Virus record (IMG/VR): IMGVR_UViG_3300032299_001203
Coordinates: 1 to 64,000 of that record
DNA length: 64,000 nt
Source of the DNA: a virus
Reading direction: 5' to 3' (one strand)
The position numbers and the translations under genes were made by a program. The notes under the pieces were generated by a model. It was given only the letters and a program-made list of their open reading frames with translations, was not told where the DNA came from and ran no database searches. How positions within the stretch are numbered: the first letter of the stretch is position 1; every line of letters starts with the position of its first letter. Positions 1 to 64,000 of this stretch are shown here, piece after piece.

Positions 1-282
1 AAGTTTACATTTATTTGTGAAGAAGAGGCGATGCCTTTTGCAGATGCCGTTTCATCTAAAAGAACGGTTGAATTCAAGGCTGAAACCATAAGTGATATTG
101 TTAATGAATTTGAAATGTTTCTAAAAGGTTGCGGCTTTAATTTTGAAGGTCGTTTAGATTTGGTACAAGAAGAACAACCTCTTGGTAAAATTTACCCAAA
201 AGATGGTCACGAAGATGATTTGGATGATATTGATTCTATTTTTTCTGGTAAGAAAAGTTTAATCCGTTCCGATGAGTGCTGA
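1..282 (+). CDS. Conserved hypothetical phage protein, 5' end outside the window
   Basis: The reading frame is open from the first base and ends at TGA 280-282. A Met codon lies at 31, but the frame continues in phase upstream with protein-like sequence (KFTFICEEE), so the true start is probably outside the window. The visible 93 residues include a segment of the type FEMFLKGCGFNF-G-LD, which I recognise as a small protein common in marine T4-like phages with no assigned function. The acidic C-terminal tail is rich in Asp. It overlaps the next gene by one base (TGATG), suggesting translational coupling. Confidence 0.7.
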   Translation, partial: KFTFICEEEAMPFADAVSSKRTVEFKAETISDIVNEFEMFLKGCGFNFEGRLDLVQEEQPLGKIYPKDGHEDDLDDIDSIFSGKKSLIRSDEC

Positions 283-566
283 TGAACGATTTATTTTACA
301 ATCTATTTGATTGGATCCGTGATGATTGGCGAAGCGGTCGTTTCCGTTTTATTGTTGAGTTGTTGGCTTGGGCTATTAGTATTGGTTGCTCTATTACTAT
401 GGCACTTACCGTTCCGAACCCACCGTTATTGGTTTTATATCCTATTTGGATTCTTGGCTGTGCTATGTATGCTTGGGCTAGTTATACTCGGAAATCATTT
501 GGCATGCTTGCTAACTACATCTTGCTAACTACTATTGACACAATTGGTTTAATTAGAATGCTATGA
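282..566 (+). CDS. Small multi-pass membrane protein, unknown function
   Basis: This 94-residue protein has a charged, aromatic N-terminus (residues 1-22) followed by about three hydrophobic segments: roughly 25-45, 47-66 and 75-92. It is predicted to sit in the host inner membrane. I chose ATG 282, which overlaps the upstream stop as TGATG, over an in-frame GTG at 276. The stop overlaps the next gene as ATGA. An overlapping frame at 307-528 also encodes hydrophobic residues but lacks a coupled start. No family is recognised; a small transporter or superinfection-related membrane protein is possible but unsupported. Confidence 0.65.
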   Translation: MNDLFYNLFDWIRDDWRSGRFRFIVELLAWAISIGCSITMALTVPNPPLLVLYPIWILGCAMYAWASYTRKSFGMLANYILLTTIDTIGLIRML

Positions 567-1153
567 ATATATTTTTTCTGGATGAAGATGTAAAAAAATG
601 TGCACAAATGCACGTTGACCGCCATGTGTGCAAAATGGTAATTGAGTATGCTCAGTTACTTTCAACAGCGCATCGAGTACTTGATGGCCAAGAATACAAA
701 AGATTGTCGGCCAATAATCGGTCAATCAAAGCATGGCGGTTGCCTGATGGCCGTGAAGAACGCCTTATGAAACCCACTATGATGAATCATCCTTCTGCAA
801 TATGGGTTCGCCAAAGTAATGAAAACTATCGGTGGCTTTATAATATGTGGTGTGAACTACTAAGTGAATTTACCTATCGTTATGGTAAAGTCCATGCTAC
901 GGCACGGTTGATACCTGATTTGGCGGTGTTACCAACCAACATACCAAATGGTAAGTTTACTGGTCCTACGCCTGCCATGCCTGATGAATGTAAAGTACCA
1001 GGCGATTCTTTGAAATCATATCACAATTACTACAAGATGAATAAATCACATCTTTGGTCATGGAAAGGTAAGATAAATAAACGAGAGGTACCAAAGTTTA
1101 TGAAAGATTGGTATCGTGCAATGAATTTATCACTTACCCATGAGTACCTTTAA
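563..1153 (+). CDS. Conserved phage protein of the HxD-x-HV type, function unassigned
   Basis: This 196-residue protein starts with a motif (FFLDEDVKKCAQMHVDRHV) typical of a family widespread in T4-like marine phages. Conserved features are His, Asp and His at about residues 17-21, a following EYAQLLSTAHR helix, and a Trp/Tyr-rich middle (ENYRWLYNMW). Members are sometimes annotated as pyrimidine-dimer glycosylase-like or DNA-binding, but I see no DenV-type active site, so I leave function open. It is coupled on both sides: its ATG overlaps the upstream stop (ATGA) and its stop overlaps the next ATG. Confidence 0.7.
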   Translation: MNIFFLDEDVKKCAQMHVDRHVCKMVIEYAQLLSTAHRVLDGQEYKRLSANNRSIKAWRLPDGREERLMKPTMMNHPSAIWVRQSNENYRWLYNMWCELLSEFTYRYGKVHATARLIPDLAVLPTNIPNGKFTGPTPAMPDECKVPGDSLKSYHNYYKMNKSHLWSWKGKINKREVPKFMKDWYRAMNLSLTHEYL

Positions 1154-1434
1154 TGCCAACCTATGACTTTTTAAATAAAAATACCAACGAAATCGAAGAG
1201 CACCGTATGTCGTATACGGTGTTGGAACAATTCAAACTCGATAATCCCCACTTAGAATTACATATTTCTTTTGAGAACCTTCCGGTCATGTCGGATGGTA
1301 CTCGATTATCGGTTCCCGGTATGGGCAAACCGGATTCAACCTTTGAAAAATATGTTATTGGTCGAATGAAAGAACAAGTCGGCCACAACACAATTAAAGA
1401 TGGTCATAAAACCAAGGCACCTAGAGAATGGTAA
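1153..1434 (+). CDS. Small FmdB/zinc-ribbon-like phage protein without cysteines
   Basis: The 93-residue protein begins MPTYDF, like FmdB-type zinc-ribbon proteins of phages. It continues with a central region and a C-terminal MSDGTR...PGMGKPDSTFEKYVI-R-KE segment that is conserved in marine T4-like phages. The usual zinc-binding cysteines are absent, so it cannot bind zinc in that manner. The start ATG overlaps the upstream TAA by one base, indicating coupling. Function is unknown. Confidence 0.65.
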   Translation: MPTYDFLNKNTNEIEEHRMSYTVLEQFKLDNPHLELHISFENLPVMSDGTRLSVPGMGKPDSTFEKYVIGRMKEQVGHNTIKDGHKTKAPREW

Positions 1435-1469
1435 TAGTGAATAACCAGCTTCCATATTTACTTAACATC

Positions 1470-1503
1470 AGGAGGTCCGATAATGGTAAAATTAATCCTG
1501 TAG
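1470..1503 (+). other. Six-codon minigene behind a perfect Shine-Dalgarno
   Basis: A full AGGAGGT (1470-1476) lies 6 bases before ATG 1483, which opens only six codons (MVKLIL) before TAG 1501-1503. The same frame continues open after the stop into the gene at 1552. It could be a leader peptide, a remnant start of a longer gene broken by an amber codon, or chance. No function can be stated. Confidence 0.3.
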
Positions 1504-1551
1504 AACCTGCTTCTAAAATTCCAAAATATAATAACAACGATAGGAGTTTTA

Positions 1552-1701
1552 ATGAGCAAAAAAAGAATGATGTCAAAACAGCAGCGGCTATATTACGAAT
1601 ATCAGAACAAGGAAAAAGTTCGGCAGGAATTAATAGAATATATAAAGTTACAAAGAGAAGTGGAACAACTAAAAGATTACAGGAAAAATAATGCTATTTG
1701 A
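1552..1701 (+). CDS. Small basic coiled-coil protein, unknown function
   Basis: A 49-residue frame starts at ATG 1552 behind a good ribosome site (TAGGAG, 1541-1546) and overlaps the following radical SAM gene by 11 bases. Composition is strongly helical and charged: Lys/Arg-rich at the start, then a Glu/Gln/Lys-rich stretch with leucine-type spacing, consistent with a short coiled coil. A longer competing frame at 1428-1691 has no ribosome site and lower-complexity sequence, so I prefer this one. No family is recognised. Its overlap with the SPASM enzyme gene means the two are probably co-translated. Confidence 0.55.
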   Translation: MSKKRMMSKQQRLYYEYQNKEKVRQELIEYIKLQREVEQLKDYRKNNAI

Positions 1702-3148
1702 AATCAAAGCTACTCGGTTTAATGAAGGTGATACAAAAACTTTTTATTATGATAATATGTCCAACATCTTAAAGGATGAGGATGGAAATGTTTTTGAATA
1801 TCCACAAGAACAAAGAAAGATAAACAACAGTTTAAAACCATACAAACCGTTTGACAAAAACAGGCCATTAAAAAAATCTAAATTAATTTCACATTTAAAA
1901 ATTCAATTAGGTTTGAGTTGCAATTACTCTTGTGATTATTGTTCTCAGAAATTTGTTGAAAGGCAACCAGAAACTTCCAAAAAAGACCTTGATGTTTTTA
2001 TGGAAAAATTAGAGGCTCTGCATTTCGATGAAGATATTGGATTGAGAATTGAATTTTGGGGCGGTGAACCATTGGTTTATTGGAAAACATTAAAGCCATT
2101 GACTGAAGCTATCGTACAAAAATTTGCTTCTTGGAAAACAAAACCTCGTTTGAGTATTATTACAAATGGATCCATTCTAACCGATGAAATTATTGATTGG
2201 TTAATGATGATGGATTTTGCTGTATCCATATCACATGATGGTCCTGGTCAATTTGTTCGTGGTCCAGATCCCTTTGATGATCCAGAAAAGAAAGAAACTA
2301 TCCTTGGTTTTTATAGAATGATGACACGCCTTGGTAAAAGCTTTAGTTTCAATGCAATGCTCAATTCCAAAAATCAAAGTAGAAAAGAAATTTATGATTG
2401 GTTCGTAAATTTAACCGGTGACGAAAATGTTATTCTTGGTGAAGGATCTTTGGTTGATGCTTATGATGAAGAAGGTATTTCAAATTCTTTACTTACAAAA
2501 CAAGAACATTTTGAATTTAGAAAAAAATCATTTGGTGAATTGTATGGCAGCAATGGTAAAATAGGGTTTGCGGCTCAATTGGGTAAAATTGATGGTTTAA
2601 TTAACTCTATTTTAAACCATGAAGAATCCAAATATTTGGGTCAGAAATGTGGTATGGATGATGAACACACCATATCGGTAGATTTACGTGGAAATGTAAT
2701 GACTTGTCAAAATGTCAGTTCTTTAGAAATCTCAAAGAATGGAGAATCTCACCATGGCGGCAATCTAAGTAATTATTCCAATGTAGAACTAAAATCGGTC
2801 ACTCATTGGTCCAATCGTAAAGAATGTCCAGAATGTCCTGTATTACATATTTGTAAAGGTGCCTGTATGTTCTTGGATAAAAAGTTTTGGGATATTTCGT
2901 GTGCCAATGCTTATTCGGATAATGTGGCTCTATTTGCCGCAGCATTCACGTTAGTGACCAACGGATATGTGCCCACTTTAATTAAAAGTGATACTTTACC
3001 ATTGGACAGGCAAGATATTTTTGGAGATATCTTTGAACACAAAGAAGAAACTAACCATAAAAAAATCATACCAATCAAAGTGGTAAAGGAAATTGTTGGT
3101 GAAGTGGACGATATTCCCGTGTATGGTAAATCTCGTTTGGAAGTATAA
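1691..3148 (+). CDS. Radical SAM/SPASM protein, peptide-maturase-like
   Basis: This 485-residue enzyme has the radical SAM cluster motif CxxxCxxC at C77, C81 and C84, followed by a (beta/alpha) barrel with the WGGEPL motif around residue 124. The C-terminus carries a complete seven-cysteine SPASM signature: C320-x13-G-x4-C339, then C379-x2-C382-x5-C388-x3-C392, then C404. In the known family (anSME, sactipeptide and related maturases) these bind two auxiliary 4Fe-4S clusters and the enzymes modify peptides or protein side chains. It is directly followed by a Cys/Asn-rich protein that is a plausible substrate. The substrate assignment is inference; the enzyme class is well supported. Confidence 0.9.
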   Translation: MLFEIKATRFNEGDTKTFYYDNMSNILKDEDGNVFEYPQEQRKINNSLKPYKPFDKNRPLKKSKLISHLKIQLGLSCNYSCDYCSQKFVERQPETSKKDLDVFMEKLEALHFDEDIGLRIEFWGGEPLVYWKTLKPLTEAIVQKFASWKTKPRLSIITNGSILTDEIIDWLMMMDFAVSISHDGPGQFVRGPDPFDDPEKKETILGFYRMMTRLGKSFSFNAMLNSKNQSRKEIYDWFVNLTGDENVILGEGSLVDAYDEEGISNSLLTKQEHFEFRKKSFGELYGSNGKIGFAAQLGKIDGLINSILNHEESKYLGQKCGMDDEHTISVDLRGNVMTCQNVSSLEISKNGESHHGGNLSNYSNVELKSVTHWSNRKECPECPVLHICKGACMFLDKKFWDISCANAYSDNVALFAAAFTLVTNGYVPTLIKSDTLPLDRQDIFGDIFEHKEETNHKKIIPIKVVKEIVGEVDDIPVYGKSRLEV

Positions 3149-3151
3149 ATA
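3144..3151 (+). promoter_or_regulatory. T4-type late promoter, TATAAATA
   Basis: An exact TATAAATA octamer sits at the end of the SPASM gene. Initiation about six bases downstream would give a leader of roughly 28 bases to ATG 3185, with a purine-rich ribosome site (AAAGAG). This suggests late expression of the Cys-rich protein. Confidence 0.65.
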
Positions 3152-3184
3152 GTACAATAAACAACACTTTAAAGAGTATTTAAA

Positions 3185-4084
3185 ATGCCATTACCAACAT
3201 CAGGACAACCTATATCGATAGCCAATATTGAAGCGGAAGTCGAAATTCCTGTAGGAACAGCGACCAATTTAGGTTTTTTAAATGAGTACATAAAACCTGG
3301 TATAAGACCAGCCACACCAAATATGGCCGGATTTTGGGGTTTAAAATACTATCTACAAAACAATGCAGGCAACTGCAATGACGCTGGGGCAAGTAATTGT
3401 AACTGTAATTCTGCAGATTGTACGGTAATTCAATGCAATGCAACAAATAATTGTACCAACATAGGTGCACCAAATTGTGACGTACAAAAATGGTTACAAA
3501 CAGGTGACTGTAACATTGTTCCCACTCCTGTGTATAATTGTGTTAGTAATCAAAATTGTTTTACTTATAACTGTAATTGTAGTAAAATTATTTGTACCAA
3601 ACTTTTTGAAATCGGTTTAATGAAACGAAACATTTTTGAAGCCGATCAAGCATTTGGTGAATATCTCATCAAAACTAATCCAGATATTTACAATGGATAT
3701 CGTGCATGGGCAGAAATTGTTGTTGATTGGATGGAAGGAAAAGGTCCTAAAATGATGTTTTGGATGAGTGATGAGAAGTTTAGTGTGGCTGCCAAAAAGT
3801 GGTCAACAACTTGGGCTCACGATATTGCAACTCCTTGGGCTGAAGAAATGGCATATATGATGGGTGAAAAAGAAGCTGGTAGCTTGGCAGGTAAAATGAT
3901 TATGGTCTTTGGTATCCCTATCTGTAAAGGTATTGGTTTATGGCAACGTTGGTTCGGATCAAGTAAAAAACAACCAGGATTTTTAAAAGGCGCAGCACTT
4001 GTCATTATTTTTGTTATGTTTAAATTGGTAGCTGAACTTGGTCGAATGATTGAGAAACTCACACCAAAAAGGAGTGTCGTTTGA
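3185..4084 (+). CDS. Cys/Asn-rich virion-type protein, candidate modification substrate
   Basis: The 299-residue protein has three parts. Residues 1-60 resemble the N-terminal module of many myophage virion proteins (PLPTSG-PISI-NI...E, then a FWGLKYYLQNN segment). Residues about 60-145 contain 13 cysteines, nine of them directly after Asn (NC dipeptides). The remainder is a Trp-rich helical domain (WAEIVVDWM, PWAEEMAYMMG) with a hydrophobic segment near 270-287. It has its own late promoter. Its position directly after a SPASM maturase and before several oxygenases suggests its Cys or Asn residues are modified. That is inference; metal binding or disulfides are alternatives. Confidence 0.75.
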   Translation: MPLPTSGQPISIANIEAEVEIPVGTATNLGFLNEYIKPGIRPATPNMAGFWGLKYYLQNNAGNCNDAGASNCNCNSADCTVIQCNATNNCTNIGAPNCDVQKWLQTGDCNIVPTPVYNCVSNQNCFTYNCNCSKIICTKLFEIGLMKRNIFEADQAFGEYLIKTNPDIYNGYRAWAEIVVDWMEGKGPKMMFWMSDEKFSVAAKKWSTTWAHDIATPWAEEMAYMMGEKEAGSLAGKMIMVFGIPICKGIGLWQRWFGSSKKQPGFLKGAALVIIFVMFKLVAELGRMIEKLTPKRSVV

Positions 4085-4404
4085 TGAGAGAATTGAGAAA
4101 AACTTTTTTAGGAAAAGAAATTAAATTAGACCCACTCGAAATAACAACAGAAGATGATGGTTCAAAATATATACATGATCATGTAACTTATTTTTTTGAT
4201 GTAATTAGTTATGGAATTATATGCTCTCTCGATCAACGAGATAAAGAAAGATATTTTAAAATGATAACAGATCACGAAGAAATGATAACAAAATTATATG
4301 GGTATTCGATTCTCAATTCTAAGATATTTTTGCCTGTAGCTGTAAGAAATGGTATTGATAATAAATTAATCAAAGAATATAAAACATGGTTGGCTAACAA
4401 ATGA
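4084..4404 (+). CDS. Hypothetical protein in the modification cluster
   Basis: The 106-residue protein starts at ATG 4084, overlapping the upstream TGA (TGATG), and its stop overlaps the next ATG (ATGA). It has a charged N-terminus, a central aromatic segment (YFFDVISYGII) and a helical C-terminus. No catalytic motif, membrane span or known family is visible. Tight coupling with the Cys-rich protein suggests a role alongside it. Confidence 0.6.
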   Translation: MRELRKTFLGKEIKLDPLEITTEDDGSKYIHDHVTYFFDVISYGIICSLDQRDKERYFKMITDHEEMITKLYGYSILNSKIFLPVAVRNGIDNKLIKEYKTWLANK

Positions 4405-4790
4405 GTGAAAAAAATACTTTTACTAGTTTAGAATGTCTAGAAACATTTGATGGAAACACAGTTATCTTCAAAGAAGAATATTTGTGTAATTTCTTTAAAA
4501 CTAAGTTTGAGAGAAAATATATGAGGTTAACACAAGAAGAAAAAGAAGAAGTTTCTTTTGTTGATCAAGAATATGGTGATTTATTGGATAAAGTATGGAG
4601 ATTACCATTACAAGAAGCATTAAAAACAATGGGTGCAGATTGGGCGGCTCAAAATGAAAAAAGAAATCCTGTAGAGGAATATGAACACGCTTTGTCTTTA
4701 TCAAAAGACGCCGATTTATCAGAAGAAGCACATCAAGCAAAATTAGAAAGATTGAGAATTTCTGCAGAGATTTTTGCAAAAAATAATTAG
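4401..4790 (+). CDS. Hypothetical acidic helical protein in the modification cluster
   Basis: The 129-residue protein is rich in Glu and Lys and predicted mostly helical. A cysteine-containing N-terminus (SLECLETFDG, EEYLCNFF) is followed by charged helices with alternating acidic and basic runs. It overlaps the upstream gene by four bases (ATGA) and lies 14 bases before the first oxygenase gene. I recognise no family. An adaptor or chaperone for the Cys-rich protein is conceivable but only from position. Confidence 0.6.
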   Translation: MSEKNTFTSLECLETFDGNTVIFKEEYLCNFFKTKFERKYMRLTQEEKEEVSFVDQEYGDLLDKVWRLPLQEALKTMGADWAAQNEKRNPVEEYEHALSLSKDADLSEEAHQAKLERLRISAEIFAKNN

Positions 4791-4804
4791 TATTATTTTA
4801 TATT

Positions 4805-5518
4805 ATGAACCAGAGTTTTAAAACAAAAGAAGATCGAGATCGTTACCATTGGTATCAAAATGCACAAAACATGTTTTGGCAAAGTCCAATTTGGGAAGAA
4901 CAAACAAAATTTGATGAGAAGTTTAATGAAGTTTTGCTAGAAGAAATTTATAGCATTGGAAAAAATATTGTTTTGGGTGTGGACAAAGATCCACACAATA
5001 GTATATGGGACTACAGTAGACCCAATTTAAATATACTTAAACAAGAAATTATCGACATAGTAACAAAAAAAATTGCACAAAATATTCCACAACTTAGAAT
5101 GTTGAATATCCGTGGGTGTGAACATTTTATGGGTTGGGTGAACGTGCGTGAACCAGGTGAACGCCTTGAAGTACACGGACACACCGAATCGGCGATTGCA
5201 GCAACCTATTACATAAAGGCCAAAGAAGGATGTGGTGATTTGGTGGCATTTGATTCATCACACGCAATCGATTGGGAAAATAATTGTTTGAGTGGTAGTC
5301 CTTTCATGCGAGCCCGAAGATTCAAACCAGTTGAAGGTAGATTAATATTTTTTCCATCATATGTTTTACATGGAGTCGATGAAAATAAATCGGATGATTT
5401 AAGGATTTCATTGTCAACCGATTTACGAAAAGTGGTCGAAAAGGATGCATCAAATACAGTTATTTTAAAAAGTTGGGCAGGCCGAATGGCTAAAATCAAA
5501 GAGTGGAAACTTGAATAA
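4805..5518 (+). CDS. 2-oxoglutarate/Fe(II) oxygenase, TIGR02466-like
   Basis: This 237-residue protein has the double-stranded beta-helix signature of phage 2OG-Fe(II) oxygenases. A HGH-x-ES segment (H124, H126) is followed by an AATYYIKA strand and a G-GDLVAFD segment. The distal iron ligand is in FFPSYVLHGV (H189), and an Arg follows in a LRISLS strand, as expected for 2OG binding. Known relatives hydroxylate proteins or small molecules; the target here is unknown. The stop overlaps the next ATG (TAATG), so it is coupled to a second oxygenase-like gene. Confidence 0.8.
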   Translation: MNQSFKTKEDRDRYHWYQNAQNMFWQSPIWEEQTKFDEKFNEVLLEEIYSIGKNIVLGVDKDPHNSIWDYSRPNLNILKQEIIDIVTKKIAQNIPQLRMLNIRGCEHFMGWVNVREPGERLEVHGHTESAIAATYYIKAKEGCGDLVAFDSSHAIDWENNCLSGSPFMRARRFKPVEGRLIFFPSYVLHGVDENKSDDLRISLSTDLRKVVEKDASNTVILKSWAGRMAKIKEWKLE

Positions 5519-6051
5519 TGTTTGCCAAGTTGGAAAAATCATTCGAAAAACCAATCTATGCAATTACCGATTCACTAAAAACATTTAAAGATGAGAATGG
5601 TAAAGGTATTGACTATAAAAAAGTTTGGTCTCCTGAAGCCGAAAAAATTTATGGATTTTTACCAAAAAAATATTGGCCAGATTTTCACTTGACAATAATG
5701 ACAATTGACTGTATAATACCTCCACATACAGATACAGAAATTATTACTTCAATTAATTTTTATTTACAAACAGAAGGATGTAAAACAACATTCTATACAC
5801 CAAAGGTTTCTCTGCCCAAAACAACACAAATTGAAAATCAAACCAACGGCCATATTTTTTACGAAGAAGATTTGATGGAAATTGGTAGTTTTATTGCAAA
5901 AGATTTTGAGGTGTGGGTACTTGATGTGAGTAAAATACATGGTGTAAATGGTGATTTTAAATTAAGAAAGGCATTAACCCTTGGAACTTTTGCACATAAG
6001 TATGAGGATGTAATTAAAATGTTAAAGGAAACAGGCAATGTCATTTGTTAA
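5518..6051 (+). CDS. 2-oxoglutarate/Fe(II) oxygenase-like protein, paralogue 1
   Basis: The 177-residue protein carries a probable iron triad: H70 and D72 in PPHTDTE, and H141 in DVSKIHGV, followed by an Arg-containing strand (LRKALTLG). The middle strand (SINFYLQ) and an EIGSF-AK segment are shared with the next gene. Both proteins end in a similar helix (MLKETGN/MLQETGN), so the two are tandem paralogues. The family is small and phage-associated; substrate is unknown. It carries a perfect sigma70-type promoter inside its coding sequence at 5689-5717. Confidence 0.7.
   Translation: MFAKLEKSFEKPIYAITDSLKTFKDENGKGIDYKKVWSPEAEKIYGFLPKKYWPDFHLTIMTIDCIIPPHTDTEIITSINFYLQTEGCKTTFYTPKVSLPKTTQIENQTNGHIFYEEDLMEIGSFIAKDFEVWVLDVSKIHGVNGDFKLRKALTLGTFAHKYEDVIKMLKETGNVIC
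5689..5717 (+). promoter_or_regulatory. Perfect sigma70-type promoter inside an oxygenase gene
   Basis: TTGACA (5689-5694) and TATAAT (5712-5717) are separated by exactly 17 bases. It would drive the genes from 6038 onward. The match is perfect but lies in coding sequence (residues LTIMTIDCII), so activity is uncertain. Confidence 0.5.
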
Positions 6052-6706
6052 ACTAAAACATTTGTACGAATATATGCCTCATACAATTATACCAAAAGGT
6101 CAAGCCGATTCGTTTGCTGGAAAATATGGATTAGGTGTAAGGCACAATACAATTTGGACACCAGAACCTGAACGTGAAACTCTATATAAAGTTATTCCTG
6201 AAAGATACTGGAAAGATTTTCAAGTAACCAGAATGTCAATAAATTGTTTGTTATTGCCTCATGTGGATAATGATTTTATAACAACAATTAATTTTTATTA
6301 TGAACCGGGAGATTATAAAACAATTTTTTGGAAAGCAAAACCTGGAGCAAATTCTTGGAAAACAGAAGAAGATAGGCACACAGGTGTTACAACTTCTAAC
6401 ATGGAAGCAAAAGATATTGATGTTGAAGATTTAAAAACTAAAGTTAAAGAGTTTGTGGCAGAAAAAAAGAATATGCCAACCTGTGAAGAAATTACATATG
6501 TCGATGCTGTATACACTTTTGATGATGTGTATGAAATTGGTTCATTTGTTGCCAATAAAAATGAGGCGTATTTGTTGGATGTTCGGGTAGCACATAATGT
6601 TGAACCGTTAGATGGCACAAAACTCAGAAAAGCTTTTGCTTTGAGAACCCGACATTATGATTATGGACAAGTATATGAAATGCTACAAGAAACTGGAAAT
6701 TTATAA
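6038..6706 (+). CDS. 2-oxoglutarate/Fe(II) oxygenase-like protein, paralogue 2
   Basis: This 222-residue protein is a longer paralogue of the preceding one. The probable iron ligands are H75 and D77 (LPHVDND) and H186 (VRVAHNV), with an Arg-containing strand after it (LRKAFALR). An insertion of about 45 residues between the strands, rich in Lys and Glu, accounts for the extra length. It overlaps the upstream gene by 14 bases. Tandem duplication with retained metal ligands suggests two related substrates or sites. Substrate unknown. Confidence 0.7.
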   Translation: MSFVKLKHLYEYMPHTIIPKGQADSFAGKYGLGVRHNTIWTPEPERETLYKVIPERYWKDFQVTRMSINCLLLPHVDNDFITTINFYYEPGDYKTIFWKAKPGANSWKTEEDRHTGVTTSNMEAKDIDVEDLKTKVKEFVAEKKNMPTCEEITYVDAVYTFDDVYEIGSFVANKNEAYLLDVRVAHNVEPLDGTKLRKAFALRTRHYDYGQVYEMLQETGNL

Positions 6707-6717
6707 AGGAAATAAAA

Positions 6718-7491
6718 ATGTTTTTTGAGAAATTAGATTACACCGTTGACATTGAAAAATTAAAAAAAGAAGTGCGTGAAAGTGTATTTACTTTAGGTGA
6801 CCAAGTTATACAAGGTGAAGAATTTGAAACACCAAAATATCATGGCTTTGGTGGTTGGAGTTTGTTAAGTAGAAATGCCACATGGACCGATGGATGGGAA
6901 GCAATTCAATTGGAACAAGGACAAACATTAGAATCTTTTTTACCCACCCAAGAATTAATTTATAAAGCTTATAAACATTTTAATCTTTACCATGGTTTAG
7001 AACACGATAAACCAACTGAAGCATATGTTGGTGAAATTAAAAAAGTAATAGATGATATCCGTGACTTAGGATTTTATCCTTGTAGAGCCAGAGTTTCGTG
7101 TTTAAAAGCTCATTCAAAAAGCTTAGTACATAGAGATGCAGATTCTGCAGAATATATGACACGCATACATATTCCGCTATGGACAAATGAAAAATGTGTT
7201 CATATCTGTCAAGGTAAAAATTTACATTTACCAGCAGATGGAGGTGTTTGGATGCTTTGGACAAACCTTTGGCATCAAATTAGAAACGATTCCGATGAGG
7301 ATCGTTACCATATAATTATGGATGCATACGATACGAAAAAGATAACAAAATATTGTAAATATGAAGGAGATTTTGAACTGTATCGTAATTATGTTCGTGG
7401 TCAAATGGAAAAAATTGACGAGGTCGAATTAACAGAAGAAGATATTGATTTCTTTGAAGCAATTAAAGAAAAATATTTGGCTAAAAAATAA
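6718..7491 (+). CDS. Aspartyl/asparaginyl beta-hydroxylase-like oxygenase
   Basis: The 257-residue protein matches the Asp/Asn beta-hydroxylase fold. A strand R-RVSCLKAHSKS leads to H138 and D140 (VHRDAD), then TRIHIPLWTN, a LPADGGVWMLW segment, the distal His H186 (LWHQIRND) and an Arg in DRYHIIMD. These are the expected iron and 2OG ligands of the family, which hydroxylates Asp or Asn side chains in proteins. A good ribosome site (AAAGGAAAT) precedes it. An Asn-directed activity would fit the NC-rich protein at 3185, but this link is inference. Confidence 0.8.
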   Translation: MFFEKLDYTVDIEKLKKEVRESVFTLGDQVIQGEEFETPKYHGFGGWSLLSRNATWTDGWEAIQLEQGQTLESFLPTQELIYKAYKHFNLYHGLEHDKPTEAYVGEIKKVIDDIRDLGFYPCRARVSCLKAHSKSLVHRDADSAEYMTRIHIPLWTNEKCVHICQGKNLHLPADGGVWMLWTNLWHQIRNDSDEDRYHIIMDAYDTKKITKYCKYEGDFELYRNYVRGQMEKIDEVELTEEDIDFFEAIKEKYLAKK

Positions 7492-9012
7492 ATGGATGAT
7501 CGTCATGGTATTATCTTTACTGGTATGGAAAGAACCAGAACAATCAGCCGTCCTGCGGGTGCAGTGCGGCTAAGAACTTTTTTAGAAAAACACAATTACA
7601 ACATTGAAGTTATAGATTATTTTGGTAATTTTACTGAGAAAGAACTGGAATTACTTTGTGAAAGATATATTGGACCAAAAACATTATTTGTTGGTATAAG
7701 TATAACATTTGTGTATGCTTTTGATAAAATTAATTACTTATTTAAACACATCAAAGAAAAATACCCAAAAGTAAAAACACTAATTGGTGGTAGTGAAACG
7801 CCAATTGAAGGCGTAGATTTAACACAAGTGGATAAAATTGTTTGGGGCTACGCCGAAGAAACCATGTTACATTACATGAAGTTTCTTAGCAGAAAGCTTT
7901 TAAATGATTTGCCATGGGTGCCTTACAGAGGAACAAAATCAATTAATGCAGAGATGTTATATAAAAACGACTCTAGTGATTTGACAATTAAATGGATAGA
8001 AAGTGATTTAATTAAAAACAATTTTTTACCCATCGAAATTAGTCGAGGTTGTATTTTTAGATGTAGATTTTGCTCATTTCCACTCTTAGGTAAGAAAAAG
8101 AATGATTACATTCGCCATGTAGATAACTTATCTGCTGAGTTGAGAAGAAATTATGAAATGTTCGGTGTCAATAATTACTGGTTTAATGATGATACCTTTA
8201 ATGACAATGTGGTCAAATTGGAATATGTCGCTGAAGCAATAGCTAAAAGTGGTGTAAAAATAACATACACAGCTTTTTTAAGAGCTGATTTGATTGAGGC
8301 TTTTCCAGAAACTATTCCCATGTTGGGTGATACTGGTCTTGTTGCTGCAACCTTTGGATTGGAAACATTTCATCCAGAAGCAAAAAAAGCCATTGGCAAA
8401 GGACTAGATAATGAAAGGCAGTTTGAAGCAATTAGACAATTGAAGAAATACAAACCAATTTATACTTACACGGGTATGATTTGTGGATTACCAGGAGAAC
8501 CAATTTCTAGTGTGTTGAATAGTCAAAAAATGTTGATTGAACAAAACTTTGAAGTGTTTGATAATTGGGATTGGTGGCCACTTTTAATCAGAAAAGGTTC
8601 AATAAGTCGTTTAAGTGAATTTGAAAAAGAATATGCAAAATGGGGTTATTCTGAAATGTTACCTGGAGAATACATTATTCCTGCTGGAGAAACCGATACA
8701 AAATATGGTAACGAAAATGATGGTGTGATGGTATGGAAAAGTAAATATGCAAATTGGTACACCTGCAGAGCAATTGCCAATAATCTAAACATGGAAACAG
8801 AAAAACACAGAATTAAAGCTGGAAAATCCATATATGGAAATGCAGATAAAGGAGTTAGTATTAATCATGATGTTTATGAACTAGTTGGTTTGGGTGTTGA
8901 TGTTAAAGATATTATTGATGGCAATTTTGATAAAAGCTTTTTAAATAGAAAAATACAAGAAGCTGATCAAACCATTCTTGAATATAAAAAATTAAAGTTG
9001 GGATTATTATGA
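7492..9012 (+). CDS. Radical SAM enzyme with B12-binding-like N-terminus
   Basis: This 506-residue protein has an N-terminal Rossmann-like region (residues about 5-140: FVGISITF, TLIGGSETP, VWGYAEE) as in cobalamin-dependent radical SAM enzymes, although the classical DxHxxG cobalamin motif is not evident. The radical SAM cluster motif is C187-x3-C191-x2-C194, followed by a typical barrel (WFNDDTF, AFLRADL, AATFGLET, GMICGLPGE). Known relatives methylate or rearrange unreactive carbons. It begins directly after the preceding stop and overlaps the next gene by four bases, so it is part of the oxygenase operon. Substrate unknown. Confidence 0.85.
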   Translation: MDDRHGIIFTGMERTRTISRPAGAVRLRTFLEKHNYNIEVIDYFGNFTEKELELLCERYIGPKTLFVGISITFVYAFDKINYLFKHIKEKYPKVKTLIGGSETPIEGVDLTQVDKIVWGYAEETMLHYMKFLSRKLLNDLPWVPYRGTKSINAEMLYKNDSSDLTIKWIESDLIKNNFLPIEISRGCIFRCRFCSFPLLGKKKNDYIRHVDNLSAELRRNYEMFGVNNYWFNDDTFNDNVVKLEYVAEAIAKSGVKITYTAFLRADLIEAFPETIPMLGDTGLVAATFGLETFHPEAKKAIGKGLDNERQFEAIRQLKKYKPIYTYTGMICGLPGEPISSVLNSQKMLIEQNFEVFDNWDWWPLLIRKGSISRLSEFEKEYAKWGYSEMLPGEYIIPAGETDTKYGNENDGVMVWKSKYANWYTCRAIANNLNMETEKHRIKAGKSIYGNADKGVSINHDVYELVGLGVDVKDIIDGNFDKSFLNRKIQEADQTILEYKKLKLGLL

Positions 9013-9623
9013 TTTGGACAAAAGAAGAAATATCAATCGCAGATGAGTTGATAGAGATTGCACCAAAATTACGTGACGAATTTTTAGATTATCACAAAGA
9101 TTTTCATACCACATTCAAAGGCGGTATATCATATGCTGCAGCCAATCCTCTAACAATTCTAACAGATGAAGAAAAATCTATTTGGAAAGTGGAAGGATTA
9201 AGATATGTTTGCCGTGACCAAAAAGTTGAACGAAATATGTTTTTGGATTCAAAAGTATCAAAAGTATTTCCAACAGCAACAGCATTAACAAAAAAGTACC
9301 TTGACTATTGTGGTTGTAGTGGTTATAGTGTTTTGGAACCTGGAGGAGTAATTCATAGTCATTCGGATATTGAAAACACTTCACACTCCACTATTAGAAT
9401 ACATATACCATTAATTATACCTGAAGGTGATGTTTGCCTTGAAACTGGAGGTATTAAAAATGATTGGTCAAATTTGTTCGCTTTCGATAATGGAGAGTTA
9501 CATAGTGCATACAACAGAACAAACAAGAGAAGGTTAATTTATATCATAGATATAGCTAGATCATTTTTATCAATACCAAGTTGGGGTCTTAAAGTTACTT
9601 CAATTTCAATACCTAAAGTTTAA
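9009..9623 (+). CDS. Aspartyl/asparaginyl beta-hydroxylase-like oxygenase
   Basis: The 204-residue protein shows the same layout as the gene at 6718. EPGGVIHSHSD provides H118 and D120 as likely iron ligands, followed by the TIRIHIPLI strand, a LETGG segment, a FAFDNGELHSAYN loop with H165, and an Arg-containing strand (KRRLIYIID). Family members hydroxylate Asp/Asn or related residues. It overlaps the radical SAM gene by four bases (ATGA type), which strongly suggests joint expression and a shared pathway. Confidence 0.8.
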   Translation: MIWTKEEISIADELIEIAPKLRDEFLDYHKDFHTTFKGGISYAAANPLTILTDEEKSIWKVEGLRYVCRDQKVERNMFLDSKVSKVFPTATALTKKYLDYCGCSGYSVLEPGGVIHSHSDIENTSHSTIRIHIPLIIPEGDVCLETGGIKNDWSNLFAFDNGELHSAYNRTNKRRLIYIIDIARSFLSIPSWGLKVTSISIPKV

Positions 9624-9627
9624 AATA

Positions 9628-10290
9628 ATGTTTAATTACTGCCCACCAAAACAATTACAAGATTTACAATCAGAAACTTTTCCTGATGGTAAACGATTTT
9701 ATAAACTGCCTGATGGTACAAAATTGCCATCTGTTACCACGGTGATTGGCGCACAAAAGAAACATATTTTTCAAGCATGGCGTAACAAAGTTGGTGAAGA
9801 TGTTGCCAATGCCATTACCAAAAAAGCTACCTCTCGTGGTACAAATGTTCATACATTATGTGAACGATATCTAAACAATGAATCATTAGGTGATATTATG
9901 CCTGATGCACGAGAAATGTTTTTATCAATTAAACCGGAATTAAATCGTATCAACAACATTCACTACCAAGAACAGACACTTTGGTCAACACAATTAAACA
10001 TGGCCGGCCGTGTTGATTGTATTGCTGAATTCGATGGTATTCTTTCGGTAATTGATTTTAAAACGTCCAAAAAAATCAAGAGCCATGAAGATATTGAAGA
10101 TTACTTTTGGCAAACATCTGCCTACGCCTTGATGTATGAGGAGTTGATTGGTGAACCTATCCATGATTTGGTTATCATCATGGCCGTTGAGGATTCAAGT
10201 CCTATCGTGTTCAAACAAAAGACCGAAGACCATATCACAGGCCTAGTCAATGCCATTTCATATTATGAAAAAGGTGGTAAAATATTATGA
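9628..10290 (+). CDS. PD-(D/E)XK exonuclease, MGME1-like
   Basis: The 220-residue protein contains the layout of phage RecB/MGME1-like nucleases. SVTTVIG and an AWRNKVG helix are followed by a RGTNVHTLCERYL helix, then the catalytic core AGRVDCIAEF (Asp) and VIDFKTSKK (D-x-K), and a final WQTSAYALMYEE helix. The family degrades single-stranded DNA ends and functions in replication or recombination. It is sandwiched between the modification enzymes and overlaps the carbamoyltransferase gene by four bases, so it may simply share the transcript. Confidence 0.75.
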   Translation: MFNYCPPKQLQDLQSETFPDGKRFYKLPDGTKLPSVTTVIGAQKKHIFQAWRNKVGEDVANAITKKATSRGTNVHTLCERYLNNESLGDIMPDAREMFLSIKPELNRINNIHYQEQTLWSTQLNMAGRVDCIAEFDGILSVIDFKTSKKIKSHEDIEDYFWQTSAYALMYEELIGEPIHDLVIIMAVEDSSPIVFKQKTEDHITGLVNAISYYEKGGKIL

Positions 10291-12032
10291 AAATATTAGG
10301 GATTCACAGAGGTCACAATGGCGGTGTTTGTCTTTTAGAAGATGGTGAAGTTACTTTTCACTTGGAGCAAGAAAGACTTGACCACCATAAAAATTCAAGT
10401 GAACTACCCATAAAAATAATTCAAAAAGCAATTGAGTTAGCAAATTATGAGGTTGATGTTTTAGTTTTATCTGGTTTCACAAAACCAATTCCCGCTGACA
10501 TAAGATGTAATGAACAAATTGATTGGTATTTTGGTAATGATTCAAATAAAAAAAATAATGAACAAGTGTGGAAGGAATCTAACACACAGAACTTGTATGT
10601 TGAACTTTTAAAATTTTGGAACAAAAAACCTTTTGAATTTTATTCTTATCACAATAATCATCATGAGTTACATGCAGCTGTTGCTTTTTATAATTCGGGA
10701 TTTACTGAAGCAATTTCAGTTGTTGCTGATGGATCTGGTGCACTAGTTAGTAGTGTTCCGGGTCAATTGTATGATCAGTACAATTACGAAATTCAATCAG
10801 TATTTTATTCAACTTATCCGTCAACATTCACTTCTGTTATAAAAGAGTGTACTTATCAAAAAAATAATCCAAAAATTAATCATCGAAGTTTAGGACTAAA
10901 ATTTACTACCGCAGCAATATTTTTGGGGATGAATGGTGGTGGAGATGCCGGCAAAGTAATGGGATTAGCTTCTTATGGCAAAAAAGATAATGATGTACCA
11001 AATATCGATAATACTGTATTTGATTGGGACAAAATTTTCTTTAAAAGAATGAATGATTATGCTCTTAGTTTAAAAGATAAAAATTCTATTAAACATTGGG
11101 TTATTCCCAACGATGAAAATTTTCAAAAATATGCAAATCTTGCTTATTGGGTACAAACAGATACACAAGAGTATATGTTAAATTTAATTAAACGAGGAAT
11201 AAAAGAAATTGGAATTAAAAATGTTACAATTTCTGGCGGTTATGGATTTAATGTAGTTGCAAATTATTATATTAGAAAAAATCTACCTGACGATATAAAT
11301 TTGTATGTTGAACCCATTTCAAACGATGGCGGTATGGCCATTGCTGCAGCAAAATTATGGTGGCACCAAAACACCGGTGATAGAACAATTAGACCGTTGA
11401 AATCATTATACCTTGGTGAAAAACCAAACTATGATAACCTGGCGGGTTTATTAAATAATGATGAATCTTTAATTGATACAAACTATTCGAATATTATTGA
11501 TTTAATATTGGATAAAAACATCGTTGCCATATACCAAGGAAGATCAGAATCGGGACCAAGGGCATTAGGTAATAGGTCTATATTATTTGATCCAAGAGTG
11601 CCTAATGGAAAAGATATAGTTAATGTGGTCAAGAAAAGAGAATGGTACAGGCCTTTTGCAGGCTCTATAATGGAAGAACATGTGCACGATTGGTTTGATA
11701 TGGCTGGCCTAAAAAATTCTCCATTTATGATGTACGGAGTTGATGTATTAGAAGATAAAAAATCTCAAATACCAGCAATCACTCATGTAGACGGAACTTG
11801 CAGAATACAAACTGTTACAGAAGAACAAAATTATCATTATTATAATTTAATTAAAGAATTTTATAATAGAACTGGTGTGCCAATATTATTTGATACGAGT
11901 TTTAATTTGGCTGGCGATACAATGGTTGAAACAATAGAAGATGCACTATGGACATCAAGAAACTCTGATATTAAATATATCTATTTTGCCGATTTAGGTA
12001 AGTTGTATGTTAAAAATGGCAATATTGAATAG
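10287..12032 (+). CDS. Carbamoyltransferase, NodU/TobZ/CmcH family
   Basis: This 581-residue protein is the full length of the family. The N-terminal Kae1-like domain begins ILGIHRGHNGGVCLLEDG and has a His-rich metal site (HNNHHELHAA) and VVADGSGAL. The C-terminal domain has the diagnostic GRSESGPRALGNRS motif and the WYRPFAGS and LFDTSFN segments. Known members move a carbamoyl group from carbamoyl phosphate, via carbamoyl-AMP, to a hydroxyl group of a sugar or natural product. In this cluster a hydroxyl made by one of the oxygenases is an attractive acceptor. Carbamoylation of a modified DNA base or glycan is an alternative. Confidence 0.88.
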   Translation: MKILGIHRGHNGGVCLLEDGEVTFHLEQERLDHHKNSSELPIKIIQKAIELANYEVDVLVLSGFTKPIPADIRCNEQIDWYFGNDSNKKNNEQVWKESNTQNLYVELLKFWNKKPFEFYSYHNNHHELHAAVAFYNSGFTEAISVVADGSGALVSSVPGQLYDQYNYEIQSVFYSTYPSTFTSVIKECTYQKNNPKINHRSLGLKFTTAAIFLGMNGGGDAGKVMGLASYGKKDNDVPNIDNTVFDWDKIFFKRMNDYALSLKDKNSIKHWVIPNDENFQKYANLAYWVQTDTQEYMLNLIKRGIKEIGIKNVTISGGYGFNVVANYYIRKNLPDDINLYVEPISNDGGMAIAAAKLWWHQNTGDRTIRPLKSLYLGEKPNYDNLAGLLNNDESLIDTNYSNIIDLILDKNIVAIYQGRSESGPRALGNRSILFDPRVPNGKDIVNVVKKREWYRPFAGSIMEEHVHDWFDMAGLKNSPFMMYGVDVLEDKKSQIPAITHVDGTCRIQTVTEEQNYHYYNLIKEFYNRTGVPILFDTSFNLAGDTMVETIEDALWTSRNSDIKYIYFADLGKLYVKNGNIE

Positions 12033-12069
12033 CTGGTGTTCATAAAGTGGTATACTTGTGATCCGCTGG

Positions 12070-12098
12070 TTGCCTATATAAGTATAAACACTTATAAT
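12070..12098 (+). promoter_or_regulatory. Sigma70-like promoter with an internal palindrome
   Basis: TTGCCT (12070-12075) and a perfect TATAAT (12093-12098) are 17 bases apart. A perfect inverted repeat TATAAGT-N6-ACTTATA (12077-12096) fills the spacer and overlaps the -10 box, the usual place for a repressor operator. It lies upstream of the two small genes and the tmRNA and may drive all three. Confidence 0.6.
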
Positions 12099-12122
12099 AG
12101 GAACATTAAAAAGGATATTATA

Positions 12123-12242
12123 ATGCCAAGTAAAGATTGTGTAAGGGAAGTTAAAGTAAAAAGTTTTGCTTTTTATACCGGTGCCTGTGCTTTTGGAGTA
12201 TTGGTATTAACAGCATTGTATTTTATCAGTAAAGGTGTATAA
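12123..12242 (+). CDS. Tiny single-span membrane protein
   Basis: A 39-residue frame starts at ATG 12123 behind a purine-rich ribosome site (AAAAAGGATA). A basic N-terminus (PSKDCVREVKVKS) precedes one hydrophobic span, roughly residues 15-36, and a short SKGV tail, so it probably inserts as a single helix. A longer in-frame GTG start at 12036 would place the promoter inside the gene and has no ribosome site, so I reject it. The stop overlaps the next ATG (TAATG). Function unknown. Confidence 0.6.
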   Translation: MPSKDCVREVKVKSFAFYTGACAFGVLVLTALYFISKGV

Positions 12243-12373
12243 TGAAAGTTAAAGAGTTGGTTAAAAAGTTATATGAGGCTGAAATTAAACATGATACGCC
12301 ATTGATTAAAAAACTATGGTTTAAATTGTTAAAGAAAAGCCTTAAACATAAACATACTGAAGCTGTAAAGTAA
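12242..12373 (+). CDS. Tiny Lys-rich basic protein
   Basis: A 43-residue frame begins at ATG 12242, overlapping the preceding stop by one base, and ends at TAA 12371-12373, directly against the first base of the tmRNA acceptor piece. It contains about a third Lys residues, predicted helical and amphipathic (KVKELVKKLYEAEIKH, LIKKLWFKLLKKSL). It could bind nucleic acid or membrane; no family is recognised. Processing of a common transcript at the tmRNA 5' end would cut right behind this gene. Confidence 0.55.
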   Translation: MKVKELVKKLYEAEIKHDTPLIKKLWFKLLKKSLKHKHTEAVK

Positions 12374-12434
12374 TTCGTAGAAGTTGTTTGAAAGTTGTTG
12401 TGGACATGGGTGCGATTCCCATCACCTCCACCAA

Positions 12435-12496
12435 AAGTATATTGACGAACCGAGTTATCGGTAGCAAACACACACTATAGTTGTGGCAATATACTT
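12435..12496 (+). repeat. Intervening segment hairpin of the permuted tmRNA
   Basis: A ten-base perfect inverted repeat (AAGTATATTG at 12435-12444, CAATATACTT at 12487-12496) encloses a smaller hairpin (ACCGA-GTTA-TCGGT, 12449-12462). It lies between the CCA end of the acceptor piece and the GGGGGTG of the coding piece. It would bring the two halves together in the precursor and be removed by tRNA-type processing. Confidence 0.8.
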
Positions 12497-12608
12497 CTGA
12501 TGGGGGTGCCTAGATTCGACATGGCAATAATTAGAACAATGGAGAATCGTCAAAGCTAAAGACGTTAGGGTTGAGGATACTCGGCCGAAGAAGCAAAAAA
12601 CTATAAAC

Positions 12609-12641
12609 GCAAACGATAATAAGTATGCACTTGCTGCCTGA
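12609..12641 (+). other. tmRNA proteolysis-tag reading frame
   Basis: Ten codons starting at GCA encode ANDNKYALAA and end at TGA, with a second stop TAG directly after. With the tRNA-borne alanine the tag would be AANDNKYALAA. The ALAA end is the classic ClpXP/ClpAP degradation signal. The -4 base before the resume codon is A, as expected in tmRNAs. Confidence 0.92.
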
Positions 12642-12660
12642 TAGGTAAGCGGAGTTTCGC

Positions 12661-12724
12661 CAGGTGAACTTAGCAACAGAATCACCTGGATAAATAAAAC
12701 ACCAGTAACACACAAACCGCTGGT
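12661..12724 (+). promoter_or_regulatory. Hairpins and possible late promoter after the tmRNA tag
   Basis: CAGGTGA (12661-12667) pairs with TCACCTG (12682-12688), probably a 3' helix of the coding piece. It is followed at once by GATAAATA (12689-12696), a relaxed late-promoter match that could serve the gene at 12756, and by a weaker hairpin ACCAG/CTGGT (12701-12724). Where the tmRNA ends and the regulatory region begins is uncertain. Confidence 0.4.
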
Positions 12725-12755
12725 AATACACATAAACACACACAAGGAGAAGTAA

Positions 12756-13034
12756 ATGAGTATGACACCATACGAGATACGGCTAGAACTCTTAAAAATG
12801 GCCAAAGATATGCTAACTGATGATTATCACGGAAAACGTGATGCACTACAACAGCAATGGCATACACAGGTAGATGCAGCTAAAATTGCTGGTACACAAT
12901 CACCTGAATTCCCGGCGTTACCGCCATTTCCCAATGAAGATGAAATTGTAAAGAAAGCGGAAGCTCTCAATCAATTCGTTTCTCAAACCACTCCACAACC
13001 TGAAGTTAAAATAAAATCGAAAACAAATTCGTAA
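12756..13034 (+). CDS. Conserved hypothetical phage protein
   Basis: The 92-residue protein starts at ATG 12756 behind a strong ribosome site (AAGGAGA). Its N-terminus (TPYEIRLELLKMAKDML) is conserved in marine T4-like phages. A Pro-rich middle (PEFPALPPFPNEDEI) and a second helix follow, with a Lys/Thr-rich tail. No catalytic motif or membrane segment is seen. It opens the block that also holds the lysin, gp33, gp59 and gp32. Confidence 0.7.
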   Translation: MSMTPYEIRLELLKMAKDMLTDDYHGKRDALQQQWHTQVDAAKIAGTQSPEFPALPPFPNEDEIVKKAEALNQFVSQTTPQPEVKIKSKTNS

Positions 13035-13045
13035 TTGGAGACCAA

Positions 13046-13067
13046 GGCGGTCGGATGTTTGGCCGCC
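13046..13067 (+). promoter_or_regulatory. GC-rich intergenic hairpin
   Basis: GGCGGTC (13046-13052) pairs with GGCCGCC (13061-13067), seven pairs including one G-U, around an eight-base loop. No T-run follows, so it is more likely an RNA stability or processing element than a terminator. It lies between the gene at 12756 and the lysin. Confidence 0.4.
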
Positions 13068-13087
13068 ACAATCAATAAGGAAGAAAG

Positions 13088-13630
13088 ATGTTTAAATTTA
13101 ACACACAGAAGTTTAACACATTAGCAGTAGTATTAGCAGTATTAACAATAGTATATACAGCACCAACTCTATCAAGAGAGTTTATTACGAATGCAACACA
13201 AAAACAAGTATCTGCAGATTATCAAAAACAAGTAGAATGCCTTGCTAAAAATATTTACTATGAATCTGCCGGCGAAACATATGAAGGAAAATTAGCCGTT
13301 GCACAGGTCACATTGAATCGTGTTAATAGTGGCATTTTTCCACGAGATATATGTTCAGTTGTTTATCAAAAAACAATTGATCAAAATTTAAGAACAGTAT
13401 GCCAATTCTCATGGACTTGTATGGTCAAAGAAATGGTACACGGTCAAGATCGGTACAGATGGGAGGAATCCCTTTTAATTGCTAAAAGAGCATTGACAGT
13501 TCCAGTCCTACATGATAAAATAGCAGAAACAAATGCACTTTTTTACCATGCAGTTTATGTAAATCCTGGTTGGAATAAACAAAAGGTTGTAACAAAAATA
13601 GGTAATCATATATTTTACAGTAGAATTTAA
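13088..13630 (+). CDS. SleB-like cell-wall hydrolase with N-terminal anchor (candidate lysin)
   Basis: This 180-residue protein has an uncleaved signal-anchor-like hydrophobic segment at about residues 10-26, then a SleB/CwlJ-type hydrolase domain. The domain signature is clear: ECLAKNIYYESAGE (with the candidate catalytic Glu), GKLAVAQVTLNRVNSG, FPRDICSVVYQ and CQFSWTC. Such enzymes cut peptidoglycan. The anchor suggests secretion through the host Sec route, like a SAR-type endolysin. The ribosome site AAGGAAG is good. A phage lysis role is likely; virion-associated muralytic activity is an alternative. Confidence 0.8.
   Translation: MFKFNTQKFNTLAVVLAVLTIVYTAPTLSREFITNATQKQVSADYQKQVECLAKNIYYESAGETYEGKLAVAQVTLNRVNSGIFPRDICSVVYQKTIDQNLRTVCQFSWTCMVKEMVHGQDRYRWEESLLIAKRALTVPVLHDKIAETNALFYHAVYVNPGWNKQKVVTKIGNHIFYSRI
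13493..13521 (+). promoter_or_regulatory. Sigma70-type promoter inside the lysin gene
   Basis: TTGACA (13493-13498) and TAAAAT (13516-13521) are 17 bases apart, eleven of twelve consensus positions. It would drive gp33 and gp59. Confidence 0.4.
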
Positions 13631-13631
13631 T

Positions 13632-13853
13632 ATGCCTAATCGTGAAGAAATAAAAAAATTTAGTTTAATGATTGAAAAATTGGTGGCAGAAAATAATTTA
13701 GGTTATATGGATGCTATCTGCCACCATTGTAAAGAAACTGGTTTAGAAATTGAAGTGGCTGCAACGTTAATCTCACCTGCACTTAAAGCAAAGATTAAAG
13801 AAGAAGCGCAAGATAACAATTTGTTGAAAAAAACATCCAGGTTGCCAATTTAA
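13632..13853 (+). CDS. 33: Late-transcription coactivator, gp33-like
   Basis: The 73-residue protein has a layout I associate with gp33 of marine T4-like phages: an N-terminal helix (FSLMIEKLV), a YMDAICHHC segment, EIEVAATLISPALKAKI, and a short C-terminal tail. The gene order 33-59-32 matches T4, which is the main support. gp33 bridges host RNA polymerase and the sliding clamp for late transcription with gp55. Late promoters elsewhere in the window agree with such a system. The protein is too small for certainty by eye. Confidence 0.6.
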   Translation: MPNREEIKKFSLMIEKLVAENNLGYMDAICHHCKETGLEIEVAATLISPALKAKIKEEAQDNNLLKKTSRLPI

Positions 13854-13859
13854 AATTTT

Positions 13860-14480
13860 ATGACTGAAAATTCAGGTTTTGCCGCATATTCCTTATGGAA
13901 TGCTTTGAAGTTACATTTTACTTCCGAATCTTATGATTATTTTAAGTATAACGGAAAAACAAATGTATCTAAACAGACATTTACCACCAACAAATCAAAA
14001 TATCAATTCTATAAACTATCTCGCAAATACGATTTGGACGAATTAAAGAATTTTTATGTTGCCAACTTTATACAAGGTAAGGGTGATTGGGTAGGCGACT
14101 TACTTCAAGATGGTGATGAGAACTATACCAAATGGCAAAAAACCCAACAGAGCTTGACATATACCTTTGAGAATGATATAATGTATATGTTTGATAGTGT
14201 TGATGGCGCTGAGTTCTGGCATATTGATGATTACTTTAAACCCATCGATGGTGGTTGGCCAATGTTAATTACCAAAATGATGCACGATAAGATTTCATTG
14301 GAAACAGTTTGTATTCTCGTTGACATATTTGGTTGTATGCCAAAATGGGAAAACCAAATTACTGAGGATATTATTTGGCCAACACACCGAAGAATTATAA
14401 AGAAATATACACCGTTTATACAATACGATAAAGAAAAGTTTACAAAGTTTTTAAAAGAAAAGATTAAAGAATATGCATAA
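13860..14480 (+). CDS. 59: Helicase loader, gp59
   Basis: The 206-residue protein is close to T4 gp59 (217 residues). The shared core is clear: YNGKTNVSKQTF, KYQFYKLSRKYDLDELKNFY and WVGDL in the N-terminal half, and ITKMMHDKISLETVCIL in the C-terminal half. gp59 loads the gp41 helicase onto gp32-covered single-stranded DNA at forks. It overlaps the next gene by eight bases and contains a perfect-consensus sigma70 promoter in its coding sequence. Confidence 0.88.
   Translation: MTENSGFAAYSLWNALKLHFTSESYDYFKYNGKTNVSKQTFTTNKSKYQFYKLSRKYDLDELKNFYVANFIQGKGDWVGDLLQDGDENYTKWQKTQQSLTYTFENDIMYMFDSVDGAEFWHIDDYFKPIDGGWPMLITKMMHDKISLETVCILVDIFGCMPKWENQITEDIIWPTHRRIIKKYTPFIQYDKEKFTKFLKEKIKEYA
14154..14182 (+). 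promoter_or_regulatory. Perfect sigma70-type promoter inside gp59
   Basis: TTGACA (14154-14159) and TATAAT (14177-14182) are separated by exactly 17 bases. It points toward the HAD gene and gp32 and would supply them independently of upstream transcription. Confidence 0.55.
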
Positions 14481-14958
14481 GATTACCAAGATTTACTTGG
14501 ACATGGATGGTGTGATTGCTGATTTCAATAAGCGATACAAAGAATTGTATAAGATTGAACCAAAAGATGCAGACACATACAAAACTTTTGATAAGTTTTT
14601 TACCATGTTCATTGCTGAAAAACAATTTGCAAAACTGGATTTAATGCCTGATGCTATGGAGTTAATTAACTACCTCAGGTCATTATCAATACCAACAGAG
14701 ATTCTATCTTCAACATCATCTGAAAAGCGTGATGCAGAAATTAGAGAACAGAAGATTGATTGGTTGAATAAACACAACATTGAGTTTCTTGTTAATTTGG
14801 TACCAGGTAAAAGATTTAAGAGAGATTTCTCTAACGAAAATTCACTATTGATTGATGATACGTCACAAAACATTGACCAATGGCGATCAGAGGGTGGTAT
14901 TGGTATACTTCACACGGATACCATAACTACCATCGGTATTTTGAAAATGTACACTTGA
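14473..14958 (+). CDS. HAD-family phosphatase, 5'(3')-nucleotidase-like
   Basis: The 161-residue protein has the HAD nucleophile motif in YLDMDGVIADF (Asp at about residues 10 and 12), a Thr/Ser motif II region in EILSSTSS, a Lys in GKRFKRD, and an acidic motif in SLLIDDTSQN. The size and the small helical cap fit 5'(3')-deoxyribonucleotidase-like or polynucleotide-phosphatase-like HAD enzymes. A role in nucleotide metabolism or end repair during replication fits its place between gp59 and gp32. The exact substrate is not readable. Confidence 0.75.
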   Translation: MHKITKIYLDMDGVIADFNKRYKELYKIEPKDADTYKTFDKFFTMFIAEKQFAKLDLMPDAMELINYLRSLSIPTEILSSTSSEKRDAEIREQKIDWLNKHNIEFLVNLVPGKRFKRDFSNENSLLIDDTSQNIDQWRSEGGIGILHTDTITTIGILKMYT

Positions 14959-14983
14959 CATTGGATAAATAATATTATATGAT
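14955..14983 (+). promoter_or_regulatory. Overlapping sigma70-like and late-type promoters before gp32
   Basis: TTGACA (14955-14960) and TATGAT (14978-14983) are 17 bases apart. Inside the spacer lies GATAAATA (14964-14971), a relaxed late-promoter match. gp32 could thus be expressed both early and late, as in T4. The leader to ATG 15049 is about 60 bases. Confidence 0.5.
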
Positions 14984-15048
14984 GAGAAGTTCGTGGATAA
15001 GTTGTTCATACACCGTTTAATACTCCGTTTAATACGAAAGGAAATACT

Positions 15049-15933
15049 ATGAGTTTTGCAAATCTAAAACGCCAATCTGGCAACCTCGATAAACTATCTA
15101 AAGCAATTGAGGCACTCTCCCAAACATCCGAAGGTTCTGAAAAGGTCGATAATTTCTGGCGTCCAGAAGTTGACAAATCAGGCAACGGCATGGCTACAAT
15201 CCGTTTTCTTCCATCAGCTGAAAAAGATGGCGAAGATGCTTTGCCTTGGGTCAAAATCTTCTCACATGGATTTCAAGGTCCAGGTGGTTGGTTAATTGAT
15301 AACTGTTTGACTACTAAGAATCAACAATGTCCAGTATGTGAACACAATTCTACATTATGGAATTCTGGCATTGAAGCTAACAAAGATGTGGTTCGTAAAC
15401 AAAAGCGTAAACTGAATTATGTTTCAAATGTTTATATTGTATCTGATCCAAAACATCCTGAGAATGAAGGCAAGGTGTTCTTGTTCCGTTATGGTAAAAA
15501 AATCTTTGACAAGATTAGTGAAGCAATGAATCCTCAGTTTGAAGATGAACAGGCAGTCAATCCATTTGATTTATGGAAAGGTGCCAACTTTAAGTTGAAA
15601 ATTCGTAAGGTAGAAGGTTATCAGAACTACGACAAATCTGAATTTGAATCGGCAGCTCCATTATCTAGTGATGATGACGAACTCGAAACAATTTGGAAAT
15701 CACAACACTCGTTACAAGAGTTGACTAGTGATAAAGAATTTAAATCATATGATGATTTGAAGAAACGCCTTGATAAGGTTCTTGGTCTGAATGGTGAAGC
15801 ACCAAAGACAACCGTAGAACAAACCAAAGCGAAAAACTTTGATGCTAAAACCAAATCTACTGATTCACCATTCAAAGATGATACAGAAGATGATGATATG
15901 GCATATTTCAGTAAACTAGCTGAAGAAAACTAA
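15049..15933 (+). CDS. 32: Single-stranded DNA-binding protein, gp32
   Basis: The 294-residue protein matches T4 gp32 in length and layout. A basic N-terminus (residues 1-20) serves cooperativity. The OB core contains the zinc ligands H73, C86, C94 and C97, with the same H-x12-C ... C-x2-C pattern as T4, and the FWRPEVDKSGNGMATIRFLP strand. The acidic C-terminal tail (DDTEDDD) is the usual partner-binding segment. It coats single-stranded DNA in replication and recombination. A ribosome site AAAGGAAA precedes it and a terminator follows. Confidence 0.95.
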   Translation: MSFANLKRQSGNLDKLSKAIEALSQTSEGSEKVDNFWRPEVDKSGNGMATIRFLPSAEKDGEDALPWVKIFSHGFQGPGGWLIDNCLTTKNQQCPVCEHNSTLWNSGIEANKDVVRKQKRKLNYVSNVYIVSDPKHPENEGKVFLFRYGKKIFDKISEAMNPQFEDEQAVNPFDLWKGANFKLKIRKVEGYQNYDKSEFESAAPLSSDDDELETIWKSQHSLQELTSDKEFKSYDDLKKRLDKVLGLNGEAPKTTVEQTKAKNFDAKTKSTDSPFKDDTEDDDMAYFSKLAEEN

Positions 15934-15957
15934 TTCTTCTAAACAGCAGTAACACGG

Positions 15958-15997
15958 CCACACCCTCTGTCGAAAGATACGGTGTGGTTTTCTTTTG
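15958..15997 (+). terminator. Rho-independent terminator after gp32
   Basis: CCACACC (15958-15964) pairs with GGTGTGG (15981-15987), followed by a T-rich tract. It ends plus-strand transcription at the convergence with the minus-strand tail genes. Confidence 0.85.
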
Positions 15998-16001
15998 GTT
16001 A

Positions 16002-17405
16002 TTACACAACTCGCAAACTATCAAATACCATTCTTTGAAAAGAATCTTCCATATTTCTTACAGAAGGTATTGGTCCTTTTGGTCTTTGACCTTTTGTTGA
16101 ATTTACATTTGTGTTGTTTATAATTTGTGAATTGACAACAGATTCAGGAGTGCTTGGTAAGTTTAGTTCTAAATTTTCACTGGTTACAGTATTTAATTTA
16201 TTCGTAGTGGACGCCATTGGTTCCATTGCTTGTGGTTTTGATTCTTGGCTAGGCACCATTGGTTTTTCGGTTGAATCACTTGGTTGTGCTGTTGGTGTTA
16301 CCGGTACAGGCGTTGCTGTTTGATTTCGCTCAGCAATAGCCTTTTGAACTCTATCTCTTTCCATTTTATAATCTTCAACAGCCTCTAAAGCTCCAGGTCC
16401 TCTCTCAGCAAAACCTTTTAATTGAACATTGTTTAATGGTACACTTTCATTATAATTGAATTGATAATCTTTTATTTCTGCCATTGTTCTGTCATATTCT
16501 GGTAATTTTTTACGGCGATCCATTTCATTCTTAACACCAGCTAAACCCCCAACTTTTTCAGCGTTTGCTATTCCTTCGGCTTCAGCTTTAGCTTCTTCAC
16601 TAGGTTCAGATTTTATTATTTTCCAAATAGCATATCCTATTCCTGCGCCAGCAAGAATGGCTAATCCTACAGGATTAAACATCAAGAATCTTCCAAGGCC
16701 AAACAATAACTTACCAATTGAAGCTAAACCACCAAATGCGGATGTAATCATTGAAATAAAACTTGTTATGCCACTAATAATAGCACTAACTCCACTAATA
16801 ACAGCCATAACTCCTTTAACGGCATCAGCAATTAATCCTGTTACTATACCCAAAATAGTTGATATTAATCCTGTGCCATCATCAGCTTTTGTTGCTGTTG
16901 GTGCAGCCGTGGTTGTTTGTTTTTTGCCTGTGATGGCTTCGATTAAAGCTTTATGCCTTCTTTCTTTTTCAGATTGTTCTTCTTCTTTAAAATTATTTTC
17001 TTTTTCTCTACGCAAAGTATCATTTTTATCTGTCGTTTTTAATAGAGTGTATATCTTGGAAAGAATATCCAATACATTGTTATCTGATTCCAACTGACCT
17101 ATATCAAGATTACGTGTACCTCCAACTTCTTTTGCTTTTTTCGTACCAGAAAAATATTGAATATCTTGTTGTGTTCTACCTAACATACTACCAAGCAAAG
17201 CAGGAGCAAATTTAGAACCACCTGTCATAAATTTAGCAATATTCAATACATCAAATTTTTCACTAAAACCTTTAGACTTTGCTTTTGATTTATCGGATAA
17301 AGTGGCTTTTATAGCCGAGCCAACGCCTTGACCTTCCGATAATTTTTCGGTCAAATATGATATGTAAGATTTTTCTCTTATCTTTTTGGCTTCTTGATAG
17401 TTCAT
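16002..17405 (-). CDS. Tape-measure-like virion protein, paralogue A
   Basis: The 467-residue protein shares its first 85 residues with the next upstream gene (LTEKLS-G-G-GSAI, FAPALLGSMLGR). A charged coiled-coil region (about 120-155) is followed by a very long hydrophobic stretch at 179-264 with repeated Gly and Ile, as in tape-measure proteins. The C-terminus is Asn/Pro/Thr-rich. It overlaps the upstream gene by four bases and lies downstream of the gp26/gp51 chaperone-like pair, where a tape measure is expected. No enzymatic domain is seen. Assignment is by architecture, not by homology I can prove. Confidence 0.6.
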   Translation of the reverse strand: MNYQEAKKIREKSYISYLTEKLSEGQGVGSAIKATLSDKSKAKSKGFSEKFDVLNIAKFMTGGSKFAPALLGSMLGRTQQDIQYFSGTKKAKEVGGTRNLDIGQLESDNNVLDILSKIYTLLKTTDKNDTLRREKENNFKEEEQSEKERRHKALIEAITGKKQTTTAAPTATKADDGTGLISTILGIVTGLIADAVKGVMAVISGVSAIISGITSFISMITSAFGGLASIGKLLFGLGRFLMFNPVGLAILAGAGIGYAIWKIIKSEPSEEAKAEAEGIANAEKVGGLAGVKNEMDRRKKLPEYDRTMAEIKDYQFNYNESVPLNNVQLKGFAERGPGALEAVEDYKMERDRVQKAIAERNQTATPVPVTPTAQPSDSTEKPMVPSQESKPQAMEPMASTTNKLNTVTSENLELNLPSTPESVVNSQIINNTNVNSTKGQRPKGPIPSVRNMEDSFQRMVFDSLRVV

Positions 17406-18952
17406 GTTGATCTAGCTTTCTTAATCAGAGGATTCGTGTCATCTTCTTTTTCGGGGTCTTTATCTGATACTGTTTTGTTATTTACATTGGTATTATTTAC
17501 ACTTTTGTTAATCACTGGAGATTGTTGCATTGATTTTTTTAATCCCATGTTTTCTTTTGTGTCGGAGTCAATTTTATTACCAGTTGATACAGATGGTACA
17601 ACACTTGATTTGTTACCTTGCATATTTTTTAATCTATCAGCATCTAATGCAGCACCCACCTGCTCTGGTGAATTGTGTGCTACGTTACCGCCTATGCCAG
17701 AGTAATAAGAATCACCTTTTCTTAATTTTTTCTTACCAACATCCATGTCATAGGGTATGCCAACCGAAGCAAACTCTTTAGCCAATTCTAATATAGCACC
17801 ATCACGGTCATCACTTTGGCCTTTCACATATGCATCTACTTTTTTTCTTCTTTGTCCAACAAGACCATTGGTAAAAAGTAAATCTTGAGTGGCTGAATCC
17901 AAATATGTTGTATCAGGATCTATTTTTAATTGTTTAATTAAATCTTTCATTGTTGTTGGAATTATTTGATACTTACCAACAGCAAAAAGCCTGTCTGGAT
18001 CACCTTGTTTTAATTCACCCCGTCTTAAAAATTCAGAGATGGTCATTTTACTGAAATCAATTGGTTTATCCGAAGGTATCATTCTGTTACCCACAGTACC
18101 TTTGTTGTAAGCATTATAACCAGCTTTACCACTTTCATATTTCGAAATATTGGCCGCAAGAGATTCTTTACCAATTAAAGCGGCAGTACCAGCAATTGCA
18201 CCGCCGGCCAATATCGCTACTCCACCAATCTTACCTGCCGTGGGCGGTTTAGGCGCTGGCGCAACAGGAGGTTTTGCTGTTGGTGTTGGCTTGGGTGTAG
18301 GTGCTGGTGCAGTAGGAGTTGGTTGTGGTGCGGGTACTGTTGGTTTAGTTACTTCTTTAGGTGGTGTAACTGGTTCTTCTTTTGGTTTACCTAATTGATC
18401 CGTTTTCTTTTTTTCTTGGCCAACTTTTTTATTGGCATCATCTAATTTTTTTGTTTGTTTTCTTGTTACTTTTGGTTTTTTTCTTGCAGTCAATGCTTCA
18501 ATCAAAGCTTGATTTCTGCGATCTTCTTCAAACTCACTTTCTTCTTTTTGTCTTTGCCTTTCGTCCAATTCCAATTTTCTGTCATTTTCAATTTTCATTA
18601 ATAAATTATAAATTTGGCCAAGATATTGAGCAAACTGGCTAGAATTTTGAACTGGAGAATTTTTTAGATTTGCAAACTCACGTTTTTTCTTGCCAGTAAA
18701 GAAACCAATATCTTGTTTATTTCTTCCTGTTAAAGCACCAAGTAAGGCGGGAGCAAATTTAGAACCGCCAGTTACAACTCTGGCAATGTTTAATGGATCG
18801 AATCGCTGTTTGATGCCTGTAAAGGTTGCTTTTGTTCTGTCAGAAATAGAACTTCCAATAGCCGCACCCGTGCCCATACCAGATGATAACCTTTCGGTCA
18901 TCATTGACATTAAACCTTTTTTTCTGATGTCTTTAGCTTTGTAATAGTCCAT
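17402..18952 (-). CDS. Tape-measure-like virion protein with lysozyme-type domain, paralogue B
   Basis: This 516-residue protein has the same N-terminal module as paralogue A (residues 1-85), a charged helical part (120-185), a Pro/Thr-rich linker (190-240), one hydrophobic span (about 241-262), and then a muralytic domain. The domain begins ISKYESGKAGYNAYN with E273 as a candidate catalytic acid and contains FAVGKYQIIPTTM, the pattern of phage transglycosylase/lysozyme-like domains. It may open the peptidoglycan during DNA injection, a role that gp5 lysozyme has in T4. It starts three bases after the gp51 stop. Confidence 0.65.
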   Translation of the reverse strand: MDYYKAKDIRKKGLMSMMTERLSSGMGTGAAIGSSISDRTKATFTGIKQRFDPLNIARVVTGGSKFAPALLGALTGRNKQDIGFFTGKKKREFANLKNSPVQNSSQFAQYLGQIYNLLMKIENDRKLELDERQRQKEESEFEEDRRNQALIEALTARKKPKVTRKQTKKLDDANKKVGQEKKKTDQLGKPKEEPVTPPKEVTKPTVPAPQPTPTAPAPTPKPTPTAKPPVAPAPKPPTAGKIGGVAILAGGAIAGTAALIGKESLAANISKYESGKAGYNAYNKGTVGNRMIPSDKPIDFSKMTISEFLRRGELKQGDPDRLFAVGKYQIIPTTMKDLIKQLKIDPDTTYLDSATQDLLFTNGLVGQRRKKVDAYVKGQSDDRDGAILELAKEFASVGIPYDMDVGKKKLRKGDSYYSGIGGNVAHNSPEQVGAALDADRLKNMQGNKSSVVPSVSTGNKIDSDTKENMGLKKSMQQSPVINKSVNNTNVNNKTVSDKDPEKEDDTNPLIKKARST

Positions 18953-18955
18953 TTA

Positions 18956-19144
18956 CTATTTTCTTTGTTTCTCTCGTATCTTTTGGTTTTCTTCTTCAAT
19001 ATACGCAATCAACATAGAAACGTAAATGTCACGTTCCCAAGGCATCATATTTTCAAGCTCTGACAAACTATATTTGTGGTGTTGTATCAATGAAAAGTTT
19101 GTCTTGTAATAATTACTCAGATTGTCATGACGAAAAATTAGCCG
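18956..19144 (-). CDS. 51: gp51-like tail chaperone, -1 frame extension of gp26
   Basis: An open frame in the -1 phase relative to gp26 opens at 19153 and ends at TAG 18958-18956. It encodes a segment with SLSELENMMPWERDIYV and a charged helix, which resembles gp51-type hub assembly proteins of T4-like phages. No ATG, GTG or TTG precedes the conserved part; only CTG 19120 or ATT 19138 could serve. The slippery heptamer at 19150-19144 would join it to gp26, giving a 302-residue fusion with 62 extra residues. If initiated independently at CTG it would be 54 residues. Confidence 0.65.
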   Translation of the reverse strand, partial: RLIFRHDNLSNYYKTNFSLIQHHKYSLSELENMMPWERDIYVSMLIAYIEEENQKIREKQRK

Positions 19145-19863
19145 AAAAAACTTTCAAGGCCTTCCACATCTATCTTATGATGAAACCCACACTTTGAGCA
19201 ATCAATTTCAATTATTTCTTTTAGTTTTGGTAAATTATTAAAAAATTCTTCTACCTTAGCAAACTGAGCCTGATTCATGCCTTCAACAAATTCTAACATT
19301 TCACCTGGTTGAGCTTCGTTTCCGTAATAAAATTGTTCACCATCGTAAATATATTCAATTGAATTGGCAATCATATTGAAGGTGGTTTCTGTAATATTTT
19401 CATACTTAATGGAATCTTGTACGATACTAAATTCTGGATACTTTAATTTAATAGAAATTGTATCCGTTAATTTAATCTCGTCTGAAATGGTTTCATCTCT
19501 TTGAACTTTTAAATCAAGTAGATTGATATCTTTTTCCATTAAATTGCCACACATTTTACCATCTACTTCATTATTACATTTGTATTTTGATTCAACAATC
19601 TCACCTACTGACTTGGCACGAAGGTTGACAAAATAATATTCAACATCTATAATTGGCAATTTTTCAATATCGACACCCTCTGTCAATGTACAATTATAAA
19701 GAATATCTTTTACGTTTTGGTGAATCGTGGAAGTTTCATTGGATTCAATGGCCATTAATAAATTTCTTTGTTCTTTAACTAAAAATGGTCTGTATTTAAT
19801 TTTCTTTTTTGATAGTGGCAATTCTATTTCATATGTTGGCACGTCAAGTTTTGGTAAAGCCAT
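19138..19863 (-). CDS. 26: Baseplate hub/tail chaperone, gp26
   Basis: The 241-residue protein matches the T4 gp26-type family (T4 base plate protein): an N-terminal YEIELPLSKKKIKYRPFLVKEQRNLL segment in two parts, a central region, and a C-terminal domain. Two cysteine pairs (CNNEVDGKMC and CSKC near the end) could bind a metal. The start is at ATG 19863 with an AGGAGA-type ribosome site upstream. Its end contains the slippery T TTT TTC just before the stop. By analogy with lambda G/GT it may be the short form of a tape-measure chaperone; that part is inference. Confidence 0.8.
   Translation of the reverse strand: MALPKLDVPTYEIELPLSKKKIKYRPFLVKEQRNLLMAIESNETSTIHQNVKDILYNCTLTEGVDIEKLPIIDVEYYFVNLRAKSVGEIVESKYKCNNEVDGKMCGNLMEKDINLLDLKVQRDETISDEIKLTDTISIKLKYPEFSIVQDSIKYENITETTFNMIANSIEYIYDGEQFYYGNEAQPGEMLEFVEGMNQAQFAKVEEFFNNLPKLKEIIEIDCSKCGFHHKIDVEGLESFFG
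19144..19150 (-). promoter_or_regulatory. Slippery heptamer for -1 frameshift, gp26 to gp51
   Basis: On the minus strand the gp26 codons AGT TTT TTC GGC TAA contain T TTT TTC in the correct phase (X XXY YYZ). Slipping back one base enters the gp51 frame. The -1 frame is closed by TGA at 19156-19154, so the overlap open to both frames is only about 16 bases, and the heptamer lies inside it. Confidence 0.65.
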
Positions 19864-19883
19864 AATTTATCTCCTTAATAAAA

Positions 19884-20552
19884 TCACTTAAAAATACTAC
19901 GTTGTATGTTGTTCACGATTGATTGACCAGCTGAGCTTACAGCACCTTGAGCATTTCCACCTAATCCACCAACAACATCTGAGAAGTTGGCGAGACCAGC
20001 ATCTACCAATTCCATACCAAACGATTGTAGAGAATTGTTATTCCAACGGGTGTATGCAAAAGTTACTGAAAGTTTATGTGGATTATCCGATGACCAATCT
20101 AAATCTAATTGGTTCATTGAAATTGGAAAAGCATCAAACAAATTAATTGAATATGATACTTTATTTTCTACATCATATTGATTAATTTTTATTGTTGTGG
20201 CATAATCACTTTTGTACCTAAAATTATAATTGTATGTTGGATTGATAAAATTCATCCAAGCATCAAGAAATATTTTTTGTTGCATGTCGCCATCAACAAT
20301 AAAAGTCAAATCAATATCATTGTATCCAGTTAGATATGGATACTTTTCAACAGGATTTGATCCAATTTTTTGTTCTACGGTCATTAAACTTCTGCCAGGT
20401 AAATTGGCATTTTCACAACGATATACCAAATTTCTAGCCGATTTGATGTATGGTATCAAAGTTAAAGGAATAGGAATGTTTACATCAAACCTGTTTGCTC
20501 TTGCTAGGTCTTTTGTAAAACTTGATTTAAATTCGTTGATGGTACCTGGCAT
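19884..20552 (-). CDS. Tail-tube-type protein, gp19/gp54 family
   Basis: The 222-residue protein has the pattern of T4 gp19-like tube-fold proteins. LARANRFDVNIPIP opens the first strand, followed by CENANLPGRSLMTVEQKIG, PYLTGYNDIDLTFIVDGDM, and FLDAWMNFINP. The C-terminus is Gly/Asn-rich. It starts directly after the upstream stop. Beside baseplate genes it may be the tube initiator gp54 rather than the main tube protein; T4 gp54 is longer (about 320 residues), so the choice stays open. Confidence 0.7.
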   Translation of the reverse strand: MPGTINEFKSSFTKDLARANRFDVNIPIPLTLIPYIKSARNLVYRCENANLPGRSLMTVEQKIGSNPVEKYPYLTGYNDIDLTFIVDGDMQQKIFLDAWMNFINPTYNYNFRYKSDYATTIKINQYDVENKVSYSINLFDAFPISMNQLDLDWSSDNPHKLSVTFAYTRWNNNSLQSFGMELVDAGLANFSDVVGGLGGNAQGAVSSAGQSIVNNIQRSIFK

Positions 20553-21149
20553 TTAATTCTTCCTTATTTCGTTTAATGAATCTTGCCAAACTTCATTTAC
20601 TGTAGCCTTTTTAAACTGTTGAATTGGCAAGTATGCCGCAATATCCCACTCATTTGGCTGCACGGCAAGTATTTTTGACTGAATGTGACCATACAAATAC
20701 TTCTTCAAACATGGCCGAAACTCTCTATAACGCTTGGAGGCGTTTAAAATATCGTAGCTGACTCTCATACGCATAATGTCATTATTGCCGTCAAGGATGG
20801 CGTAATCCATCAATTTATCCAAAAGTGTAATTCGGTATTTTACCGGTAGATAATGTAGGTTCAAACCAAGAAAACCATCTTCATATCGTTCTAGCACTAA
20901 AACCAAAGGAAAACGGTCATAATATGGTATGTCTTTTTTTGTTTTGGGATCGTAATAAAAGTAATATAACCCACCAGTTACAAAACGATTTCTTTTTCTA
21001 AAAGCTTCGTTATTGATTATCGAGGCTATTCCAGAAGGATTTCTTAATTCAGCAATCTTCATGGTTAACCATTTAAGAGAATCACGGCTCATTACTTGTA
21101 ATTGAGCAGATGTTCTTTCTTTGGCTAGTTGTGTAAGTTTGGATCCCAT
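20553..21149 (-). CDS. Conserved T4-like virion protein, gp2-position candidate
   Basis: The 198-residue protein contains a segment conserved in marine T4-like phages: NRFVTGGLYYFYYDPKTK, then YYDRFPLVLVLERY and GFLGLNLHYLP. It sits next to gp4, with gp53 and gp5 nearby. In T4 the order is 2-4-53-5, so a DNA end protector role is possible from synteny only. No nuclease or membrane motif is seen. The N-terminus is helical and basic, suitable for DNA or protein contact. Confidence 0.6.
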   Translation of the reverse strand: MGSKLTQLAKERTSAQLQVMSRDSLKWLTMKIAELRNPSGIASIINNEAFRKRNRFVTGGLYYFYYDPKTKKDIPYYDRFPLVLVLERYEDGFLGLNLHYLPVKYRITLLDKLMDYAILDGNNDIMRMRVSYDILNASKRYREFRPCLKKYLYGHIQSKILAVQPNEWDIAAYLPIQQFKKATVNEVWQDSLNEIRKN

Positions 21150-21162
21150 TGTATTATTTAGT

Positions 21163-21597
21163 CTATAGTCCTAGATGTTCTTCCGTTATAAGCTTAAACT
21201 CCCAGCCACGGTCCAAACAATATTCCGTTGCCGCTTTCCATTTAGCTTGATTGATACCATAAGTTACTACTTCATTTATGTATTGCTTTGTTAATCTTTT
21301 TTTAGGTTCGGGTGTGATTGTTTGTTTTTTAGGTTTAACCTCAAGTAACATGGTTTTTAAGATTCCATTTCTAGTCCGAACTTTAACCAAAAAATCTGGA
21401 AAGTAACGGTGCCACAGACCATCTTTTGGAGATTTATAAGGAATGATCAATTCTTCTGATGCCCATGATATAATGTCTGGATTTTTGTCGAGCCAATTCA
21501 TCATTTTACACTCCCATGAGGAGCGATAAATGATATTATTAGGATCTCCAACGTATTTTTGGGGATTAGAAGGTGTAAAACGTCCATTATAAGCCAT
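21163..21597 (-). CDS. 4: Head completion protein, gp4
   Basis: The 144-residue protein matches T4 gp4/50-type head completion proteins: AYNGRF-P, YRSSWECKMMNWLDKNP, WASEELIIPYKSP and HRYFPDFLVK with LLEVKPKKQ. The D-x-n-E-V-K arrangement is that of an endonuclease-like fold. In T4 it is needed to finish packaged heads before tail joining. The gene is divergent from gp48, and its start lies within 40 bases of the gp48 start. Confidence 0.88.
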   Translation of the reverse strand: MAYNGRFTPSNPQKYVGDPNNIIYRSSWECKMMNWLDKNPDIISWASEELIIPYKSPKDGLWHRYFPDFLVKVRTRNGILKTMLLEVKPKKQTITPEPKKRLTKQYINEVVTYGINQAKWKAATEYCLDRGWEFKLITEEHLGL

Positions 21598-21604
21598 ATA
21601 AATA
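21597..21604 (+). promoter_or_regulatory. T4-type late promoter, TATAAATA, for gp48
   Basis: An exact octamer overlaps the end of the divergent gp4 gene. Initiation about six bases downstream gives a leader near 24 bases with GAGG before ATG 21634. It supports ATG 21634 over the upstream ATG 21607. Confidence 0.7.
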
Positions 21605-21633
21605 CTATGTATAACTTTTTTACAGAGGATCCA

Positions 21634-22629
21634 ATGGCCATCATTTCCATACCAAATTCCATAGGTGGAGTTTCTATACCTGGAGCCTTAGTTGACGGCC
21701 CCTTAGGTACTTTATTTGGAAATAAATTTGGTCGAACCGATCTACAATACCCTAGAGATTTACAAACATCTACAAGAGGTCATGTTGTTGTATTTAACGT
21801 TAATGAAATAACTCCAGCAACATATGAAAGTGTAAAAAGTAGTTTTATTAAAGGCAAAGATAAACTGGTTGGTGCTGTTAGTAACGCCGGCAGTTCTTTG
21901 GAATCAGGATGGAATGCTGCTACATCATACATTGATGATGTCAGAAAAGGAAAAATATCACTCGAAGGCGAATTAGACAAATCAGTTAAAGGCTTAAAAG
22001 ATTTTTTAGGTAATGAAAGTATTAATATTAAAAATCCAACAAAAAAAGCCGTAGCTTCAATATCATTGTACATACCTGACACCATGGCTTTTAGTTATTC
22101 TGCTGAATATGGTCGATTGAGCTTGGTTGATGCCGCTTCTCAGGTTCCTGGTATAGGAAAAGCAGTCGGTGCAATTGCTTCTATTGCTAATAGTGGCCCA
22201 GCTCGTTTGTTAGCCAAAGGCGCTGGCTATGCTTTTAACCCACAACAACAATTGCTATTTGATGGTATTGATTTTAGAACATATCAGATGGCGTTTACAT
22301 TCACACCATATTCCAAAAAAGAAGCAGAAACGGTTGCAAAAATTATAAAAATGTTTAAAACTCATGCTGCACCAAGATTGGCAGAAGGCACAGCAGGCAT
22401 GTTTTTTGTTCCTCCCTCAACATTTAATTTAGATTTCTTATTCAATGGTAAAAGAAATTCTAATGTTGGAAGAGTCGCAGAGAGTGTTATTGAAAGTATT
22501 GATGTAAACTATTCTCCTAATGGATTTTCAACTTTTGGCGATGGTGCTCCAGTTCAAACAACATTAACTTTAAACTTTAAAGAAATTGAACTTATCACAA
22601 GAGAAAAAATAGAAAAAGAAGGTTACTAA
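21634..22629 (+). CDS. 48: Baseplate tail-tube cap, gp48
   Basis: The 331-residue protein matches gp48: a SLYIPDTMAFSYSAEYGRL strand, the YQMAFTFTPYSKKEAETV helix region, and a FKTHAAPRL segment followed by a PPSTFNLDFLFNG strand. T4 gp48 is 364 residues. I use ATG 21634 because the late promoter at 21597-21604 would start the transcript after ATG 21607, and because GAGG precedes it at good spacing. It caps the baseplate hub and starts tube polymerisation together with gp54. Confidence 0.85.
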   Translation: MAIISIPNSIGGVSIPGALVDGPLGTLFGNKFGRTDLQYPRDLQTSTRGHVVVFNVNEITPATYESVKSSFIKGKDKLVGAVSNAGSSLESGWNAATSYIDDVRKGKISLEGELDKSVKGLKDFLGNESINIKNPTKKAVASISLYIPDTMAFSYSAEYGRLSLVDAASQVPGIGKAVGAIASIANSGPARLLAKGAGYAFNPQQQLLFDGIDFRTYQMAFTFTPYSKKEAETVAKIIKMFKTHAAPRLAEGTAGMFFVPPSTFNLDFLFNGKRNSNVGRVAESVIESIDVNYSPNGFSTFGDGAPVQTTLTLNFKEIELITREKIEKEGY

Positions 22630-23222
22630 TGCAATATTTCGATACGTTACCTAAAATTATTAAAACTGATACAAATGGTAATTCATCACTAATGGTGAAT
22701 TTGATGGCAAGGTGTAGTGTTATTCCAGAAATACTTAAAAATCCTTTAGTATATTATTCTTATGATGTACAAGAAGGTGACACTCCTGAAATTATTGCTT
22801 ATAAGTATTATGGTAATTCGTATCGTTATTGGATTGTTTTGTATGTTAATGAGATTATGGATCCGCAATGGCAATGGCCAATGCAGTCGAGTGTTTTTGA
22901 ATCTTATGTTTCCGATAAGTATAATTTTAATGCCAAAGCTACTACTCATCACTATGAAAAAATAATCACAAAAGTTGATTCGGGAACAAACACAACAACA
23001 ATAGATAATTATATTATTGACCAAGAATCTTATAATAGTTTACAAACTGGAACATTTGAACGTAGTGTGGCAACTGGTCAATTTAGTATAACCACAAGCC
23101 GAAAAATTGTTTCTTATTATGATTATGAATATGATTTAAATGAATCGTATAGAAATATAAAATTATTAAATTCAATTTACGTTGGTGAACTTGAAAAACA
23201 ATTTAAAAAATTAATGGCTTAA
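22629..23222 (+). CDS. 53: Baseplate wedge, gp53
   Basis: The 197-residue protein is the same length as T4 gp53 (196). A LysM-like segment (DVQEGDTPEIIAYKYYGN, SYRYWIVLYVNE) is followed by a DPQWQWPM motif and a C-terminal helix (KLLNSIYVGELEKQFKKLM). gp53 links wedges into the baseplate. It overlaps gp48 by one base (TAATG). Confidence 0.85.
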   Translation: MQYFDTLPKIIKTDTNGNSSLMVNLMARCSVIPEILKNPLVYYSYDVQEGDTPEIIAYKYYGNSYRYWIVLYVNEIMDPQWQWPMQSSVFESYVSDKYNFNAKATTHHYEKIITKVDSGTNTTTIDNYIIDQESYNSLQTGTFERSVATGQFSITTSRKIVSYYDYEYDLNESYRNIKLLNSIYVGELEKQFKKLMA

Positions 23223-23223
23223 T

Positions 23224-24600
23224 ATGGCAGAGTTTGATCAATCGTCTTTAAATGTAGAATCTCCTGGTGCGTATTATGCACAAGATTACTCCTTAGAAAC
23301 TTTAAATTTTTTAACAGCCAGTGGCCAACGATTTGAATTAAAGCGTTTAATGATTGATATGTCCTATTATGAGGACCTTTATAGTTTTACAGCCTCAGGT
23401 TATGTTACAGTAACAGATTCTCAAGGATTCATTGAACTTTTTCAATTAACAGGTAATGAATTCATTGAAGTTAATTTTGGTAAAGTAAAAAATGGATCAA
23501 ATAACAATGATCAACTATTTCGAGTGTATAAAGTTGGCGGCAAAAAGCCTGCAGGAAATTTAAATACTGAAACATATACATTATATTTCTGTTCAGAAGA
23601 ATTGTTATTATCTGAACAAATTAAAATTAGCAAATCGTATGTTGGCCAAAAAATATCTGGTATTGTAGAAAATATATTAATTGATAAATTAAAGGTGCCT
23701 AATAACAAAATTAATAACATTGAATCGACAACTGGTTTATATGATTTTGTTATACCTCGACTAAAACCATTTGAAGCAATTAGTTGGTTGTCAACATACG
23801 CCAGACCAGCCAACAATGGTTCTGTTGGTGCCGATATGTTATTCTTTGAAACAAAAGATGGATTCAATTATAGGTCATTACAGTCTATGTTCAAAGAAGA
23901 ACCATATGCTACCTACAAATATCAGGCACAAAATATTGACATGGACAAACAATCTTTTAAAGAAAAAACAATAAGCGTTTTGGATTATGAATTTGTTAAA
24001 ACCTATGATTCAGTAAACGAAATAAGCTCTGGTACTTTTGCAAACAGGTTAATCTCAATTGACCCATTAACAAGGTCATACAAAGTGACTGATTTTGACT
24101 ATTTGAAATATAAGAACCAAGCAGTTACATTGAATGAAGGTGAAGTCAGTAATGCTTTAAAAAATAGGTTAGGTTTAACTCAATATGAAACATATGATGC
24201 AACACTAAAAGTGGCTTTGTCGAATGCTGGACAAAATGAAGCCACTTACTTTAAAGAAATACCAGGATCGGTTGCAAAAAATATTGCAATAGAAACGTAT
24301 TTACCAAACAGAACAGCACAAATAGCTTTGGCAAATTATACTGTTGTAAAGTTAACGATACCTGGTGATCCAGGTTTAACAGTAGGTAGAACAATCGAAT
24401 TTAATTTAATGTCGTTAAAACCAGAAACAAATGAAAAACAATTAGATAAATTTTATTCAGGCAAATATTTGGTTACAGCAGTTCGGCATATCATACAGCC
24501 AAATAAATATCAAACAGTTCTTGAAATTAGTAAAGATAGTGTACCAAATAATTATCAAGAGATAGATCAAACGGCGTTTAAAGAAGCGGTGGCAGAATGA
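23224..24600 (+). CDS. 27: Baseplate hub protein, gp27-like
   Basis: The 458-residue protein has the hub fold of gp27/gpD. An N-terminal tube-like domain contains FELKRLMIDMSYYEDLYSF; a second domain has YVGQKISGIVENIL and FEAISWLSTYARP; the last tube-like part contains GDPGLTVGRTIEFN. T4 gp27 is 391 residues, so this is longer. gp27 forms the trimeric torus that holds the gp5 spike. It overlaps the gp5 OB-fold gene by four bases, which fits a hub operon. Confidence 0.75.
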   Translation: MAEFDQSSLNVESPGAYYAQDYSLETLNFLTASGQRFELKRLMIDMSYYEDLYSFTASGYVTVTDSQGFIELFQLTGNEFIEVNFGKVKNGSNNNDQLFRVYKVGGKKPAGNLNTETYTLYFCSEELLLSEQIKISKSYVGQKISGIVENILIDKLKVPNNKINNIESTTGLYDFVIPRLKPFEAISWLSTYARPANNGSVGADMLFFETKDGFNYRSLQSMFKEEPYATYKYQAQNIDMDKQSFKEKTISVLDYEFVKTYDSVNEISSGTFANRLISIDPLTRSYKVTDFDYLKYKNQAVTLNEGEVSNALKNRLGLTQYETYDATLKVALSNAGQNEATYFKEIPGSVAKNIAIETYLPNRTAQIALANYTVVKLTIPGDPGLTVGRTIEFNLMSLKPETNEKQLDKFYSGKYLVTAVRHIIQPNKYQTVLEISKDSVPNNYQEIDQTAFKEAVAE

Positions 24601-25532
24601 ACAATTTTATAGGTAAAGATGGATTTAATTGGTGGTACGGTGTAGTAGAAGATGTCAATGATCCAGCCAAATTGGGTCGTGCTAAAGTTCGTATCTTTGG
24701 ACACCACACGGATAATTTGGTAGAATTACCAACAAAAGATTTGCCTTGGGCTGCAGCCGTTAATCCAGTAAATAACTCAAAATCATTTAGTGCACCTAGA
24801 TTAGGTGATTATGTAATGGGTTTCTTTTCAGATGGCACCTCTTCACAGTCGCCAATAATGATGGGTGTTTTTCCTGGTCTTGAAGCCACTCCAAACAAAA
24901 ACAAAGGATTTTCACCGCAAAGTGATTTAAAGCCTGCAACTCCACCCAATGGTCAAGTTCAATATGAAGCAGGTAAACCAACACTTGCACCATTAGCAAG
25001 AGGTGAAGTTGATAAAACAGCCGTATCTCAATCGAATGCCAATTTGGCTCATGTGTGTGATATATCGATAAACATGAAATTTGAAATAGCTAAAATGGCA
25101 TTTAAAACAAGTGAACTAGTTGAACAAATTAGAGCCGCAATTAAAGGCCTTTGGGCTAGTGCATCTTCAAGTCCATTTGCTGATGAAATCAGAAGTGCTG
25201 TAAAAACAATTAAAGCACAAATTAAAGTCGTTCAAAAATTTATTAAAAAAGTACAACAATATGCTGGAGCTGTTAAAGATTTAGTGGATCAACTACAAAA
25301 AATAATTCAATACATTGCAACTTTACCTGCAAGAATAGCTAAGTTTTTACAAGATTGTTTAAAAGAAGCTATTGGTGGCATATCTGGTGCAATTGCTGTA
25401 GGTCAAGAAATTCAAAAAAATATATCAGAAGGAAATGTTTCTTTAGCAAATTCATCAGCCGTTGCAGCAGAAAAAGCTTTGACTGATAAAGAAACTATTG
25501 TACCAATTCAAAATACGATTGTGATGCTATAA
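24597..25532 (+). CDS. 5: Baseplate central spike, gp5 OB-fold part without lysozyme
   Basis: The 311-residue protein starts with the gp5/VgrG OB domain (residues 1-95): WWYGVVEDVNDPAKLGRAKVRI, WAAAVNP, RLGDYVMGFF and PIMMGVFPG. A disordered Pro/Gly-rich part follows, then a long helical C-terminus (about 155-300). The lysozyme domain of T4 gp5 is absent. The beta-helix spike is encoded separately in the next gene, which it overlaps by one base. The muralytic role may be taken by the protein at 17402. Confidence 0.8.
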   Translation: MNNFIGKDGFNWWYGVVEDVNDPAKLGRAKVRIFGHHTDNLVELPTKDLPWAAAVNPVNNSKSFSAPRLGDYVMGFFSDGTSSQSPIMMGVFPGLEATPNKNKGFSPQSDLKPATPPNGQVQYEAGKPTLAPLARGEVDKTAVSQSNANLAHVCDISINMKFEIAKMAFKTSELVEQIRAAIKGLWASASSSPFADEIRSAVKTIKAQIKVVQKFIKKVQQYAGAVKDLVDQLQKIIQYIATLPARIAKFLQDCLKEAIGGISGAIAVGQEIQKNISEGNVSLANSSAVAAEKALTDKETIVPIQNTIVML

Positions 25533-26275
25533 TGGCTGATATGTCATGGACGGAACCGGAATCAGCAGCTAATACTGATTACCAACCAATATATTCTTAT
25601 AACAATATACAACAAACAGAATCAGGTCATTCATTTGAAATGGATGATACTCCAACTCGTGAACGTGTTCGTATACAACACCGTTCAGGTTCGTTTATTG
25701 AAATGCACCCTAATGGTGATGAAGTTCACAGAATTATAGGTAAAGGTTATGAAATTATTGCAAGTGATAAAAATGTTTTAATTAAAGGTATTTGTAATAT
25801 AACAATTGAAGGTGATTCTGCTTTGCATGTAAAAGGTGATGCGTACACACAAGTCGATGGTTCTGTATATCAAAATATTAAAGGTGATGTTAATCAATCT
25901 ATTGCCGGCGATGCAATACAATCGGTTGACGGTGATGTGGAAATAAATTCTTCTGGTGATATTACTCTAGGTGCTTCAACTGTTAATGTCAATGCTGATT
26001 TGTATGTTCGTGGTGATATAGGAACATCTCAATCTGTTCAAGCTGATGGAAATATTACAGCAGGTCTTTCCGTATCTGGTAATAAATCTGTTGAAACTTT
26101 GGGCTATATGTTAGCAGGCACAACAATTGATGCAGGCATTTCAATGTTTGCACCAATGGTTTCAGATATGTTTGGTTCAGTACAAATGTTTAGAATAAAA
26201 GTCAATATGCACACTCACATTGGAAATCGTGGATTCCCAACTTCACCTCCATTAAACGCACCAATGGAAGCATAA
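25532..26275 (+). CDS. Baseplate spike beta-helix, gp5 C-terminal-like
   Basis: The 247-residue protein resembles the triangular beta-helix of gp5/VgrG. A GSFIEMHPNGDEVHRIIGKGYEII part with Gly-Asp turns is followed by short repeats with G-D-V/A at regular spacing (residues 85-175). The end holds a MHTHIGNRGFPTSPP segment often found at spike tips, whose His residues could bind metal. It is coupled to the OB-fold gene, so the spike is probably assembled from two chains. Confidence 0.78.
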   Translation: MADMSWTEPESAANTDYQPIYSYNNIQQTESGHSFEMDDTPTRERVRIQHRSGSFIEMHPNGDEVHRIIGKGYEIIASDKNVLIKGICNITIEGDSALHVKGDAYTQVDGSVYQNIKGDVNQSIAGDAIQSVDGDVEINSSGDITLGASTVNVNADLYVRGDIGTSQSVQADGNITAGLSVSGNKSVETLGYMLAGTTIDAGISMFAPMVSDMFGSVQMFRIKVNMHTHIGNRGFPTSPPLNAPMEA

Positions 26276-26279
26276 TAAT

Positions 26280-27662
26280 ATGTCCAGTATATACAATAGA
26301 TTAGGATATAATTTTGATACCACCAAATTTGGTGAAGATGTTAATTTAGCTCCTGGTGCAAATAATTTTCTTAATAATTCTTCAATTAATTTGAGTCAAT
26401 GGCAAGTTGATGATATTGCAACATCGACAGCAACAGGTTATTATCAGAATCCTTATTCGTCAGTATTAAGTAATATTACGATTGTCTTAAATGGTATGGC
26501 TACAAACTGTAATACCAGTTCAATAACTTTTAATGTAGCTCCAACTCAAGCAAACACATTATATTCTTCAATTATAAATGCACTAACGGCTGTTTCTGAT
26601 TTTACGACACACACAAATTACATATCTGGTGTTGAACGATCAGCCAATACCGTTTTATATCCAGATTTAAACACTGCACTATCAATTGGTCGACAAGTTT
26701 TAACTTTGACCAATAAAGCAGATCAAACACAAAATAACGTACCAATATTAGGAAGTTTTACAAGTCTTTATATTCGTGACGATATTGATTCGAAAAGTAA
26801 TACAATAATTATAGATTCAAGAACTTTAGGTAATTCTTTGTATGTTGAAGATGGAAATACATACAGTAATATTTCTGTTTCTAGTATTAACACAATTATA
26901 ACGGATGTTAATTCTCTACAAACTTTGTTGGCAACCAGAAGAAACGGAGATATTAATTTTTATCAAAACTCGTTGGCAATTGTAAGAGATTATCAAACTG
27001 TTTTACCTTTTTCTAGTGTTGGTGCTACACAAAATTCTTTATTACAAATAGTTGGTACAACAAAATTAAAAACTGATTTGGCTACAGCAAAACCTTTGGC
27101 TGTAACGTTAAATACTTCGTCTGTATTGTATAGTAATCCATTTGCGTCCGGTTTAACGTCAGGCACAGGAACGGGTACAACAATTGTAACTGGTGGTACA
27201 GGTGGCACAACAACTGGTGGAACAGGATCTTTTACTCTTACGGACACAGGTGTTAGTCCTGGAACTTATGGTTCGGCAAACAGAATTCCTATCATAACCG
27301 TTGATAGATTTGGTCGTATAACTTCTGCTACAGCTTTAGAAGCCGCTGGTGGTGGAGTATCAATTATTCAATTTGACACAACCACAACAGATAAAATTGC
27401 TGTAGATAATTTTGACATCTATACATATCGAAGTGCAAAGTATGAAATACAGATAACTTCTGGTTCTTTTTACCAAGTAATTGAATTAAGAATTATGCAC
27501 AATGGAATTTGTGCTTTTATGACACAATACGGTGAACTTGTAAGTGATGTCACTCTTGGCCAATTTGATGCTGATGTTTCAAACAATGTAGTTAATTTGT
27601 ATTTTCGTCCTACCCAAGCAATAAATACTGTTAAGATGATTAGAAGGTTAATCACAATATAA
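26280..27662 (+). CDS. Virion fibre or baseplate-associated structural protein
   Basis: The 460-residue protein has low-complexity Ser/Thr/Asn-rich composition, a central Gly/Thr-rich linker (about residues 285-325), a DRFGRITSA segment common in phage fibres, and a C-terminal beta-rich domain. No receptor-binding family is recognised. It follows the spike genes and precedes the glycosyltransferase, so it is probably a tail fibre or its attachment protein. Confidence 0.6.
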
Positions 27663-27685
27663 TTTTTCAAAAAGGTGATTTTATT

Positions 27686-28846
27686 ATGCGTTTTCATATT
27701 TTAGGTTTACCACATACAGTTTCTTCAAAAGAATATAATGCTTGCGCTTATACACAAAAAGTAGTTAAGTTTGGTAAAATGATGAAGGCCTTAGGCCACA
27801 CAATTATACATTATGGCCACGAAGATTCGAATTTAGTTTGTGATGAACACGTCACAGTAACCACCAATAAAGATTTAGAAATTGCTTATGGTGATTATGA
27901 TTGGCGAAAAAACTTTTATAAGTTTGATACCAGTGACCATGCATATCAAACATTTTATAAAAATGCCATCCGTGAAGTTGGTTTAAGAAAACAAAAAAAT
28001 GATTTCATTCTTCCTTTTTGGGGTTCTGGTGTTCGACCAATATGTGATGCACATTCGGATTTAATATGTGTAGAACCAGGAATAGGTTATGCAGGTGGCC
28101 ATTGGGCTCGTTGGAAAATTTTTGAATCGTATGCAATTTATCATGCTTATTATGGAATGACAGCAGTTGGTTCTTGTAAACAAGATTGGTATGATGCAGT
28201 TATTCCAAATTATTTTGATCCTGATGATTTTACATTTCAAGAAAAAAAAGAAGATTACTTTCTATTCTTAGGAAGAGTTTATGATGGTAAAGGTGTCAAT
28301 GTTGCTGTTCAAGTAACTGAAGCAATTGGTGCCAAATTAATTATTGCCGGTCAAAATTCATTGAAAAATATGGGTTACAATAAAATACCAGATCATGTGA
28401 CAGAAATTGGTTATGCTGATGTTGAGATGAGAAGAAAATTAATGGCTGGCGCTAAAGCCGCTTTTGTTCCATCGATGTATGTTGAACCTTTCGGCGGTGT
28501 ACAAGTCGAGATGTTGTTCTCTGGTACTCCTACGATTACCACCGATTGGGGTTCATTTACTGAAAACAATATTCACGGAATTACTGGTTATCGTTGTAGA
28601 ACTTTTGAACAATTCTTGTGGGCAGCGAATAACATCCACAGTATTAATCCAAAAAACTGTCGTGCTTTTGCTGAAAACTTTACATTAGAAAAAGTTGGCA
28701 GAATGTATGAGGAATATTTTCAATCTGTTTTGAATGTTTACACTGGTAATGGTTGGTATGAAAGGAATGATGCAAGGCCGCAATTGAATTGGTTAAAGAA
28801 AAATTATCCTCACGAAATGCCTCAAATTATTAAACTAAATAGCTAG
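27686..28846 (+). CDS. GT-B glycosyltransferase, GT4-like
   Basis: The 386-residue protein shows the GT-B two-domain layout. The C-terminal half has [24 protein letters not shown], and the donor-binding motif region [19 protein letters not shown]...[14 protein letters not shown], with the E-x7-E pattern of GT4 enzymes. It probably transfers a sugar from a nucleotide donor. The neighbour is a giant fibre with thousands of Gly-X-Thr positions, so glycosylation of that fibre is a reasonable hypothesis. Host surface or DNA glycosylation are alternatives. Confidence 0.8.
28834..28841 (+). promoter_or_regulatory. Candidate late promoter, ACTAAATA
   Basis: The octamer is a one-step variant of TATAAATA, found also at 54964 and similar to TCTAAATA at 55787. 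The leader to TTG 28886 would be about 39 bases. Confidence 0.4.
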
Positions 28847-28885
28847 TTATAGAAGCATGTTTTAAATCTAAGGGGATAGTGAACC

Positions 28886-34897
<6,012 letters not shown>

Positions 34898-34898
34898 A

Positions 34899-36359
34899 AT
34901 GGCTAGCAAAATACAAGTAAGACGGGATTCATCTAACAACTGGACAAGTACAAATCCTACTTTGTCGCAAGGCGAACCTGGCTATGAAATAGACACAAAT
35001 AAAATAAAATATGGTGACGGAACAACTGCTTGGAACAGCCTCGCATACACTACAGGAGCTGGATCTGGTGCTACAGGTGCGACTGGTGCTGTTGGTTCAA
35101 CCGGTGCAACAGGAATTCAAGGTGCTACGGGTGCCACAGGTATTCAAGGACCTAATGGTGTAACAGGTAATACTGGTTCAACAGGTCCAGTTGGTACAAC
35201 AGGAGCTACAGGAATTGAAGGACCTGTTGGTGCAACAGGCGCTACTGGTGTAACAGGTAATACTGGCTCTACGGGTCCAGCGGGCACAACAGATTATAAT
35301 AATTTACTCAATACTCCGACAATTAATTTGCCACAATTTGAATACCATGTGGCTCAAAATGGAAACGATACTACAGGTGACGGATCATTATTAAATCCTT
35401 GGTTGACTATTGGCAAAGCTTTAATTGCAAGTGCAAATGATGCTAGCAAAATTATACTTCATGCAGGAGAATATATTGAAGATATTAATGTGAATAATTT
35501 ATTTGCCACAACTTTCACTAGTTTTGATGCTGGTGGTTTTGGAGCTTCGTCACCATTAATTGATGGTAATGTAATTGTTAGTGGAACTAGTTCTTCAATT
35601 GCATTTAAAAATGTAGGAATAAGGCGTGGTCTCACACACAGTTCGAGTGGTTCTTTATATTTGACTGATTTAACTTTAGGATCGAGCACTTATTTGGCAA
35701 CATTTAATAAATCTGGCTCAGGTTTCCTTAGTGTTCAAGATTGTAATATGTCAGTTATTGTAGGAGGTAATTTAACAAATGTTAATATTACGGGATCAGG
35801 CATTTCATTATTTAATAATACTCAATTTGCATCTTTAACAGCAAATAACGCTTCTACACAAATTAGTTTGGTAAATGGGTGTACCACTTATTCAGTAACA
35901 TTAACTACAGGAACTTTAAATATTTTTGACGGCATAATGTATACTTTGGCTCCTAGTGCTAATGCAATCACTGCTACGGGAGGCACATTGCAATTAAGAA
36001 ATAGTTTATTAGTTAATCCTGCTAATATGACGCCTGCAAAAATTAATTTGGCTTCACCAACTGTTTTTGCATATGATGATATATTTTTTGATAGAACGAA
36101 TAGTGTTCTTGGTATTAGTGCTAATACTGTTGTTGATTTTCAAAATGTAAGATTGTTTAACAGTTTAAGTGCTAATACAATATCTGCAAATACAATTACT
36201 ATTTCAAGTTTTATAAGATATCCTGTTTATACTTCAGCAAATTTAATATCTATTACCGGTAGCGTAGGTTCAACCGTTGCTCTTAATACCGGTAAATTGG
36301 CATATTGGGATGTTGCAAATACAAGATGGAGTTATGTGTCGGATGATTCAGCAGTATAA
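34899..36359 (+). CDS. Tail fibre with Mtd-like N-terminus, collagen stretch and beta-helix
   Basis: The 486-residue protein begins with a module like the major tropism determinant N-terminus ([34 protein letters not shown]). Residues about 55-130 are Gly-X-Y repeats. The rest looks like a right-handed beta-helix of the pectin-lyase type ([26 protein letters not shown]). It starts two bases after the giant fibre. The N-terminus probably attaches it to the virion and the helix binds or cuts a polysaccharide; no catalytic residues can be named. Confidence 0.75.
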
Positions 36360-36370
36360 TAGGAAAATAA

Positions 36371-36973
36371 ATGCCATTAAAACAAAGTGAAATTGCTCAG
36401 AGTGGTTTAGGTCGAGGTGCTACTGGCGCTTTTGGTTCTACAGGCGCTACCGGCATACAAGGACCATTAGGTTCTACTGGTGCTACAGGACCAATTGGAT
36501 CTACCGGTACAGGAACAACGGGCGCTACAGGTCCGTTAGGACCAACTGGTGCTACAGGCTTTGGTGCCACAGGAGCTACGGGTATTCAAGGACCAATTGG
36601 TTCTACTGGTGCTACAGGACCCGTTGGTTCAACAGGACCATTTGCAAACACCACAGCCACATTAAATATTACTGGAATAGCAGTTGCAAATACATATTAT
36701 TTTACTAATTACTCTCCAAGAAGTTTAACAGTACAATATCTATCAGCAAGAATTGTTAATGGATCAGGAACTGCAACGGTTACCGCATTTAATGGATCAA
36801 ATTTTGTTGGTGGTTTAGTAAATATTCCTGTTTCAGTTTTAGGCGTTTTTCAACCTGCTCAGATTGGAGTTAATAATGTAGCCAACACAGGAAATGCTTT
36901 GTATATTTCAGTTCAATCATTAAATTTACAAACAGCAAATACTGTTTTAGTGGTAACATTAGGTTTTTCTTAA
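36371..36973 (+). CDS. Short collagen-containing fibre protein
   Basis: The 200-residue protein has a short N-terminus, Gly-X-Y repeats at about residues 16-95, and a beta-rich C-terminal domain ([27 protein letters not shown]). It is likely a trimeric fibre tip or connector. The ribosome site AGGAAAA precedes it. No known head domain is recognised. Confidence 0.7.
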
Positions 36974-36977
36974 TATA

Positions 36978-37700
36978 ATGGTAGAATTACTTTTTACTAC
37001 AAGTGTAATTTGGACAGTCCCTAAAGATTGGACAAATGAAAATATTATTGAAATTTATGGTGGAGGAGGTGGAGCCACAGGTCCTTACTTCTTTGGTTCA
37101 TTCGGAGGTAGCACTATCATGGGTTTCTCTGGTTTTGCAGGAGGTTATAATTTTACCAGAAATCTCAGCAATCTTATACCGGGTGATCAAATAGAAATTA
37201 ATGTTGGCGGAAGAGGATCCGGTGGTGTTGGTGTAGGAATATTAATTGAAACTCGTCCACCAAATTCACTCGCCATAAATAGACGTTTTCGAAGTTTTGA
37301 TTGGCTTGGCAAATACGGCGGTGACACTATAATTAAGCGCACTAATGGCAATATGATATTAAGCGCTACGGGAGGTGGACCAGGAAGTGTTAGATATGTA
37401 TCAGATTCTATCACTGTGTCACCTTTTACGATCTTTGCAACCATTCCTGGTCCCGATCGACCTGGAACTCCATTGCGCCTTTGGAGCAGCGGTGAAAGTG
37501 TTTTCAGTACAAATCGTTATACTCGTTATCCACCAATTAGTGACGGATCTTTGGTTAAACTTGTTACCAAATATGGAGCAGGAGGTGCGCCGAGTTCGGT
37601 TGTTAGTAGTACATTTACTCAACAAGCTGGCCAATCTGGTGTAGTTGCAATTTCATATGTATCACGGACAACACACTCACCTTGTGTATGGATATCATAA
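36978..37700 (+). CDS. Glycine-rich adhesin, gp38-like candidate
   Basis: The 240-residue protein has an N-terminal strand typical of phage glycine-rich proteins (FTTSVIWTVPKDW) followed by many Gly-rich turns (YGGGGGATG, FGSFGGS, GGRGSGGVGVG, GAGGA). This architecture resembles the Gly-rich adhesins of T-even phages (gp38 and related) that contact the receptor. It ends the fibre cluster before gp25. The function is inferred from architecture and position only. Confidence 0.55.
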   Translation: MVELLFTTSVIWTVPKDWTNENIIEIYGGGGGATGPYFFGSFGGSTIMGFSGFAGGYNFTRNLSNLIPGDQIEINVGGRGSGGVGVGILIETRPPNSLAINRRFRSFDWLGKYGGDTIIKRTNGNMILSATGGGPGSVRYVSDSITVSPFTIFATIPGPDRPGTPLRLWSSGESVFSTNRYTRYPPISDGSLVKLVTKYGAGGAPSSVVSSTFTQQAGQSGVVAISYVSRTTHSPCVWIS

Positions 37701-37713
37701 TTTCAAAATTTCG

Positions 37714-37743
37714 AATTTTTGCGTTCCGGCCCAAAAATTTTTT
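37714..37743 (+). terminator. Candidate terminator after the adhesin gene
   Basis: AATTTTTG (37714-37721) pairs with CAAAAATT (37732-37739), followed by four T residues. The stem is AT-rich with a GC-rich ten-base loop. A second inverted repeat TGCGCTT/AAGCGCA lies at 37746-37772. Together they fill the gap before gp25. Confidence 0.5.
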
Positions 37744-37801
37744 CCTGCGCTTCTCAAGTTCCAAAAAGCGCATTTACTCCAAGAAACGTAATAAATAAAA
37801 G

Positions 37802-38194
37802 ATGGCAAACCTAACAAAGATATATTCCGACATCGATTTCACTTTTACCAAGAAGCCGGTAGTTGGTGACGTTGCTCTCAGCTATGACGAATTGGCCGTT
37901 GTTCGTTCTATTCGTAACTTACTACTAACAAAGCATTATGAAAGACCTTTTAATCCTGACATAGGATCCAACATTGATGCTATACTATTTGAACCCATAT
38001 CTCCTGTAACTGCCACAACCTTAGAGAAAGAGGTTGAGTTGATCATTAAAAACTATGAAAAAAGAGCAAAATTAAAAGAAATAATCATTGTGCCATATCC
38101 TGACAAAAATGCTTATGATATCACAATTAGTTTCTATATTGAAAATGCAACACTACCAACATCAGTAACATTACTTCTAGAGAGAAATAGATAA
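37802..38194 (+). CDS. 25: Baseplate wedge, gp25
   Basis: The 130-residue protein matches T4 gp25 (132 residues) with the typical YDELAVVRSIRNLL helix and the conserved ERPFNPDIGSNI core near residue 49, a segment shared with contractile injection systems where it nucleates sheath assembly. C-terminal strands (ITISFYIEN) follow. The upstream AATAAATA at 37790 is too close to serve as its promoter. It starts the gp25-gp6 order seen in T4. Confidence 0.92.
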   Translation: MANLTKIYSDIDFTFTKKPVVGDVALSYDELAVVRSIRNLLLTKHYERPFNPDIGSNIDAILFEPISPVTATTLEKEVELIIKNYEKRAKLKEIIIVPYPDKNAYDITISFYIENATLPTSVTLLLERNR

Positions 38195-38195
38195 A

Positions 38196-40265
38196 ATGGC
38201 TGGAAATAAATCCAATATTCAGATTACCGATTTAGATTTTAATACAATTAAAACTAATCTTAAAAAGTTTTTGCAATCACAAAACACATTACAAGATTAT
38301 AACTATGAAGGATCTGCACTCTCTACACTATTGGATATTCTTTCTTATAACACACAATATAATGCTTATTACTTAAATATGGTTGCCAATGAGATGTTTT
38401 TGGATTCAGCATTACAAAGATCATCAGTAGTTTCTCATGCAAAACTATTAAATTATACTCCAAAATCGGCAGCAGCACCATCAGCCACCATTAATATCAC
38501 TTTCAATCAAGTAACTGATTCTTCTTTAACACTACCAAAATTTACTTCGTTTATGTCCGAAGCAATTGATGGCGTAAACTACAAATTTGTAACAGTTAAT
38601 TCAACTACATTAAATACAAATACTGTTTTCAATTCGGTTACGTTTTCAAACTTAACAATTAAACAAGGTGAACCAATCAACTTAAATTATACTTATGATT
38701 CTGCGGCCAACCCAACAGCTATATTTGATTTACCTGACACAAACATTGACACTTCTACATTAACTGTATCCGTACAACAGAGTGGTTCAAATACTGCCTA
38801 CGAAATTTATACTTTGGCTTCAGATTATTTGAGTTTGGATGCAACATCGAGTGTGTATTTCTTACAAGAAGGTATCAATGGTTACTATCAGATATATTTT
38901 GGTGATGGCATATTAGGAAAATCAATTACTGATGGCAACATTGTAACAGTTTCATATATTGTAACCAATGGTACAAGTTCAGCAGGAGCAAATAATTTTG
39001 TATTGATGGATGCTATTTCTGGATACTCCAACACCACAATAACACCCGTCACATCTACAACACAAGGTTCTGAAAAAGAAACCATTCAATCAATTAAATA
39101 CACCGCACCTAAATCATACTCTGCTCAAGGTCGTGCTGTTACAAAAGAAGATTACATTTATCTGATTCAAAATAATGCTGGTATTTTTCCAATAGATGCT
39201 GTTAATGTTTGGGGCGGAGAAGAAAATAATCCTCCTGTTTATGGTACTATTTTTATTGCCATAAAACCAAAAGGTGGATACACTTTAACACAAACACAAA
39301 AAAATATTATTGAAGAAAGAATTATTAAACCTATTTCCGTGTTAACAATTAAACCAAAAATTATAGACGTTGACTATACATATTTAAAAATTATATCAAA
39401 CATATATTATAATCCAAAATTAACAGCATTGACTTCTGATCAATTAGAAACACAGGTGTTTAATTCTATTCAAAATTTTGCAACTAACACATTAAATAAA
39501 TTTAATTCAACATTTCAATTGTCATCATTGATAACTGCGGTGCAATCCGTTAATCAATCATTCATAACTAATGATGCATCGTTAGTATTACAAAAAAGAT
39601 TTTCACCAAATTTACTTAATTCAACATCATATTCATTTAATTTTGGTGTGCCATTGAAAAAAGATATTTTCTCAAAAAGTATTAGTATTAGTCCTACTTT
39701 TCAAGTAATTGATACAAAAAATAATAATATTGTTAGAACCGCATATCTAGAAGAAACTCCATCAGGAACAACTTTTTTAGATTCTATAACTATTATTAAT
39801 CCAGGATTTGGTTACACATCCAATCCAATAGTAACCATTGTAGGTGATGGTACAGGTGCAACAGCAAAAGCAACTGTTGTAAATGGCCAAGTTAATAACA
39901 TTACGATAACAAATTCTGGAATCGATTATACACAAGCTCTAATTGAAATTACTTCAGCTGATGGTAACGGAACTATGTGTTCAGCTTTGGCTGTTTTAGC
40001 TGGCAACAGAGGAACATTAAGAACATATTATTATAGTGAAGGTGTTAAAACAATTTTAAATGTTAATGCTGGCACAGTAGATTATCAAACTGGTGTGGTC
40101 ACATTAACTGATTTTAATCCATCACAAATTGATAATCCTTTAGGTATATTAACTTTACAAGCAATACCAAATTCAACAATCGTTTCTTCTGATAAAGATA
40201 AAATTATCACATTAGATAATACGGATCAGTCAGCAATTGAAATAAACATTACAGCAAGTAGTTAA
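38196..40265 (+). CDS. 6: Baseplate wedge, gp6
   Basis: The 689-residue protein matches gp6 in length (T4: 660) and in its N-terminal segment (ITDLDFNTIKTNLKKFLQ, YEGSALSTLLDILSYNTQYNAYYLNM). The baseplate J-type core is visible in the middle (YFLQEGINGYYQIYFGDG, YSAQGRAVTKEDY). gp6 forms the inner baseplate ring. It directly follows gp25, as expected for the conserved wedge core. Confidence 0.92.
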   Translation: MAGNKSNIQITDLDFNTIKTNLKKFLQSQNTLQDYNYEGSALSTLLDILSYNTQYNAYYLNMVANEMFLDSALQRSSVVSHAKLLNYTPKSAAAPSATINITFNQVTDSSLTLPKFTSFMSEAIDGVNYKFVTVNSTTLNTNTVFNSVTFSNLTIKQGEPINLNYTYDSAANPTAIFDLPDTNIDTSTLTVSVQQSGSNTAYEIYTLASDYLSLDATSSVYFLQEGINGYYQIYFGDGILGKSITDGNIVTVSYIVTNGTSSAGANNFVLMDAISGYSNTTITPVTSTTQGSEKETIQSIKYTAPKSYSAQGRAVTKEDYIYLIQNNAGIFPIDAVNVWGGEENNPPVYGTIFIAIKPKGGYTLTQTQKNIIEERIIKPISVLTIKPKIIDVDYTYLKIISNIYYNPKLTALTSDQLETQVFNSIQNFATNTLNKFNSTFQLSSLITAVQSVNQSFITNDASLVLQKRFSPNLLNSTSYSFNFGVPLKKDIFSKSISISPTFQVIDTKNNNIVRTAYLEETPSGTTFLDSITIINPGFGYTSNPIVTIVGDGTGATAKATVVNGQVNNITITNSGIDYTQALIEITSADGNGTMCSALAVLAGNRGTLRTYYYSEGVKTILNVNAGTVDYQTGVVTLTDFNPSQIDNPLGILTLQAIPNSTIVSSDKDKIITLDNTDQSAIEINITASS

Positions 40266-40268
40266 TAA

Positions 40269-43178
40269 ATGATTTTAGATAATCACAAAACATCATTACA
40301 GGTTGCTAAACAACTTCCTGAATTTATTCAGGATGATTCAGCTTATCAAAATTTTGTTTCTTTTATTGAAGCATACTATCAATGGATGGAAACAACTCAT
40401 AGTGCAAATGCATCAAATACCATTGTTACTTCAAGTGACCAAGGTATAACACACGCATCAAAGAATTTATTAAATTATTCTGATGTTGACAATACATTAG
40501 ATGAATTTATTGATTATTTTATTAATGATTTTCTTCCTTACATACCAAAAGATGCTTTAACGGACAAAAGAAAATTATTAAAAATATCAAAAGAATTATA
40601 CAACAACAAAGGAACAGAAAGTTCTTATAAATTCCTGTTTAGAGCTTTATATAACTCAAGTGCCGAAATATTTAACACATCTGATACAGTTTTAAAAGCT
40701 TCAGATGGCAAATGGGTAATTACAAAATCTTTAAGAATAGATTCTTTAAATCCAAATTGGCTTTTAATTAATAATTTAAGAATTTTTGGAGAAACAACCA
40801 AATCATATGCAACAATTGAATATTCAAGTGTAACTGGTTCTAAAACTGAAGTTTTTATTTCAAACATACAGAGATTATTTAATTCTGGAGAATTTGTTCG
40901 TGTAGTTGACAACAATAATTTAGATGTTTATTTCCTTAATGGTAAAGTTTATATTCAAAACCAAGGAGTAAACATACCAGAAAACGCTGTGATACTAAGA
41001 GGTAAAATTATTGGTGTTATTTCATCGATTAGAATAAACTCCAAAGAACGTGGCCAATTTTATGAACCAGGTGATCCTGTTATTATTTCTGGCGGATTAA
41101 ATCCGGATGTTGTTGATCCAGTTGGTGCAGAAGCTTTTGTTGGTCAAACAACAAGAGGTAGTATTTCATCTATAGTTGTTACTGATGGATCAAATGGCTT
41201 TCAATTGCCTCCTAATTCAGCTATTAATTTTTTAGGAACGGCAGACGCACCAGCAAGAGCTGAAATTAATTTATTGGATAGTGAAAAATTAACAAATGTT
41301 TCTTTTATTATCAGCAATTCTTTAGGTACGGCTTCAAATATAGCAATTGGCAATACAACTTTAGCACAAACATATAATATATTTCAAAATCCAGGTGTAA
41401 CTAATACAAATTCTAGATTAGTGGATGCATTTACATTTACATCTTTTGTTGTTGGGCCAATCGGTTCTATTAAAATTACAAATCAAGGTGCAGGATATAA
41501 TAAAACACCAAACGTTACTGTTACTTCTTTGTATTCTACTGACGCAGGACAAAGTGATTTAAAAAATCTTGGCATATTACAACCTATTTCAATTCGAAAT
41601 GCTGGTACTGGTTATGGAAACAATGACACAATTAGTATTGTTGGTGGTTTGGGATCAGGAGCGTTTGCGAACATAGTAGTTAACGCAACAGGATCAATTG
41701 TTAGGGCACCATACATATTTTCTGGCAACAATATAAACACAACTTACTCATTAGGTGGTTTTGGATACACACTTTCTGATCTACCAACTATAATAATTAA
41801 TAGTGAATATGGATCAAATGCAAGTCTTGTTATTCCAGGAATTATGGGAGATGGTGCAATTTTATCTCCAACAACGGATCGTATTGGCCAAATTTCAACC
41901 ATCAATATTACCAATCCAGGCGAAGATTATGTTTCTGCACCAAAGGTATATTTAAATGTGCAAGATATTGCTCTGAGTAATGTGTCTGGAACAAATTCAA
42001 TTGTTACCGGAGATATCATCTATCAAGGTAATACATACCTGTCTGCAACATATTCTGCAAATGTTTATTCTTTTATTAGAACTTCATTTGACACCACAGG
42101 AAATACACAAAATGACATCTACAGATTAAGGGTGTATGATTATTCAGGAAATTATGCCGAAGGATTAACTTTAAATATTGATAGAGAAGTTGGCAACACA
42201 ACAGTACAATTAAATTTCAGTCCACAACCAGTATTGATTAACAAAGCTGGTTTACCTGGCAGTATGATTAAATATGGTGATGGTAATGCTAAAGCTAACG
42301 CAGCATTTTTAAATGGATTAATTGTTGGCCAAGGTGTATATTTAAATGAAGATGGACAACCTTCTTCATTAGGATTAGTTCTGGAGAGTTTAGATTATAA
42401 TAAGTATACATATGTTTTATCGGTAGAAAAAGCTTTAAAATCATATAAAGATTTAATTTTAAACCTTTTACATCCCGCTGGTTCAAAACTTATTGGTAGA
42501 AATTTACTAAGAAGTTCCAATTCCTTTAACCTTGGAACAGAAACGGGGCACCAAAAAGGTTACACTTTGGAATATGTGGCTGGCGGAGCAGCTTACTTGA
42601 CTTTAGAAGTTAACACCGCCACGGATATAATTAGCACCAATATTATCAAAGTCAACAATGTTATATCTGGTAATATTGGTAACACTATATTTGCTAATGA
42701 TTATATAAAATTTGAATCTAGCAATAATGTAAAAGTATACTCCTTAATTACTGACGTTGACTATGTAAATAACAAATTAACAATTGATGACAACGTATTT
42801 TTAACTTTTGCAAATGTGGGCTTTGGATATGCAAATGCCTCCTCAAACGTCATAAATATAACATCAGTTACGGGACAATATGATGGTAATTTTGACAGTA
42901 AGACACCAGCCAATAACATTATATACGTTGGAGATAGTGTTTCGTTAAACGGTGGACCATATTATGCAGTCACCAGAGTATTCGCCAACGGTAACATATC
43001 GGTGGCCAACAGTTCATTTGGACCATCAGGTAATTCTAGAATAACAGTAAACAAGAATGCTAATACACAAACCGCATTCATATACGGTCAAGTATTTGTA
43101 TATGATTATCCATTATTAGCAACAGAATCCGGCAATGAGATTATCACAGAACAAGGAACTTATCTAATCATAGGGTAA
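40269..43178 (+). CDS. 7: Baseplate wedge protein, gp7-like candidate
   Basis: The 969-residue protein is close to T4 gp7 in size (1032) and follows gp6 as in T4. Its N-terminus (LPEFIQDDSAYQNFVSFIEAYYQWME, FLPYIPKDALTDKRKLLKISKELY) is a conserved helical domain seen in wedge proteins of marine T4-like phages. The remainder is beta-rich with several PGxGY turns (NQGAGYNKTPNVTVTSL type), repeated elements of virion proteins. Identity with gp7 rests on position and size. Confidence 0.65.
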   Translation: MILDNHKTSLQVAKQLPEFIQDDSAYQNFVSFIEAYYQWMETTHSANASNTIVTSSDQGITHASKNLLNYSDVDNTLDEFIDYFINDFLPYIPKDALTDKRKLLKISKELYNNKGTESSYKFLFRALYNSSAEIFNTSDTVLKASDGKWVITKSLRIDSLNPNWLLINNLRIFGETTKSYATIEYSSVTGSKTEVFISNIQRLFNSGEFVRVVDNNNLDVYFLNGKVYIQNQGVNIPENAVILRGKIIGVISSIRINSKERGQFYEPGDPVIISGGLNPDVVDPVGAEAFVGQTTRGSISSIVVTDGSNGFQLPPNSAINFLGTADAPARAEINLLDSEKLTNVSFIISNSLGTASNIAIGNTTLAQTYNIFQNPGVTNTNSRLVDAFTFTSFVVGPIGSIKITNQGAGYNKTPNVTVTSLYSTDAGQSDLKNLGILQPISIRNAGTGYGNNDTISIVGGLGSGAFANIVVNATGSIVRAPYIFSGNNINTTYSLGGFGYTLSDLPTIIINSEYGSNASLVIPGIMGDGAILSPTTDRIGQISTINITNPGEDYVSAPKVYLNVQDIALSNVSGTNSIVTGDIIYQGNTYLSATYSANVYSFIRTSFDTTGNTQNDIYRLRVYDYSGNYAEGLTLNIDREVGNTTVQLNFSPQPVLINKAGLPGSMIKYGDGNAKANAAFLNGLIVGQGVYLNEDGQPSSLGLVLESLDYNKYTYVLSVEKALKSYKDLILNLLHPAGSKLIGRNLLRSSNSFNLGTETGHQKGYTLEYVAGGAAYLTLEVNTATDIISTNIIKVNNVISGNIGNTIFANDYIKFESSNNVKVYSLITDVDYVNNKLTIDDNVFLTFANVGFGYANASSNVINITSVTGQYDGNFDSKTPANNIIYVGDSVSLNGGPYYAVTRVFANGNISVANSSFGPSGNSRITVNKNANTQTAFIYGQVFVYDYPLLATESGNEIITEQGTYLIIG

Positions 43179-43182
43179 AAAA

Positions 43183-44841
43183 ATGGCAACAGTAAAAATA
43201 TCACAACTACCAGTTTTATCACAGTTATCGGCTAACAACGCCAACACAGTATTTGTGGTGGTAGATAAAACCACCAATACAACTTCACAGTTTTCTACCA
43301 CGGTTTTAGCTCAAGGCTTATACGCCAACAATATTTTGAATGTTGGTACTGCAAACACAGGTCTTTTACTTCCTAATTCTGTAGCACAATTTATTAGTAA
43401 TACTGCAATCTTTTCACAAGTTAATTTTCAAAACATTAATTCAAAAGGTTCTGCTGATATTGTTATAACATCAGATGATGGTGATAACTCAAATAATTAT
43501 TTGGATTTGGGTGTTCAAGGTTCAAATATGGATGCTGATCCAACATTTGACTTACCCAATAATGATGGTTATTTGTATATGCATGGCAAGGACAATCAAA
43601 AGTATGGTAATTTATGGATTGGTACAGCGATTGCAAATACTGATTTAGTTTTCTTTACTGGTGATCATAAACAAGCCAATGAGGTTGCAAGAATTGAAGA
43701 TGGTGTTGGTCTATCTTTAAAAATGCCTATCAAGTTTGCTGATGGCACCATACAGAACACGGCACCGGTCACAGCAGCACACTCACAAGTTATTTTCAAT
43801 CAAGCCAATTCAGCGTATAATTTTGCTATTAATGTAAACACTTATACTGCGGCAGTGTACGCTCTTTCTAATACACAAAGTAATAGTATAACAGTAATGC
43901 AAGGTGTTAATACAACACAGAATACCAACATCACAACTGCCAACAACCAAGCTTGGGCAGCTTTTGATGCTGCAAATACAAACTCTGGCAATATTGCCAT
44001 ACTACAGGCAGTTAACACAACACAGAACACCAACATCACTACAGCAAACAATCATGCTTGGGCTGCATTTACCAAAGCAAACAATGCTTTAGCCAATACA
44101 ACAGGTATATTTGGTGGTACACTGACCATTACTGGTGATTTGGTGTTTGATGGCAGCCAAACTATTTCAGCAACTGATGATCTTTATATTGGTTCAAACG
44201 CTGGTATACAAATACAAACTGATCTTGGCGGAACTCAGAAACAATTTCAATTTGGAACGGATGGAAATTTAACTGTTCCAAATTATATTGTATTCCCGGA
44301 CAATACTGAAATTGGATATAATCCTTCTGCAAGTCCAACTTCTTTCATGGTTTCGACAGCAAACACATTGACATTGGAAGCAAATACATACACTTGGGGT
44401 TTTGGCGCAGATGGTACTACGATATTTCCAAACGGATTGATTAAGACTCGGACCAATCAGTCCATTGGTATTTTAGCCATAGATGGCGGATCACTTTCAG
44501 AATATCCAGCACAGTTAATGGCACAGCAAGTGGCACAAGCTCAACCAGATACTATTATTTCTTCATATGATAATAGAGCTACTATCCAAACAAATGTTAA
44601 TAGTACCATCAAGACTTGGACATTTGGCAGGAATGGTAGTTTAACATTCCCAGATTTATCTGTTCAAAACACCGCATTTACTGGTACTGCAATTGACCAA
44701 AATGCAACCAATTTGGCTCAAAGTGCTTACGACAAAGCCAATACAACAGCCAATACAACAATTACCATATCACAATTAAAATCTATATCAGCAAATGCTG
44801 GAAATTTTGGCGATTTTCAAATTGCAATTGCTGCTTTATAA
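43183..44841 (+). CDS. Tail fibre-like structural protein with coiled-coil repeats
   Basis: The 552-residue protein starts with KISQLPVLSQLSANN, a motif common at phage fibre N-termini. Residues about 215-310 contain tandem repeats of the form NTTQNTNITTANN-AWAAF, probably a trimeric coiled coil. C-terminal blocks are beta-rich (FGTDGNLTVP, FGRNGSLTFPD). It lies between gp7-like and gp8, suggesting an attachment to the baseplate periphery. Confidence 0.65.
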   Translation: MATVKISQLPVLSQLSANNANTVFVVVDKTTNTTSQFSTTVLAQGLYANNILNVGTANTGLLLPNSVAQFISNTAIFSQVNFQNINSKGSADIVITSDDGDNSNNYLDLGVQGSNMDADPTFDLPNNDGYLYMHGKDNQKYGNLWIGTAIANTDLVFFTGDHKQANEVARIEDGVGLSLKMPIKFADGTIQNTAPVTAAHSQVIFNQANSAYNFAINVNTYTAAVYALSNTQSNSITVMQGVNTTQNTNITTANNQAWAAFDAANTNSGNIAILQAVNTTQNTNITTANNHAWAAFTKANNALANTTGIFGGTLTITGDLVFDGSQTISATDDLYIGSNAGIQIQTDLGGTQKQFQFGTDGNLTVPNYIVFPDNTEIGYNPSASPTSFMVSTANTLTLEANTYTWGFGADGTTIFPNGLIKTRTNQSIGILAIDGGSLSEYPAQLMAQQVAQAQPDTIISSYDNRATIQTNVNSTIKTWTFGRNGSLTFPDLSVQNTAFTGTAIDQNATNLAQSAYDKANTTANTTITISQLKSISANAGNFGDFQIAIAAL

Positions 44842-44861
44842 AAACACTTAATAAATAAATC

Positions 44862-46274
44862 ATGGCAAATTTTACAGCAAACTCATCTCAACTCATATAC
44901 GGTAGTAAAATATATGAGGTACTACAATATTATTATGCTCCTGCAACCACTTCTAATGCCACAAACACATTACAGAATTCTTTGTATGCGTTTATTGGCC
45001 AAGTGGATCCATGGCCAGATGAAGAAGAACCACCCACACCAACACAAGATCAATATTCTTTAAAACAAGTATTCAAAAATATTATTGCTGCCAAAAAGGT
45101 AACATCATCTGATATTTCTCCGGTAATACCAAGGCGAGATTGGAAAACTGGTGTAATATATAATCAGTATTCTGATACAGAAGATATGTTTACGGTTGAT
45201 GCCAATGGTATACTAACAAAAAATTTCTATGTACGAAATCGTTTCGATCAGGTGTTCAAATGTTTAGGAAATGCTAATGGATCACAATCAACTATTGAAC
45301 CTGAGTTTTTACCTGGTACATTTGATAAGTCATTCTTGGTAAAAACAGCAGATGGTTATAAGTGGAAATTTTTATATACAATCAACATTGGCCAAAAACA
45401 AAAATTCTTAGATACAAATTGGATGCCTGTGGTTGGTATTGGCCAAAACATTCCAAATCCGGTTGAAACTTTTGCTGCGCAAGGTGATATTCAGGTTATT
45501 AATGTTACAAACACCGGCCGTGGTTACTTTTCTGGTGGTGTAAAAATTACCATTAATGGTGATGGTCAATTTGCAAATGCTACGGCTAGTGTTAACGCAT
45601 CCGGCTTTATTACAGACATTGTTATGGCAAATACCGGCCAAGGATATACTTATGCCGAAACAATAATAACAACGGAGGCAGGTTATCCGACCCCCAATGT
45701 AGTAGCTACTGCGAGTAGTCCTGTATCGCCTGTAGGAGGTCACGGATTCGATCCTATATCAGAATTAGGATGTAGTCACGCTATGATGGCTTTAGAATTT
45801 ACTGGCAGTGAAGGTGGATTAATACCAACCGATATCACTTACAGGCAATTAGGTCTGGTGTTGGATCCATATTCAAAAAGCAACTTAGGTAAACTCATAC
45901 CATATGCAACCGAAACTGTATATGATGTAACGACAAGTATTTTGGTTTCTTCCGGATTAGGTTCGTATGTTAGTGGCCAAGTGGTTTATCAAGGACCATC
46001 TTTGGCAAGAGCAACTTTTAAAGCAAAAATTGTTAGTTTTGATCCAACAACCAATATATTAAAGGTCATAAATATAACAGGAACACCAACTGCAAATGAA
46101 GTTCTTGTACAAGACAGTTTATTATCAGGTCAGGCTATTATTAGAACGTTATTACAGGTGACCGATCCTGATTTTATCATCTATTCTGGATATATCACTT
46201 ATATAGAAAATAGAACAGGAGTTGAACGTAGCGGAGATGCTACTGAACAATTTCGTGTTGTGTTAAGATTTTAA
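44862..46274 (+). CDS. 8: Baseplate wedge, gp8
   Basis: The 470-residue protein carries the gp8 features of marine T4-like phages: a SKIYEVLQYYYAPAT region, VIPRRDWKTGVIYNQYSD, and the YKWKFLYTINIGQKQKFL strand pair. It is longer than T4 gp8 (334 residues) through a beta-rich insert (about 205-275) with G-GY turns, also found in gp6 and gp7-like proteins here. gp8 dimers lie in the wedge. Confidence 0.85.
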   Translation: MANFTANSSQLIYGSKIYEVLQYYYAPATTSNATNTLQNSLYAFIGQVDPWPDEEEPPTPTQDQYSLKQVFKNIIAAKKVTSSDISPVIPRRDWKTGVIYNQYSDTEDMFTVDANGILTKNFYVRNRFDQVFKCLGNANGSQSTIEPEFLPGTFDKSFLVKTADGYKWKFLYTINIGQKQKFLDTNWMPVVGIGQNIPNPVETFAAQGDIQVINVTNTGRGYFSGGVKITINGDGQFANATASVNASGFITDIVMANTGQGYTYAETIITTEAGYPTPNVVATASSPVSPVGGHGFDPISELGCSHAMMALEFTGSEGGLIPTDITYRQLGLVLDPYSKSNLGKLIPYATETVYDVTTSILVSSGLGSYVSGQVVYQGPSLARATFKAKIVSFDPTTNILKVINITGTPTANEVLVQDSLLSGQAIIRTLLQVTDPDFIIYSGYITYIENRTGVERSGDATEQFRVVLRF

Positions 46275-46286
46275 TGGAAAGAAAAA

Positions 46287-49200
46287 ATGGCACTTAATTT
46301 TAATGTAGAACCGTACTATGATGATTTCGATGTAACTAAAAACTACCATCGAATTCTTTTTAAGCCAGGGTATTCTGTTCAGGCTCGTGAATTAACACAA
46401 TCTCAAACCATCTTACAAAATCAAATCACAAGTTTTGCTGATGCAATTTTTGCTCAGAACACTCCCGTTTCTGGTGGTAAAGTAACAGTCAATCAAAATG
46501 TTCATTTTCTAAAGTTAAATGCAATCACACCATCTGGATTAACCACAATTGCGGCATCGTTTGAAAACGGAACAATTTATAGCCAAGATGGTTCGATTGT
46601 TGCAAAGGTAGTTGCTTTCGCAGAAGCCACATCAACTTCTATTGGAGTTGACGGTGATCCACCAACATTAATGGTAACATACATTACTGGCAATAAATTT
46701 AATAGTGGTGACACCATCTATTTAAATGGATCAAACTATATTGCAACTGTTATTACTTCATCTGTTGGTAATGAAGCTACAGGAAAAGGATCCATTGCTT
46801 CTATATCGAGAGGTATTTTTTATGTTAAAGGTAATTTTGTAACTGCTTCTGAAGATACGGTTATTCTTTCCAAATACAACGAAAATCCTTCTTTAAGAGT
46901 AGGTTTAAATGCAACAGAAACAATTATAGATTCCAATGATGACACCACTTTGTTGGATCCAGCATTAGGTGCTACAAACTACCAAGCTCCTGGAGCCGAC
47001 CGATATTTAATTAGTTTATCGTTAGAAACTCGGCCATTAACATTAGGTGACGATGACAATTTTATTGAATTGGTTCGTCTTGCTGAAGGTAGCATACAAA
47101 AACAAGTTGATGGAACCGTATACTCTGTTATTGACGATTATTTTGCCAAAAGAACAAATGATACTAACGGTGATTTTATTGTTAATGATTATACTTTAAC
47201 CCCTAAAGCAAACACCATTAATTCCAGTAAATATGATATTGGAATTTCAAAAGGTGTTTCTTATGTTCGTGGTTATAGGTTAGAGAATCAAAGTCCTGTA
47301 TCATTAATAAACGACCGAGCAAGAACTCAAGATAGTGTATTGAATAATCCAACATTTATTGATTATGGAAATTACTTCTTTGTCAATTCATCTAATGGTG
47401 TGTTTGATGTAACTACTTTACCTCCTGTTGATTTTCACACAGTAGATAAAACAAGTATCTCTTTGACAAATGAAAATTCATACAACTCGACTAGAGCGGC
47501 CACAGGATATATTAGGAATATGATTTATTCCAGTACATCTAATACGGCAAATGGATCGGCTTACATTTACAAAGCGTATGTTTTTGGAATTCAAAACCAA
47601 ACCTTAACAGCTAATGTGGCCGCCGGTTCAGCAAATAATTCTTACATAACATTACCAAGCACAAATCAATTTTCAAATGTGGCAAATGCTTACTACAATG
47701 TAACTGTGAGTATTGACAAAGGTACTTCTGCTGGAGATTTTCGTGTAATTACTAGCTATGATGCCGCTAGCAAAATTGCTTACGTTGATAGACCTTTTAC
47801 GGTTGCACCAACCACTTCTTCTCAATTTACATTAAGGTTTGATGTAACTGATATAGAAACTATCATTAAAGCAACACCTGGAATATCATACAACATTACA
47901 GCAAATGCAACAATCGACACATCAAGCAAACAAACAAATGATGTTCTTGCTGATACTGTTCTTCAAAATCCAAATGCGCCTGAGTTATTGTTTAACTTAG
48001 GTAATCAATATGTAAGTTATGCAAACAACACTTCATACTTAACAACACAGGTGTTTAGAAACGTTGCGTTTGGTATTTCTGGTGGAAACATTGTTGCAAC
48101 ATTAACTTTTGGTTCTGCACCTGTTTCCACTCTTTCTTTCTTGGGATCAGGAACATTATCTGCCGATGCTGTTTCACAAAACTTTCAAATCATTGTAACA
48201 AATCCTGGTTCAAATGCAGGTTTAAGAGCTGGTCAAACACTTCCTTGGAACATTTTATCTAGAACGTGTTCGATTACTGGTGCAGGTTCTACGGCCACAT
48301 TTACAACACCATCTAGTGATTTAACATCATTTACAGCAACAATTATTGCAAAATCTTTTGTAAAAGCAGGTAATGATACGAGTTATATTATCAAAGCTAA
48401 AAATTTAGTAACAGGTAATACAACCGGTGTTAATCTTTCTGGAACAAATGTCAACAGTTACAGTTATGTTGACACAAATCAAGGTCAAGTGTATATTACT
48501 TGGCAAGGTTTGGTTAATCCAGGATCTCCACAAAAATTGTATATTACGGATGTAAAACGAATCGTAAAAATTATTGATACAAAATCTCAAGCAACATTCC
48601 CAACAGATGCAATGTTGTCCGATCCTTCTTATGATATTACCAATAGATTTACGTTTGATAATGGTCAAAGAGATTCTCATTATGATTTTGCCACAATTAC
48701 TTTAGGTGTAGGTCAGCCTGCAATTAAAGGTAACTTACTTGTGGTTCTAGATTACTATGCAACAACTGGTGGTGATGGTTATTATAGTGTGATGTCATAC
48801 TTGGCACCAATTTCTTCTTCGCCTGAAGATTATGCTGAAATTCCATCTTACACAAGTTCAACTGGTAACCCATACCAACTAAAAGATTGTTTGGATTTTA
48901 GGCCATCTCTGATTAATGCTCAACCTGATTTTACGATTAGAGCAAGTGCATCTGGATCAGGTGCCTTAGGTGCTTACATACCTGTTGACCTTTCAATATT
49001 TGAATCCAATTATGGTTATTACTTGAGTAGAAAAGATAAACTTGTTTTAACTAAAGATAGGTCTTTTGAAATTATTCAAGGCACTCCTTCATCCAATCCA
49101 ATTGCGCCTGGTGAACCAGATGGTGCACTCGTTATTGCAAATTTAACTCATGATCCATACACAGCTTATATTCCAGGTGAAGTAACAGGAGAATTACCAA

Positions 49201-52200
49201 ATCTTTCAATTGAAAGAGTAAAACATAAACGCTGGCAAATGAGAGATATCTCCGATTTGGAAAGCAGAGTTAATAATATTGAATACTATACGGCTCTAAA
49301 CACTTTGGAAAAAGGTGCTGCTTCATTACAAATTGCTGATGGTAATGGTTTAAACCGATTTAAAAATGGTATATTAGTAGATGATTTTTCTAGTTATGCT
49401 GCATCTGATATTTCTAATAATGATTATTTGGTTTCTATTAACCGCAGAACAAAACAAATGACAGCAGCGCAAGTGGTTAAAAATTTCCCATTACAATCAC
49501 TATCATTAGTATACAATATGGGTCAATTGGATTCCACTAGTGCAAATAATTTAGGTTATAAAATTACGACTGCTGGAAAATCTAATTTCTTTATGCTGGC
49601 CTATACAACAGCCAATGTTATTACTCAACAGATTGCTTCTCGTACAGTTAATTTAAATCCATTTGCTGTATCATTGAATTCAGGTATAATGGATTTAACT
49701 CCTCCAATGGACAATTGGGTTGATACCGAAAAAGCTCCTGATTTATTAATTGTTGATCCGAATCTACAAGTATATCGTGCAAGTGATCAGGTTAATGTTT
49801 TACAAGTAGGTGATTGGAAAACAACAGTAGCCACCACCACAGATAATGTAATTGCTGCCGGAAGAAACTGGAGAGTAAATCAGGTTACAACCTACACAGA
49901 GCAACAACAAAAAACTGTATTAGGTAACTATGATAAGTTGAGTTCCAGTTACCTCGAAACATCAGGATACATTACCGATGTCAGTATTTTACCATATATT
50001 CGCCAACAATTTTTACAATTTAATACTTATGGCATGTTGGTTAACACCGATGTAAGTGTATATTTTGATGGTGTTTTAGTTGACAAATATATTCGTAAAC
50101 CAAATATTATAGAATTAACAAACGTTAGTGGATCATTTGTTGATGGAGATGTTATTGGTTTATTTGCTGGTGGTAACTTTACACCTTATGCCAAAATTGT
50201 TTCTTATTATGTTAATCCACAAAACTCAAATGTTCGTTTGTATGTTGTAACTTTAGAAGGAATTACATTTAATTCTGGCGTAACACTTCAGAATGCCAAA
50301 TTTAATACATCTGGACAATATCAATCATCTACTGCTAGTGGTAGAATTGCTTCATATACTGGTGTATCTGGAAGATTAAGAAGTGCAAACTCAACAACAT
50401 CGATTCAGTTGTCTGTTGCGTCATCAAACACCGACATTTATACCGGTCAAACATTGTATGTTATTAGTGGTTCTGGTGCAGGACAATCTTCTGTAATTAG
50501 TGCATACAACACGACCACAAAAACAGCAACTTTAACAACGGGAGTTGGTGCAGCTGCAAATGACATCTACTCTATTGGAAAACTAACAACCAATGAAGTT
50601 GGTATGTTATCTGGTATTTTTGCTTTGCCTGGTGCTACTTTCAAAACAGGCCAAAGAACTTTCAGAGTAGATAATCGAATTGCTGGTAATATAGGTTCAG
50701 AAACAACATTCTCTGAAGCTACATTTCATGCTTCTGGTTTACAAACAACAAAACAAGGTGTAAATTATGCTTCTTCAATTGATTCAGCAAAAAATACATT
50801 TACACAAACACAAACCAAAACAAATGTAAGCAGTTACAATTACACAACTGTGTGGGATCCAGTAGCTCAAACATTTATTATCGATAAAGATAATTATCCA
50901 AACGGTTGTTTTTTAGATTCAATTAAAGTTTTCTTTGCCACCAAGCCTTCTACTGGATATGCACCTGTAACAATATCAATTGTAGGTACAGTCAATGGAT
51001 ATCCTGGTGGAGAAACTTTGGATCATTCACAAGTAACTTTAACAGCCGAACACATAAAAACATCCAATGATCCACACTATTTAAATCCTAATACATATAC
51101 AGTATTTAAATTCCCAACACCAGTTTATTTGGAACCAAATAAATTGTATGCATTTATATTAAAATGTCCTACATCTAACGAGTATACAATTTATACGGCA
51201 CAAAACGGTGATACAGCAATTTCTTCATCAGTTAAAAATTTGCCAACTGATCCTACACCAGCTACAACAACAAAAATTAACTCTGCGCCGTATGTTGGTT
51301 CATTATTTGTATCACAAAATTCTCAAACATGGACAGCAGATCAAAATGAATCTATGATGTTTGTTGTTGAAAGATGTGTGTTTGATGTTGGTTCACAACC
51401 ACAAATACAATTTGTTGTACCTAATAAATTACCTAATAGAAAAATTGTTGGTCAAGAAATAGAATATTATTTAAATGCAAATTCTATTTCAAATACAATA
51501 ACGTCTTTTGAAAACACAGATGTTTCTGTTGATGCCTTTAATATTTCAACAACAGATTTTATACCAGGTACAACTTCTTTGGGTTATCAATATGCATCAA
51601 CAGTAAAATCATCATATGCAGGTGCACCTACTGTAAGTGTAACTCCTGGTAAATTTGGTACACCAACTTATGATGACATTTATTTAAATGATGGTTTGGG
51701 ACAACGTGTATTGAATGCAAATTCAAATACATCATTCTCTCTATTTGCAACAATGACTTCTGTAAACGATGCCGTTTCTCCTGTAATTTCTGATGATGGA
51801 TTAAGTGTATATTCTATAACATGGAATATTAATAATCTTGGATTATCAAACAACATTATAACAATCGTTTCTGGTGGAACAGGATATAATGCACAAACAG
51901 TTTCCGTAACTGTAAACTCTACTGATGGATATGGTTCTGGTGCAACGGCTGTGGCTAATGTTGTTGGTGGTATTATTGATAGTGTACGCATTACTAATCC
52001 TGGTTCGGGTTACATAACCACTCCTACAATGACAATAACAGATGATAGCACTCGTTCTGGTAATGCAAATGCTTCCGTTATTCTTGCTGGTGAAACTTCT
52101 AAATCTGGTGGTAATGCGTTGGCCAGATACTTTACCAAGAAAGTTGTATTGAATCAAGGTTTTGATTCTGGTGATCTAAGAGTTTACTTTACTGCTTATC

Positions 52201-52532
52201 GTCCAGTCAATACAAATATATACGTATATTATAAAATACTTTCCAGAAACGATACACAAAAATTTGAAGAAGGTACATGGCAATTGATGACGTTAATTAA
52301 CAATAGTGATTCATTATATTCTCAAACACGAGATGACACATATGAATTTGTTGCTGCACCAGGAACATTGGGTAAATCACAAAATTATGTTTCATATACT
52401 AGTGACGTAACAAATCAAACTTACAACAACTTTAGCCAATTTGCTATTAAGGTTGTTCTATCAACATCAGATAACACTTTTGTTCCTTACCTTTCGGACA
52501 TTCGTGCTATCGCTCTACCATCGGCGGTTTAA
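46287..52532 (+). CDS. Large DUF4815-type virion protein
   Basis: The 2081-residue protein begins with the DUF4815 signature (NVEPYYDDFDVTKNYHRILF, GYSVQARELTQSQTILQNQI). This family is common in marine myophages and encodes baseplate or fibre proteins of unknown detail. The body is Ser/Thr/Asn-rich and beta-rich, with GxGYN and GSGY turns near the end shared with gp6 and gp8. In T4 this position holds gp9-gp11, so it may link fibres to the wedge. Function is not proven. Confidence 0.8.
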   Translation: MALNFNVEPYYDDFDVTKNYHRILFKPGYSVQARELTQSQTILQNQITSFADAIFAQNTPVSGGKVTVNQNVHFLKLNAITPSGLTTIAASFENGTIYSQDGSIVAKVVAFAEATSTSIGVDGDPPTLMVTYITGNKFNSGDTIYLNGSNYIATVITSSVGNEATGKGSIASISRGIFYVKGNFVTASEDTVILSKYNENPSLRVGLNATETIIDSNDDTTLLDPALGATNYQAPGADRYLISLSLETRPLTLGDDDNFIELVRLAEGSIQKQVDGTVYSVIDDYFAKRTNDTNGDFIVNDYTLTPKANTINSSKYDIGISKGVSYVRGYRLENQSPVSLINDRARTQDSVLNNPTFIDYGNYFFVNSSNGVFDVTTLPPVDFHTVDKTSISLTNENSYNSTRAATGYIRNMIYSSTSNTANGSAYIYKAYVFGIQNQTLTANVAAGSANNSYITLPSTNQFSNVANAYYNVTVSIDKGTSAGDFRVITSYDAASKIAYVDRPFTVAPTTSSQFTLRFDVTDIETIIKATPGISYNITANATIDTSSKQTNDVLADTVLQNPNAPELLFNLGNQYVSYANNTSYLTTQVFRNVAFGISGGNIVATLTFGSAPVSTLSFLGSGTLSADAVSQNFQIIVTNPGSNAGLRAGQTLPWNILSRTCSITGAGSTATFTTPSSDLTSFTATIIAKSFVKAGNDTSYIIKAKNLVTGNTTGVNLSGTNVNSYSYVDTNQGQVYITWQGLVNPGSPQKLYITDVKRIVKIIDTKSQATFPTDAMLSDPSYDITNRFTFDNGQRDSHYDFATITLGVGQPAIKGNLLVVLDYYATTGGDGYYSVMSYLAPISSSPEDYAEIPSYTSSTGNPYQLKDCLDFRPSLINAQPDFTIRASASGSGALGAYIPVDLSIFESNYGYYLSRKDKLVLTKDRSFEIIQGTPSSNPIAPGEPDGALVIANLTHDPYTAYIPGEVTGELPNLSIERVKHKRWQMRDISDLESRVNNIEYYTALNTLEKGAASLQIADGNGLNRFKNGILVDDFSSYAASDISNNDYLVSINRRTKQMTAAQVVKNFPLQSLSLVYNMGQLDSTSANNLGYKITTAGKSNFFMLAYTTANVITQQIASRTVNLNPFAVSLNSGIMDLTPPMDNWVDTEKAPDLLIVDPNLQVYRASDQVNVLQVGDWKTTVATTTDNVIAAGRNWRVNQVTTYTEQQQKTVLGNYDKLSSSYLETSGYITDVSILPYIRQQFLQFNTYGMLVNTDVSVYFDGVLVDKYIRKPNIIELTNVSGSFVDGDVIGLFAGGNFTPYAKIVSYYVNPQNSNVRLYVVTLEGITFNSGVTLQNAKFNTSGQYQSSTASGRIASYTGVSGRLRSANSTTSIQLSVASSNTDIYTGQTLYVISGSGAGQSSVISAYNTTTKTATLTTGVGAAANDIYSIGKLTTNEVGMLSGIFALPGATFKTGQRTFRVDNRIAGNIGSETTFSEATFHASGLQTTKQGVNYASSIDSAKNTFTQTQTKTNVSSYNYTTVWDPVAQTFIIDKDNYPNGCFLDSIKVFFATKPSTGYAPVTISIVGTVNGYPGGETLDHSQVTLTAEHIKTSNDPHYLNPNTYTVFKFPTPVYLEPNKLYAFILKCPTSNEYTIYTAQNGDTAISSSVKNLPTDPTPATTTKINSAPYVGSLFVSQNSQTWTADQNESMMFVVERCVFDVGSQPQIQFVVPNKLPNRKIVGQEIEYYLNANSISNTITSFENTDVSVDAFNISTTDFIPGTTSLGYQYASTVKSSYAGAPTVSVTPGKFGTPTYDDIYLNDGLGQRVLNANSNTSFSLFATMTSVNDAVSPVISDDGLSVYSITWNINNLGLSNNIITIVSGGTGYNAQTVSVTVNSTDGYGSGATAVANVVGGIIDSVRITNPGSGYITTPTMTITDDSTRSGNANASVILAGETSKSGGNALARYFTKKVVLNQGFDSGDLRVYFTAYRPVNTNIYVYYKILSRNDTQKFEEGTWQLMTLINNSDSLYSQTRDDTYEFVAAPGTLGKSQNYVSYTSDVTNQTYNNFSQFAIKVVLSTSDNTFVPYLSDIRAIALPSAV

Positions 52533-52533
52533 T

Positions 52534-52752
52534 ATGTTAGTTAAAGTAACTGGTACAACATTCGTAAGAGATACTAAAACAATGGCTCTAATCAATCAAG
52601 ATACAGCTGGTTTGGATGATTACAACTTTAAAAAACAATTAATGGGAAGCCAAAAAGAAGAAATAAATAAAATTAAAAATGAAATCAACGAAGTAAGAGA
52701 TGATATTAAAGTCATCAAAAATATGTTGATTCAGTTATCTTCCAGGAAATAA
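52534..52752 (+). CDS. Small coiled-coil phage protein
   Basis: The 72-residue protein starts at ATG 52534, directly after the large gene's stop. Its N-terminus (VKVTGTTFVRDTKTMALIN) is conserved in marine T4-like phages, and its C-terminus is a coiled coil (QKEEINKIKNEINEVRDDIKVIKNML). An upstream in-frame start at 52441 would overlap the large gene by 90 bases and is less likely. Function unknown; it may be a chaperone or linker for fibres. Confidence 0.7.
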   Translation: MLVKVTGTTFVRDTKTMALINQDTAGLDDYNFKKQLMGSQKEEINKIKNEINEVRDDIKVIKNMLIQLSSRK

Positions 52753-52754
52753 TA

Positions 52755-54956
52755 ATGGCTAATACCGTATCAGTTTTAAACTTTACAAATACCTTTGGTG
52801 ACCTTCTGGCTCAACAAAATATTATTGCAAAAGAATTAAACAATCTTGGTGCCAATAATTATACAAAAGATAGTGGAACATTATTTGTTAGTGGTATTGG
52901 TACAGGACTATCTGTAACAAACACAGCGGCTCTTGGTGCCGCAGTTGTTTCCACAACTTTATCCGTTGGTGGTGATTCAACTTTACTTGCAAACGTTTAT
53001 TTGGATGCTCCTGGTTTTACATTACAAGTTGCAAACAATGCAATTATACACAAACAAATAATTACTGATAATATTACAGCTAACACACTAGTAAGGTCAT
53101 CAACTCTTAATATTTCAGATGTTGCACGAGTTAACAATTTGACAAGCAACAACGTAGTTTTAACTCCAACATTAAACACCACAGGTTCTGCTTGGGTTAA
53201 TAATTTAAGAGCCAATTCTGGTGTATCGGCACCATTCATGATTGCTACAACAAGAGGTATTTTTGAGGACATTACTGCAAATAATCAAATTACCACAACA
53301 TTTTTAAATGTAACCACTAATGTCACATCGGACTTAAATGTAACCACCGATGTTCGTGGTAGAGATTTTTTTGGTAGAGTCGGAACATTTGATAGTTTTG
53401 TTGCTGGATCAATGACCGTAGCTGGAAATTTTGTAGTTAGTTCACCAACCATTTATTCTTCTAACACCTTTGTGTTAAATGCTAGTGCTGGTGCAGGTCA
53501 AACAAGCACATTAGGTGTTGATCGAGGTATTAGTGGTGCAAATGCTTCTTTTAGATGGAATGAATCATTAAGATATTGGGAAACACTTGACGTTCAAAAT
53601 GGTGAACACTTTAGAGTATTGACCAATATGCATTTAAGTAATTCAACGATGTTGAATAATTCTTTAAATGTGGCAACATCAGCAGCTGTGTTTGATTTAC
53701 AAGCACAAGTACGAGCAAATACAAATACATTTACATCAAATGTAAATTTTTTAACAACCACTCTGGCGGCCGCAAATCTTTATTCTCATACATCATTTGG
53801 TCGAGCCAATACATCAGCAAACGTATTTACGGGCACGGACGGTTTTTCTGCCAATGCCACCGACGGAAGAATGTCATTTGATAGTAATAATGGTGTTGTA
53901 ATTTCAGCAACAGGAAATACATTATTTGTAAATACTCCACAAGATTTAACCACCTTATCCAATCCAACATTTAACAGTATTTACAGTTTAGGTAATCCAC
54001 TTTCAGTAGAAAATGGTGGTATAGGTGCATCTGAAAAAGTTCAAGGTTTAATTAACTTATTACCATCTACTATTGATGTAGCAAACGGATCTATATTGGC
54101 CGCTAACGCCAACACAATATATTGGACAACTCGTGGACCATTTTTTGCCAATAACTTAACATTTACACCATTTGGTAGTATTACTCAGAATACTATTCAA
54201 TTGGCAGTACAAGACCTCGAAACAAGAAAAGCAACTATTGCTAGTCCGACATTGACAGGAACTCCTGCTGCACCAACTGCAACCACCAATACAAATACAA
54301 CACAAATTGCCACTACTGCTTTTGTTAATACATCAATTGATTCAGTATTAAATTCTACAACCACCAAAAATATTAGTATCAGCGGTAATGCCGGCACAGT
54401 TACAAATGGTGTATATACCAATCAATCGTATTCCGATCCATCATTTATTGCATCTTTGGCTTCAACGAAAGTAACAGGTTCAATACCTGGTTCTCAAATT
54501 AGTGGTGCCATATCAGGAACAGCCGCAGGCGTAACTGGATTTACAATTAATCAAAGTGTTGGTACCGGTGATAATACAAGATTTAATTCTCTTGGTGTTG
54601 GCACAGCCGCTTCTGGTACTGCAGGTGAAATTCGAGCAACTAATAACATCACTGCTTATTATTCAGACGACAGATTAAAAACACGTTTGGGTACCATTGA
54701 AAATGCTTTAGATAAATTGATGACTTTAAGTGGTTTTTATCACGAAGCCAATGAAACCGCTCAAAAATTAGGGTATACACCAATAAGAGAGGTTGGTCTT
54801 TCAGCTCAAGAAGTTCAAAGAATTATGCCCGAAGTAGTTGCACCAGCACCAATTGATGACAAATATTTAACTATTCGTTATGAAAGATTGATTCCTTTGT
54901 TGGTTGAAGCAATAAAAGAATTAAAAGCCGAAGTGGATTTGTTAAAATCCAAATAA
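52755..54956 (+). CDS. Tail fibre with C-terminal S74 intramolecular chaperone
   Basis: The 733-residue protein is a beta-rich fibre ending in a peptidase S74 autoprocessing chaperone. YYSDDRLKTRLG contains the Ser-Lys dyad at S637 and K642 (spacing five, as in endosialidase), followed by ALDKLMTLSGFYHE, a VGLSAQEVQRIMPEVV segment and a C-terminal helix. In known cases the domain helps trimer folding and then cuts itself off. A PTLTGTPAAPTA linker around residue 496 is typical of fibres. Confidence 0.85.
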   Translation: MANTVSVLNFTNTFGDLLAQQNIIAKELNNLGANNYTKDSGTLFVSGIGTGLSVTNTAALGAAVVSTTLSVGGDSTLLANVYLDAPGFTLQVANNAIIHKQIITDNITANTLVRSSTLNISDVARVNNLTSNNVVLTPTLNTTGSAWVNNLRANSGVSAPFMIATTRGIFEDITANNQITTTFLNVTTNVTSDLNVTTDVRGRDFFGRVGTFDSFVAGSMTVAGNFVVSSPTIYSSNTFVLNASAGAGQTSTLGVDRGISGANASFRWNESLRYWETLDVQNGEHFRVLTNMHLSNSTMLNNSLNVATSAAVFDLQAQVRANTNTFTSNVNFLTTTLAAANLYSHTSFGRANTSANVFTGTDGFSANATDGRMSFDSNNGVVISATGNTLFVNTPQDLTTLSNPTFNSIYSLGNPLSVENGGIGASEKVQGLINLLPSTIDVANGSILAANANTIYWTTRGPFFANNLTFTPFGSITQNTIQLAVQDLETRKATIASPTLTGTPAAPTATTNTNTTQIATTAFVNTSIDSVLNSTTTKNISISGNAGTVTNGVYTNQSYSDPSFIASLASTKVTGSIPGSQISGAISGTAAGVTGFTINQSVGTGDNTRFNSLGVGTAASGTAGEIRATNNITAYYSDDRLKTRLGTIENALDKLMTLSGFYHEANETAQKLGYTPIREVGLSAQEVQRIMPEVVAPAPIDDKYLTIRYERLIPLLVEAIKELKAEVDLLKSK

Positions 54957-54963
54957 AATTAAA

Positions 54964-54971
54964 ACTAAATA
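54964..54971 (+). promoter_or_regulatory. Candidate late promoter, ACTAAATA
   Basis: The octamer matches the variant at 28834. Initiation about six bases later would give a very short leader that begins at the ribosome site AGGA before ATG 54987. Confidence 0.35.
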
Positions 54972-54986
54972 CCAATAGGATAAAGA

Positions 54987-55328
54987 ATGCCGGCCGGTTA
55001 CCAAGATTTATTTTTAGAACAAGGCACAACCTTTTCAACAACCATTACCTTAGATGATGTTGATGGTGTGGCTTATGATTTGACTGGCATGCAGGCCAAA
55101 GGACAAATAAGAAGGTCTTATTATTCTGCTAATGCCACAGCCACTTTTATTGTGTCGATTCCTAGCCCAACAGAAGGTGGTATTATTTTGAATCTGGCTG
55201 CAAATACGACAGCAAATATTGCAGCAGGTAGATATGTATATGATGTGGCAATTAAAGATTCATCTAACATAATCACTAGAGTTTTAGAAGGTACTGTTAG
55301 TGTTCTTCCACAAGTAACTAGGTTTTAA
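54987..55328 (+). CDS. Small beta-rich virion protein
   Basis: The 113-residue protein has a pattern of strands with a hydrophobic core (YQDLFLEQGTTFSTTITL, YDLTGMQAKGQIRR, GRYVYDVAIKD) like Ig-like or baseplate-associated phage proteins. A similar small protein is found near fibre genes in marine T4-like phages. The ribosome site AGGATAA precedes it. No ligand or catalytic site is visible. Confidence 0.6.
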   Translation: MPAGYQDLFLEQGTTFSTTITLDDVDGVAYDLTGMQAKGQIRRSYYSANATATFIVSIPSPTEGGIILNLAANTTANIAAGRYVYDVAIKDSSNIITRVLEGTVSVLPQVTRF

Positions 55329-55330
55329 AA

Positions 55331-55555
55331 ATGCCAGGACAAGTAATAGGCACAGTCAATGTGCAAGTTAATACTCAGAAAGCCAGTGCGGTCAGGTCGA
55401 TTACCTATGGTGCCAGAACATTAAAAAGTGCCACAGATTTATCAATGACTGGTGCAGAAGATGGAGAAGTTGTGGTTTATGATGGAGCTACAAATTCGTT
55501 TAAAGTGGCTCCTGTATCTGCCACAGCAACTAGTTTGGATGCCGGAGAGTTCTGA
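55331..55555 (+). CDS. Small fibre-module protein ending in DAGEF
   Basis: The 74-residue protein has a short N-terminal strand (GTVNVQVNTQK), a basic middle, and a DGEVVVYDGATNSFKV segment typical of fibre shaft modules. Its last five residues belong to a C-terminal pattern shared with the three following genes. The stop overlaps the next ATG (TGATG), so the two are coupled. Function unknown; probably a virion component. Confidence 0.6.
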   Translation: MPGQVIGTVNVQVNTQKASAVRSITYGARTLKSATDLSMTGAEDGEVVVYDGATNSFKVAPVSATATSLDAGEF

Positions 55556-55791
55556 TGGCCAATACGACCATACAGATACTTCGTTCATATGCAAACACAA
55601 GGCCGTCAAATCTAGATGATGGTGAATTGGCGTACTCTTTTGTATCCAATACATTTTTTATTGGTGATAGAAATGGTAAAATAATTACGGTTGGTGGTTT
55701 AACCACTACGGAAAATGCAGCAAATACAGTAGTTCTTAGGGATGCAAATGGTAATATTAATGTTGCAACCATAGACGGTGGAAATTTCTAA
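55555..55791 (+). CDS. Small fibre-module protein ending in DGGNF
   Basis: The 78-residue protein is an isolated copy of the N-terminal module seen in the larger neighbour (TIQILRS, RPSNLDDGELAYSF, SNTFFIGD). It ends in DGGNF. It may be a baseplate or fibre attachment unit made on its own. A TCTAAATA late-promoter variant overlaps its stop codon and serves the next gene. Confidence 0.65.
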   Translation: MANTTIQILRSYANTRPSNLDDGELAYSFVSNTFFIGDRNGKIITVGGLTTTENAANTVVLRDANGNINVATIDGGNF

Positions 55792-55794
55792 ATA
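55787..55794 (+). promoter_or_regulatory. Candidate late promoter, TCTAAATA
   Basis: The octamer overlaps the stop of the small gene. The leader to ATG 55833 would be about 33 bases and contains AAGGAAA, so it fits well as a promoter for the following fibre. Confidence 0.45.
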
Positions 55795-55832
55795 GTAGTA
55801 GTGGACAACTAGCCTAATAATAAGGAAAAAAA

Positions 55833-57806
55833 ATGGCAAATACAAATATTTTAATCAAACGTTCATCGAGCACAGGACGCCCAAGTTCGCTCGCTGCTGG
55901 TGAATTAGCGTACTCGTATCAATCAAACACATTATTCTTAGGTACTGCCGCAGGTAATGGTGCTATCAACGTTGGTGGTATATACTACACCCAAGCCATT
56001 GATAATGCCACTGCTGCTGCAACTCCAGATACCATTGTTAAACGAGATGCCACAGGCAACGCTTCGTTTAATTTCATTACTGCCAACATTATTGGTACTA
56101 TTCAAGGTACTGCAAATGCTGCTGTACAATTACAAAACTCTAGAGATTTCGCTATTTCTGGTGGTGACATTACTGCTAGTGCTGTAGGTTTTAATGGTAC
56201 AGGTAACGTAACACTAAATGCTTCACTTAATGCTATTCCCGGTTTATCTGCTGGATCATACGGTTCTTCGACTGCAATTCCAGTTGTTACTGTTGCCGCT
56301 AATGGTCGTATTACTTCAATTAGCACATCTTCAATTTCTACTGAGTTTACTTTAAATGGTGATTCTGGTACTACAACCATTTCTGGTGGTGATACACTTA
56401 CTCTTACTGGTGGTGCTGGTATTACAAGTAATGTTTCCGGTGATACAGTCACTTTTGATGTAGATAATACAGTTGTTCGTTCAAATACAGCAATCACAAG
56501 TCAGACTATTGATGGCAACATTACAATTTCTGGTAACTTAACAGTTCAAGGCTCACACACAACAGTTAACACATCCACATTGAATGTTGTTGATCCATTA
56601 ATTATCTTAGCTTCAAATAACACATCTGATGCAGTTGATATTGGTTTTGCTGCTCATTACAATGATGGTTCTACAAACAGACATACCGGTTTCTTCCGTG
56701 ATGCTGGTACAAAAGAATACCACGTATTTGATAACTACACTCCTGAATTGGTTGGTAATAGCATTGATGTTGCTAATGCATCTTTTAGACATGCAAACGT
56801 TAATGCATCAGTAGTTAAAGGTAATTTGATTGCCACAACAGCCGTATCTGATGGTTTTTATGGTAATACAGGCGCTGTATTGAATTTGTATCCAAATCAA
56901 GCATATGCCGCATCAGGTAACCAATATATTGTTGTTGATCCAACTGCACCAAATCATATTCATCTTCGTGCTGGTGGTACAATTGATGCTTCTACTGCTG
57001 AATTGTATTTGGGTGGTGAACAAACTAATGTTAATGTAAGTGACACTACAAAAGAAGTATACATTCGTGCAAACAATGCTCATGTAACAACATTTGCTAA
57101 CAATGGTACATTAATTGTTTCTAATAAAGTTATTGCTAATGGTCTCAATCTAAACGACCACTCACAAGCTGCATTTGATAAGGCCAATTCTTCTGTAACA
57201 TCTACAACATCATTAACATTAGGTCAGTTAGTTATTGGCACTGGTAGTAATACTGTTGCAACATTGGCAAATTCAACATATGTGTTAACCGGTTCTTTAT
57301 CTGCTTCTAAAACAATCACATCACTCACAGTTGATGCTTATGGTCGTGTAACTGCTGCCACTGGTGCTGATATTGCAATCGATACTTCTGCAATTACTTC
57401 TGGCACATTGAGTGTTGAAAGAGGCGGTACAGGTCAATCTTCATTTACAACAGGTGCAATTCTTGTTGGTAATGGTTCAGGTGGTTTACAGACTCTTGCT
57501 AATTCAACATTCACAGCAACGGGTTCTGGTGCTTCGAACAACACAATATCTTCAGTAACCGTTGATTCGTATGGCCGTTTAACAGCTACAACGTTCTCGG
57601 CAATTTCTGGTTTAACTGTTGGTCAAGGTGGTACAGGTCGTTCAACATTTACCACAAACGGTATTATATATGGTAATTCCACAGACGGTCAATTGGTAAC
57701 TGCTGCCGCAGGTACCGCTGATCAGACATGGAGTAATCAAATTCTTACTGTTACGAATGCTGGTGTTCCAGTTTGGACTAGGTCTTTAGATGGCGGCACA
57801 TTCTAA
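55833..57806 (+). CDS. Tail fibre with Mtd-like N-terminus, ending in DGGTF
   Basis: The 657-residue protein starts with the same module as its neighbour (NILIKRSSSTGRPSSLAAGE, then SNTLFLG). It is rich in Ala, Thr and Gly. Fibre repeats appear twice near the C-terminus (VERGGTGQSSFTTGAILVGN and VGQGGTGRSTFTTNGIIYGN). It ends in DGGTF. It is likely a long trimeric fibre. No receptor-binding domain is identified. Confidence 0.7.
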   Translation: MANTNILIKRSSSTGRPSSLAAGELAYSYQSNTLFLGTAAGNGAINVGGIYYTQAIDNATAAATPDTIVKRDATGNASFNFITANIIGTIQGTANAAVQLQNSRDFAISGGDITASAVGFNGTGNVTLNASLNAIPGLSAGSYGSSTAIPVVTVAANGRITSISTSSISTEFTLNGDSGTTTISGGDTLTLTGGAGITSNVSGDTVTFDVDNTVVRSNTAITSQTIDGNITISGNLTVQGSHTTVNTSTLNVVDPLIILASNNTSDAVDIGFAAHYNDGSTNRHTGFFRDAGTKEYHVFDNYTPELVGNSIDVANASFRHANVNASVVKGNLIATTAVSDGFYGNTGAVLNLYPNQAYAASGNQYIVVDPTAPNHIHLRAGGTIDASTAELYLGGEQTNVNVSDTTKEVYIRANNAHVTTFANNGTLIVSNKVIANGLNLNDHSQAAFDKANSSVTSTTSLTLGQLVIGTGSNTVATLANSTYVLTGSLSASKTITSLTVDAYGRVTAATGADIAIDTSAITSGTLSVERGGTGQSSFTTGAILVGNGSGGLQTLANSTFTATGSGASNNTISSVTVDSYGRLTATTFSAISGLTVGQGGTGRSTFTTNGIIYGNSTDGQLVTAAAGTADQTWSNQILTVTNAGVPVWTRSLDGGTF

Positions 57807-57838
57807 AGTAGTTTTATAATCTATATTATTTTTTATGT

Positions 57839-57856
57839 GGCCACTTTCGGGTGGCC
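57839..57856 (+). promoter_or_regulatory. Stable UUCG-type hairpin
   Basis: GGCCACT (57839-57845) pairs with GGTGGCC (57850-57856), closing a TTCG tetraloop. It lacks a T-run, so it is more like the stable intercistronic hairpins of T4 than a terminator. It separates two fibre genes. Confidence 0.55.
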
Positions 57857-57876
57857 CAACAATTTAGGAGTTTGAA

Positions 57877-58560
57877 ATGGGAAATGAAAAGTTTGTTAAT
57901 TATTATATTGAAAATTTAATTGCCACGATGAATGATTGTTTGATAAGAAACATATCATTACAAGTAAACGAAAGAATTAGTAAAGAAGCAATTGAAGATC
58001 AATCTAAAGCAATTGAAGATTTACAAAATACTATTGAATCTTTAAAAAAAGAAAATCATTTTTTACAAGATAATAGACAGGTTTCTGACCAAGAAAAATA
58101 TCAAAATTTAGAAAATAGTATTAAAGAGCATTTAAATACCATTAGAGGTTTAAATGAACGAATTGCTGAAGCCGACAAACTTAAAAATGAATATGAAAAT
58201 GTAAAACATCAGGTTCAACATGTTGATACATTTAGAAATGAATTGATTAAAACTCAAAAAGAATTGGAAGAAGTTAAATCACAAAATGTTAGTCAACAAA
58301 GTTTGAATGACCAAGTTAATAGACTACAAGCTGAACTCACCAATTCACAAAATATTATCATTCAAAAAAATGGTATTATTGAGAAAATTAATATTGATAG
58401 AGATAAAACAATTGCTGAACTATCAGAAAAAATTGAATATTTACAATTAACTCCTGCCAAGCGAAAAAAAATTGATGAAGAAAGAGCCAAAGAAATAGAA
58501 GCTCCTGCTTCAGATTTATTTGTTTCCGATACATTAGATAGGGACGGCGGAAGTTTTTAA
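57877..58560 (+). CDS. Long coiled-coil protein ending in DGGSF
   Basis: The 227-residue protein is almost entirely a predicted coiled coil from about residue 30 to 185, rich in Glu, Lys, Gln and Asn. The C-terminus has a Lys/Arg-rich segment (PAKRKKIDEERAKEIE) and ends in the shared DGGSF. It could be a fibre chaperone, a fibrous connector or a spacer. Its ribosome site TAGGAG is good. No family is recognised. Confidence 0.65.
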   Translation: MGNEKFVNYYIENLIATMNDCLIRNISLQVNERISKEAIEDQSKAIEDLQNTIESLKKENHFLQDNRQVSDQEKYQNLENSIKEHLNTIRGLNERIAEADKLKNEYENVKHQVQHVDTFRNELIKTQKELEEVKSQNVSQQSLNDQVNRLQAELTNSQNIIIQKNGIIEKINIDRDKTIAELSEKIEYLQLTPAKRKKIDEERAKEIEAPASDLFVSDTLDRDGGSF

Positions 58561-58564
58561 GTAA

Positions 58565-59227
58565 ATGGCAATTGCAAACACGACTGTAAAGTTAAAAAAT
58601 TCAGGTGTAGCAAATAATGTACCATCATCACTATTATTTGGTGAGTTGGCGATCAATTACGCCGATGGAAAATTATTTTATAAAAACGCCAACAATTCAA
58701 TTGTAGCATTTACTTCTGGTGCAAATGCTTCCAATACATCATCATTTGCAACTGTTAATGCAAATTCATCTTTAGTTCTTGCTACATCCTCTACAGACAC
58801 ATTAAATTTAGCGGCCGCAAATGGTATTAGTATTACAACTAATACAATCACCAAAACAATTACATTTGGTGATGCAGCCACTCAACAATTAGCTCAAGCA
58901 GCTTTTGATGCCGCAAATAATGCTTCTAGTGGAGGTGGCGGAGTATTAACTTCTACGGTCAATACTTTTTTAGGTAATGGTTCAAATAGATTTTTTAATT
59001 TAACGGTAACACCTACAGATATTAATTATACAACTTTAGTAATTGGTGGTGTTTCACAACCTAGAAGTTATTATACGGTTGCTGGTTCTTTATTAACAAC
59101 CAGTTCAGCACCAGCAAACAACATTATTGTTGAAGTAACCACGGTAGGCACATCCAATACAACACTATATACCATTAATTACACAACAAATAATATTCTT
59201 AGTCCATTTTTATTAATGGGCGCTTAA
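58565..59227 (+). CDS. Fibre-type protein with Mtd-like N-terminus
   Basis: The 220-residue protein begins with a further variant of the attachment module (NTTVKLKNSG, VPSSLLFGELAINYADGKLFYK). An Ala/Asn-rich linker leads to a small beta-rich domain (NRFFNLTVTPTDINY, VSQPRSYYTVAG) found in many phage fibre proteins. It lies four bases after the coiled-coil gene and probably is virion-associated. Confidence 0.65.
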   Translation: MAIANTTVKLKNSGVANNVPSSLLFGELAINYADGKLFYKNANNSIVAFTSGANASNTSSFATVNANSSLVLATSSTDTLNLAAANGISITTNTITKTITFGDAATQQLAQAAFDAANNASSGGGGVLTSTVNTFLGNGSNRFFNLTVTPTDINYTTLVIGGVSQPRSYYTVAGSLLTTSSAPANNIIVEVTTVGTSNTTLYTINYTTNNILSPFLLMGA

Positions 59228-59237
59228 AGGAAAAAAT

Positions 59238-59567
59238 ATGGGGATAGTTTATAAAGTACTAGGACAATCCAATCCAACGGCAAATACTGCTGGAACATTG
59301 TATACTGTGCCTGGAGGAACTAGTGCAGTAATTAGTACTGTTACTGTATGTAATCAATCAGCTACACCTGCATGGTTTAATCTTGCGGTTCAACCAGCTG
59401 GTGCACCATTGGCAGCCAAACATTATGTGAATTTCAATACTCCAGTTCCTGGAAATGATACAGTTTCTTTAACACTTGGTATTACTTTGGGTAATACTGA
59501 CATCTTATCTTGTAATGCCAATACTAGCACCGTAAGCTTTAATGTATTTGGCAGCGAGATAAGTTAA
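59238..59567 (+). CDS. Small beta-rich virion protein
   Basis: The 109-residue protein shows alternating strands (YKVLGQSNPTANTAGTLYTV, STVTVCNQSATPAWFNLAV, DTVSLTLGITL) like small phage fibre-tip or decoration proteins. The partial gene at the window end begins with a comparable motif (TTVQQTIYTAPAG). Stop and next ATG overlap by one base. Function is unknown. Confidence 0.6.
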   Translation: MGIVYKVLGQSNPTANTAGTLYTVPGGTSAVISTVTVCNQSATPAWFNLAVQPAGAPLAAKHYVNFNTPVPGNDTVSLTLGITLGNTDILSCNANTSTVSFNVFGSEIS

Positions 59568-60847
59568 TGGCAATCACAACAGCAAGTCAAGCTCAACTAG
59601 GACAAGCTACTGCCAAGAATAGTCAAGTAGTTACTACTGCGGTAAAACTGATTAATTCTGGTGGTGGAGCAGCTGCTGGTCCTAATATTACATCTATTAT
59701 CGTAACAGATAGTGGATATAATAATTTGGATGATACGGCTGCTGCAACAAGTAATTCGTATATTAAAATTCTTGGCACAGGTTTTCAATCAACTGCCAAT
59801 GTGTTTCTTAATGGTACGATGGTACTAAAAGCCAATGTTACATTTGTAAGTTCTACTGAATTGCGGGCTGTATTGCCTGTTTCTAATACAGGCAACTATG
59901 CGGTATCAGTTTATAATTCTAATTCAGCGGGTGCATTGTATTCAAGTTCATTTGTTATTTCTACAATGCCACAATGGCTGACATCAGCAACTTTAGCTAA
60001 TGTAACCAGTAATACAGTATTTTCTGAAACATTATCTGCTACTTCCGATTCATCTGTTACATATGCCAACACCACTATATTACCAACCGGATTTAATTTA
60101 TTAGCCAATGGATATTATTTTGGTAATATATCAGTTGGTGCAACCACAACATACTCATTTGATGTTAAAGCTACTGACGCTCAAAATCAAGATTCGACCA
60201 GAACATTTAGTTTAACAACAATCACAGTAAATCCTTATGGTGATTTTGGATTTTCTTTAGAAGGTGGAACTTTAACAAATATAGGATCAGGTTCAAATGC
60301 GATGAATAATAATGGAGCATCCGTTTCAACCGCTCAAGCTGCTCAAGGATCCTACTCATTATATTTTAATGGATCCGCTTCAGTTGATATAAATTCAACC
60401 AATTCTAGTACTTGGTCATTTTTAAGTTCTTCACCATTAGGAACAAATACTTTAGGTACAATTGAATTTTATATTTACCCACAAACGGCACCCCCCAGAG
60501 GAGTAATGGTAGGGAGTTATCGTTCCTCACAAGAAAAAGGATGGACGATTGACTATGATCAGTTTGGTAATTTATTTTTTGCAAGAGATTCCAGTGGCCC
60601 AGGCACATATGCGGTTGGTTTGTCATTTAATACTTGGACAAAACTAGGATTTGTTTTTAGAACTGATGGTAATCACCAAATAGAAATTTATAAAAATGGA
60701 ACATATCACGGCACGTATAATTATGGTTCTGCCGCCACCTTTAGTGAAGCAAATATGAGAATTGGCCGAAGAGGTGACAACTCTTTAGGAACAGTTGGTT
60801 ATATTGACGACTTTAAAATATGGCTAGGTACCAGAGGCCCCTACTAA
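59567..60847 (+). CDS. Adhesin with IPT/TIG-like and LamG lectin-like domains
   Basis: The 426-residue protein has an N-terminal part, an IPT/TIG-like Ig fold at about 40-130 (ITSIIVTDSGYNN, SYIKILGTGFQSTANVFLNG), a cadherin-like strand region, and a concanavalin-A/LamG-like domain at about 225-426 (GSYSLYFNGSASVDI, GTIEFYIYPQT, NHQIEIYKNGTYHGTYN, GYIDDFKIW). LamG folds often bind glycans, so a role in host-surface recognition is plausible. Confidence 0.78.
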   Translation: MAITTASQAQLGQATAKNSQVVTTAVKLINSGGGAAAGPNITSIIVTDSGYNNLDDTAAATSNSYIKILGTGFQSTANVFLNGTMVLKANVTFVSSTELRAVLPVSNTGNYAVSVYNSNSAGALYSSSFVISTMPQWLTSATLANVTSNTVFSETLSATSDSSVTYANTTILPTGFNLLANGYYFGNISVGATTTYSFDVKATDAQNQDSTRTFSLTTITVNPYGDFGFSLEGGTLTNIGSGSNAMNNNGASVSTAQAAQGSYSLYFNGSASVDINSTNSSTWSFLSSSPLGTNTLGTIEFYIYPQTAPPRGVMVGSYRSSQEKGWTIDYDQFGNLFFARDSSGPGTYAVGLSFNTWTKLGFVFRTDGNHQIEIYKNGTYHGTYNYGSAATFSEANMRIGRRGDNSLGTVGYIDDFKIWLGTRGPY

Positions 60848-60851
60848 TATT

Positions 60852-60859
60852 AATAAATA
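60852..60859 (+). promoter_or_regulatory. Candidate late promoter, AATAAATA
   Basis: The octamer follows the adhesin gene. Initiation about six bases later gives a leader of about 20 bases to ATG 60885. A further TATAAATG overlaps that ATG itself and is less plausible. Confidence 0.4.
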
Positions 60860-60884
60860 ATAGAATAAGAATAAAAGTTTATAA

Positions 60885-62054
60885 ATGACTACCTTAAAAA
60901 TACAACCGTTAGCCGTAGACCAAACAGGTGACTTCTATTTTAATACAGTCACGGCTAATAATTTACTTGTAAATACGGTCAATGTATATGATTCTATTGT
61001 TGGTGCCAATGCCAATATTGCTTTACTATTTTCAGTAAACAATTATCAAAATACCATAATAACCAATGTAAACACCTATGCAACCTCTGCATATGGTCAA
61101 GCAAACATTGCTACAACATTGGCTCAAGCGGCTTTCAATTACGCTAATACTATTGTTAGCGATACACAAATTGACCCATTTGCCAGAGCAAATGCAAATG
61201 CGGCTTTGGCCACAGCCAATACAGCATCAGCAAACACCATTTATTTACAAGGTGTTAATACCACACAAAATACCAATATTACAACTGCTGATGTAAAAGC
61301 TCAAGCGGCTTTTGATAAAGCAAATACTGGTGTAACTACTTCATTTGACCAGTATGCCAGAGATACTGCCAATTCAGCACAAGCCAATACCATCTACAAT
61401 CAAGGTGTAGATACAACTCAGAATACTAATATCTCCTTATTACAAGGAGCAATGACTTCAGCCAATGCCAATATAGTACAAATATTTGGTATTACGTTGG
61501 GCCAAAATGCTTTTTCACAAGCAGCTTTTAATACAGCCAATACAGCCTCAGCAAACACAATCTATTTACAAGGCGTTGTTTCAGGCCAAAATACATTTAT
61601 TCAAGCGGCTTTTGATAGGGCAAATACCGGTATATCAGATTCCATAGATGCTATTGCTAGAGCCAATGCAAATGCAGCTTATGGTCAAGCAAATATTGCT
61701 ACATCGTTGGCTCAATCCGCTTTTGATTATGCCAACACCATTCAAGGTGGAGGCGGTAGTGGTACCTTTACCGGTGGTTTAGTCACAGGACCTACAATTT
61801 TTGCCAGCACCTTACAAGCCAACGGTGCTGTAAGAATTGCCAACACCAGCGGTAATGTAGTATATACTTTACCAAATTATGATGGTGTTACTGGTCAGTC
61901 CTTAATAACTGATGGTTACGGAAGATTACAATGGACTACTTTGACTGCTATAAATGGTACTGGTGGTGGTACTAGTACCGGTTTTCCATATGTTGATTTA
62001 GGTTTTGTTTGGGAAAATCCGAGTGTACTTCTTGATATGGGTACGTTGACCTAA
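60885..62054 (+). CDS. Tail fibre-like protein with Ala/Asn-rich repeats
   Basis: The 389-residue protein consists of repeats of the type AQAAF-YANT and ANTIYLQGV-T-QNT from residue 65 to 285, a probable trimeric coiled coil. A Gly-rich hinge (about 287-295) leads to a small C-terminal beta domain (GAVRIANTSGNVVYTLPNYDG). The repeat style matches the fibre at 43183, so the two may share an origin. Confidence 0.68.
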   Translation: MTTLKIQPLAVDQTGDFYFNTVTANNLLVNTVNVYDSIVGANANIALLFSVNNYQNTIITNVNTYATSAYGQANIATTLAQAAFNYANTIVSDTQIDPFARANANAALATANTASANTIYLQGVNTTQNTNITTADVKAQAAFDKANTGVTTSFDQYARDTANSAQANTIYNQGVDTTQNTNISLLQGAMTSANANIVQIFGITLGQNAFSQAAFNTANTASANTIYLQGVVSGQNTFIQAAFDRANTGISDSIDAIARANANAAYGQANIATSLAQSAFDYANTIQGGGGSGTFTGGLVTGPTIFASTLQANGAVRIANTSGNVVYTLPNYDGVTGQSLITDGYGRLQWTTLTAINGTGGGTSTGFPYVDLGFVWENPSVLLDMGTLT

Positions 62055-62067
62055 TCGGAAATAATAA

Positions 62068-62075
62068 TATAAATA
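62068..62075 (+). promoter_or_regulatory. T4-type late promoter, TATAAATA
   Basis: An exact octamer lies in the gap after the previous fibre. The leader to ATG 62101 would be about 20 bases and contains AGAGAT as ribosome site. Confidence 0.65.
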
Positions 62076-62100
62076 TAAGATAACTTAATAGAGATATTCC

Positions 62101-63879
62101 ATGCCAGCTACACAATTACAATTCAGAAAAGGTAACACCGCCCAGCACTCCACCTTCACCGGTGCGTTTGCCGAGGTTACAGTAGACACCGACAAGAAAG
62201 TTATTGTTGTTCACGATGCCGTCACTCCTGGTGGTACTCCAATGGCAACCGCAGCGTTTGCTCAAGCTGCTTTCAACAAAGCGAATACAACTGCCACCAA
62301 TAATAGAATTACAGTAAGTAATACCGCAGGTTATGTTCCGACGGCCAACACATTATTACCTGGTGAATTATTTGGTAATTTATTTGATGGTAAATTGTAT
62401 ATGCAGCTTACAACAGGTCGCATTATTGACCTTTCAACAAGAGCTGTAGGTAAAACATTCTATGTTTCGACAACCGGTTCAGATACTTTTGATGGAGTAA
62501 CGCCATCTGGTGCGAAAGCAACTATTCGTGCTGCATTAGCCTTGGCTCAACCAACTGATATTGTTCAAGTATTTGCTGGTACTTACACAGAAATTAATCC
62601 TTTAATTCTTCCACAAAACGTACAGTTAGTAGGTGCTGGTGAAAGAGCTTGCATCATTCAGCCTTCCGATCCAACTAAAGATATTATTTGGGTAAATAAC
62701 AATTCTTATGTGACCGGTTTTAAATTTATAAATTATTCTAAATCTGCGATTGCTTTTCCAGATTTAGTCATTGATGCCAATACTACGGTAGCTGCAACAC
62801 AAAATACGTTTACTCTACGATCAGGTGTACCTTACGATAATTTTTATAATAGTATGAGAATTACTATTACTGGTGGTATTGGTGCTGGACAATTTTCAAA
62901 CGTGGCATCTTATAATGCCGCAACTAGAGTTTGCACAATGGATGTAAATTGGAATCCTTTTCCAACCAATACATCCACCTATTCAATTGGCATTCCTTTG
63001 AGAACAACACCTGCAGCCAACACAACAAGATATACAACCAATATTACAGGTAGTCCTTACATTTATAATTGTTCTTCTATTACTTCAAATGGTACCGGCA
63101 TTAAAGTTGATGGAGCTTTATCAACAGGAAATAAGAGTATTATTTCTGCACAATTTACACAAGTAAATTCTAATGGCCGAGGCATTCATATTACCAATGA
63201 CGGATATTCTCAATTAGTTTCTATTTACGGTATTTTCTGTGACACTGCTTTTTTAGCTGATAATGGTGGTACTGCTTCACTAGGTAACTGTAACGTTAAC
63301 TTTGGTAACAAAGGTCTAGTGGCTAATGGTAAAGGTGCTTTAGCAATGACAGCTCGTTTTGCTAATACATCGGCAGAGGCCTGTACCTCTATTTTTCTAA
63401 ATACAATTAGTTCAAATACCGATTTAGGTATCACCGCCAATGTACCGTATTCTGGTTTAGTAATGAAAATTACTGGAGATGGTGTAGACAATTATTATTC
63501 AGTCGCTGAGGCAACTCCATTGTCTGCAGGAAATACACAAGTAACATTTCAAACTGGATTACCTGTTAGTTGGCCAAGTGAAACAACAGTTTCATTTTTT
63601 CAACAAAGTCAATTAAGAGCTTCTGGCCAAACATTTGAATTTGTTGGTGCTGGCACCAGTATAAATTCTTTGCCAAAATCAGGCGGAGTACCAAATGTGG
63701 AATCTCAAATTATTACAATTGGTGAAGGCGCAGTGTTTGCTACATCTACCGATCAAGACGGAAACTTTAAGGTATCGGAGTTAGTAATTAATCAATCAAC
63801 ATCAACCATTACAGGTAGAACTTTCTCAAAAAGTCTTTTTGCAGAAATGACGCCATATATTCTTGCTCTGGAGACTTAA
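62101..63879 (+). CDS. Tailspike or fibre with pectin-lyase-like beta-helix
   Basis: The 592-residue protein starts with an attachment module (TQLQFRKGNTAQHSTFTGAF, VIVVHDAVTPGG). A right-handed beta-helix domain begins near residue 118 (KTFYVSTTGSDTFDGVTPSG, IRAALALAQPTDIVQVFAGTY) and includes rungs such as NVQLVGAGERACII and NSYVTGFKFI. It probably binds or cleaves surface polysaccharide. Catalytic residues cannot be assigned by eye. Confidence 0.75.
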   Translation: MPATQLQFRKGNTAQHSTFTGAFAEVTVDTDKKVIVVHDAVTPGGTPMATAAFAQAAFNKANTTATNNRITVSNTAGYVPTANTLLPGELFGNLFDGKLYMQLTTGRIIDLSTRAVGKTFYVSTTGSDTFDGVTPSGAKATIRAALALAQPTDIVQVFAGTYTEINPLILPQNVQLVGAGERACIIQPSDPTKDIIWVNNNSYVTGFKFINYSKSAIAFPDLVIDANTTVAATQNTFTLRSGVPYDNFYNSMRITITGGIGAGQFSNVASYNAATRVCTMDVNWNPFPTNTSTYSIGIPLRTTPAANTTRYTTNITGSPYIYNCSSITSNGTGIKVDGALSTGNKSIISAQFTQVNSNGRGIHITNDGYSQLVSIYGIFCDTAFLADNGGTASLGNCNVNFGNKGLVANGKGALAMTARFANTSAEACTSIFLNTISSNTDLGITANVPYSGLVMKITGDGVDNYYSVAEATPLSAGNTQVTFQTGLPVSWPSETTVSFFQQSQLRASGQTFEFVGAGTSINSLPKSGGVPNVESQIITIGEGAVFATSTDQDGNFKVSELVINQSTSTITGRTFSKSLFAEMTPYILALET

Positions 63880-63882
63880 AAA

Positions 63883-64000
63883 ATGGCTACAATAGCATTA
63901 AATACATTTAAAACAACTACAGCGAATGTAACAACAGTCCAACAGACAATATATACCGCACCTGCTGGAGTAACCACAGTTATTCTTTTGGCTCAAGTTT
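63883..64000 (+). CDS. Virion-type protein, 3' end outside the window
   Basis: A frame opens at ATG 63883, three bases after the preceding stop, and runs off the window after 39 residues. The visible part (LNTFKTTTANVTTVQQ, IYTAPAGVTTVILLAQV) resembles the start of the small beta-rich protein at 59238. The spacing and codon use match the fibre genes before it. Length and function cannot be stated. Confidence 0.6.
   Translation, partial: MATIALNTFKTTTANVTTVQQTIYTAPAGVTTVILLAQV

What the first reader, a model, noticed from the sequence alone, without database searches (positions are those of the whole stretch)
12374..12700. Circularly permuted, two-piece tmRNA encoded by a T4-like phage
Seen in sequence: the T-arm/acceptor/CCA half precedes the GGGGGTG/GATTCGAC half, the seven-pair acceptor stem and a long P2 form only between the two halves, and the tag frame reads ANDNKYALAA then two stops. 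A ten-pair hairpin closes the intervening segment. Established: permuted ssrA is known in alpha-proteobacteria, some beta-proteobacteria and some cyanobacteria, and phage tmRNA genes are known but, as far as I recall, mostly one-piece. Inference: the phage may rescue ribosomes on its own mRNAs or redirect degradation during infection.
Basis: partly seen in the sequence, partly recalled or inferred. Interest (0 to 1): 0.93.

Follow-up and report, generated by a model that had tools for sequence, protein, structure and literature searches.

The report
Phage two-piece (permuted) tmRNA gene
A T4-like virus of bacteria carries its own intact two-piece ribosome-rescue RNA (tmRNA), a kind of phage gene already reported but shown here to be selectively maintained across a whole phage group, in a form whose removable spacer in some relatives hides small protein genes.

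Summary
ARAGORN and Rfam RF04321 (tmRNA_permuted, 118 bits, cut-off 47) both call a permuted tmRNA at 12373-12700 with tag ANDNKYALAA and two stops. It sits in a 104-kb T4-like phage record, upstream of gp33, gp59 and gp32. At least 38 of 53 relatives with enough upstream sequence carry it in the same place, and close relatives without it have clean empty sites ending at its 3' end. The two halves covary across the permutation (P2 153 of 154 cells paired), the G3-U70 alanine pair never changes, and the spacer-closing hairpin covaries too. So it is a selected, very probably working gene. It is not a new kind: Melnitz phage has a two-piece tmRNA at the same position, and 53 such genes were already counted in phage genomes (PMC9004378). 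No SmpB gene was found; host SmpB would be needed. The new part lies in relatives: their spacer is a cargo slot. Four unrelated small protein families are nested in it, with dN/dS 0.08-0.47, one of them inside the published Melnitz tmRNA. The window's own spacer holds a conserved three-way-junction RNA instead.

The parts
12373..12433 (+). tmRNA 3' half (acceptor piece): P2 3' strands, T-arm 12406-12422, acceptor 3' strand CACCUCC 12423-12429, A73 12430, CCA 12431-12433
   Evidence: RF04321 alignment, ARAGORN, covariation
12434..12501 (+). intervening sequence (IVS) removed on maturation: 10-bp closing stem 12435-12444/12487-12496, three-way junction with conserved GACGAACC and GGTAGCAAAC, UGAU box 12498-12501 just before G1
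   Evidence: fold z -2.8; register-specific covariation in relatives; alignment A1; UGAU in 25 and UAAU in 4 of 29 distinct IVS of gp59-linked relatives
12502..12689 (+). tmRNA 5' half (coding piece): acceptor 5' strand 12502-12508, GAUUCGAC, P2 5' strand 12520-12526, tag frame, 3' terminal hairpin CCAGGUGA/UCACCUGG 12660-12689 with loop containing GCAACAGAA
   Evidence: alignment with relatives
12609..12644 (+). tag reading frame: resume codon GCA, ANDNKYALAA, stops TGA TAG
   Evidence: ARAGORN; relatives keep a tag ending mostly in ALAA
12690..12696 (+). ATAAATA, T4-type late-promoter-like site abutting the tmRNA 3' end, for the downstream gene; homology with tmRNA-less relatives resumes here
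   Evidence: inference as to function
12242..12373 (+). 43-aa ORF immediately upstream whose stop codon overlaps the first base of the tmRNA match by one base
   Evidence: sequence
13632..13853 (+). gp33-like late-promoter transcriptional regulator (syntenic anchor)
   Evidence: PHROG 254, E 2e-19
13860..14480 (+). gp59 helicase loader (syntenic anchor)
   Evidence: PHROG 269, E 3e-57
15049..15933 (+). gp32 single-strand DNA-binding protein (syntenic anchor)
   Evidence: PHROG 224, E 2.5e-110
9628..10290 (+). PHROG 298 exonuclease upstream; in Melnitz a PDDEXK nuclease likewise lies upstream of the tmRNA
   Evidence: PHROG 298, E 1.8e-73; Melnitz annotation

Best explanation
It is an intact, selected phage ssrA gene of the permuted form. 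One transcript, probably read through from the small genes upstream, folds so that the acceptor stem runs on almost continuously (ACCA facing UGAU) into a 10-bp hairpin that closes the spacer. Host RNase P would cut before G1 (12501/12502) and host 3'-processing enzymes after CCA (12433), leaving two RNAs held together by the acceptor stem and P2. Host AlaRS would charge it through G3-U70. Host SmpB and EF-Tu would bring it to ribosomes stalled on broken mRNA, translation would resume at GCA 12609, and the product would be tagged ANDNKYALAA for degradation. The likely benefit is to keep ribosomes free while phage and host nucleases create nonstop mRNA. Shown: the gene, its structure, its conservation, its synteny, the absence of SmpB in the record. 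Inferred: processing, charging, rescue and benefit.
For: ARAGORN tmRNA*. RF04321 118 bits. P2 pairs between the halves 153/154 cells in 22 distinct sequences, with whole-helix swaps such as UGUUGUG/CAUGGCA to UUGGUAA/UUAUCAG. Acceptor and T-stem fully paired with compensatory changes, G3-U70 invariant (also in copies found by homology alone). Tags vary yet mostly keep ALAA. Present near gp59 in at least 38 of 53 relatives with enough upstream sequence: 36 by signature plus L140 and L157 by ARAGORN. Same place in Melnitz. No SmpB in this record, six related contigs and the Melnitz and HTVC008M genomes.
Against: No RNA-seq, northern, charging or tagging data. The host is unknown, so its own ssrA and SmpB could not be compared. 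The record is 104 kb and may be a fragment, so an SmpB gene elsewhere is not excluded. Several close relatives lack the gene, so it is dispensable. The acceptor and G3-U70 counts are inflated because copies were partly selected on them; the P2 counts and the IVS-stem counts were not.
Confidence: 0.82

Rival explanations
1. The phage tmRNA mainly acts to change proteolysis: its tag or its dose sends host proteins to proteases to recycle amino acids or remove host factors (proposed for Melnitz in PMC9004378).
For: Tags differ among close relatives (ANDNKYALAA, ANDESYALAA, ANESVYKIAA), as if tuned.
Against: Tags mostly keep the ordinary ALAA ending; nothing shows selective tagging; any functional tmRNA tags what stalls.
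Confidence: 0.1
2. It is a decoy that titrates host SmpB or tmRNA, like the tRNA-domain-only RNA of mycobacteriophage DS6A.
For: A DS6A-like form inhibits tmRNA in E. coli (PMC11915505, PMC4131195); no SmpB gene was found in the phage.
Against: The tag frame, resume codon, stops and 3' domain are kept in relatives, which a decoy would not need.
Confidence: 0.04
3. It is a passive relic of a host gene picked up by imprecise excision of a prophage.
For: ssrA is a common integration site (stated in PMC9004378).
Against: The copy is complete, in the replication/late-transcription region of a T4-like phage, in the same place in dozens of relatives, with compensatory evolution.
Confidence: 0.02
4. 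The locus is chiefly a spacer-cargo element: the tmRNA halves serve as processing scaffold and the excised IVS (structured RNA here, small protein genes in relatives) is the selected product.
For: IVS closing stem and UGAU box conserved while the interior is swapped; nested ORFs under purifying selection in relatives.
Against: tmRNA body and tag are themselves under selection; many phage copies have a 26-33-nt IVS without cargo.
Confidence: 0.02

Closest known systems
Two-piece tmRNA of Methylophilales phage Melnitz (MZ577095-MZ577098; PMC9004378)
   Same: Permuted, in a T4-like phage, shortly upstream of gp33, gp59 and gp32, with an upstream nuclease gene, IVS closed by a stem and ending UGAU, no SmpB
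   Different: Melnitz scores best with the alpha model (106.7 bits); the window scores 73.9 beta and 60.2 alpha. Melnitz has a glutamine riboswitch downstream and a small ORF in its IVS; the window has neither
Rfam RF04321 tmRNA_permuted (with RF01849 alpha, RF01850 beta)
   Same: Gene order, tRNA domain, acceptor, P2, tag
   Different: The Rfam seed is drawn from alpha-, beta-proteobacterial and cyanobacterial type sequences (PMC11915505); the window falls below the beta cut-off (73.9 against 84) but relative L145 passes it (94.7)
Permuted tmRNA of Pelagibacter phage HTVC008M, Alcaligenes phage vB_Af_QDWS595 and Xanthomonas phage Rb1 (found here, not annotated in the records)
   Same: Permuted phage tmRNA; HTVC008M has it upstream of a late-promoter transcription factor too
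   Different: Different tags (ANFNEYALAA, ANDNVYAAAA, ANDDNFRPALRLAA); QDWS595 is a schitovirus
One-piece phage tmRNA (Bxz1-type mycobacteriophages, Bacillus phage G)
   Same: Phage-borne ssrA
   Different: Standard order, no IVS (my knowledge; listed as phage ssrA in PMC4131195)

Membership tests
Permuted (two-piece) tmRNA, RF04321 | covariance model score over gathering cut-off | tested here: met
   118 bits, cut-off 47
Permuted (two-piece) tmRNA, RF04321 | T-arm/acceptor/CCA half before the G1/tag half | tested here: met
Permuted (two-piece) tmRNA, RF04321 | 7-bp acceptor with G3-U70, discriminator A, CCA | tested here: met
Permuted (two-piece) tmRNA, RF04321 | P2 formed between the two halves | tested here: met
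   153/154 cells paired with compensatory changes
Permuted (two-piece) tmRNA, RF04321 | tag reading frame with resume codon, hydrophobic LAA end and stop | tested here: met
   GCA...GCC TGA TAG, ANDNKYALAA**
Permuted (two-piece) tmRNA, RF04321 | mature RNA consists of two pieces | not testable with these tools
   needs RNA from infected cells
Permuted (two-piece) tmRNA, RF04321 | alanylated and bound by SmpB | not testable with these tools
   G3-U70 is present; no SmpB gene in the record
Permuted (two-piece) tmRNA, RF04321 | pseudoknots of the coding piece | not tested
   RF04321 does not model them and I did not analyse them
beta_tmRNA RF01850 | score over gathering cut-off 84 | tested here: not met
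   73.9 bits; relative L145 94.7
alpha_tmRNA RF01849 | score over gathering cut-off 50 | tested here: met
   60.2 bits, lower than its beta score of 73.9, so the subtype is left open
Melnitz-type phage tmRNA locus | syntenic position upstream of gp33-gp59-gp32 | tested here: met

The most novel reading that the evidence does not exclude
In these phages the removable spacer of the permuted tmRNA gene is a conserved cargo slot. A constant closing stem and UGAU box frame an exchangeable interior: a three-way-junction RNA in the window, other structured RNAs elsewhere, and in relatives (including the isolate Melnitz) small protein genes nested inside the tmRNA gene and under purifying selection. 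Excision during tmRNA maturation would then release the cargo RNA or mRNA.
Probability: 0.55. Interest if true: 0.75.

Novelty: new member of a known kind. Interest (0 to 1): 0.5.

Why it matters
It shows, by covariation and synteny, that two-piece phage tmRNAs are maintained functional genes and not relics, so the old question of why phages bring their own ribosome rescue becomes testable in a T4-like group where close relatives with and without the gene exist. The nested protein genes in the spacer, if expressed, would be genes inside a structural RNA gene, and one sits in a cultured phage (Melnitz).

Tried and rejected
blastn of the window tmRNA against GenBank phages: no hit. A T-arm pattern scan of bacterial genomes to find the donor or host gave only seven scattered genomes and no clear host. 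beta_tmRNA over 399 Pseudomonadota genomes: one hit over the cut-off, and other genomes below it score about as high as the window, so the beta score does not fix the lineage. Low-threshold Rfam scan of the IVS: no known motif besides tmRNA. Considered and rejected: a host-contamination contig (T4-like genes on both sides, shared synteny), a chance ARAGORN call, and integration-site debris. A hammerhead-like reading of CUGAUG next to G1 was considered by eye and dropped because the rest of the core is absent. The sigma-70 promoter hit at 12070-12098 is not above chance. ORF family C (YYTENEWS) shares frame with the T-arm, and its start is unclear.

Full report
Check of the observation. ARAGORN, run on the whole 64-kb window, returns a single gene, tmRNA* (permuted) at 12339-12732 with tag ANDNKYALAA**. 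Rfam RF04321 (tmRNA_permuted) matches 12373-12641 over its full length at 118 bits, cut-off 47; alpha_tmRNA also passes at 60.2; beta_tmRNA gives 73.9, below its cut-off of 84. The ten-pair hairpin is 12435-12444 with 12487-12496.

What surrounds it. The window is part of a 104,086-base IMG/VR virus record. Neighbouring genes are T4-like: exonuclease 9628-10290, gp33-like 13632-13853, gp59 13860-14480, gp32 15049-15933 and baseplate genes. There are no other tRNA or tmRNA genes in the window or the rest of the record and no SmpB; SmpB is also missing from six related contigs and from the complete Melnitz and HTVC008M genomes, so the RNA would have to use host SmpB.

Relatives. A scan of viral contigs for gp59 relatives gave 80 loci. 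Of the 53 with at least 2.4 kb upstream of gp59, 36 show a full permuted-tmRNA signature 1.1-3.6 kb upstream; L140 and L157, missed by that strict signature, are called by ARAGORN, making at least 38. Relatives L124, L130 and L131, with 91-97% gp59 identity, have no tmRNA, and their homology to the window resumes at 12686-12690, the tmRNA 3' end, where an ATAAATA late-promoter-like site begins. The gene is thus a discrete, dispensable cassette. The published Melnitz tmRNA lies in the same neighbourhood, upstream of gp33, gp59 and gp32, but scores best with the alpha model, so the same slot may hold tmRNAs of different type.

Evidence of function. Among 22 distinct sequences (gp59-linked copies plus isolates), the seven P2 pairs that join the two halves are kept in 153 of 154 cells, with changes on both sides including a complete helix swap in L132/L133/L135. 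This count did not use P2 to choose the copies. In a fixed-register alignment of 29 distinct copies, 96.1% of cells pair, 26 of 30 pairs change on both sides, and the covariation score is 0.633 against 0.179 in shuffles and at most 0.12 when slid. Caveat: in that set, and, copies were chosen partly on acceptor pairing, T-stem pairing, G3-U70 and at least four P2 pairs, so 100% there is inflated; copies located by homology alone (L128, L132, L135; L140 and L157 by ARAGORN) still keep them. The IVS stem was never a criterion and pairs in 90.6% of cells. Tags vary (ANDNKYALAA, ANDESYALAA, ANDEKFALAA, ANESVYKIAA) but mostly keep ALAA. Modules such as the T-arm, the segment before the tag, the tag and the IVS differ in combination between close relatives, which looks like recombination (inference).

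Spacer architecture. In gp59-linked phages the four bases before G1 are UGAU in 25 and UAAU in 4 of 29 distinct spacers. In a wider viral set UGAU occurs in 44 of 54 spacers of at least 30 nt, against 3 of 21 in the bacterial comparators, mostly alphaproteobacteria; part of the viral set came from a T-arm pattern scan. The acceptor stem can run on through ACCA/UGAU into the closing stem. The window spacer forms a three-way junction with the conserved unpaired strands GACGA and AGCAAAC, shared, with small variations, by 13 other distinct spacers, including two from tmRNAs of more distant viral contigs; no Rfam family fits.

Nested genes in relatives' spacers. Some spacers contain open frames, several with Shine-Dalgarno-like leaders. 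Four unrelated families were followed. A, MSKFY.., 56-59 aa, in three distinct tmRNA spacers, with free-standing homologues at three other loci. B, MKYK.., 50 aa, in tmRNAs with three different tags, one of them the window's relative L154, and one free-standing. C..YYTENEWS.., start unclear. D, MFKWL.., in Melnitz and many other viral contigs. dN/dS lies between 0.08 and 0.47 in all families. None matches Pfam or PHROGs convincingly. I found no mention of protein genes in permuted tmRNA spacers in the held literature, where only homing endonuclease genes in group I introns of tmRNA are described (PMC11915505). In a small bacterial control, the one spacer over 200 nt held repeats and no comparable long frame. 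The window's own spacer has no such frame.

What is known. Three tmRNA gene forms are established, with 11,946 permuted sequences and 79 phage tmRNAs in the current database (PMC11915505). Melnitz and 53 two-piece phage tmRNAs, 50 of them aquatic, are published (PMC9004378). The window gene is therefore a new member of a known kind. Its subtype and host remain open.

Mechanism. Shown by sequence: intact structure, tag frame, conservation, position. Inferred from known trans-translation biology: RNase P and 3' processing at 12502 and 12433, alanylation through G3-U70, host SmpB, tagging, and benefit by freeing ribosomes from broken mRNA during infection. Rescue is the simplest reading; altered proteolysis, decoy and relic are less likely for the reasons listed.

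Noticed in passing
L154 (L295) IVS; L296-L303; free-standing in L304: 50-aa ORF family B (MKYK..) with AAGGA-like leader nested in the spacer of permuted phage tmRNAs with three different tags; dN/dS 0.08-0.47.
   Followed up: yes
L073, L283-L288 IVS; free-standing in L289-L291: 56-59-aa ORF family A (MSKFY..) nested in permuted tmRNA spacers, with homologues outside tmRNA genes; dN/dS 0.10-0.37.
   Followed up: yes
L218 about 5104-5245 (Melnitz MZ577098) and L325-L342: ORF family D (MFKWL..) with GGAG leader starts inside the Melnitz tmRNA spacer and runs into the 5' piece; not in the GenBank annotation; 36-codon core conserved.
   Followed up: partly
L023, L025, L106, L109, L307-L324: ORF family C (..YYTENEWSRLG..) in the spacer of viral permuted tmRNAs, in frame with the T-arm, conserved as protein.
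   Followed up: partly
L280 2939-3280, L281 2953-3329, L282 2940-3368: Unannotated permuted tmRNAs in Pelagibacter phage HTVC008M, Alcaligenes phage vB_Af_QDWS595 and Xanthomonas phage Rb1.
   Followed up: partly
window 12434-12501; L045, L117: Conserved three-way-junction RNA (GACGAACC-hairpin-GGTAGCAAAC-hairpin) in spacers of different phage tmRNAs; no Rfam match.
   Followed up: partly
L124 1255-1882, L130 4176-4268, L131 4170-4262: Empty sites: close relatives without the tmRNA cassette, homology resuming at its 3' end.
   Followed up: yes
L101 511-559 (- strand): Second viral contig with a permuted tmRNA beside a glutamine riboswitch, as in Melnitz.
   Followed up: no
L346 (G085): Permuted tmRNA of a bacterial genome (alphaproteobacterial sample) with a 232-nt spacer holding duplicated palindromic repeats.
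   Followed up: no
window 10287-12032: Nol-like carbamoyltransferase gene (PHROG 1601, E 6e-146) upstream of the tmRNA; absent with the tmRNA from the empty-site relatives, and also missing between the flanking matches in several tmRNA-bearing relatives.
   Followed up: no
window, 15 ATAAATA sites: All 15 ATAAATA matches are on the + strand, several just upstream of structural genes: probably T4-type late promoters.
   Followed up: no
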